Positions 1-31,804 of a stretch of DNA of 31,804 nt are shown here, piece after piece (the first letter of the stretch is position 1; each line of letters starts with the position of its first letter). Made by a program: the position numbers and the translations under genes. The stretch comes from a virus, in IMG/VR virus record IMGVR_UViG_3300034418_010257, positions 1 to 31,804 of that record; one strand, written 5' to 3'. The notes under the pieces were generated by a model. That model saw nothing but the letters and a program-made list of their open reading frames with translations, did not search any database and had not been told where the DNA came from.

Positions 1-736
1 GCGAGCGCGCAAGGTCGGCGCCCCAGCATACCGGCTCGGCCGACGACACCGGGCCGACGCAAGCCGCAACCGCGTCAAGCCCGAACGGGTTGCCGCCGTC
101 ATCCGAAGGTTCGGCAAGGTAGAGTTCGCGGAACACGTGATCCGGCAACACCCGCTTTGCGTCTTCGATTTCGGCGCGGTCAACGACACCGCCGACCACG
201 GCATCCCATGCGGTGAGCCGCGCAAAATGGTGGTCCGGCTCACCGGCTTCGGCGGCGCGCGCTAACCGATAGTGCCAGTTGCTTCGGCCTCGCACGTTGC
301 CGATTGCGCGAATCGGTCCGCGCGTTGCGGTGAGCGTTGACCGGACGGCAAACCACGCTTCGTCACGGCAACGGCTCGCTTCGTCAATGACCGCCGAGCG
401 CACATCTTCACCGAATAGGTTGTCAGGCTGTTCACCGCTTCGGAATGCCCAACGCGCGCCGTTGACCAATCCGATTTCGAGCGTTGAACGCGACTTCGAA
501 ACGACCAGCGGCCGCGGTAGCATGCCGAGCGCGCGTTCATACGCCATGCGCGCTTGTGCATAGACCGGCGCAACCCACCAATGGACGCCGCCGTCTTCGA
601 TGACGCGGCCCATTTGCCACACCAAACAACCAAGCGTCTTGCCGGCCTTCGTGCTCGCTTCGATCACGACATAGCGCGCCGGATGGTAAATCGCTTCATG
701 CTGCGCGGGGTATAGCGCCGGGAGTCTAATCCGCAC
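1..736 (-). CDS. terL: Terminase large subunit, N-terminal part (runs off left edge)
   Basis: ATPase half of the DNA-packaging motor, which translocates phage DNA into the prohead and cuts it. The start is GTG at 736, overlapping the stop of the small terminase and preceded by GAAGG. No ATG lies near, so an ATG-only search would miss the gene. Seen: Walker A-like ASTKAGKT (residues 27-34), Walker B VIDEAS (116-121), a coupling-motif-like GNVRGRSNWHYR segment near 150, and the first nuclease-motif stretch WGADLARS at the window edge (about residues 238-245). The reading stops at base 1, one base into a codon. The matching nuclease C-terminus lies at the other end of the window (31550-31804), so both pieces are probably one gene of about 430-460 residues. 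Family call is confident; total length is an estimate. Confidence 0.93.
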   Translation of the reverse strand, partial: MRIRLPALYPAQHEAIYHPARYVVIEASTKAGKTLGCLVWQMGRVIEDGGVHWWVAPVYAQARMAYERALGMLPRPLVVSKSRSTLEIGLVNGARWAFRSGEQPDNLFGEDVRSAVIDEASRCRDEAWFAVRSTLTATRGPIRAIGNVRGRSNWHYRLARAAEAGEPDHHFARLTAWDAVVGGVVDRAEIEDAKRVLPDHVFRELYLAEPSDDGGNPFGLDAVAACVGPVSSAEPVCWGADLARS

Positions 737-1121
737 CGGCCTTCACCGGGCTTGGTACTTCAACCGTCAAGACAACCGCGCCGGTGACTTCGGCGCCCTG
801 TTCGTCAAGGCCAAGCAACCGCGCGCGGCGTTCCATGATGCGAATGGCCGCGGCAATCGCCTTTGCGCCGTCGGCGTCACCGTCGGCAAGCATTTCTTCG
901 GCGCGGCGCCAAAGCCGATCAAGGCGCGCAAGTTCAACCGTTCGAACATCGGCCGCGGTTTCGGCGTAGCTTTCACGATGGTCGGCAAGCGCGTCGGCCA
1001 CGTCTCGAAACGCCGTCTTGACGTCAACGCCGGTTGCTTTGGCAATCGCGCGAAACGTCCAACCCATTGACCGCAATTCGAGCGCGCGCGCCATCCTTTC
1101 TTGTCGCTTCTGTGTTCTCAC
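726..1121 (-). CDS. terS: Terminase small subunit
   Basis: DNA-recognition subunit of the packaging terminase, about 131 aa. I choose GTG at 1121 because it forms a GTGA overlap with the ruvC-like stop (1118-1120) and has AAAGGGGG just upstream. An ATG at 1151 is possible but lacks such a site. Residues 1-40 contain a helix-turn-helix (AIAKATGVDVKTAFRDV), followed by a long charged helical stretch rich in Glu and Arg that would serve oligomerisation, then a short beta-like tail. It is directly followed by terL with an 11-base overlap, the usual order. The family is diverse, so the assignment rests on the HTH plus coil layout and on position. Confidence 0.85.
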   Translation of the reverse strand: MRTQKRQERMARALELRSMGWTFRAIAKATGVDVKTAFRDVADALADHRESYAETAADVRTVELARLDRLWRRAEEMLADGDADGAKAIAAAIRIMERRARLLGLDEQGAEVTGAVVLTVEVPSPVKAGAD

Positions 1122-1564
1122 GTTGCCCCCTTTGCGTTGCGCAGCTGCCAACCGTACCAGGCCAACAACACGGCATCGGCTTCGCCTTCGCCAAGTTCAA
1201 AGCCGGCAATTTCTTCGGCGGCCGCTTTGAGTCTCGCCTTGTGCGACGCGCGGCCGGTACGGCGCGAAGCCAAGCCGAGCGCCGATTGCCAGCGCCGCGG
1301 GTCAACGTCGAACCGCCGGACGCCATCAAGCGCGACGTCAAGCCGGCCGAGTTCGACACCAATGGCATGCGAAGACGCGCGGCCGTGCGATTGCAGCAAC
1401 AACGGCCGCTCAACATACCATGACGACACGGCACACGAAGCGCGCGCTTCCTTTGCGCAGCGCCAAAGCGGTGAACGCTTCGGTTGCGCTTGCCAAGTCT
1501 GCCACGTCTCACCGTCGAACACGGCAACGCCGCCGCGCTGGCCTATGTCAACCCCGGCAATCAT
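1118..1564 (-). CDS. RuvC-like Holliday junction resolvase
   Basis: Predicted crossover-junction endonuclease, 148 aa, which would resolve branched replication or recombination DNA before packaging. RNase H-like acidic residues are placed as in RuvC: D6 in the GVDIG strand, E52 in YVERP, and E128/D130 in GEADAVLLAWYG, with the HKARLKAAAEEI helix before the last acidic pair. It is the first gene of the leftward (late) unit, ahead of the terminase genes. The start is ATG 1564. The open frame extends further upstream into the operator array, but that part reads as non-conserved sequence made from repeats. No Shine-Dalgarno precedes 1564, and a promoter-like -10 lies 6 bases upstream, so a leaderless message is possible. 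Confidence 0.85.
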   Translation of the reverse strand: MIAGVDIGQRGGVAVFDGETWQTWQAQPKRSPLWRCAKEARASCAVSSWYVERPLLLQSHGRASSHAIGVELGRLDVALDGVRRFDVDPRRWQSALGLASRRTGRASHKARLKAAAEEIAGFELGEGEADAVLLAWYGWQLRNAKGAT

Positions 1565-1570
1565 GCGCCG

Positions 1571-1599
1571 ATGATACGCGCGCCGGCTCGAGCGCGCAA
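1571..1599 (-). promoter_or_regulatory. Putative leftward (late) promoter
   Basis: Read on the minus strand this is TTGCGC-N17-TATCAT (-35 at 1594-1599, -10 at 1571-1576). The -10 matches consensus at 5 of 6 positions, the -35 at 3 of 6. A GTGGGGCA half-site ends 3 bases upstream of the -35. The predicted start falls on or next to ATG 1564, which would make the ruvC-like message leaderless. Sequence-based prediction only. Confidence 0.5.
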
Positions 1600-1660
1600 G
1601 CCTGCCCCACCGTGCCCCACTATGGTGGGGCAGAGCTAACCCGCCGACACCGTTGAACAA

Positions 1661-1923
1661 ATCGCCGTGAAACATAAAACCGTGCCCCACCGGGGTGGGG
1701 CAGCGCAACCCTTTGCAATCGTTGCGGTTTTCGCCGTGAAACATCGAAATGCCCCACTTCCCGCACCTATACGTTGCATGAGCCTTGCGCGTGCGCGCAC
1801 CCGCGCGCGTATAGGGATATGTTTTCGTGAAATAGTGGGGCATTTGATTCAATATATATATATACAACAATCATTTCATACACTTACGCCGCCCCACCCC
1901 GGTGGGGCACGACTTTCGCGAAA
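1661..1923. repeat. Second repeated motif, TTTCG(N)GAAA type
   Basis: A second short motif recurs inside the array. TCGCCGTGAAACAT is repeated exactly at 1662-1675 and 1731-1744, each copy 5-7 bases before a TGCCCCAC half-site. Palindrome-like relatives TTTCGTGAAA (1823-1832) and TTTCGCGAAA (1914-1923) lie in the right half next to GTGGGGCA sites. The second left copy reads TTTCGCCGTGAAA. A second DNA-binding protein or a composite site is possible. Confidence 0.55.
1843..1885. other. AT-rich island with (TA)n tract
   Basis: About 43 bases of markedly AT-rich sequence, including an ATATATATATATA run near 1852-1864, in an otherwise GC-rich genome, inside the repeat array. It could be a DNA unwinding element or promoter DNA. 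It holds no gene. Confidence 0.5.
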
Positions 1924-2000
1924 ACTGCCAAATTCGCCAACAACGGCGGCAAGTTACGCGCCGCCCCACCCCAGTGGGGCACCGTGGGGCATTTTGGACA

Positions 2001-2029
2001 TTGACAACCCATTGACCGGACGCTATCCT
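2001..2029 (+). promoter_or_regulatory. Rightward (early) promoter
   Basis: TTGACA (2001-2006), a 17-base spacer and TATCCT (2024-2029): a perfect -35 and 4 of 6 in the -10. The start would fall near 2036, 31 bases before the first gene of the rightward unit. A GTGGGGCA half-site (1984-1991) ends 9 bases upstream of the -35, and a full palindrome lies just before that, so the array probably controls it. Confidence 0.75.
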
Positions 2030-2066
2030 CTAAACGTCCATTATCTGCCAATGGAGGATTTCAACA

Positions 2067-2309
2067 ATGGTTCACGAATGGAAGCGAAGCGGCCGCGTTG
2101 CCGCTGTTGAGTTGGGTGACCGTGACGACGGCAAGCGGTTCGCGCTGGTCACGGTTCACGATGACGGGACGGTTTCGGCCGCGACGCCGCATGACCTGGC
2201 CAACTTCGGCCAACGTCGCCGGCCGTGGTCGGTTGCCGGTGTTGAGTCGGTTGCATCACTTCGGTCGCGCGAAGCGGCCGCCAAAGCATTCGCGAGGTTG
2301 ACGGCATGA
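2067..2309 (+). CDS. Small hypothetical early protein
   Basis: 80 aa, first gene of the rightward unit, with GGAGGA at 2053-2058 well spaced before ATG 2067. It is charged and soluble. The N-terminal half reads like a small antiparallel sheet (WKRSGRVAAVELG, RFALVTVHDDGTVSA), then a proline/arginine turn and a short C-terminal helix. There is no signal peptide, membrane segment or motif that I recognise. It overlaps the next gene by ATGA. First position after the operator array suggests an immediate-early role such as regulation, but this is inference only. Confidence 0.75.
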   Translation: MVHEWKRSGRVAAVELGDRDDGKRFALVTVHDDGTVSAATPHDLANFGQRRRPWSVAGVESVASLRSREAAAKAFARLTA

Positions 2310-3196
2310 GGGTTCAACGCGAGGAGGTCATTGCAGCGATTCACAAGCAGCGCGGGGAGTTCATGACCGCCGACGTTGCCGCGACGCTTGGCGTTCATTC
2401 GCGCCGGGTGTCGGGTCACATGGAATCGCTTGGCGACGCTGGCCAATTGAAGCGCGTTCGCATGGAAAGCGGCCGCTATATTTGGCGGCACGGTTCAAAT
2501 TGGTACGTGCCGTGTGAACAGGTTGCCGACGAAGTGTTGACGGCTTGCGCGCAGCTTGCCGCGCCGTTCACGTCGGCCGACGTGACCGAAGCGACGGGCT
2601 TGAACCCGTTGAGCGCGGCAACGGCGCTTGATTCGTTGCGCCGTCGCGGCAAGCTGGTCGCGGCGCCGCGAGAAGGGTTGCGCCGGCGCTATACGTTGCC
2701 GACGCCGGACGGTGCCGAATGGTTGCCGACGAACGCGGCCGCTGAACGGCTCGGCATTCACCGGCGCACGTTGCAGCGCCGAGCGAAGCTCGAGAGACTG
2801 CGTTCATTCCTTTCAGACGGGCTGGACGGTGCCGACGACGACGAGATAGCCGAGTACCTGTCCGCGCGGCTTGGCGACCCTGCAGACGCCGTTCGGTCGC
2901 TTCGAACGGCTGCAGCGGACATGACACGCTATGCTCGGACTGGCGAACGAGAGGCGATCCGGGCCCAGCCGGACGACGCCGAATGGTTGCCGACGAACGC
3001 GGCCGCTGAACGGCTCGGCATTCACCGGCGCACGTTGCAGCGCCGCGCAAGGTCCGGCGAGTTTTGGACGCGAACCGGGGCAAACGGCGCGACTGAATAT
3101 CTGCTTGAGGCCGAAGCCGAAACCGAAGCGCCGAACATCGCGCGCGCGTTGGAGCTTGCGCGCGAATTGATTGCCGCGTTGGAGGCCGCACGATGA
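2306..3196 (+). CDS. Multi-helix-turn-helix DNA-binding protein with internal repeat
   Basis: 296 aa. Residues 1-60 resemble a winged helix (VIAAIHKQRGEFMTADVAATLGVH, then a wing ending GRYIW). Residues 70-130 resemble a second one (TSADVTEATGLNPLSAATALDSL, wing LRRRYTL). Residues 137-159 and 225-247 are two identical excisionase/MerR-type HTH segments (WLPTNAAAERLGIHRRTLQR). They are separated by an unrelated acidic helical stretch (160-224). The C-terminal 20 residues form an Ala/Leu/Glu helix fit for oligomerisation. The two identical HTHs are identical in DNA too, indicating recent duplication. It lies immediately after the palindrome array and early promoter, so I infer it binds the array as regulator or origin protein. 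The start ATG 2306 overlaps the previous stop. No known named family is claimed. Confidence 0.85.
   Translation: MRVQREEVIAAIHKQRGEFMTADVAATLGVHSRRVSGHMESLGDAGQLKRVRMESGRYIWRHGSNWYVPCEQVADEVLTACAQLAAPFTSADVTEATGLNPLSAATALDSLRRRGKLVAAPREGLRRRYTLPTPDGAEWLPTNAAAERLGIHRRTLQRRAKLERLRSFLSDGLDGADDDEIAEYLSARLGDPADAVRSLRTAAADMTRYARTGEREAIRAQPDDAEWLPTNAAAERLGIHRRTLQRRARSGEFWTRTGANGATEYLLEAEAETEAPNIARALELARELIAALEAAR
2714..2781 (+). repeat. 68-bp exact direct repeat, copy 1
   Basis: Identical to 2978-3045, in the same reading frame (264-base offset), encoding the first excisionase-like HTH of the gene at 2306. Third codon positions are identical as well, so the copies have had little time to diverge or are kept alike by recombination. 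Confidence 0.97.
2978..3045 (+). repeat. 68-bp exact direct repeat, copy 2
   Basis: Second copy of the HTH-coding repeat at 2714-2781. The DNA between the copies (about 2786-2960) uses CTG and GAG codons more than its surroundings, suggesting an inserted segment flanked by the duplication. Confidence 0.97.
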
Positions 3197-3459
3197 CTTG
3201 CGCATCCTGCAAACATTACCGGCCCAACAAGTTCGGCAACCGGTGCGCGCTTCATGATTGCCGCGTCCGGCCTTCGGAATGGTGCAACGACCATGAACCG
3301 GCGCCGCGCGAATCGGTTGACGAATGGCTTGCCAAGCACGGCCCGCCGAAGCGCGAACCGGTCCGGCCGGATTACTCGCGATGCAAGGCGCCGGCTTCAA
3401 CGCTCACACGTAACCAGCGCCGGCAACGCACTGACATGGGGTTCACGTGGCTTCAATGA
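3193..3459 (+). CDS. Cys-cluster (probable zinc-binding) small protein
   Basis: 88 aa. The N-terminal 35 residues carry a cysteine/histidine cluster: C3-x2-C6-K-H-Y, then C17, H-D-C21 and W-C-N-D-H. This is suited to binding one zinc ion. The rest is proline- and arginine-rich and ends in a basic NQRRQRTD stretch. ATG 3193 overlaps the previous stop (ATGA) and has GGAGG upstream. It sits directly before the C5-methyltransferase, and another protein with a related cluster follows that gene (4265). The function is unknown. Short Cys-cluster proteins of this sort are common in phage early regions. Confidence 0.8.
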   Translation: MTCASCKHYRPNKFGNRCALHDCRVRPSEWCNDHEPAPRESVDEWLAKHGPPKREPVRPDYSRCKAPASTLTRNQRRQRTDMGFTWLQ

Positions 3460-4274
3460 CTGTCGGTTCACTGTTTGCCGGCATCGGCGGGTTTGACCTA
3501 GGCCTTGAACGCGCCGGCATGCGCGTCGCTTGGCAATGCGAGATTGACCCCGATGCGCGCGCAATACTCGCGAAACACTGGCCGAAGGTGCCTTGCTATG
3601 GCGATATCAGAAGAATTGACTGGTCAACCGTCGAACCCGTTGACGTCATTTGCGGCGGTTACCCATGCCAACCGTTCAGCTGTGCGGGCAAGCGTGAAGG
3701 CGAGTTTGATGAACGCCATCTTTGGCCGGAAGTTGCCCGATGCGTTCGCGAGCTTCGACCCCGGTGGTTGCTGTTGGAAAACGTCTCAGGCCACCTTTCA
3801 CTGGGCTTCGGAGCCGTTCTCGGAGACCTGGCCGCGCTCGGGTATGATGCGTGGTGGGATTGCATACCAGCTGCGGCCGTCGGCGCCCCGCACCTTCGCG
3901 ATCGCGTGTTCGTCGTGGCGTGGCGAGTTGATGGCGACACCGACGACAAAGGCCAACCAGCTGGCGCCGAGCATGATGAAACACCCCGGATGCCGCGCAA
4001 TTGCGGGGTTGTTGCCGACGCCCGTGGCAAGCCTCGAACGGAACGCACTACTATCGGACGCGCAAGCAAGACGAGCCAATCGGCGCGTTCATGTGACGTC
4101 GGTGCTTTCTGCTCGTGGAATTCAGGGCCGCCTGTCTCCCCAATTCGTCGAGTGGATGATGGGGTTCCCGCTCGACTGGACGCGCCTCGACTCCGCGGAC
4201 TAGGCAATGCCATCGTTCCGCAAATTCCCGAAATGCTTGGCCGCATCATTGTTGAGGTTGACCGATGTTCGTGA
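3456..4274 (+). CDS. DNA (cytosine-5) methyltransferase
   Basis: 272 aa from ATG 3456, which overlaps the previous stop (GTG 3447 is possible). It would add a methyl group to carbon 5 of cytosine in a specific DNA sequence, protecting phage DNA or evading host restriction. Motifs: I FAGIGG (7-12), IV GGYPCQPFS with catalytic C71, VI LENV (107-110), VIII GAPHLRDRVF (143-152), X RLRGLGNAIVPQ near 247-258. All key motifs are present, so it looks active. The segment between VIII and X is short and of low complexity, implying a minimal target-recognition region. The +1 frame from about 3800 to 4203 also shows sequence typical of this enzyme family (see the overlapping entry), which is odd. Confidence 0.93.
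   Translation: MTVGSLFAGIGGFDLGLERAGMRVAWQCEIDPDARAILAKHWPKVPCYGDIRRIDWSTVEPVDVICGGYPCQPFSCAGKREGEFDERHLWPEVARCVRELRPRWLLLENVSGHLSLGFGAVLGDLAALGYDAWWDCIPAAAVGAPHLRDRVFVVAWRVDGDTDDKGQPAGAEHDETPRMPRNCGVVADARGKPRTERTTIGRASKTSQSARSCDVGAFCSWNSGPPVSPIRRVDDGVPARLDAPRLRGLGNAIVPQIPEMLGRIIVEVDRCS
3505..4203 (+). other. Overlapping +1 frame with methyltransferase-like C-terminal motifs
   Basis: Within the C5-methyltransferase gene the +1 frame is open for 232 codons. From about 3800 it reads TWPRSGMMRGGIAYQL, later LLPTPVAS, and near its end RLSPQFVEWMMGFPLDWT. From memory, these phrases closely resemble C-terminal stretches of a set of phage cytosine methyltransferases. The main frame over the same bases also reads family-typical motifs (DLAALGYDAWWDCIPAAAVGAPH and RVDDGVPARLD). 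No separate ribosome site or obvious start was found, so this is reported as an overlap of unknown status, not as a gene. Confidence 0.35.
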
Positions 4275-4519
4275 CAACCCCAAACGGCGGCGTATGGTGG
4301 CGGATAAAACTCGACGGTTCTTCGGCGTATATCGTGCCGGCCGAAGCGCGCCGCGACGGTGCCGTGCGGTTGCGTATTGTGCCGCGCTCGCACGTTCGGC
4401 GCGTTCGTTGCGCCGGGTGCGAGTATTGGCAAGGCAAAGGCGAAGATTGGCGCCGGTGCCTGATTGACGGTTACATGACGCGGCATGATGCCGCTTGCGA
4501 AGCATGGGGAGCGCGATGA
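4265..4519 (+). CDS. Second Cys-cluster small protein
   Basis: 84 aa, ATG 4265 overlapping the methyltransferase stop by 10 bases. The N-terminal half is beta-like (GGVWWRIKLDGSSAYIVP). The C-terminal half has C-x2-C-E-Y-W, then C-x12-C spaced within a segment rich in Arg and Asp. That spacing resembles the cluster of the protein at 3193 (C-x2-C-x-aromatic, then two more Cys), so both may bind zinc and be distantly related. It sits between two methyltransferase genes. No enzyme motif is visible. Function unknown. Confidence 0.75.
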   Translation: MFVTTPNGGVWWRIKLDGSSAYIVPAEARRDGAVRLRIVPRSHVRRVRCAGCEYWQGKGEDWRRCLIDGYMTRHDAACEAWGAR

Positions 4520-4800
4520 AATGGAAACAAGAAATCATTGAGATTGACCAGGGTGACCGGCCGCCGCGCATCGTTGACGGCCGCCTTTCACCGTCCGGCC
4601 GTTGGCATATTCGCAAGGCGCACCCGGCATGTTGGGCAATCACCCACGTTCCAACCGGCCTACTTGCGTTCTCGAGAGACGGCACCCGCCGCGACGCAAT
4701 TGCTTGGCTTGACGCGCTTGACGCCAAACTCGGCCCGGTAACAAGCGCCGAGCATGACCGCGCCGCGGCGCATGACCTTGTTTCGATGGCGTTGGCATGA
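4516..4800 (+). CDS. Hypothetical protein
   Basis: 94 aa from ATG 4516, chosen because GGGGAG (4504-4509) is well placed and ATG overlaps the previous stop. An upstream in-frame start at 4495 lacks a site. The sequence has a beta-rich N-terminus (IVDGRLSPSGRWHIRKAHPACWAITHVPTGLLAFSRDGTRRDAI is split over strands) and a helical C-terminus. It may be a small accessory protein for the adjacent methyltransferases. No family recognised. Confidence 0.7.
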   Translation: MKWKQEIIEIDQGDRPPRIVDGRLSPSGRWHIRKAHPACWAITHVPTGLLAFSRDGTRRDAIAWLDALDAKLGPVTSAEHDRAAAHDLVSMALA

Positions 4801-5930
4801 CCGTTACAATAGGCGATTGCCTCGACACGTTGCGCGGTATGCCGGACGCGAGCGTTGACGCGGTTGTTACCGACCCGCCGTATGGACTCGGGCGCGAGCC
4901 TGACCCGCGCGAGGTGCTCGCGGCGTGGCTTGACGGCGAGGCGTATCAGCCGGGCGGGCGCGGATTCATGGGCAAGGCCTGGGATGCCTTCGTCCCGTCG
5001 CCGGTCGTCTGGTCGGAGTGTCACCGCGTGCTCAAGCCTGGCGGCCATTTGCTCGCGTTCGCCGGGTCGCGAACCTATGATTGGATTGCACTTGGCGTGC
5101 GGCTCGCGGGGTTCGAGGTTCGGGATCAACTGATGTGGATTTACGGGTCCGGGTTCCCGAAGTCGCACAACCTGAAAGGCGAGCACGAAGGCTGGGGCAC
5201 CGCGCTGAAGCCAGCGCACGAACCGATTGTCATGGCCCGCAAGCCGCTGGTCGGCACCGTCGCGCACAACGTGACGACGCACGGGACCGGGGCGATCAAT
5301 GTGGACGGGTGCCGGGTGGGGAGTGAGCCGATCTCACAGCACGGAAGAACTGGCGACAGATACGGGTTTGCATCGCCTGAACCCGCGGGCCGTGCATGGG
5401 TCGGCCGCTGGCCCGCCAACGTACTACACGACGGCTCGCCCGAGGTTGTGGCGGGGTTCCCGGTGACGGGGCCTAGCAAATCAGGCAGGAGAGGGGAGCG
5501 AGCTGGGACTGTCACAAATTTCGGAGGGTCTGACGGTGTTCGCGGGCACGATGACACCGGGGGCAGCGCCGCCCGTTTCTTCTACTCTGCCAAAGCGAGC
5601 CGCGCCGAGCGCGAGCGCGGGTTGACGCACACCAAAGGCGAGCGCCGCAACATACACCCGACCGTCAAAAATGTCGCCGTCATGCGTTGGCTTGTACGGC
5701 TCGTGACGCCGCCGGCCGGCGTTGTACTAGACCCGTTCACCGGAAGCGGCACAACCGGGATTGCATGCGCGCTTGAAGGGTTTGATTTTGTCGGTTGCGA
5801 ATTGTCGCCCGAATATGCCGAGATTGCGCGCGCGCGAATCGCGCACGCAGTCGCGCGCCCGCATGAATGGGAACCCGACGCCGACAAGCCCGACGAACCC
5901 AATGAAGGCCAACTTGATATGTTCAAATGA
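4797..5930 (+). CDS. DNA N6-adenine or N4-cytosine methyltransferase (beta type)
   Basis: 377 aa, ATG overlapping the previous stop. It transfers a methyl group to an exocyclic amino group of a DNA base. The catalytic motif IV DPPY (about residues 26-29) comes before the SAM-binding motif I DPFTGSGTT (about 311-319), which is the beta-class order. KPGGHLLAFAGSRT follows motif IV. Residues 170-275 form the variable region. The C-terminus is acidic with a D-E-P-N-E-G-Q-L-D-M-F tail. Codon style changes inside the gene: about 4880-5640 favours CTC/GAG and holds three of the window's few GATC sites, whereas the two ends match the rest of the phage. This hints at a recombined central segment. Target base and sequence cannot be told from sequence alone. 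Confidence 0.93.
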   Translation: MTVTIGDCLDTLRGMPDASVDAVVTDPPYGLGREPDPREVLAAWLDGEAYQPGGRGFMGKAWDAFVPSPVVWSECHRVLKPGGHLLAFAGSRTYDWIALGVRLAGFEVRDQLMWIYGSGFPKSHNLKGEHEGWGTALKPAHEPIVMARKPLVGTVAHNVTTHGTGAINVDGCRVGSEPISQHGRTGDRYGFASPEPAGRAWVGRWPANVLHDGSPEVVAGFPVTGPSKSGRRGERAGTVTNFGGSDGVRGHDDTGGSAARFFYSAKASRAERERGLTHTKGERRNIHPTVKNVAVMRWLVRLVTPPAGVVLDPFTGSGTTGIACALEGFDFVGCELSPEYAEIARARIAHAVARPHEWEPDADKPDEPNEGQLDMFK

Positions 5931-5940
5931 GGTTCAAGGC

Positions 5941-6105
5941 ATGACCGAAGACGAACTTGAAGCATGGGCCGAACGCGCGGCCATTGCCGGCGAAGTCGTT
6001 GCTTCGCTTCTATTGCCGGACGGCATGACGTCGGCGCAAGCATGGGCCGAGTTTGACCGGGTGTTCAAAACGCGAAACCCCGGCACGATAGCGCGCGAAC
6101 GCTGA
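5941..6105 (+). CDS. Small hypothetical protein
   Basis: 54 aa, ATG 5941, ten bases after the methyltransferase stop. Acidic and helical (TEDELEAWAERAAIAGEVVASLLL), ending with basic residues. Codon use matches neighbouring genes. Its last codons and stop lie inside a strong inverted repeat (6078-6117) just ahead of the helicase ribosome site. No family recognised. Confidence 0.65.
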   Translation: MTEDELEAWAERAAIAGEVVASLLLPDGMTSAQAWAEFDRVFKTRNPGTIARER

Positions 6106-6117
6106 ACCGTGCCGGGG
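6078..6117 (+). promoter_or_regulatory. Hairpin across stop codon before helicase
   Basis: CCCCGGCACG (6078-6087) and CGTGCCGGGG (6108-6117) form a perfect 10-bp stem. A 20-base loop contains a second small stem (AGCG 6090-6093 with CGCT 6100-6103). The previous gene's stop is in the loop, and AGGAGG of the helicase starts 6 bases after the stem. There is no U tract, so this is more likely a translational or processing element than a simple terminator. Confidence 0.6.
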
Positions 6118-6122
6118 CCGCA

Positions 6123-6128
6123 AGGAGG
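6123..6128 (+). promoter_or_regulatory. Shine-Dalgarno that sets a TTG start
   Basis: AGGAGG here is too close to TTG 6129 but optimally spaced (6 bases) for TTG 6135, which I therefore take as the helicase start. No ATG lies in frame nearby. Confidence 0.7.
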
Positions 6129-6134
6129 TTGAAA

Positions 6135-7775
6135 TTGTATAGCAACGAATGGGGCGGATTGCAAGCCCGCCGATGGCAAGCCGACGCGCTTGCCGCAATC
6201 GAGTCGCGCGACGATGACCGCGGATTGGTTGTCGCCGTTATGGGTGCCGGCAAATCGGTCTTGTTGGCCGAGCTTTGCGCGCGCACCGACGGCCGCGTCA
6301 TCGTCACCGCGCCGACGCTTCGCCTTGTGCATCAGCTGGCCGCGACGCTCGAACGCCGCGGCTTGGACGTCGGCAAGGTTTGCACCGGTGAGCGCGACTT
6401 GACGCGCCGCGTCACGGTTTGCACCTATGACCCGCGCACCCTCGCACGGGTTGCCGGTGCGATTCACCGGCCGGCGCTTTGGATTGCCGACGAAGCGCAC
6501 CGGACCAACACCCGCGGCGTTGCCGAATGGCGTGCCGAAGTCGAACCGGCGCGGTCAATCGGATTCACCGCGACGCCGTATCTTGCCGACGCCGATGATG
6601 ACCTCAAACTTTGGTCATCGGTCTGGTTCCACTATTCACTGGCCGACGCGGTTGCCGATGGCGTCATCCTACTTCCGACGTTCGGCGGGGTTCGTTGCGA
6701 CGCCGACGACCTTGTTGCCGGCGCGCGGCTTTGGTTGGCCGATGCCGACGGGCCGGGTGTTTTCTCGGCGGCAACGTGCGCCGACGCCGACGCGCTTGCG
6801 GCCGAGCTTGACGGCGTTGAATCGTTCCACAGCGGCCACAGCGCCGAAGACCGTGACGACAAGTTGCGCCGGCTTCAAGCCGGTGAGTTGCGCGCGATTG
6901 TTCACGTCGCTTGTCTGGTTGAAGGCGTTGACCTGCCTTGGCTTCGCTGGATTGGCCTCACTCACCCGCGCGGTTCGCGCGTCGCCTACGCGCAAGAAAT
7001 CGGCCGGGTTCTGCGAACGGCACCCGGCAAGACGTCGGTTCGCGTTTGGGATCCGTTCGGCGCGGCCGATGTTCACAACCTGCATGATGCCGCGGCGCTG
7101 GCCGACGCGCTTGAAGAATTCGATGCACCGGGACCGCCGGCGCTTGCGACGATGCGCGTTGAAGGCGACCAGATAACGGCCGTGTTTCGGCACGTTGCCG
7201 ATATGATACCGGCCGACCTGTTGCCGCTGAATTGGCGCGGCACGGTTGAACGGATGCGCGTTGATTTGGGTGACGGTGACCCGATAACCATTGAAGGCGG
7301 CCGCATGTATGACCCGCGGCCGCATGATGCGCCGGGGGTTCGGTACGTCCGGCACAATCTCGACATTGCGTTGGATATACCGCGCGAACGAATTGAAGTC
7401 ATCGCGCCGGTTGTGTCGGCCGACGAAGCCCTTGCGCGTTCGCTTGTTCTCGCATGCAGCGTTCACGGCCTTTGTGACGCCCTGCCTGATTGGGTGCGCG
7501 CTCGGCGCCGCGGCATTGACGGCGCGGCCAGCCTTGCGCGCGTTGAGTCGGTGCGGGTGTATCTGCGAAGCGCCGCGCGCAATGACCAACTGCGTTGGGT
7601 TCGCGAGCATTTGCCGGACGGCAATGGTCCGGCCTTGTCGTTGTGCCGTCGCATTTTGTACGATGACCGGCCGCCGCGGGTTGTGACGGCTTACGCCATC
7701 GGCTTGATTTGTGCCGCGCTGAACCGTGACGCCGAACGAACGAACGCGATTGCAAGGAGCTTGATCAATGGGTGA
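6135..7775 (+). CDS. Superfamily 2 DEAH-type helicase
   Basis: 546 aa from TTG 6135. DNA helicase/translocase of the type III restriction (Res)/UvsW-like SF2 group, probably used in origin or recombination remodelling. Motifs: Q-like RRWQADAL (12-19), I VMGAGKS (35-41), Ia TAPTLRLVHQL (58-68), II ADEAH (118-122), III GFTATPY (143-149), and VI YAQEIGRVLRT near 292-302. The C-terminal 180 residues show no familiar domain and may provide DNA binding or partner contact. The gene overlaps the primase-helicase gene by 8 bases, so both are probably made together for replication. Confidence 0.92.
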   Translation: MYSNEWGGLQARRWQADALAAIESRDDDRGLVVAVMGAGKSVLLAELCARTDGRVIVTAPTLRLVHQLAATLERRGLDVGKVCTGERDLTRRVTVCTYDPRTLARVAGAIHRPALWIADEAHRTNTRGVAEWRAEVEPARSIGFTATPYLADADDDLKLWSSVWFHYSLADAVADGVILLPTFGGVRCDADDLVAGARLWLADADGPGVFSAATCADADALAAELDGVESFHSGHSAEDRDDKLRRLQAGELRAIVHVACLVEGVDLPWLRWIGLTHPRGSRVAYAQEIGRVLRTAPGKTSVRVWDPFGAADVHNLHDAAALADALEEFDAPGPPALATMRVEGDQITAVFRHVADMIPADLLPLNWRGTVERMRVDLGDGDPITIEGGRMYDPRPHDAPGVRYVRHNLDIALDIPRERIEVIAPVVSADEALARSLVLACSVHGLCDALPDWVRARRRGIDGAASLARVESVRVYLRSAARNDQLRWVREHLPDGNGPALSLCRRILYDDRPPRVVTAYAIGLICAALNRDAERTNAIARSLING

Positions 7776-10182
7776 CCGACAATATTGGCGCGCGCTTGGC
7801 CTCGACAGCGCAACCGCGAACAAGCGGCCGAACGCCGAAGGGTTCTTCAAGGTGAAGGCGCTACACCGGCCCGACAAGAACCCTTCGTTATCGGTGCAAC
7901 CCGACGATGGTGACGGCGCCGGTTGGTTTCACGATTTCGGCACCGGTGAGCGCGGCACGTTGTACGAATATTGCCGGCAATGCGGCGTTGACACCGGCAC
8001 CGAAGACAAGCCGCCGGCAAAGCCGGAGCCGATGACGCTGGCCGAATGGGCCGCGGCACGCAAGTTGACGGCCGAAACGCTGGCCGACTTCGGCGTCACC
8101 GAAACCCGGACCGGTGAAATCCGATTCCCGACGCCTTGCGGCGTTGACCGGGTGCGCGGCATATCAACCGGCAAGTCGGCGCCGCGTTGGGCAAAGCGCG
8201 GCGGCATGGCGTGCGCGTATGGCATGGACGTCACCGCGTTCAATGACGGGCCGCTCTATCTCGTTGAAGGCGAACCGTCGGTTTGGGCATGCCATCAAGC
8301 CGGGGTTCGCGCCGTGTCGGCGCTGGTTGGCGCAACCGGTGACATTGGGCCGATTGTGGCCGAGCTTGTCAGCGACGGCGCCGAAATCCGCATTGCATAC
8401 GATGCCGACGCGGCCGGCAAGGCCGGCGCGGCCAAGGCGTTCGCGGCGCTTTCGGCGGCCGGCGCAACCGTTCGCATTGTCGAATTGCCGGCACGCAAGC
8501 GCGGATTTGACGTCGATGACTTGCACCGGGCCGAAGGGTCACGGCTTGCCGCGGCGCTTGATGACTTGTGCGGTGAAGACTCGCCGGAATTACCGCCGGG
8601 GTATGACTTGCCGAACGCGCTTGTTCGGGTTCTCGACAAGGACGCCGAATTGGTGGTTGCCGAATGCCGCATTGACGTCACGAACGTCGGCATTGACGTT
8701 GACGACGGCCGGCACGTTTGGCGCTTGGCATGGCATGGCAAATCCATTGACGTGCCGCGTTCAGACCTTGCGTCAACGCGGTCAATCGTCGCTTGGTCAG
8801 ATTATGGGTTGCCGGTTGACCAACACACGGCCGGTGAGTTGGTCCGGTATCTGACAGCCTACGAACAGCACAACCGGCAACGCATCACACGGCAAGAGAC
8901 AAGCGCGTCAACGGGCTGGTTCGGTGACTGTTACTTGCGCGGCAATCATCGGCACGGCCGAGCGTGCCCCTATTACCGGACCGGCGACGCCGGCCGCGAC
9001 CAATGGGTTGACGGCCTTGAAGCCGCCGGCAACGAATCGCTTTGGCATGCGGCGCTTGAACGCGCGCTTGCTCGGCCGGTTGTGCGGTTGATGATTTGCG
9101 GCGCGCTGGCATCGACATTGACGCAACGCGCCGGGTTGGAGGTTGCAGTCATCGACCTGGCCGGCACAACATCACAAGGCAAGACGTCGGCGCTGCGCGT
9201 CGCGTTGTCGGCGCTTGGCGACCCGTGGCGGTTGCTTCGGTCATGGGACACAACGCGAATTGCCGTTGAGCGCGCCGCCGCTTATTCGCGCGGGTTGACG
9301 CTGGCCTTTGACGACACAATGCGCGCGCGCAAAATCGAAGACGTCGCCGGCGCAATCTATGACGTGACCAGCGGCGTTTCGCGCGCGCGCGGTAGCAAGG
9401 CCGGCGGGTTGCAAGCGGCGCCGCGTTCGCATAGCTGGTTACTCTCAACCGGTGAAGGTCCAATCATCAACATGGCCGAAGGGTTCGGCGGTATCTGGTC
9501 GCGCGTCTTGACCGTGACGGCGCCGGCATGGGGAGGGGTTTCGGCCGACCTAGGCGTTGAAATCCGCGGCATGCTGAACGTGTTGCGCGAACATCATGGC
9601 CACGGGTTGCCGGCGCTGGTTGAACGGTTGGCGTCGGTTGCGCCTGCCGAGTTGCGCGCGCGTCATGCGGCGCTTGTCGATTCATTTGCGTCGCGCATCT
9701 ATGACCGGCACCCGGGACACGTTGCCGGCGACCGTATTGCGCAAGCGTTGGCCGCGCTCGAATTGACCGGCCGCGAATTCGGCGCGGCTTGCGGGTTTAC
9801 TGTCAACGATTGGGTTGACCGCTCAATAGCCGATGCCATCGCAAGCAAGTCTTCGAAAGCCGACCGTGCGATTGACGCGCTTGACGAAGTGTTGACCGCC
9901 GCGGCCGCGCAGCTGGGCCGCATCTTTCGCGCGCCGTCGCAAGCCGAGCCGCCGGCCGGTTGGATTGGCGCCGGTGAATGCGATGAATCCGGGTTCACCG
10001 AATTGGCGCTTGCGCCGGCGTTCGTGCGCGAAACCTTGCGCCGCGCGGGGTTTGAACCGGGTTCAATCGTTGCCTCATGGACTGAACGCGGTTGGCTTGT
10101 GCGCGACGGTAAGCGGTTGACGCATAAGGTGAAATGCGGTGACGGTCGGCCGCGGTTCTATAAATTCTGCAAATTGTCGTGA
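7768..10182 (+). CDS. Primase-helicase with TOPRIM and DUF927-like ATPase
   Basis: 804 aa. N-terminal 90 residues resemble the start of phage/plasmid primases (FFKVKALHRPDKNPSLSV, GWFHDF, GTLYEYCRQC). A TOPRIM domain lies at about 160-230: the acidic E in LYLVEGEPS and D-x-D in IAYDADAAGKAGAAKA. The C-terminal half is a DUF927-type helicase: Walker A TTSQGKTSALR (about 467-477), Walker B LTLAFDDT (about 511-518), then a sensor-like LLSTGEGPI. It would synthesise primers and unwind the fork. It is preceded by an SF2 helicase and followed at a distance by SSB in the same unit. ATG 7768 overlaps the previous stop. No DNA polymerase is visible, so host polymerase is presumably used. Confidence 0.9.
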   Translation: MGDRQYWRALGLDSATANKRPNAEGFFKVKALHRPDKNPSLSVQPDDGDGAGWFHDFGTGERGTLYEYCRQCGVDTGTEDKPPAKPEPMTLAEWAAARKLTAETLADFGVTETRTGEIRFPTPCGVDRVRGISTGKSAPRWAKRGGMACAYGMDVTAFNDGPLYLVEGEPSVWACHQAGVRAVSALVGATGDIGPIVAELVSDGAEIRIAYDADAAGKAGAAKAFAALSAAGATVRIVELPARKRGFDVDDLHRAEGSRLAAALDDLCGEDSPELPPGYDLPNALVRVLDKDAELVVAECRIDVTNVGIDVDDGRHVWRLAWHGKSIDVPRSDLASTRSIVAWSDYGLPVDQHTAGELVRYLTAYEQHNRQRITRQETSASTGWFGDCYLRGNHRHGRACPYYRTGDAGRDQWVDGLEAAGNESLWHAALERALARPVVRLMICGALASTLTQRAGLEVAVIDLAGTTSQGKTSALRVALSALGDPWRLLRSWDTTRIAVERAAAYSRGLTLAFDDTMRARKIEDVAGAIYDVTSGVSRARGSKAGGLQAAPRSHSWLLSTGEGPIINMAEGFGGIWSRVLTVTAPAWGGVSADLGVEIRGMLNVLREHHGHGLPALVERLASVAPAELRARHAALVDSFASRIYDRHPGHVAGDRIAQALAALELTGREFGAACGFTVNDWVDRSIADAIASKSSKADRAIDALDEVLTAAAAQLGRIFRAPSQAEPPAGWIGAGECDESGFTELALAPAFVRETLRRAGFEPGSIVASWTERGWLVRDGKRLTHKVKCGDGRPRFYKFCKLS

Positions 10183-10190
10183 TTTTATCG

Positions 10191-10219
10191 TTGACACGTC
10201 CGGCCGTTGTCTTTAGCTT
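10191..10219 (+). promoter_or_regulatory. Putative internal promoter
   Basis: TTGACA (10191-10196), a 17-base spacer and TAGCTT (10214-10219). Perfect -35, weak -10 (3 of 6). It lies just after the primase stop and would give a leader of about 45 bases containing a small hairpin (10227-10244). Confidence 0.5.
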
Positions 10220-10226
10220 GTCCCGT

Positions 10227-10244
10227 GTTGGCAATGAAGCCAAC
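10227..10244 (+). promoter_or_regulatory. Leader hairpin
   Basis: GTTGGC-aatgaa-GCCAAC, a 6-bp stem with a 6-base loop in the leader of the gene at 10271. Modest stability; possible mRNA 5' protection or regulation. Confidence 0.35.
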
Positions 10245-10270
10245 GCCGCCTCGACGCAATAGGAAGTAAA

Positions 10271-10591
10271 ATGACGACCACGACCACGACCAAGATCACT
10301 TTCGGCCAGTTTGAAGGCACCGGGCATCGCGACGATGACACTGAGGCGACGGTATACGCCGATGGCGTCGCAATCGGCACTATCGAGGCCGTGCGTTCAA
10401 ACGTGGGTTCTTGGCGTGTTCAGCGGCACATGGTGACCGAATATATCTTCGAACGATACGCCGACGGGTTGCAGATTGTGAAAGACGTGCGCCGGCACAA
10501 CGGGCGCAACTGGCAGAACGTACAGAGCCCCACCGCGGCACGGAACGCCCTCAAACGACATATCGCGAATCTGTGTAGCGCCGGCCGTTGA
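10271..10591 (+). CDS. Hypothetical protein with own promoter and terminator
   Basis: 106 aa, ATG 10271 preceded by AGGAAG. It starts with a run of six Thr codons. The body is beta-rich (ATVYADGVAIGTIEAV, WRVQRHMVTEYIFERYADGLQIV), and the C-terminus is a basic helix (ARNALKRHIANL). It stands alone with gaps on both sides, a promoter before it and a hairpin terminator after it, so it may be expressed at high level or at a different time from the rest of the early arm. Codon use is slightly more balanced than in neighbours. No family recognised. Confidence 0.75.
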   Translation: MTTTTTTKITFGQFEGTGHRDDDTEATVYADGVAIGTIEAVRSNVGSWRVQRHMVTEYIFERYADGLQIVKDVRRHNGRNWQNVQSPTAARNALKRHIANLCSAGR

Positions 10592-10611
10592 CGCGCCCAC
10601 CGCCCCCGCTT

Positions 10612-10641
10612 GCCCCGTACCGGTTCACCGGACGGGGCTTT
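10612..10641 (+). terminator. Probable terminator hairpin
   Basis: GCCCCGTACCGG-ttca-CCGGACGGGGC with one bulged A, followed by only CTTTG. A strong GC stem with a poor U run, 20 bases after the gene at 10271. It may act as a partial terminator. Confidence 0.55.
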
Positions 10642-10652
10642 GAGGGTGCGTC

Positions 10653-10705
10653 CCCCGGATGGTCCGGGGAGGGTGCCGCCGCGTTCGGTGGTTCCGGCGG
10701 CACCC
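10653..10705 (+). promoter_or_regulatory. Two further hairpins upstream of the membrane micropeptide
   Basis: CCCCGGA-tgg-TCCGGGG (10653-10669) and GGGTGCCGCC ... GGCGGCACCC (10671-10680 with 10696-10705, a 10-bp stem) follow directly on the terminator-like hairpin. Together three stems fill 10612-10705. This noncoding stretch may be a structured leader or an RNA processing site controlling the recombination genes downstream. Confidence 0.5.
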
Positions 10706-10734
10706 GTTGACGACGCAACAGGGAGGCTTCAAGG

Positions 10735-10908
10735 ATGACAAACCTACTTTCAATCATTGCGCTCGGCGCGGTCGGCTTCGCGCTTGCGCTCATGCTAGCA
10801 TCGCATCTCGGCATGGAACCGACCGACCGAACCGCGTATGCGCTCGGGTGCGGCTTCGGATTCGCGGCGCTCACCGCGCTTTGCCTTGCCAGTGAGGCCA
10901 AGCAATGA
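10735..10908 (+). CDS. Two-TM membrane micropeptide
   Basis: 57 aa, ATG 10735 with GGGAGG nine bases upstream, ending in an ATGA overlap with the exonuclease gene. Two hydrophobic segments (about residues 4-22 and 33-51) are separated by a short polar turn with E-P-T-D-R. It is too small for most gene finders but has the right codon style and coupling. Size and topology would fit a small holin or superinfection-exclusion protein. However, it lies with replication genes rather than the lysis cassette, so I leave the function open. Confidence 0.75.
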   Translation: MTNLLSIIALGAVGFALALMLASHLGMEPTDRTAYALGCGFGFAALTALCLASEAKQ

Positions 10909-11663
10909 AGATGCAAATGACCGCCGCCGAATACCAAGGCCGGCCCGAAATCAGCGCAACCATGTTGAAGGCCGCGCGCAAAGGTGCGCCGCACCTTCGA
11001 GCGTTCCTTGACGGCACCAACAAGGTCGGCCCGTCGGCCGCGCTCGGCACGGCCGCGCATGCGATGCTTTTGACGCCGCGCGACTTTGATGCCGAGATTG
11101 CCGTTGCACCGGACGTTGACCGGCGCACGAAGGCCGGCAAGGCCGCGCATGCCGAATTCGCTGAAACCGTCGGCAACCGCACCGTCATCACACCCGACCA
11201 GCATGAAACCGCGGCCATCATTGCCAACGCGGTGAAGAACCATTTTGAAGCGTCAACCCTCCTGATTGGCGCCGAGTGTGAAACCACGTTCATTTGGGAA
11301 GGCAACAAAGCGCGCATTGATGCTTTCAACGTTTCAACGTCAACCCTCATTGACTTCAAGACGACGCGCGACGCCTCACCGGACGCTTACATTCCGGCAA
11401 TCTTTCGATACGGCGTTCACCTTCAATTGGCATGGTACCGGCGCGCGTTGCGCTATCACGGTGAACACGTTGACCGGTGCATCATCATTGCCGCCGAGAA
11501 TGCCGAACCCTTCGGCGTTGCAATCTACGAAATGGACAAAGAAACGATGCGGCTTGGCGACGAAGCCGTTGACCATGCGCTTGCGCAGCTGAACGCAAAC
11601 GCGGCCGACGGTTATGGCGCGGCGCCGATTTTTGTGACCCCGCCGCGTTGGGTGAAACGATGA
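10905..11663 (+). CDS. RecE/DUF3799-type PD-(D/E)XK exonuclease
   Basis: 252 aa. 5'-3' double-strand DNA exonuclease that would make single-strand tails for annealing. Seen: GTAAH with H52, then E-x-T-T-F-I-W (127-131), RID with D139, the core D150-x-K152 in LIDFKTT, and Q174 in HLQLAWYRRAL, as in the lambda/RecE/Cas4-like nucleases. N-terminal ISATMLKAARKGAPHLRAFL is the usual substrate-entry helix of this family. It is followed by an ERF annealing protein with an ATGA overlap, an exonuclease-annealase pair equivalent in role to lambda Exo-Beta. Confidence 0.9.
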   Translation: MKMQMTAAEYQGRPEISATMLKAARKGAPHLRAFLDGTNKVGPSAALGTAAHAMLLTPRDFDAEIAVAPDVDRRTKAGKAAHAEFAETVGNRTVITPDQHETAAIIANAVKNHFEASTLLIGAECETTFIWEGNKARIDAFNVSTSTLIDFKTTRDASPDAYIPAIFRYGVHLQLAWYRRALRYHGEHVDRCIIIAAENAEPFGVAIYEMDKETMRLGDEAVDHALAQLNANAADGYGAAPIFVTPPRWVKR

Positions 11664-12289
11664 CCACCGAAACCGACAAGATTGCCGCGGCCATCGCGAA
11701 AGCGACGGGTGAAATCGGATACATTCAGAAGACCGGCAAGAACGCGCACCATCGATACACATACGCAAGCGACGAAGATTTGACGCGCGCAATTGCGCCG
11801 GTGTTGGCCGCGAACGGGTTGGCGCTGGTTCCGGTTGTTGAGTCTATCGCGCGCGATATGGACGGCACCCGCGTCACGGTCACCGTGCGTTGGATTGTCG
11901 CGCACGAATCCGGCCAGCGCCTTGAATGCGTCACGGCATCAGAAGGCACCGACCGACAAGACAAAGCGGTCGCAAAGGCGTTGACCGGCGCTCGAAAGTA
12001 TCTGTTGCGCTTGCTGTTCAGTGTCGCAACCGGTGACGATGCCGAGCGCGACGACACGCCAACGCCGACACCGGCACGCAAGGCACCGGAACCGGCACCG
12101 GCACCCGAACACCGTGAAACGCTGATTCAATACGCAACCGAAGCGGCCGGCGATGATGCCGACCAGCTTGACCGTTGGACGCGCGCGATTGACGCGCAAC
12201 CGGCGCGGTTGCTTCCAACGCTAGCGCGCCGCATTGCCGACGTCCAAGACGTGGCCGCGGCGCTGAACAAGTTGAAGGGGGCATCATGA
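11660..12289 (+). CDS. ERF-family single-strand annealing protein
   Basis: 209 aa from ATG 11660. It binds single-stranded DNA and anneals complementary strands, working with the exonuclease just upstream. The ERF core occupies residues 1-125: NAHHRYTYASDEDLTRAIAPVLAANGLAL and then DKAVAKALTGARKYLLRLLFSVATGDDAE, both characteristic. A Thr/Pro/Ala linker (TPTPTPARKAPEPAPAPE) follows, then a C-terminal helical domain of about 60 residues. The split into core, linker and tail is common in phage ERF proteins. An in-frame start at 11648 is less likely because 11660 gives the ATGA overlap. Confidence 0.9.
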   Translation: MTTETDKIAAAIAKATGEIGYIQKTGKNAHHRYTYASDEDLTRAIAPVLAANGLALVPVVESIARDMDGTRVTVTVRWIVAHESGQRLECVTASEGTDRQDKAVAKALTGARKYLLRLLFSVATGDDAERDDTPTPTPARKAPEPAPAPEHRETLIQYATEAAGDDADQLDRWTRAIDAQPARLLPTLARRIADVQDVAAALNKLKGAS

Positions 12290-12474
12290 AACTTACCGAA
12301 GAACAGTCTTTGCAGCTTTGGCGCGCGGCGCTTGCGGCCGATGGCAACTCAACAAGCCTGGCGCATGCAGCCGGCGCGGCATACGTGATGCCGATCACAC
12401 TAGACAACGCGCTTGAATCCTTGCGCAAAGCCGTTGAGATTCTTGAACAACTGCGCGCCGAGATTGACCAATGA
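12286..12474 (+). CDS. Small helical hypothetical protein
   Basis: 62 aa, ATGA overlaps at both ends. Predicted helical, with a C-terminal heptad-like stretch (LESLRKAVEILEQLRAEI) that could form a coiled coil. It lies between the annealing protein and the transglycosylase. No family recognised. Confidence 0.7.
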   Translation: MKLTEEQSLQLWRAALAADGNSTSLAHAAGAAYVMPITLDNALESLRKAVEILEQLRAEIDQ

Positions 12475-12905
12475 TTTGCGCCGCGTTGCTTGCGCTTGGC
12501 CTCGACATTGCGCCGACGGCCGAAGACGTATGCGCCGACGTCGTTGAAGCGGCCGAAGCCTATGCGCTACCGCCGGCCGTCCTGGTCTCGGTTGCGTGGC
12601 ATGAGTCAAGGCTTTGGCCGAACCCGGTGCATCCCGAAAGCGGCGCGGCCGGCCCGTTGCAAGTAATGCCGGCACTACAAACCGACGACTTGATTGATGA
12701 CGGCGCGCGCATCTTTCGAGCTTGGCTTGACCATGAGGCCGCGGCTTGCGTTGAGTCACCGACCGTTGACGAAATTGGCGCGGCGCTTTGCCGCTATGCA
12801 TGCGGCTATCGGTGCGAGCACCCGTGCCGCTGGTCAACAACCCGTCTTGCATTGGCCGAGACGATAACCGCGGCAACCGCCGCAAGCTATGAGGAACCGC
12901 AATGA
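12471..12905 (+). CDS. SLT-type lytic transglycosylase
   Basis: 144 aa. Predicted to cleave peptidoglycan between MurNAc and GlcNAc. Goose-lysozyme/SLT motifs: catalytic E45 in WHESRLWPNP and GAAGPLQVMP (58-67). A hydrophobic N-terminus (residues 2-15) may act as a signal or anchor but has no positive charge. The C-terminal half has a Cys-rich patch (CRYACGYRCEHPC, about 107-120), suggesting disulfides and so an extracytoplasmic or virion location. Its position is unusual: it lies inside the early recombination unit, between ERF and SSB, not with the lysis or tail genes. Confidence 0.85.
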   Translation: MICAALLALGLDIAPTAEDVCADVVEAAEAYALPPAVLVSVAWHESRLWPNPVHPESGAAGPLQVMPALQTDDLIDDGARIFRAWLDHEAAACVESPTVDEIGAALCRYACGYRCEHPCRWSTTRLALAETITAATAASYEEPQ

Positions 12906-13231
12906 TTCAAGTGACGATTGCCGGCCGCGTCGGCCGAAGCGAGTTGAAGGACGTGAACGGCTCGCCTTTGCTTGCGTTCAGTGTCGCGGCCGATATTCGC
13001 GAAGGCCGCGACAAGTCAACGCAATGGGCAAGCTGCGCGATTTGGGGCAAGCGCGCCGAAGCGTTGGCGCAGTACGTGACGAAGGGTTCACACGTCACGG
13101 TCACCGGCTCGGCAAAGGTGCGAACCTATCAGGCAAGCAGCGAAACCAAAGCCGAGCTTGATATTCGTGTTGACAACATCGCGCTTCAAGGCGGCGGCAC
13201 GGCCGGCGACAAAGACGAAATTCCGTTCTGA
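12902..13231 (+). CDS. ssb: Single-stranded DNA-binding protein
   Basis: 109 aa OB-fold protein covering single-stranded DNA at forks and recombination tails. It shows the usual SSB pattern: N-terminal IQVTIAGRVGRSELKDVNGSPLLAFSVA, then TQWASCAIWGKRAEALAQYVTKGSHVTVTGSAKVRTY, and the acidic tail ending DEIPF that recruits partner proteins. It is short, with almost no linker between OB fold and tail. Last gene of the rightward unit, and its TGA (13229-13231) directly abuts the stop of the opposing gene. Confidence 0.95.
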   Translation: MIQVTIAGRVGRSELKDVNGSPLLAFSVAADIREGRDKSTQWASCAIWGKRAEALAQYVTKGSHVTVTGSAKVRTYQASSETKAELDIRVDNIALQGGGTAGDKDEIPF

Positions 13232-14515
13232 TTACCGAACGAACGCCAAGTCAGTGAGGCCGGCGCCGTCATGCCGCGCCAAGGTAATTGCGCGAACCGC
13301 GCCAACCCAACCGGCATGACGGTGCCAATCATCGGCCGTCACCGGCGCCGCAAGGCCGACGGTCACAAGGCCGGCCACGTCTAACGAATGCCGGTGTAAA
13401 TGGCCGTGAATGACCACGGTGCGCCGATAGTCGGCCCAATCAGGACACTCGGCCGCGACCACGGCCGGCAACCGCGCCGGCTTCGGTCCGTCACCGTGTG
13501 TCAGCATAATCGCGCCGCCGTCGTCACCGACGCGCACCCATTGCCGCGGGTGTTCGTCGAGTCGCACGTCAACGCGGTCGGTCGCGCGGTAGCGTTCGGC
13601 CAGCGCGCAAGCGACGCCGAACCCGGTGACAGCATCGTGATTGCCGCGCACGTATACCGCGACAACCGGCGCAACGGTTGCGAGCTCATCAACGGCGCCG
13701 GTCATTAGCGTCACCGCTTCGCGCATCGCTTGCGCGATTGACCCGACCGATTGCGCACCTTGCGCCGTGCCTCGCGTCGTTGTTTGGCCTTCGGTGTCGG
13801 CATGCAGCAAGTCAGAACCAACCGGCACAACCCAACAATCAGGCACGCCAAAGCGGCCGGCCGCGGTTTCAATCGCGCGCGCAACGTGGTTGCGCAACGA
13901 CTCAACCGCGGCGGTCAACGTATGGTCACGGCCGGCGGTACGCTTGCCGACGTGCAAGTCTGAAAGGCCGACGACAACCGCGCCGCCGCCGATGGCCGAC
14001 GCCGGAACGCGCGCGCGGGTTGCCGTGACGGCCGGCAAGTCAAGTTCGGCAACCGCGTCACGAATTGCAGCATGCCAAATCCGCCAACGGTGCGCGTCGG
14101 TCTTGATACGTCGCCATTCGTCGCGCTCGGCACGGGTCAACGCTTCGCGTTCTTTCGCGCGGATTGCGTCACCGTGTAGCGCGTCAACCGATGACCCGGC
14201 AATTTCTTCGTCCGTCCAAGGCGCGCGCGTCTTGGTCAGCGCAAGCGACCGTTTCACGCCTTCGAACGTTTGGCGGTCAATCTCGAATTCGCGCGTAACC
14301 TCGGCAATGGTCAAGCCGCCGGCGGTATACGCGCGCCAAACCGCGCGCACCCATGCACCGGTGCGAACCAATTGACCGCCGCGCGCAGCTGGGCAAGCAA
14401 TGACGTATGTGTCGCGCTCGCCGTCATAGACGTATCCATCGCGCTCAACATAACCGCCGACGGCCTTGACGGCATCGTCGGCGGCAAGCGCGGCGGCAAC
14501 GGCGTCTTCGGTCAC
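13232..14515 (-). CDS. HTH plus calcineurin-like metallophosphoesterase
   Basis: 427 aa from GTG 14515, which overlaps the previous stop (GTGA). A longer open frame upstream reads low-complexity Arg-rich sequence and is rejected. N-terminal residues 55-95 contain an HTH-like stretch (GGLTIAEVTREFEIDRQTFEGVKRSL). Residues 178-400 form a two-metal phosphoesterase: SDLHVGK (D186, H188), GSDLLHAD (D235, H238), GNHD (291-294), THGDGPK (H340) and GHLHRH (371-376). The domain would cut phosphodiester or phosphomonoester bonds, perhaps in DNA. Last gene of the late unit, beyond the lysis genes. Similar HTH-phosphoesterases occur in other phages, with unclear role. Confidence 0.9.
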   Translation of the reverse strand: MTEDAVAAALAADDAVKAVGGYVERDGYVYDGERDTYVIACPAARGGQLVRTGAWVRAVWRAYTAGGLTIAEVTREFEIDRQTFEGVKRSLALTKTRAPWTDEEIAGSSVDALHGDAIRAKEREALTRAERDEWRRIKTDAHRWRIWHAAIRDAVAELDLPAVTATRARVPASAIGGGAVVVGLSDLHVGKRTAGRDHTLTAAVESLRNHVARAIETAAGRFGVPDCWVVPVGSDLLHADTEGQTTTRGTAQGAQSVGSIAQAMREAVTLMTGAVDELATVAPVVAVYVRGNHDAVTGFGVACALAERYRATDRVDVRLDEHPRQWVRVGDDGGAIMLTHGDGPKPARLPAVVAAECPDWADYRRTVVIHGHLHRHSLDVAGLVTVGLAAPVTADDWHRHAGWVGAVRAITLARHDGAGLTDLAFVR

Positions 14516-14685
14516 TGTACCAACGAAATCAGCAAAGCGAAGCCGGCCGAGACGGCACCGGCCGAAACGGCGCCGGCAATTGCCATGCTGGTCTTCAGTT
14601 TGGCGACCTCTTTGCCGACTTCGGTGACTTCGGCGCGAAGCGCGTTCAATTCGTCGCGCAACCAACTGATTTGAACGTCACTCAT
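14512..14685 (-). CDS. Coiled-coil plus C-terminal TM small protein (lysis accessory)
   Basis: 57 aa from ATG 14685. Residues 5-33 form an amphipathic helix with heptad spacing (WLRDELNALRAEVTEVGKEV). Residues 34-56 form one hydrophobic Ala/Gly/Leu membrane helix. The layout resembles hemolysin XhlA-like and holin-accessory phage proteins. It overlaps the holin-like gene by 8 bases and couples to the phosphoesterase gene by GTGA. Probable lysis accessory or inner-membrane component; role not proven. Confidence 0.75.
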   Translation of the reverse strand: MSDVQISWLRDELNALRAEVTEVGKEVAKLKTSMAIAGAVSAGAVSAGFALLISLVQ

Positions 14686-14848
14686 TGCAAAGCACCCGCG
14701 CCACCTTCGGCGGCATTGGAAGGCAAAAGCCGCCGACACAGAACGCCGGCGTTTCACAATTGAAGGCCAGTTTGCCGAAGTCGGTTTCAACCTCGACAGA
14801 TTGAACCCCGCCGCACCCGGCAAGCATGACGCAAAGCAACAACGACAC
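14678..14848 (-). CDS. Possible nested lipoprotein (outer-membrane spanin candidate)
   Basis: In-frame internal GTG at 14848 (another at 14866) would give 56 aa: a short hydrophobic signal, lipobox LAGC with lipidated Cys at residue 12, and a 45-residue mature part with four more cysteines. Short lipoproteins of this size act as outer-membrane spanins in phages of Gram-negative hosts. The site upstream of the GTG is weak, so separate translation is uncertain. Confidence 0.35.
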   Translation of the reverse strand: MSLLLCVMLAGCGGVQSVEVETDFGKLAFNCETPAFCVGGFCLPMPPKVARVLCNE

Positions 14849-15034
14849 GTCCCGAACGTTCGGCACGCCGTCACCGTCATCGTCACGCCAAAGCCCGAAC
14901 AACAGCGCCGAACCGGTTGTGAGCACGGCTGCCGCTACTTCAAGCGCGCCACCGCCGGCTTTGATTGTTTGATCAATCAGCGTCGCAAGGCCGGCAACCG
15001 TGGCCGCAATCAATGCCCAATTCAACTTCCGCAT
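14678..15034 (-). CDS. Holin-like membrane protein with embedded lipobox
   Basis: 118 aa, ATG 15034, overlapping the endolysin gene by 13 bases. Two hydrophobic segments (about 5-21 and 29-49) suit a small holin. A loop DDDGDGVPNVRD (51-62) has the calcium-binding spacing of thrombospondin type-3 repeats. Then comes a third hydrophobic stretch ending in a lipobox LAGC (71-74) and a Cys-rich tail (C93, C99, C104, C116). It could be one protein, or a holin with an in-frame nested lipoprotein started internally (see next entry). Its place next to the endolysin supports a lysis role. Confidence 0.75.
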   Translation of the reverse strand: MRKLNWALIAATVAGLATLIDQTIKAGGGALEVAAAVLTTGSALLFGLWRDDDGDGVPNVRDVSLLLCVMLAGCGGVQSVEVETDFGKLAFNCETPAFCVGGFCLPMPPKVARVLCNE

Positions 15035-15588
15035 CGCTTCACACTCGGCCGGATGAATCCGATGATTCGGTCATCGTTCATGGTGTACGTTGACCGGTGA
15101 ATATATACGCCGTCACCTTCGGCACCGTCTTCGCTGAACGTGTTGCCGCCGACGGTGACCAGCTTGCCGGCGTCATCGCAACGCACAACGATTTCAGCAT
15201 GACCGGGGCACCAACCGCCGGCGCGAACCGTCGCAAGGTCTTCGGCCTTGCGCACCCGCAACAGCAAGTCACCCGCGCGCGGGTTGCCGATGACGCGCTC
15301 GGCATCGGTCGCGCGATGCCATGACGACACAACCGAACCGCTTGTGCGGCTTGTGACTTCGAGGCCAAGAGCAAGCGCGGCAATGTGCCAGCATGCCCAA
15401 CAGAACAGCATGCACCAAGCCGGCGCGTCTTCGTCGTCACCGCCGCCAAGTTCAACGATGGCGTCAACCCAACGGCCACGATTGGCGCCGGTTTCTTCGC
15501 GCACGTTCATTGCCGCGAACGTCAACGCGGCGCGAACGGCAAGGATGCCCGGTTGCCGGAATAGCGCCAACAGCGCGCGCGCAATCAT
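15022..15588 (-). CDS. CHAP-type endolysin (TIGR02594-like)
   Basis: 188 aa. Cysteine amidohydrolase/peptidase that would cut peptidoglycan at lysis. Catalytic layout: C59 in PAWCMLFC, H130 in PGHAEIV, and GGNT (147-150). NRGRWVDAIVELGG and RAGDLLL before them are as in CHAP/TIGR02594 proteins. Residues 1-28 are hydrophobic and basic (MIARALLALFRQPG), possibly a signal-arrest-release segment or simply a helix. It begins the lysis cassette, with a holin-like gene next. ATG 15588 overlaps the preceding stop (ATGA). Confidence 0.85.
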   Translation of the reverse strand: MIARALLALFRQPGILAVRAALTFAAMNVREETGANRGRWVDAIVELGGGDDEDAPAWCMLFCWACWHIAALALGLEVTSRTSGSVVSSWHRATDAERVIGNPRAGDLLLRVRKAEDLATVRAGGWCPGHAEIVVRCDDAGKLVTVGGNTFSEDGAEGDGVYIHRSTYTMNDDRIIGFIRPSVKRCGS

Positions 15589-15755
15589 GGCAACACCGCG
15601 GCAAGTTCGGCGTCGGTCATGCCGGCCGGGTCGGTTCCGTCGTCAAGCACGATGACGCGGCCGTCATCAAGAACCCAATCCGAAAGCGGCCGGCCGTCCG
15701 GTTCGTCAAGCGCAACCCAAAACCGAGCACCGCCTTTGTGAGTCGGAATGTTCAT
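15585..15755 (-). CDS. Small tail-end hypothetical protein
   Basis: 56 aa from ATG 15755, ATGA overlaps at both ends, too short for most gene finders. Beta-rich start (HKGGARFWVALDEPDGRPL, DWVLDDGRVIVLDDG) then a helix-forming TDAELAAVLP tail. It lies between the LamG protein and the endolysin. Possibly a small virion or chaperone-like component; no family recognised. Confidence 0.7.
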   Translation of the reverse strand: MNIPTHKGGARFWVALDEPDGRPLSDWVLDDGRVIVLDDGTDPAGMTDAELAAVLP

Positions 15756-16483
15756 TGCGCCAACCTATAAAGCGCGGCAACCTCGCGAGCCGAAAGCGTG
15801 CGGCCAAAGCCGGCCGCTTCGTCAATCTGGCCGCGGTAACCGTTGGCCGTGGTTGTCGGCCGTGCGCCGATGGCCGCAACCGATGCCGTTGGAAGCGATG
15901 ACGACACCCGAAACGCCGGGTCATTCGCAGCCGCAACGCCGTCAAGATAGACAACAACACCGGCGCCGCGGTTGGCCGTCACGGCAACCATGCGCCAAGC
16001 GCCGCCGGTGTCATGCGAGCCGAGATTGATGACCGTTGAGTCAACGCCAATCGTCGCGCTGAAAACAAGTTCGTCGGCGGCCGATTGATAAAGCGTGACA
16101 CCCTGTTGACCCGGAACAAGCCGGTTCGAGAACAGGTAACGCAACGTCCCGCTTGGAAGCGTTGAGCGATACCAAAGCACAAGCGAAAAGTCGCCGGTTT
16201 GCGTTTCGTCGAAATGGCCGGCGGCCGCCTCGATTCGCTGGCCAGGGATGACGAATTCAACCGCGCGGCCGACGGCACCGGCAACGCCAAGCGTCGGCCC
16301 GTTGTATGCCGTCCAACTGTATGCGCCAACGGCGTCGGCAATGGCCGTTGTCGGCGGTTCGTCTTCAAGGCGCAGATACCAAACCGGCACGGCCGCAAGC
16401 ACGGCTTCACGGTACAGCGGCGGCACCGGACGCGCGCCGGGTGCCGACACCGAACGAAACAAGCCGAGCGATTGCCGAAGCAT
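15752..16483 (-). CDS. LamG/concanavalin-like tail adhesin candidate
   Basis: 243 aa from ATG 16483 (TGATG overlap; TTG 16486 possible). After a 30-residue N-terminal segment likely to attach to the tail, residues 35-243 form a jelly-roll: WYLRLED, AVEFVIPGQRIEA, DFSLVLWYRS, WRMVAVTANRGAGVVVYLDG and the closing RGQIDEAAGFGRTLSAREVAALYRLA, which is characteristic of LamG-like domains. Such domains bind carbohydrate or protein, so host recognition is likely. It is the last large gene of the tail module before lysis. Confidence 0.8.
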   Translation of the reverse strand: MLRQSLGLFRSVSAPGARPVPPLYREAVLAAVPVWYLRLEDEPPTTAIADAVGAYSWTAYNGPTLGVAGAVGRAVEFVIPGQRIEAAAGHFDETQTGDFSLVLWYRSTLPSGTLRYLFSNRLVPGQQGVTLYQSAADELVFSATIGVDSTVINLGSHDTGGAWRMVAVTANRGAGVVVYLDGVAAANDPAFRVSSSLPTASVAAIGARPTTTANGYRGQIDEAAGFGRTLSAREVAALYRLAQ

Positions 16484-16803
16484 CAAACGCCTTCGTCAAT
16501 CAGGGCTTGCACGGTGTAATACACCGTGACCGAACCCGCGCCGAGCGAGAACCCGTTGACCGTGCCGACCGTGCCGTCAAGCTGCTCGGCGCGGTATGGG
16601 CCAAGCCGCAACGAATTCGCGCCGGGTGACGGGAACAACACTTGACCGCCGGCCGAGCCGACACCGAACGCAACCGCGTCGGTTGCCGCCGGGTCAAGCG
16701 CAACGTCAATGACGTACAACGGCCCGTCAACCCCAAGCGGCACGAACGGAATTGACGTTCCGGCCACGGCCGCGCTGAATGTCCCTTCGGTTGTCGCTTT
16801 CAT
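16483..16803 (-). CDS. Tail-tip structural protein, hypothetical
   Basis: 106 aa, beta-rich with many Val, Gly, Thr and Ala (GTSIPFVPLGVDGPLYVIDVAL; GSVTVYYTVQAL). The composition is typical of small virion proteins at the distal tail. ATGA and TGATG overlaps couple it to its neighbours. No family recognised. Confidence 0.7.
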   Translation of the reverse strand: MKATTEGTFSAAVAGTSIPFVPLGVDGPLYVIDVALDPAATDAVAFGVGSAGGQVLFPSPGANSLRLGPYRAEQLDGTVGTVNGFSLGAGSVTVYYTVQALIDEGV

Positions 16804-17258
16804 GCTTCCTCGAATCGCAAGGTTTCAAGCGCGCCAATGGCCGCCGTTGGCGTTACCGTCACCGCGCAATAATATGTTGAATCACTAACAAGTGCCAGCG
16901 CCAACGCGGCCGAATTGATGGCCGGCGCCGCGCCAAGTGCAACCGTCACCGAACCGACGAGAACCCCGCCGACGTCATACACGTCAAGCGTGACGTCGCA
17001 ATCAAAGCCGGTGACCGTGAACCGTTGCGCGCTCGGCGTATCGCGAGACGTGCGAACCGGCGCGGCAACATACGGCACAACAACAACGCCGGACGAAACG
17101 CGCGGCGCGGCCGCAAACAACAACCGCACCGAACGCCGATGAATCAACCGCGCGTTCTTCAACGTTGCGGCTTGTGAGTCGGCAATGATCGCTTCGGTCG
17201 GTATGACCGCGCGCAGCGTTTCGGGGTTCGTCCATTTGCCAGTGTATACAAACGGCAT
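16800..17258 (-). CDS. Tail-tip structural protein, hypothetical
   Basis: 152 aa, ATG 17258 with GAGGT eight bases upstream. Beta-sandwich-like composition: FTVTGFDCDVTLDVYDVGGVLVGSVTVAL and YYCAVTVTPTAAIGALETLRF. Cysteines at about 96 and 131 could pair or be buried. It lies in the tail-fibre/tip gene group. Function inferred from position only. Confidence 0.7.
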   Translation of the reverse strand: MPFVYTGKWTNPETLRAVIPTEAIIADSQAATLKNARLIHRRSVRLLFAAAPRVSSGVVVVPYVAAPVRTSRDTPSAQRFTVTGFDCDVTLDVYDVGGVLVGSVTVALGAAPAINSAALALALVSDSTYYCAVTVTPTAAIGALETLRFEEA

Positions 17259-17261
17259 CGT

Positions 17262-18638
17262 TCAAACCTCGATGATTTCGCGCACCGTTGCCGGCGTCAC
17301 AATCAGCGCCGCGCGGTCAATCGGCAACGTCAACCGCATCACATACAACCCGCCAACCGATAGGCCGGCAAGGCCGAACGTCGCCTTGATAACGCTATAC
17401 CGCGGCAAATCAGAAGCGTTCGGCGCACAATATGCCAAGTCGGCGGCGCCCCATGCGCCGAGAAACACCGAACCGCCAAGAAACCGCGTCACGCCAAACA
17501 GGGCAAGCAAGCCGTCACCCGCTTCGGTGATTCGCCAATCGTGGCCGCCGACAGAAGGCGAAACCGTTGCGCCGGCCGTGCGAGTCACGACAACCGCGCC
17601 GGTTGCCGGGTCAATGAATTCAAGCGTTGCGTCAAGCGATTCCGGGCCGCCGGTGCCGCCGGCCAGCGCGGTCAATTCCAAACCAACGACGTCCGGCCGA
17701 ATCTCAACAAGCGCGTCAAAACACACAAGTTCGGTTGCAAAGGCCAACCGGGTTCGGCCGAACAAGCCGAGCGCGCCGCCGCTTGTGTGCCAGTGTGGCC
17801 GCGTTTCGTACACCGAAGCCAACGCCGAAGACAAGCCGAGCGCCGACGATGCGCGCGCCAATGCGCGCGGCGCAAACGCAGCTTCGGCCGGCCGAATGAC
17901 GCCGGCCGCGCCTTCGTATGAAATCGCGAGGCCGTGAACGTCCAACCGGCCGACGTCATAGATTGCAACTTGCGCGTTGTCCTGGACGAAGAACCCCGGA
18001 ACCGCGGCCGGCCAGCCTTGAAAGTCTACATGCGAACCATGCGAAGGCCGATGCCATGCGCCGAGATAGAAGCGCGGCCGGTCACCCGCCGTTGGTTCGT
18101 AGTTCGCGCCGGTATACTCTGCAACGAAATGACACGCTTCCCAAGTCAACGGGCCGATTGTTGACCCGGTTGTGTGCAACGTGACGTCTGTGTGTTCTTC
18201 AACGCCGCGGGTGTATTTCAACGCGCCAACGTGCGACCGAAGACGAAGCGCGCCGGGGTATACGTCGCCGGCCGTGGCCGCCGTCGGCAACGTCGCAATG
18301 AGTTCAACGACACCCGGTGAGCCGGTGACCGGCACCGTGACAACCGCGCCAACCGAGCCGGCGACTTCAAGCGAAAGGTCAACCGGCGCGGCCAACGCTT
18401 CACACGTCACAACCGCGCGCACCGTCGTTGCACCGGGTTCGGCCGGGAACAATAACGGCACCCCCCAATCATGGTCCGGGTGCGTCGAAACCGTCGGCCG
18501 CTCGGCCCATGCAACGCCGGTGCCGATGTGCCGGTCTTCGGCCAGCGCGTCAACGTTCAGCGCCGTTCGAACGCCGATAAGCGAGTGCAACGCCTCATCC
18601 GGCGCGGCGCGGTCATCGTCAACGTCAATGAATGCCAT
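17262..18638 (-). CDS. Large tail-tip protein, hypothetical
   Basis: 458 aa, ATG 18638 three bases after the preceding stop, with GGGG upstream. Beta-rich throughout, alternating short hydrophobic strands with Gly/Thr/Asp turns; no signal or membrane segment. Aromatic and His-rich loop in the middle (YLGAWHRPSHGSHVDFQGW), possibly ligand-facing. It follows the putative hub gene, so a baseplate-like tip or fibre base is likely. No family recognised. Confidence 0.7.
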   Translation of the reverse strand: MAFIDVDDDRAAPDEALHSLIGVRTALNVDALAEDRHIGTGVAWAERPTVSTHPDHDWGVPLLFPAEPGATTVRAVVTCEALAAPVDLSLEVAGSVGAVVTVPVTGSPGVVELIATLPTAATAGDVYPGALRLRSHVGALKYTRGVEEHTDVTLHTTGSTIGPLTWEACHFVAEYTGANYEPTAGDRPRFYLGAWHRPSHGSHVDFQGWPAAVPGFFVQDNAQVAIYDVGRLDVHGLAISYEGAAGVIRPAEAAFAPRALARASSALGLSSALASVYETRPHWHTSGGALGLFGRTRLAFATELVCFDALVEIRPDVVGLELTALAGGTGGPESLDATLEFIDPATGAVVVTRTAGATVSPSVGGHDWRITEAGDGLLALFGVTRFLGGSVFLGAWGAADLAYCAPNASDLPRYSVIKATFGLAGLSVGGLYVMRLTLPIDRAALIVTPATVREIIEV

Positions 18639-18641
18639 GCG

Positions 18642-20729
18642 TCAACCCCAAGTGAACGCGGCTTCAAGGCCAGCGCCAAGCGTGCCGGCCGGGTCGGCTT
18701 GCCAAGCGTACACATCACGAATTGCGACGTCATCGTATTGCGCCAACACAATCAAATCGGTTGCGGCCGGTGTCGCGGTTGCAAAGGTCACCTTCAACGA
18801 CAACGGGCCGACGCCGGTGACCGTGGCCGGCGGCGCATCGGTATCAATGCGGGTGCCGTTGGCGTCCAGCAAGAACACCGCTTGACCGGCCGTGAACGGC
18901 GCCGCGTCATCGGTGCCGGTGAACAGCGTGCCGACCGTCGCAACTCCGGCGGCATACGCCGAAACTTCGGCCGTTGGCGACCATGCGCCAAGCCGCAATT
19001 TGAGACCGTGGCCGAGCGCAAGCAGCGTGACGGCTTGCTTGCCGTTGCGCGTCGTCTCACCGCGTTCAAGAATCGAACACAACAAGCCCGAAACGCCGCG
19101 CGTTCCGTCACCGTCAACCAGTGTCGGCACGTCAACAAGCACAAGGTCACCGACGTCAACGGCCGTGCCGCGCTCGATTTCGGCACCGAACACCGGAACG
19201 CCGCGTTGCAACCACGTCACAACCGAGCGCCAACGGATGCGCAACGAGTCGGCGGCCGGCGACCAAAGGCCGGCGTCAATGTCGAGTTCAACGCCGCCTG
19301 AGTAGAGTTGCGAGGCAACATCCGACACAACGCGCGCGGTGTAGTCCACACCTTCAAACGGCGCGGCAATCGTCACGGCACGCAACGCCGTTGATTCGTC
19401 AACCGACCATGACAGCGCCGGCGCGCGCAGCTGGTCACCGGTCACCGACGTCGGCACAAGCGACGATTCAACCGGGTCAACGATGGCAATGCGGCCGCGC
19501 GAATCCGGCACCATGACAACGCCGGCCGGTTCAAGCAGTTGGCCAAGATACTTCAACAGCGCAAGCGGCTTGTCGGCCGGCGGTAGAACGACAAGCGGCG
19601 CCGCGGTTGACAGCGTTGGCGACGCAAACAACGCAATGCCGAGCGCGCCGTCAAGCGCCGTCAAGTCACCCAATTCGGCCGCGTCCAACCCGCCGCGCAT
19701 CGTCGCGGGGGCTTGGCCTTGCAACACCGCAGAAACGACCAGGGAAGGCGCAAGCGGTCCGGCAAGGACGTCGGCCACGATGACCGAATCAATTGAGAAT
19801 TCAGCGCCGACGCGCGCGTCAATTTCGGCCGCCGAAATCATCCGGTCACCGTCGAACGCTTGCGCGATTTGCGCGCCGGCCGGAACGACGACAACGCCGC
19901 CGGCCGCAACCGTCACTTCGGCGCACACCCGCAAATCATCAGAACCAACCCATGCATGCGAAACGTCGGCCGGGAACGCACCGGCATCGCCAAGCGCAAG
20001 CCTCAAAGGCCCGTCATCGCCGGCGCTTGCCAGGACGAAGCCGCCGGCGCCGCGCTCGATTGACGCGCGCGCGCTCGCGGGGTTGTCGTTGCGCGGCGGC
20101 GCATACTTGCGCGAACGCAGGCTTGACCACGTTGAACCAATGGTCAACCGGACGTTGCCAGCGTCGGCCGCAACAGCTGTGATGCGGCCTTGAAAGACAA
20201 CGCTTTCAAGCGTGCCGCCGAACGGCACCCGCGACAAGACGACGCGCGAACCGATGACCGTGGCCGGTTTCGATAGAAGAACGAACGCGGCCGGAATCGG
20301 CACGGCAACCGAGCCGAGCGCGCCGCGAATGACGTTGATGACGCCGGCACCGGTTGACAGGTATGTCACCGCCTCACCGCCGACGCTGATGACGTCACCC
20401 GGTGCAAGGCCAACCGGCGCGGCCGTCACCGGCAACGCCGTCGCAAGGTCATCAACCGCGTCGGCCAATCGAACCGGAACGCCGGACGCATCAACAACCG
20501 GGGCAATCGTGCGGTCAAGCAACGGTTGCGCGGCGTCGCCGTATACAAGCGAAACTTCAACGCCGGAGTCTGAACCGGTCGGCTTGAATAGTTCGAGCTT
20601 TTGCCGAAGCGTGCCGGGAACCGACGACACAACCGCGCGCGCCGTCGGGTCATAGACCAGCGGCGCGGTTGACCAGGTATAAGGCAACCCCGCGACGCGC
20701 ATGACATAGGTGTCGGCGTAACCGGTCAC
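18642..20729 (-). CDS. Putative tail hub/tip protein
   Basis: 695 aa from GTG 20729 (GTGA overlap). Long beta-rich virion protein. N-terminal 100 residues resemble the strand-rich collar of tail proteins (YADTYVMRVAGLPYTWSTAPLVYD). Around 490-545 it has the pattern VFGAEIERGTAVDVGDLVLVDVPTL, then GLLCSILERGET, which resembles the hub domains of siphophage tail tips. After the tape measure and one other gene, the position fits the hub that the fibre and LamG proteins join. Inferred from composition and gene order. Confidence 0.65.
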   Translation of the reverse strand: MTGYADTYVMRVAGLPYTWSTAPLVYDPTARAVVSSVPGTLRQKLELFKPTGSDSGVEVSLVYGDAAQPLLDRTIAPVVDASGVPVRLADAVDDLATALPVTAAPVGLAPGDVISVGGEAVTYLSTGAGVINVIRGALGSVAVPIPAAFVLLSKPATVIGSRVVLSRVPFGGTLESVVFQGRITAVAADAGNVRLTIGSTWSSLRSRKYAPPRNDNPASARASIERGAGGFVLASAGDDGPLRLALGDAGAFPADVSHAWVGSDDLRVCAEVTVAAGGVVVVPAGAQIAQAFDGDRMISAAEIDARVGAEFSIDSVIVADVLAGPLAPSLVVSAVLQGQAPATMRGGLDAAELGDLTALDGALGIALFASPTLSTAAPLVVLPPADKPLALLKYLGQLLEPAGVVMVPDSRGRIAIVDPVESSLVPTSVTGDQLRAPALSWSVDESTALRAVTIAAPFEGVDYTARVVSDVASQLYSGGVELDIDAGLWSPAADSLRIRWRSVVTWLQRGVPVFGAEIERGTAVDVGDLVLVDVPTLVDGDGTRGVSGLLCSILERGETTRNGKQAVTLLALGHGLKLRLGAWSPTAEVSAYAAGVATVGTLFTGTDDAAPFTAGQAVFLLDANGTRIDTDAPPATVTGVGPLSLKVTFATATPAATDLIVLAQYDDVAIRDVYAWQADPAGTLGAGLEAAFTWG

Positions 20730-21583
20730 GTTTCAACGTCCACGTTGATGGCAGATTCAAGCAGCGGCAACGCGACTCGATAACGCCGGCCGCCAACCGT
20801 TTCTTCGCTTGTGAAATCATCGCGCTTGATGGCGTCGGCCGCGTCAAGCCAAGCGTCGCGCTCGGTTCCGGCACCGTCCAACACAAGCCGCAATTGACGG
20901 CCGGAGCCGGCCGCGCCGAGCAAATCGTCAAGCGTGCCGAGCGTATCGTCACCGGCACGGTCGGCCAGTGTTGCGAACGCCGGGTCAAGCAACAGAACGT
21001 CCCGCGTTACGTCGGCCGCCTCAACATACGGCCACGAACACAACCAAAGCCGCCGCCGCGCAACGCGCACCCTATCAGCAACCGCGGGGTTGTACGGCGA
21101 CACCGTTTGCGCACCGTCGTCAACATAGACCGGCTCACACCGGACGCCGAGCGAAGCCGGTGACCATACACCGGCCCAACGTCGCAAGCTGGTCATGTAA
21201 CCCGTCAAGGCCGGCACCGTGAACGAATCGCCGGCAATGATGCCGAGTTCGTCAACGTCGTTGCCGAAGTCGATTGTGTGCGGGCCGCCTGGAATCGTGA
21301 TGCGCCAAAGCGGCCGAGTCGGCGCGGCGCTGGCAACGTATTCGGCAACGTATGGTCCGGCCGGCAAGCCGCCGAAGCCGGCCGCCGCAAGCGCGTCGGC
21401 AAGCGCCGTGACGGTTGTGTCGGTGTCGGCCGCGCCGGTCAACGGGTCCATGCCCCACCCCCAAAGCGTTGGCGACGCCGGTGCCGGGTTCAGCGTAATC
21501 AACCCGGCAACCCCGTTGATTGTGACCGACACAACCCGTGACGAAACCGTCACCGTGTGCGCCATCAGTGGAAAGGTTGCCAT
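20726..21583 (-). CDS. Distal tail-like protein
   Basis: 285 aa, starting right after the tape measure stop (TAAATG). N-terminal 60 residues are beta-rich (VTVSSRVVSVTINGVAGLITL). The middle has WRITIPGGPHTIDFG, and the C-terminal part is mixed helix and strand. As the first gene after the tape measure, it sits where the distal tail protein (Dit-like) normally lies. No motif proves this. Confidence 0.6.
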   Translation of the reverse strand: MATFPLMAHTVTVSSRVVSVTINGVAGLITLNPAPASPTLWGWGMDPLTGAADTDTTVTALADALAAAGFGGLPAGPYVAEYVASAAPTRPLWRITIPGGPHTIDFGNDVDELGIIAGDSFTVPALTGYMTSLRRWAGVWSPASLGVRCEPVYVDDGAQTVSPYNPAVADRVRVARRRLWLCSWPYVEAADVTRDVLLLDPAFATLADRAGDDTLGTLDDLLGAAGSGRQLRLVLDGAGTERDAWLDAADAIKRDDFTSEETVGGRRYRVALPLLESAINVDVET

Positions 21584-23191
21584 TTACAAGTACCCTTCGC
21601 GCGTCGCGGTTCGCACGCTATCAGCAACAACGCGCGCCGCTTCGCGCGGGTCACCGACAACGCCAAAGTTTGAAATGACGGTCACGTCGGTTTGTTGTCT
21701 GGTTTGTGCAACAACCGGTGCCGGCGCAACACCGGCACCGACAACCGAACCGCCGCCGCCGGAACCGCCGCCGGTGCGCGATAGCGCCGCGCCGGCCGCA
21801 ATCATTGCGCCGGCCGCCGCGGTCATGCCGACGGCCGCCGCTTGTTGACCGGGAACGAAGAACAAGGCCGCCGCCTCGAGCAACCGCGCTTGCCCCTTGG
21901 CAATCAATTCTTGACCGATGAATGCCTTGATTGCGTCAAGCGCCTTTGCTTGGCCGCTTGTCACTTGTGCAAGGATGTTGCCGGTTTCGCTTGCGTAGTT
22001 CTGCGCGGCTTCAATCCGCGCGGTCAACGCTTCCTTGTATTTGTCGGCGCCGGCTTGTTGCCTTTCGTCGGCAAGTTCGGCGGCAATGTTGGCTTTTTCG
22101 AAGGCCGTGTTGGCCACGCCGAAACCCGCGCTTGCGAACCCGCCGATTGAATTGGCAAGGTCGCGCAAGTCGTTGAACGCAACGCGCGCTTCATGCCGCA
22201 TCGTTGAAATGCGGCCGGTTGTTTCTTCGATTTCGTCGCCGGCCGCGCCAACCGCTTCGGTGTAGACCTGCCACTCGGTTGAGTCGTCGCGCAACTGGTC
22301 GGCCACGTCACTGAACAAGCCAGACGCGCCGTCCATCATTTGTTGCAACCGGTCCATGCGCGCCGTTGTGTCTTCAACGTCGCGCGCGAACCCGGTGCGC
22401 AATGCGTCACGAGCCGCAACCAGTTCAAGCCGCATGGTTTCGGTTTCGGCGGCCATCTCGGCAACACCGGCCGCGCCGGCGTCCATGCCGTCGGCAATGC
22501 CGTTGAGTTGTTCGGCAAGGCCACGCATGCCAACGCGGCCGGCCGCTTGTGCCGCGCCGCGGGTGAACGTTGCAAGCTGTTCAGTCAGCGCCGCGGTCAT
22601 TTCAATCGCTTCGCGCGCAACGACGATGACGCCTTGCGAAAGCGCAATCCCGAGTTCGGTAGCGCCAAGCGCCGTGGCCTTGATTGCGAGTTTTGCAACC
22701 TCGAACGTTTGCGCCAATCTGCCGACGAAGCGAATGCCCATTGCGACGGCATCAAGCGCAACAACAAGCGCGTTGACCGTGAATTCGCGAAATTGCGATT
22801 CGTTGGCCGCAACCGCCGCTTGTAGGTTGCCGGTTACCGCCTGAAGCGCGCCGAACACCCGTTCAGCGTTCTCGCCGCCAAGCGCCGCGGCGCCGACGGC
22901 AACCTTCAAGTCTTCGAATTTCGAAGCCGTGCCGGCGGCCATTGCGCCGGCTTCGCGATTGGCCGCGGTAAACGCTTCCATCGCTTCGCGCGCAAAGTCG
23001 GCCGCGCGCGAAAGCGCTTCTTCGATTGTGCCAAGGCCGGCAACACCCAACCCCGTGGCAATCGCTTCGCGGCCGACGTCGCGAAACTCTCGGCCCAAAT
23101 CGCGCGCGGCGCGTTCCATGCGGCCGAATTCGCGCCGAGCGCCGCGGCCATCGGCGTCAATTTCTACCCGTGCCCCTACGCGCGTTGCCAT
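21584..23191 (-). CDS. Tail tape measure protein
   Basis: 535 aa from ATG 23191 (TGATG overlap with the chaperone gene). Mostly helical and Ala-rich: an N-terminal basic amphipathic start (RVGARVEIDADGRGARREFGRMERAARDLGREF), hydrophobic membrane-prone helices near 145-215 and 430-470, a GGGSGGGGS linker near 480, and a C-terminal helix after VTVISNFGVVGDP. It sets tail length as an extended helical ruler. By the usual 0.15 nm per residue this suggests a short tail of roughly 80 nm. Position after the frameshifted chaperones confirms the role. Confidence 0.88.
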   Translation of the reverse strand: MATRVGARVEIDADGRGARREFGRMERAARDLGREFRDVGREAIATGLGVAGLGTIEEALSRAADFAREAMEAFTAANREAGAMAAGTASKFEDLKVAVGAAALGGENAERVFGALQAVTGNLQAAVAANESQFREFTVNALVVALDAVAMGIRFVGRLAQTFEVAKLAIKATALGATELGIALSQGVIVVAREAIEMTAALTEQLATFTRGAAQAAGRVGMRGLAEQLNGIADGMDAGAAGVAEMAAETETMRLELVAARDALRTGFARDVEDTTARMDRLQQMMDGASGLFSDVADQLRDDSTEWQVYTEAVGAAGDEIEETTGRISTMRHEARVAFNDLRDLANSIGGFASAGFGVANTAFEKANIAAELADERQQAGADKYKEALTARIEAAQNYASETGNILAQVTSGQAKALDAIKAFIGQELIAKGQARLLEAAALFFVPGQQAAAVGMTAAAGAMIAAGAALSRTGGGSGGGGSVVGAGVAPAPVVAQTRQQTDVTVISNFGVVGDPREAARVVADSVRTATREGYL

Positions 23192-23538
23192 CACTTACCC
23201 CCGCGCGCGCGCTCGATAGCCTTGCGGCGTTGTTCGGCTTCCCATTCCTGAACCCGTTGCGCGTCGGCCAGCGCCGTCAAGGCGAGCGTTCCAAGCTGCC
23301 ACGCTTGGCCGCTGATATGGTCCGGCGACACCGCGCCGCGCTGAATGGCCGCCCCCAAATCGAGCGCATCCCAAAACCAACCCGGCACCGTCAACACGTC
23401 GCAAGCCGGTTGACCGGGTTGGCGCGCGATGTTCGGGTTTCGTAGCGGTTTCGGGCAACATCGGCCAACCCTTGTCAAGTCGTCGCATTCGGCGCAGATA
23501 AACCCCGGTGTTGTAATCAACCGGGCTGCGCGGTTTAT
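23191..23538 (-). CDS. Tail assembly chaperone, T part of G-T frameshift product
   Basis: 115 codons in the -1 frame after the slippery site at 23538-23544, open with no stop back to that site. A -1 slip in gene G would give a 211-aa G-T fusion. The T part has a Cys cluster (ICAEC, then RCCPKP) and a helical C-terminus (ALADAQRVQEWEAEQRRKAIERARG). A TTG start at 23520 exists but has no good ribosome site, supporting frameshift expression. Chaperones of this kind hold the tape measure during tail assembly. Confidence 0.85.
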   Translation of the reverse strand: MNRAARLITTPGFICAECDDLTRVGRCCPKPLRNPNIARQPGQPACDVLTVPGWFWDALDLGAAIQRGAVSPDHISGQAWQLGTLALTALADAQRVQEWEAEQRRKAIERARGGK

Positions 23539-23825
23539 TTTCCCTGCGCAGTCACCGACGGCATGCGAGACGTCAACACACGGCCGGCAAGTTGCACCGT
23601 TTCACCAAAGGGAACGTGAGTGTCTAGCCAATCGGCCACGTCTTGAACGTCGGCAATCGTCGCATGCGGACCGACAAAGGCAAGCGCCGCGTCATAGTGC
23701 GCAACCACGTCACCGTCACCAATCGACGCAATGCGCGCGGTGTATTCAAGGCATCGCGATTGCTTCGGCGGTTGAATCGTCAATTCAACCTCGGCACCGT
23801 CAACCGTGACAACGTGTTCGCGCAT
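23535..23825 (-). CDS. Tail assembly chaperone G
   Basis: 96 aa from ATG 23825 (TAATG overlap with the major tail gene; GTG 23834 possible). A small alpha/beta protein with VVTVDGAEVELTIQPPKQSRCLEY, then helical DVQDVADWLDTHV. It ends in a TAA directly after the slippery heptamer GGGAAAA. Between the major tail protein and tape measure genes, it takes the place of lambda gpG, the short product made in excess over the G-T fusion. Confidence 0.85.
   Translation of the reverse strand: MREHVVTVDGAEVELTIQPPKQSRCLEYTARIASIGDGDVVAHYDAALAFVGPHATIADVQDVADWLDTHVPFGETVQLAGRVLTSRMPSVTAQGK
23538..23544 (-). other. Programmed -1 frameshift site GGGAAAA
   Basis: Read on the minus strand, G-GGA-AAA is in the zero frame of gene G, immediately before its TAA stop. 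After a slip to GGG-AAA, reading continues ATA-AAC-CGC into the downstream frame. A small stem AACCG/CGGTT lies two bases after the heptamer. Closely similar to the lambda G/GT heptamer GGGAAAG. Confidence 0.88.
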
Positions 23826-24841
23826 TAGGCCCACCCAATTTGCGACGTCAACCCGGTTGCCGGGTCAACCGCGCCGCCGTATTCGATGCCGTATTGTCTG
23901 AACGTGTCGCCTTGCGGCGTCGGCAACTTGGCGAAACCGTTGGGCAAGCCAATTGTCACCGTGCCAGTCGGGCCGGGAATCGACACCGACACCGGCCCGG
24001 TTGTCACCGCGAGCGCGGTTGACCATGCGTTCAGGGTGCCTTCGGCCGCCGCGTCAAGAACCGTCGTCAAGACCGGCGCGGCCGCGCGGTTGACGTATGA
24101 CGGCGCAAAGGCATCGGTTCCGGCCGTCGCATCAGGACGCTCGGCAAGTTCGGCGCCGGCCGTGAAACCCCATGACGCCAACCCTTCAACCGTGCCGGTT
24201 GTCGTTGTCGTCAACGTTGCGTCAACGTTCACCCAAGGTGCCGGGTCAACGAACGTGCCGCCGGCATAGGTCACCGACGCGGGTGTCATCGTCGCGGCCG
24301 TCAAGGACGATGCCGACGGCGCACCGGCCCAACGGCCTTGAAGCGTCCACGTCAACCGGATTCGCGCGCCGCTATCGGCCGAAACCTCAACCGTACCAAC
24401 GACGTCAAACGCGGTGAACGTGTTGCCGTCAACCTCATCAACCTGGATTGTGCAAGGCACGATTCCGGCGGAACCGGCACCAACAAGCGGCCGAGACGTT
24501 GCCACGTCCCAAAGCACCGTTCCAAGACCGTCGGCGCGAAGATAACCGCACGCCGCCCAAAGCGGCGCAAGCGCCGAGCTTGAAGCGTCAAGCGGGTTGT
24601 CAAAGCCATAGTGTTCGGTCACAAGCGTCATGCTCCACGCTTGCGAGCCAAGCACCGGCGGCAACGACGGGCCGAACGCGGCCGACAAGTCAGCGCGTTC
24701 AATCAGCTGTTCACCGCGCGGTTCGGCGCTTACTTCCAAGCAGCGCAACGACGGGTCAACGCCGAGCGCAATGGGTTCGGCCGTGCCGACCACGGCTTGT
24801 GACTTGATCGTCACAACCGTTGAGTTTGCATTGATTGTCAT
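23825..24841 (-). CDS. Major tail (tube) protein
   Basis: 338 aa, beta-rich with a polyThr patch (LTTTTTGTVEG) and many Asp/Gly turns. It lies between a tail terminator-like gene and the tail chaperones, the standard place of the tube protein that stacks in rings around the tape measure. The C-terminus VSIPGPTGTVTIGLP and the two large lobes suggest a core plus a surface domain. Longer than typical lambda gpV (246 aa), so the extra domain may decorate the tail. Identified by order and composition, not by a conserved motif. Confidence 0.8.
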   Translation of the reverse strand: MTINANSTVVTIKSQAVVGTAEPIALGVDPSLRCLEVSAEPRGEQLIERADLSAAFGPSLPPVLGSQAWSMTLVTEHYGFDNPLDASSSALAPLWAACGYLRADGLGTVLWDVATSRPLVGAGSAGIVPCTIQVDEVDGNTFTAFDVVGTVEVSADSGARIRLTWTLQGRWAGAPSASSLTAATMTPASVTYAGGTFVDPAPWVNVDATLTTTTTGTVEGLASWGFTAGAELAERPDATAGTDAFAPSYVNRAAAPVLTTVLDAAAEGTLNAWSTALAVTTGPVSVSIPGPTGTVTIGLPNGFAKLPTPQGDTFRQYGIEYGGAVDPATGLTSQIGWA

Positions 24842-25368
24842 GGAATCAACCGCCTTTGCCTTTGGTCAACCTGTACGGTGACGTCAATGAATCGCAAGTA
24901 TTGTCCACGGTCATCGGCTTCAATCAACGGCGTCGGCGTTGAATTCACCGGAACGCAACGCCAAACGCCAACCGCGCCGGCATACGTCGGCAACGCAAGG
25001 AAGCGTTGTAGGGTGTATGATACTGCCCAGGCATACAACCGCAAGGCATCATCATACGTTGACACTTCATCGGCTTCGGATTGCGAGGCCGCCGCGACAA
25101 TGCGCGCGTTGATGGTGTGCCGGACCTGAAACGCGGCAAGCGCGTCGGCTTCAATGTATTCGGTGCCGGTATCGTACAAGCCGACGCCGGGTGAATCCCA
25201 ATCCGTTGGGATTGTTTCGCTTCGCCAAAACTTGACCGGCTCCGGCAACGCAAGGTCAGGATATATCGCTTCAAGCGACAACAGCACGGCCGGCAATTCA
25301 GCTTGAAGAACCGCGACGCCTTGCCGCAATACCTCGACAATGCACCAACCGATTGACGGGGTTGTCAT
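24838..25368 (-). CDS. Tail terminator/completion protein
   Basis: 176 aa with ATGA overlaps at both ends. Helix-strand mix with a Cys near the start (SIGWCIVEVLRQGVAVLQAELPAVLLSLEAIYP), helix VSTYDDALRLYAWAVSYTLQRFLALP, and a closing strand with YLRFIDVTVQVDQ. Position just before the tube protein fits lambda gpU-type or HK97 gp10-type completion proteins that cap the tail. Assignment from order and size. Confidence 0.65.
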   Translation of the reverse strand: MTTPSIGWCIVEVLRQGVAVLQAELPAVLLSLEAIYPDLALPEPVKFWRSETIPTDWDSPGVGLYDTGTEYIEADALAAFQVRHTINARIVAAASQSEADEVSTYDDALRLYAWAVSYTLQRFLALPTYAGAVGVWRCVPVNSTPTPLIEADDRGQYLRFIDVTVQVDQRQRRLIP

Positions 25369-25934
25369 AGGTCAATCTCGGCCGATGTTTGACCGACCGT
25401 TGTGCGGCCGAATTCGCGCGCAATCTCGCCAGCAAACTTGCTGACTTCCTTGCGCAAGTCATCCTTGAAGCCGCGACCAAACGACACAAGCCGCCGACGC
25501 GGTATCGCATAACCGCCGGCCCAAAGCGGCGCGCGGCCGCGGCCGGCGTCATGGTTCGCGGCATGCGGCACGGCCGTCCCCATTGTGACGGCGCGCTTGC
25601 CAGCTTCCCAAATGCCAAGCGGGTGACGGGCCGACACAAGGGAGGGGTACAGATATTCTCGGCCAGGCTTCCAACGCAGAACGCGCAACCGGTCCGGTTC
25701 AATGCCGGTCAACCGCGACTTCACGGTCACATACCGGAACCGCTCCGGCGTTTGTTGGTAGGTTTTCCAACCGAATTCGCGGCCGGCCGTGTCATACATT
25801 TCGCGCCGCGACTTGTGCCACGGTTGACGCATGCGGCGCCAAAGCGGCCGGAAGTCGGCAACGTTGTCAATTGCGCCCTGTATGCGCTCAACGATTTGGC
25901 CGGTTGCCGAGTCTATGACCGACAATTCAAACAT
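25365..25934 (-). CDS. Virion morphogenesis/neck protein
   Basis: 189 aa from ATG 25934. The open frame extends upstream but overlaps the previous gene with non-conserved text. N-terminal LSVIDSATGQIVERIQGAIDNVADFRPLWRRM resembles Mu gpG/HK97-gp10-like tail-completion proteins, followed by an Arg/Lys- and aromatic-rich body (TAGREFGWKTYQQTPERFRYVTVKSRLTG is split among helices) and a basic helical C-terminus. It probably joins head to tail. No catalytic motif. Confidence 0.65.
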   Translation of the reverse strand: MFELSVIDSATGQIVERIQGAIDNVADFRPLWRRMRQPWHKSRREMYDTAGREFGWKTYQQTPERFRYVTVKSRLTGIEPDRLRVLRWKPGREYLYPSLVSARHPLGIWEAGKRAVTMGTAVPHAANHDAGRGRAPLWAGGYAIPRRRLVSFGRGFKDDLRKEVSKFAGEIAREFGRTTVGQTSAEIDL

Positions 25935-26394
25935 TGCCGGACCACGCAAGCCGGTTGACCAGCGAACCGTCGGCAAGCGCCGCTTCGATTTCGGCGGCGC
26001 GGGTGACGTGTGAGTCAACCAAGTTCGGCGCGCCGGCCGCGGTCGGTTGACCGTCACCCAACGTGCCAATCCGTTCGAGCACACGGTCACGCAATGCGTC
26101 GGCTTCGTCACCGAATGACGTGACGATTGGCGTGACCGTCCGTTCGCGCGCTCGCATGACGTCATGAAGCGCCGCGGCAATCACCCAACGGCGCGAAAGC
26201 CGGTACAGTTGCGAGGCCGGGTCAATCGTCGCGACGTCAACACCGACCGATTGAAGCAATGCCGACCATTCGGCACCACGGTCGGTGACCATTTCGTCGG
26301 CTTGCGCGTCCGTCGGTGACGTCGTTGCGTCAAGCGTCAACCGGTGCGCGTAGCCTTCCAACGTGGCCGATGTAACGCCAAACGTTTCAATCAT
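25927..26394 (-). CDS. Head-tail connector (gp6-like)
   Basis: 155 aa from ATG 26394 (GTG 26403 possible), overlapping the next gene by 8 bases. Helix-rich, with TSATLEGYAHRLTL, the central helix LYRLSRRWVIAAALHDVMRARE and the C-terminal helix ADEIEAALADGSL-like stretch. Helical connector proteins of this length normally follow the capsid gene and dock under the portal. Assigned by order and helical content. Confidence 0.65.
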   Translation of the reverse strand: MIETFGVTSATLEGYAHRLTLDATTSPTDAQADEMVTDRGAEWSALLQSVGVDVATIDPASQLYRLSRRWVIAAALHDVMRARERTVTPIVTSFGDEADALRDRVLERIGTLGDGQPTAAGAPNLVDSHVTRAAEIEAALADGSLVNRLAWSGNV

Positions 26395-26665
26395 CGGCCG
26401 CACCTTCTAGCAGCGCGGCCAAATCATCGGCCGACGTTGACCGGTATGACAACCCTTCGTCAAGACCGGCGGCCTTGACCATGCTCCATAATTCGCTTCG
26501 CGTTGGCTTTGCCGGCGTCGGTTCTTCAACCAGTTCGACAAAGCCAATGCGAAGCGCGCCGGCCAGTGCGCTGTCATCATTCGGCACGTCAACGACGTCA
26601 CCAACATGATGAAGCGCACCGGCCAGGCGAACCCCACGGCCCATGATGACACGGACCGTCGGCAT
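26387..26665 (-). CDS. Small head protein with C-terminal helical motif
   Basis: 92 aa, TAATG overlap with the capsid gene. N-terminal SH3-like strands (VRVIMGRGVRLAGALHHVGDVVDVPND, ALRIGFVELV) are linked by a Pro/Thr stretch to a small helical domain (TRSELWSMVKAAGL, STSADDLAALLEGA) reminiscent of the Rho-N/SAP-type helical hairpin found at the ends of some phage head proteins. Probable head completion or capsid-associated protein. Confidence 0.65.
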   Translation of the reverse strand: MPTVRVIMGRGVRLAGALHHVGDVVDVPNDDSALAGALRIGFVELVEEPTPAKPTRSELWSMVKAAGLDEGLSYRSTSADDLAALLEGAADD

Positions 26666-27702
26666 TATGCGGCACAGTTCGAGAAGAACACACCGGCAAA
26701 CGTGTCGGCAATGTGAACGTCATAGTAAGCGTCACCGAACATGCTGATGCCCTTGAAGGCCGCATTGCGGTCGCTTTCGATGTTCAGCTGGCCGCCGGAT
26801 TCATCCGAAGGAATCACCGTCTTCAGGAACGAGCGTTCGAGGCCGCCGGCCGTGCGAACAATCGAGAACGCGCCGTTCGTGCCGCTTGCGTCACCGAAGG
26901 CATCGCGCACGGTGCCGGCCGCGTCACGATACTTGCCGGACGCGAAGATCAAGCGCGCGCCGGGAAGATACTGGCGGAACCACGCTTCAAGCGCCGCGTC
27001 GGTTGCGTAGCCCTTCATCGAGAAATCAGGCGAAACCGCGCCGCCGACGCTGATGGTGTCGCGAATCTGGTCTTGCTTTTTCAGAAGCGGCCGGATGTTG
27101 CGCGACGCCACAATCAGCAATTCTTCGCCTTCGGCATAGGTCTGTTGAGTCAACAGGTAATCAACGGCCGATTCAAGCGCGCCGATGATATCGTTGTTCG
27201 TCGCGGCGCCAAGCGTCCAAGGCGACGAAGCACCGGCGCCGCCGTTGTAATTGGCCGCGGTATCAAGCGCGCCCATGACGTGCTGATAGTGCGTCGAAGC
27301 CGCCTTTGCCGCGAACCGCTTGGCAACAAACTTTTCAAGTTCAATGCCGTTGTCCAAGCCGAGCTTGGCAACGCGACGGTCGGGAAGGTCGATTCGGCCG
27401 AGCTTGTATCGCTTGCATTCAAACGAGTTCGAATCCAGCGCGATTTCGAGGCCTTCGTATTCAGACCCTTCAAGCGAAGCCGGAACCAGCGCCGACGGCG
27501 TTGCCTGAAGGTCAAGCCCTGACCACGTTCGGTCAATCGGATATTCGCCTTCATGCGCGTCCATCGTGACGATTGGCGCAACCTGAACGGCTTTCTGCCA
27601 TTCAAGCGACTGTTCAACGGCTTCATTGTAAAGGCCGCGAACAACAACAGTGTCAACGGGGCGCACGGTCGGTGCGCTACCGGAACCAATAGCGAGAGTC
27701 AT
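26665..27702 (-). CDS. Major capsid protein
   Basis: 345 aa, ATG 27702 with TGAGG upstream. The likely HK97-fold shell protein: an N-terminal arm, a P-domain-like spine helix (NGIELEKFVAKRFAAKAASTHYQHVMGAL), then an A-domain-like stretch (ELLIVASRNIRPLLKKQDQIRDT; ARLIFASGKYRDAAG), closing with FGDAYYDVHIADTFAGVFFS. It follows the protease-scaffold and decoration genes, as in Mu-like head modules. In base composition and codon use it is slightly richer in CTG/GAG than its neighbours, as expected for a highly expressed gene. Confidence 0.85.
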   Translation of the reverse strand: MTLAIGSGSAPTVRPVDTVVVRGLYNEAVEQSLEWQKAVQVAPIVTMDAHEGEYPIDRTWSGLDLQATPSALVPASLEGSEYEGLEIALDSNSFECKRYKLGRIDLPDRRVAKLGLDNGIELEKFVAKRFAAKAASTHYQHVMGALDTAANYNGGAGASSPWTLGAATNNDIIGALESAVDYLLTQQTYAEGEELLIVASRNIRPLLKKQDQIRDTISVGGAVSPDFSMKGYATDAALEAWFRQYLPGARLIFASGKYRDAAGTVRDAFGDASGTNGAFSIVRTAGGLERSFLKTVIPSDESGGQLNIESDRNAAFKGISMFGDAYYDVHIADTFAGVFFSNCAA

Positions 27703-27704
27703 GA

Positions 27705-28103
27705 TTAGAGCCTCACAACGCTGTCAAACGTGACGTAGATTTCAAGGCCGTCGCCGGGGTTCGTCGATGGCGAACGCGCGATGCCGCAACTGTGGATAAC
27801 GTCACCGGCAATGCCCAGCGCCGTCGGGTCAAACAGGGTGACTCCGCCAACGTCGGCCATCACACGGTCACCGACGGTGATGGGCGCGGCGCCAACCTGC
27901 TGGGTCCGCACAAGCCGACCGTCGCCGGAATCGGTAACAACCGCAATGTCATCGCCGGCCGCGTTGGTGTTCGTCACCGCAACGCCAAGCGGCGGCACAA
28001 GCGCCGAGCTTGCCGCGGTTACTTGGCCGGCGCCGTTGTATGCGACAACGGTGCCGGGAATGATCGGGCCGTCGGCATTTGCCGGGCGAGAAAGATAGGC
28101 CAT
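27705..28103 (-). CDS. Capsid decoration protein (DUF2190-like)
   Basis: 132 aa from ATG 28103 (TGATG overlap). Beta-rich, with GTVVAYNGAGQVTAASSALVPPLGVAVTNTNAAGDDIAVVTDSG and then ITVGDRVMADVGG. This pattern matches small capsid-stabilising proteins that start with a PGTVV strand and have a G-D-x-V motif. It lies between protease-scaffold and capsid genes, the standard place. It would bind the outside of the shell. Confidence 0.75.
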   Translation of the reverse strand: MAYLSRPANADGPIIPGTVVAYNGAGQVTAASSALVPPLGVAVTNTNAAGDDIAVVTDSGDGRLVRTQQVGAAPITVGDRVMADVGGVTLFDPTALGIAGDVIHSCGIARSPSTNPGDGLEIYVTFDSVVRL

Positions 28104-28633
28104 CACTTCACCCCATTCAGCTGGGCCGAAGCGCGCTGTGCGGCCTCGGCAAATGTAATTTCGTTGCCATTCGCGGCGGCGGCGGCGCGAATCGAAAGCG
28201 CCAATTCACCGACGGTCTTGGCGGCCGGTGCCGAAACGCCGGCAATCCGGTCTTCGGCGGCCGGCCGTTCGGGAAGCGAATCAATGACGATGCCGAACGC
28301 TTCGGCGTCGCGAAGACGAAGCGACACAAGCCGGTCAACGTGGTCGTCCGGAACAACGCGCTTGTCGGCCAGTTGCGCAACTTCGGCGCGCGCATCGCGA
28401 ACGGCAATTTCGCGTTCGAGCGCGGCAATGCGGTCGGCCATTTCGGCGCGGTATTCGTCACCGCATGCGGCTTCCATTTCGGCGGCCGGTTCTTCGGTGT
28501 CGGTCGCTTCGGTGTCGGCGGCCGGTTCTTCGGCGGCCGGTTCCTCGGTCGCCGGCATTTCGAGCTTTGCTTCAATGCGCGCAAGCATATCGGCAAGGCC
28601 CTGAATTGCCTGCATCATCATTTCAGGATTCAT
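28103..28633 (-). CDS. Nested scaffold protein from internal start
   Basis: In-frame ATG 28633 (MNPEMMM) is preceded by GAGGA at 28641-28645 with a 7-base gap, a good ribosome site inside the protease-scaffold gene. It would give 176 aa of scaffold without protease. Mu gpI/gpZ and lambda C/Nu3 use the same nested arrangement, so separate production is likely. Confidence 0.6.
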   Translation of the reverse strand: MNPEMMMQAIQGLADMLARIEAKLEMPATEEPAAEEPAADTEATDTEEPAAEMEAACGDEYRAEMADRIAALEREIAVRDARAEVAQLADKRVVPDDHVDRLVSLRLRDAEAFGIVIDSLPERPAAEDRIAGVSAPAAKTVGELALSIRAAAAANGNEITFAEAAQRASAQLNGVK

Positions 28634-29140
28634 TCCGTCATCCTCGGAAAGAGTAATGCCAGCGAGCGCCGGCCGTTCGATTTGTCCGCGTTTCAAGTAA
28701 GGCACGGTTACAAGGCTCAATTCTTTGAGCACACAAGGCCACGTCTCACCGTGTTCGTCTTGCCAATCAAAGTCGGCACCAATTGAAACATACACGGCCG
28801 CTTTGCGATTGTCCATATCGGCACCGGCCGGCAACCATTCAACGCCGAGATAAAGCGCGCGGTCATGTTCCTGGTCAATGCCGAGTTCGGCCGCCTCAAC
28901 CCGCGTCAACACACGGCCGCGACGCACAAGGCCAAGCGGCTCGCCGGTTCGGTCATGCTCCCTGATGACGGGGCACGAGAAAACCGCAAGGTAATCAAGG
29001 ATTGATTTGGTCCAACAATCCCAATTGCCAGCGAAGTCGATTTGTTCGCCGTAATATTGGATTGACGAATCACCCAATGCCCAGAACCACGCAAGCGAAT
29101 CGTCACCGGCGGCAACCTCTTTCAGTTCGACTTCAAGCAC
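28103..29140 (-). CDS. Prohead protease-scaffold protein (Mu gpI-like)
   Basis: 345 aa from GTG 29140, chosen for GGGGG six bases upstream; the longer open frame overlaps the portal gene. Residues 1-165 form the serine protease: H62 in REHDRTGEPLG and the conserved KELSLVTVP (139-147), with VSIGADF at 118-124. Residues 170-345 form the scaffold: acidic repeats TEEPAAEEPAADTEATDTEEPAAE and a long coiled coil (MADRIAALEREIAVRDARAEVAQL). It shapes the prohead and then cleaves itself and partners. A well-placed internal start for scaffold alone is present (28633). Confidence 0.85.
   Translation of the reverse strand: MLEVELKEVAAGDDSLAWFWALGDSSIQYYGEQIDFAGNWDCWTKSILDYLAVFSCPVIREHDRTGEPLGLVRRGRVLTRVEAAELGIDQEHDRALYLGVEWLPAGADMDNRKAAVYVSIGADFDWQDEHGETWPCVLKELSLVTVPYLKRGQIERPALAGITLSEDDGMNPEMMMQAIQGLADMLARIEAKLEMPATEEPAAEEPAADTEATDTEEPAAEMEAACGDEYRAEMADRIAALEREIAVRDARAEVAQLADKRVVPDDHVDRLVSLRLRDAEAFGIVIDSLPERPAAEDRIAGVSAPAAKTVGELALSIRAAAAANGNEITFAEAAQRASAQLNGVK
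28641..28645 (-). promoter_or_regulatory. Internal Shine-Dalgarno for nested scaffold
   Basis: GAGGA on the minus strand, 7 bases before ATG 28633. It is what makes the internal scaffold start credible. Confidence 0.6.
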
Positions 29141-31553
29141 GTTGCCCCCATACAACAAGCCAACCGCAGCGGCATCGGTCCGGGCCGCCGGCACATTCCT
29201 TGTCTGGTAAGACCATTGCGCGGTAATCGTCCAACTGCGCCGGAATCGCGAACGTTGTGCCGTCATATTCGGCGCAATGCGCGCAACGGTTGCCGTCAAG
29301 CACCGATGTTCGCATCACTTCAGTGATTACCAAGTCACTGGTCGCCAAGTCACCGGCCGCCGCAACGCGGCCTTCGGATTCAATGGCATTGCCAACCGCG
29401 AGCGCCGGCCGCGCCAAGCCGCCGGACGTAATGCGCGACGTGAACCCCTCTTCGGTGCCGCCGGCCGTCCATGCGGTTTCAACTTCGCCTTGCACCCGGT
29501 TCGCGATTTCATCGGCCGCAATGTCAATGCGCGGACCGATGCGCGAAAGGATGGCGTCGGCCGACGGCATGCCGCCGGGGCCGGCGCCTTGATTCGGGCC
29601 GACCGTCGGCAAGCCGGCGCGGCGTTGCGCTCGCTGTTCAGCCTTTGCCCAACCTTCAACCGCCGACGCGAGCGTTGACGCGAATGACGACACGGCGTCA
29701 CGATATTCGGCAAGGAATTCGTCATATACCGCCGCGTTTGCGTCCGGGTTCCAACCGTCGGCAACCGCGGACCATACCGCCGCGCGGTGACGCTCGGCAA
29801 TTTCACCGATTGACGCCTCAACCCGCGAATCGAGCGCCGAGCGTTGCGCGTCATTCGATGCCCAAGCAACCGCGCATTCAACGCCGTCAAGCGGCCGCCA
29901 AGTCTGAAACGGCACGCCATCGGCGCCGATGACTTCAACACGGTCGGCAAGACAACATTCGCGCGCCTCGACACCGGCAAGCCGGTCTTCGGCCCAACGC
30001 CGCGCGGGGTTGCCACCCCACAAACCCCAAGCAATCCGGCCGGCCGACGGGAACCCCGGTTCACCGGGCCGGAACCCTTCGGCGTCGGTGTCGGATTCGT
30101 GCCGGTCAAAGTAGGCTTTGATCCGTTTGAGCGTATCAAGCGACACCGGCCGCCGATTCTTCAAGTCGCGCGCGCGCGCAACGCCGACTTCGGTGCCGCC
30201 GCGGCCATGTTCGCGGCGCCATGCAAGCGCCGTTTCGGCTTCGTCGGCCACACCCTTCGGCACCGGGAACGATTCATCGGCAAACGTCGCCGGCGCGGGT
30301 GCCGTGCGCGCTTCGTCGCGCGCTTCGCGCGGGTCAAGGCCAAGTTCTGCGCGCATTCGGTCTTCGTCGGCGGCTTGCCATGACACAAGGCCGGCCGCGG
30401 CCGCTTGCGCCAACATCGTGACGCGCTCGGCCGTGTTGGCCGATTCCTCGCCAATCGTCCGCAAGACCGGAACGCGGCCGGCATAACCGATGCGACGCGC
30501 AACCCATTCGCCAACGCGGCGGCCGAATTCGGCAAGCAGCAAGTCAAGTTGCGCGGTTGTCTGCCAACCGTCGGCCGCTTCAACTTGTTGGCCGAGCGCA
30601 AGCGAACCCCGCGACGAATAGCCAAGCGAATACAGCGCGCGGCCTAGCGCGTTGTCAATCTGTGCATCAAGGTATTCGAGCGCCGAGCGCGGGTCACCGG
30701 CCGCGCCGCCGGGGTATGACAAATCGACTTCATAGCCAGGCGGCATCAGCAACCACGGCGCCGCGCCGGACTGCCACGCTTCAAGCGTGTCAAGCATGCG
30801 GTCACGGTCGGCCGGGGTTTCGGCCATCGGCGCGGACACCTTCGCAACGCCGGCGCCGAAATAGCTGTTGCGCTCGGCCGCGGTTAGAAGCGAAATCCAA
30901 CGCTCAACAATGAACACAAGCGGCCGAAGAATCGACACGCCTTCCCATTCGCCAGGGGCGCCGCCGTGCTTCAGATACACAAGACGGTCGGCCGGGATTT
31001 CGACATAACCCGTCGGCGTCGCTTGCGTCACCTTTGCGAGCCGTTGCCAAGTCGGCGGCGCGGCAACCCATGCCTGAACGCTTGAAGCGTGAACGGGGTA
31101 CAGTTCAAGCCGAAGGCCATCAAGCGAAGCCGTCCGGCGCGGCGCGGCGTCCGGCGCGCGAACGAAGCGGCATTCGGCAAGATAGTGGCCGGCAAGATAG
31201 TATTCGGCCAAGTCGGCGCCGAGCGATGACCAACCGCCGATGTTGTTTTCGGCGTCGGTGAAGACTTCGGCAAGCAGCGCGTCGAGGTCTTCGCGAAACG
31301 CGGTTTCGCTTGGCCGTTCGTCTTCAAGCGGCGCGAATTCAATGGCCGCCGAACCGATTGCAAGCGCAAGGTCACGGCACCCAACGGCAACGCGAGGATG
31401 GCCGCGACGCATCCGGTCAAGCTGGCCAGCGCCGCCGCCGGTGCCACGAAGCGCGCCGGGGTATAGTTGCGGCGTCGGGTCGCGCGAAGGCACGGCATAA
31501 CCGGCCGTTGACGAAGGCGACAACGCCGAACGCTTGTGTGCTCTATCGGTCAA
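29133..31553 (-). CDS. Portal-insert-MuF head morphogenesis fusion
   Basis: 806 aa from TTG 31553, overlapping the terminase stop (TTGA), with GGAG about ten bases upstream. Residues 40-410 are portal-like: IPADRLVYLKHGG, WEGVSILRPLVFIVERW, SALEYLDAQIDNALGRALYSLG. Residues 430-525 form a compact domain (KGVADEAETALAWRREHGRG, GVARARDLKNRRPVSLDTLK, PSAGRIAWGLWGGNPARRWA) that I recognise as recurring in phage proteins without a known role. Residues 570-806 are MuF-like, ending in a Cys cluster (CAHC 757-760, C787, CRC 794-796). The portal is the DNA channel; MuF is injected or assists assembly. These are normally separate genes, so the three-part fusion is unusual. Confidence 0.85.
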   Translation of the reverse strand: MTDRAHKRSALSPSSTAGYAVPSRDPTPQLYPGALRGTGGGAGQLDRMRRGHPRVAVGCRDLALAIGSAAIEFAPLEDERPSETAFREDLDALLAEVFTDAENNIGGWSSLGADLAEYYLAGHYLAECRFVRAPDAAPRRTASLDGLRLELYPVHASSVQAWVAAPPTWQRLAKVTQATPTGYVEIPADRLVYLKHGGAPGEWEGVSILRPLVFIVERWISLLTAAERNSYFGAGVAKVSAPMAETPADRDRMLDTLEAWQSGAAPWLLMPPGYEVDLSYPGGAAGDPRSALEYLDAQIDNALGRALYSLGYSSRGSLALGQQVEAADGWQTTAQLDLLLAEFGRRVGEWVARRIGYAGRVPVLRTIGEESANTAERVTMLAQAAAAGLVSWQAADEDRMRAELGLDPREARDEARTAPAPATFADESFPVPKGVADEAETALAWRREHGRGGTEVGVARARDLKNRRPVSLDTLKRIKAYFDRHESDTDAEGFRPGEPGFPSAGRIAWGLWGGNPARRWAEDRLAGVEARECCLADRVEVIGADGVPFQTWRPLDGVECAVAWASNDAQRSALDSRVEASIGEIAERHRAAVWSAVADGWNPDANAAVYDEFLAEYRDAVSSFASTLASAVEGWAKAEQRAQRRAGLPTVGPNQGAGPGGMPSADAILSRIGPRIDIAADEIANRVQGEVETAWTAGGTEEGFTSRITSGGLARPALAVGNAIESEGRVAAAGDLATSDLVITEVMRTSVLDGNRCAHCAEYDGTTFAIPAQLDDYRAMVLPDKECAGGPDRCRCGWLVVWGQRA

Positions 31554-31804
31554 ACGATGACGCTCCGTTTTGCCGGCATTCGCAAACGTGCCGTTCCATT
31601 GTTGTCAAGCGGCTTGCGAACGTCAAGCCCTTGTTTCGTATACCAGCGCCACGCAAGCGCAAGCGCGCAAACGGCGTCATCGTGCGCGCCGGCCGGCGCC
31701 GAGTATCGAACGCCAAGCCGCGCGGGTTGATATTCGTAGATTTCAAGTTCATTGCGCAAGACGCCATCAATCAACCCGACCTTGTTGCGCTGAATGCCGG
31801 CGGC
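31550..31804 (-). CDS. terL: Terminase large subunit, C-terminal part (enters from right edge)
   Basis: 84 aa, open to the right edge in frame from base 31804. It matches the end of the terminase nuclease domain: GLIDGVLRNELEIYEYQ, then GVRYSAPAGAHDDAVCALALAW, where HDD is the third acidic nuclease motif. It lacks the ATPase half, which is at 1-736 on the same strand. It ends at TGA, overlapping the portal start. The middle part (about 100-130 residues) is missing from the window. Confidence 0.88.
   Translation of the reverse strand, partial: AAGIQRNKVGLIDGVLRNELEIYEYQPARLGVRYSAPAGAHDDAVCALALAWRWYTKQGLDVRKPLDNNGTARLRMPAKRSVIV

Follow-up and report, generated by a model that had tools for sequence, protein, structure and literature searches.

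What is the function of the ordered array of GCCCCAC sites that separates the two divergently transcribed arms of a virus genome in the IMG/VR collection (record IMGVR_UViG_3300034418_010257)? The window, i.e. the whole stretch of 31,804 nucleotides that was analysed, carries this array in the 502 bp of intergenic DNA that separate a leftward gene (ATG at 1564) from a rightward gene at 2067. Beyond the resolvase gene, the left arm continues with a small HTH/terminase-type gene and then terL, and the right-arm genes form a module for replication and recombination, with products that comprise an HTH protein, two methyltransferases, a helicase, a Toprim-DUF927 primase-helicase, an exonuclease VIII-like protein, ERF and SSB. 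The left-end open reading frame of the window (1-736) encodes an N-terminal portion of the large terminase, and the right-end one (31550-31804) has a weak PHROG terminase match (HDDAVCALALAW) and resembles the C-terminus of that protein; the genome is probably nearly complete, with the cut of the record within terL. The features of the region, with the evidence for each and with reference to the related contigs L007 and L128 described below, are as follows.

1118-1564, minus strand: RuvC-like Holliday junction resolvase, first gene of the left arm (weak PHROG family match)
1571-1599, minus strand: leftward promoter-like site TTGCGC-17-TATCAT (read by eye; missed by the consensus scan)
1603-1632: outer left half-site triplet, +1604, +1614, -1625 (site positions, symmetry test)
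1683-1702: inner left palindrome, +1684, -1695 (site positions, symmetry test)
1750-1757, plus strand: innermost left half-site, C-rich strand directed at the centre (site positions, polarity survey)
1798-1816, minus strand: central element CCCTATACGCGCGCGGGTG, related to CTATACGCGCGAG of the origin gaps of other DUF927 phages (alignment and gap motif search)
1831-1880: likely DNA-unwinding element, 76% AT (lowest duplex stability of the record; same relative position in L007 and L128)
1835-1842, minus strand: innermost right half-site, C-rich strand directed at the centre (site positions, polarity survey)
1890-1909: inner right palindrome, +1891, -1902 (site positions, symmetry test)
1962-1991: outer right half-site triplet, +1963, -1974, -1984 (site positions, symmetry test)
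2001-2029, plus strand: rightward sigma70-type promoter TTGACA-17-TATCCT (consensus scan; kept in L007)
2067-2309, plus strand: 80-aa protein (orf80), first gene of the right arm (kept in L007 and L128)

The motif GCCCCAC occurs 14 times in the window, compared to 6.3 +/- 2.2 times in shuffled sequences, none of which (0 of 100) reached 14, and 12 of these 14 sites are clustered within 387 bp (1604-1990). The half-site reads TGCCCCAC in ten of the twelve cases and CGCCCCAC in the other two. Four GCCCCAC-N4-GTGGGGC palindromes, centred at 1622.5, 1692.5, 1899.5 and 1971.5, were recovered also by a pattern search of the genome itself; the twelve half-sites and the four palindromes with 4-base spacers of the preliminary description all stand where it had placed them. 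The four remaining half-sites (1604-1610, 1751-1757, 1835-1841 and 1984-1990), which had been taken for singles, are likewise correctly positioned, but the outer two lie only 10 bp from the outer palindromes and are better read as the third members of triplets; hence the layout is best written as 3+2+1 / 1+2+3, with a triplet, a pair and a single, i.e. six half-sites, on each side. The mirror pairing about 1796-1797 holds for all six pairs of half-sites, each with its midpoint at 1796 or 1797, i.e. within one base; full symmetry was reached in none of 2000 random placements (at most 8 of 12 sites) and in none of 2000 shuffled and flipped clusters (at most 10 of 12). The successive spacings are 10, 11, 59, 11, 56, 84, 56, 11, 61, 11 and 10, such that neighboring half-sites within the groups are 10-11 bp, or one helical turn, apart. 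No Rfam family matches within 1500-2100. In the half of the array that faces the resolvase gene, a perfect 14-bp repeat, TCGCCGTGAAACAT (ATGTTTCACGGCGA on the minus strand), separates groups of sites, at 1662-1675 and 1731-1744.

Among the contigs in IMG/VR, the array is found in the near-identical L005 and L006/L008/L137, in a 94% relative, L007, and in the distant L128, which is 76% identical to the window in the resolvase and 51% in the 80-aa protein. The 12-site layout of L128 is the same, with spacings of 11, 11, 59, 11, 57, 90, 57, 11, 58, 11 and 11, although the half-site has changed to GGCCCCRC and the outer triplets are oriented minus-minus-minus and plus-plus-plus, as opposed to plus-plus-minus and plus-minus-minus in the window. 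Thus, conservation of site spacing in the face of sequence divergence, which had been proposed as the check on the array, is borne out in both L007 and L128, and the persistence of the positions while the half-site sequence and part of the orientation change supports the notion that the array is a functional unit. A search of IMG/VR for two tandem GCCCCAC palindromes yielded no carriers besides the close relatives, the many single-palindrome matches elsewhere included none with arrays, and scans with orf80 and with the L128 motif retrieved no relatives beyond those already known. Two isolated GCCCCAC palindromes in L112 (7414-7431 and 7635-7652), each located closely 3' of a gene, resemble hairpins for termination or read-through and have no relation to the array. 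The right arm of L128 also encodes a pentapeptide-repeat-like protein (421-1164) with long ANLTDANLYRANL-type repeats.

The interior of the array is distinctive in its own right. A duplex-stability scan singles out 1831-1880 as the weakest 50-bp duplex among all 31,804 bases, and the minimum likewise falls inside the array in L007 and L128. This AT-rich stretch sits off-centre, between the half-sites 1835 and 1891, overlapping the former and stopping short of the palindrome at the latter. The palindrome GTGCGCGCAC (1791-1800), previously noted at the centre, is present in the window, but its exact form is kept neither in L007 nor in L128; what recurs near the centre (about 1804-1814 of the window, minus strand) is an element that reads CTATACGCGCG in the window and in L007 and TTATGCGCGCG in L128, and CTATACGCGCG occurs also between the inward-facing iteron sets of other DUF927 phages. 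A second conserved element, TGTTTCACGG, is asymmetric, with no counterpart in the mirrored half, and forms one of the longest unchanged stretches when the window is aligned with L007 and L128. When the genome is rotated as a circle, the cumulative GC skew is lowest at about 2049, adjoining the array, and highest near 10.5 kb; given that both extremes coincide with switches in gene direction, we rejected the skew as independent proof of an origin.

With respect to the protein that could read these sites, the genome encodes a single DUF927 primase-helicase, denoted P0001, with the following features.

7768-10182, plus strand: Toprim primase and DUF927 (MCM-like) helicase, P0001, proposed initiator (sequence and structure matches)
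9853-10179, plus strand: C-terminal winged-helix-like domain, residues 696-804, proposed half-site reader (AlphaFold model, structure match)

P0001 matches the SaPIbov1 replication initiator (8tch; phmmer 9e-20) and the SCCmec Cch helicase (5dgk) at the sequence level, and its AlphaFold (AF2) model, which has a low mean pLDDT of 58.6 that is higher in 410-680 and moderate in the C-terminal domain, aligns over residues 376-804 to both 8tch (Z 27.4) and 5dgk (Z of about 27). The modeled residues 696-804 superimpose on 5vfx, a winged-helix relaxosome protein bound to oriT DNA (Z 9.7; 90 of 100 residues; rmsd 2.9). Accordingly modeled, P0001 appears to possess the C-terminal DNA-binding-type winged-helix domain of a SaPI/PICI Rep, and a DUF927 Rep helicase is encoded in the array's own genome. 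The location of the array, 5.8 kb upstream of the DUF927 gene, is not that of such an origin, which lies directly 3' of rep, and no array was found downstream of the DUF927 gene of the window; therefore, we file the array as a variant that works like the SaPI/PICI type rather than as a plain member.

Sequence matches of P0001 include the DUF927 genes of THSA-485A, FP_Epona, phiRg507T2, Jekyll and the SaPI-type element PT1028. In all of these, phage-specific iterons (GGTAACCGA, AGGTGAAAC, GTAACA, GTTCCC) are located directly 3' of the DUF927 gene or of the next small gene, as sets of opposite orientation with AT-rich DNA between them. P0001 as a lone query retrieved only its own phage from viral contigs and nothing from genome contigs, and the DUF927 alignment is too divergent to serve as a scan query; the relatives gathered from viral and genome contigs amounted to 52 and 26 loci, respectively. 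The most-repeated 7-mer of the locus falls in the 700 bp downstream of the DUF927 gene in 50 of 68 loci; in L139, L141, L191 and L193, the arrays are somewhat farther from it. When sites are directed by their C-rich strand (or by an alphabetical key if C and G tie), 43 of 49 arrays have innermost sites that face inward, across a gap of about 75-120 bp, as they do in the window (84-bp gap) and in L128 (90-bp gap), such that inward polarity of the innermost sites is a general rule for DUF927 arrays. The gaps are AT-rich and several contain CTCGCGCGTATAGG-like elements; for 10 of 50 loci, the locus-best match to the central element falls inside the origin region, compared to 0-2 for shuffled consensus strings. 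Exact mirror symmetry was considered as a law of DUF927 origins and abandoned, only 4 of 55 surveyed arrays scoring 0.025 or less, and the 6+6 copy number is not general either, most surveyed arrays having 5-12 exact copies. The nearest other 6+6 layout is a well-formed origin-like array of TGTCCCA in L182 (about 5429-5740); another well-formed DUF927 origin-like array, of GCCCACC, is present in L149 (about 5385-5670).

A link between this survey and the window is provided by L063, which was retrieved in a search for the sites elsewhere: nine GCCCCAC sites directly adjoin the DUF927 gene of this unrelated contig. Among 36 survey proteins, L063/L138 has the C-terminus closest to that of the window protein (28% compared to 19% for the core) and is the sole protein with the same iteron. 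Across all pairs, similarity of the C-terminus and of the iteron are correlated beyond the core, with a partial r of 0.24 reached in 18 of 2000 permutations, and the correlation is absent among the most diverged pairs. Being this weak, the covariation is supporting rather than decisive, and we rejected it as stand-alone proof of binding. The C-terminus alignment shows a possible recognition position in the K-x-K stretch that precedes the last strand, with K in the GTAAC-reading proteins and V in those whose iterons are C/G runs (window, L138, L149, L135, L147).

Taken together, these comparisons indicate that the GCCCCAC array is very probably the replication origin of the phage, of the DUF927 (SaPI Rep) kind. 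This reading follows from the presence in the genome of a primase-helicase related to the SaPIbov1 initiator; from the equivalent arrays of other DUF927 phages, each with its own iteron and mostly adjacent to the DUF927 gene; from the occurrence of the same iteron beside the DUF927 gene of L063; from the enclosure of the stability minimum of the record, recurring in L007 and L128; and from the persistence of the layout between relatives while the half-site sequence drifts. Counting against it is the upstream placement of the array, unlike that in SaPIs and in most surveyed loci.

Two alternatives, both involving transcription, have to be weighed. In the first, which overlaps with the origin reading, the same initiator would also deliberately control the promoters, through autoregulation or coupling of replication to early transcription. 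We consider such a dual element a real possibility, albeit somewhat less likely than not: in the window and in L007, 3 and 9 bp separate the outermost half-sites from the two -35 boxes, but in L128, where the leftward promoter-like site (preserved in L007) has the form TTGCGT-17-TATAGT, the distance on the resolvase side is about 30 bp, and no clear promoter was read on the orf80 side. In the second, the array would be a mere operator at which a phage transcription factor, such as the HTH protein encoded at 2306-3196, switches both divergent promoters. The intergenic position between the arms, the promoter-like sites adjoining the array, and the gene for this protein just downstream, kept in L007 and with several helix-turn-helix matches in its product, all fit an operator. 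Nevertheless, we regard it as unlikely, given that the array encloses the lowest-stability DNA, that equivalent arrays elsewhere follow the DUF927 gene, and that the distance from array to promoter on the resolvase side varies from about 3-4 bp (window and L007) to the 30 bp of L128 under constant internal spacing, which argues that promoter control is not the selected function. Moreover, although the array is intact in L128, no homologue of the HTH protein is found at the syntenic place on its 6.2-kb contig; different genes lie there between orf80 and the next conserved gene, and the homologue could lie elsewhere in that genome. The protein 2306-3196, earlier singled out as the binder to assay, is thus unlikely to be essential, and the DUF927 helicase appears to be the better candidate. 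A purely structural role, with nested inverted repeats extruded as hairpins or a cruciform that signal, e.g., to the resolvase, to packaging or as a single-strand origin, is very improbable: the single-strand fold is far stabler than those of shuffles (z -8.3) and a resolvase-like gene adjoins the array, but such fold energy is a trivial consequence of site symmetry, isolated singles are unable to form local hairpins, and the outer triplets of L128 are direct repeats rather than palindromes at positions that are still kept.

Thus, of the two roles initially envisaged for a large nucleoprotein complex at this locus, that of an origin is well supported, and control of both arms is not, except possibly as a side effect. 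For the origin, we propose the following mechanism. The six half-sites on each of the two sides suggest, as the best reading, that the array would accommodate two initiator hexamers, with one half-site per subunit; the winged-helix domains of two DUF927 hexamers, on flexible linkers, would dock accordingly. The two rings, face to face, would distort and melt the AT-rich DNA at 1831-1880 beside the GC-rich CTATACGCGCG core, and one hexamer would be loaded per strand, leading to bidirectional replication with the fused Toprim domain as the primase. Bound initiator may secondarily damp early transcription, given that the two divergent promoters have their -35 boxes right next to the outer sites. 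More tentatively, and with somewhat less than even confidence, we suggest that the array is a literal blueprint of the double hexamer, with exactly one half-site per subunit (6+6), the positions set by ring geometry and the sequence and single-site orientation free, in an origin class common to tailed phages and satellites.

The parallels with known systems are instructive. SaPIbov1 Rep contains DUF927 and Cch is a relative of it. PICI origins always consist of two iteron sets flanking an AT-rich region, a plan published in 2018 as unique to PICIs (PMC6092414). The preliminary description knew of no phage control region with the exact layout of the array, a statement that holds, but the general plan is the one already published for SaPI/PICI origins. 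As in SaPIbov1, oppositely oriented sets of short iterons surround an AT-rich melting region in the window, and the genome encodes a DUF927 self-loading helicase that matches 8tch over the helicase and C-terminal parts. As a SaPI/PICI-type origin, the array would be a variant, with an exact 3+2+1 dyad, 11-bp palindromes and a GC-rich core beside the AT-rich element, located between divergent promoters and operons, far from the proposed initiator gene, in a tailed-phage genome with terminase and portal rather than an island, and with the primase domain fused to the helicase. The DUF927-side arrays of tailed phages (FP_Epona, THSA-485A, L063, L182 and others) share the inward sets and the AT-rich gap, and L063 shares even the central CTATACGCGCG element, but these arrays mostly have GTAAC-like half-sites, lie directly 3' of the gene and mostly are not exactly mirror-symmetric. 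In SCCmec elements, Cch is the DUF927 relative, and Cch2 binds short iterons downstream of its own gene (PMC7581432); unlike the window protein, Cch2 belongs to a different family of helicases, and three direct repeats are all that its putative origin contains.

Iteron plasmid and lambda-type origins also combine repeated initiator sites with an adjacent AT-rich element, but their iterons are direct, on one side, and a separate helicase is recruited, in contrast to the two mirrored sets in the window. Our literature search found no description of these phage origins, an absence that is not proof. Since the records of FP_Epona (49.6 kb) and THSA-485A (41.9 kb) are those of complete tailed phages, the restriction of the plan to PICIs looks too narrow.

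The array is not categorically new; it is moderately surprising and unusually testable. A symmetric 6+6 origin with fixed spacing and drifting sequence would be a map of the subunit seats for a homohexameric helicase that loads itself twice, face to face, and this map can be tested with one protein and one DNA fragment. Furthermore, these findings suggest that an origin plan reported for PICIs alone among bacterial replicons is common in DUF927-carrying tailed phages, which bears on the source of the satellites' replicons and offers a simple route to the origins of uncultivated phages.
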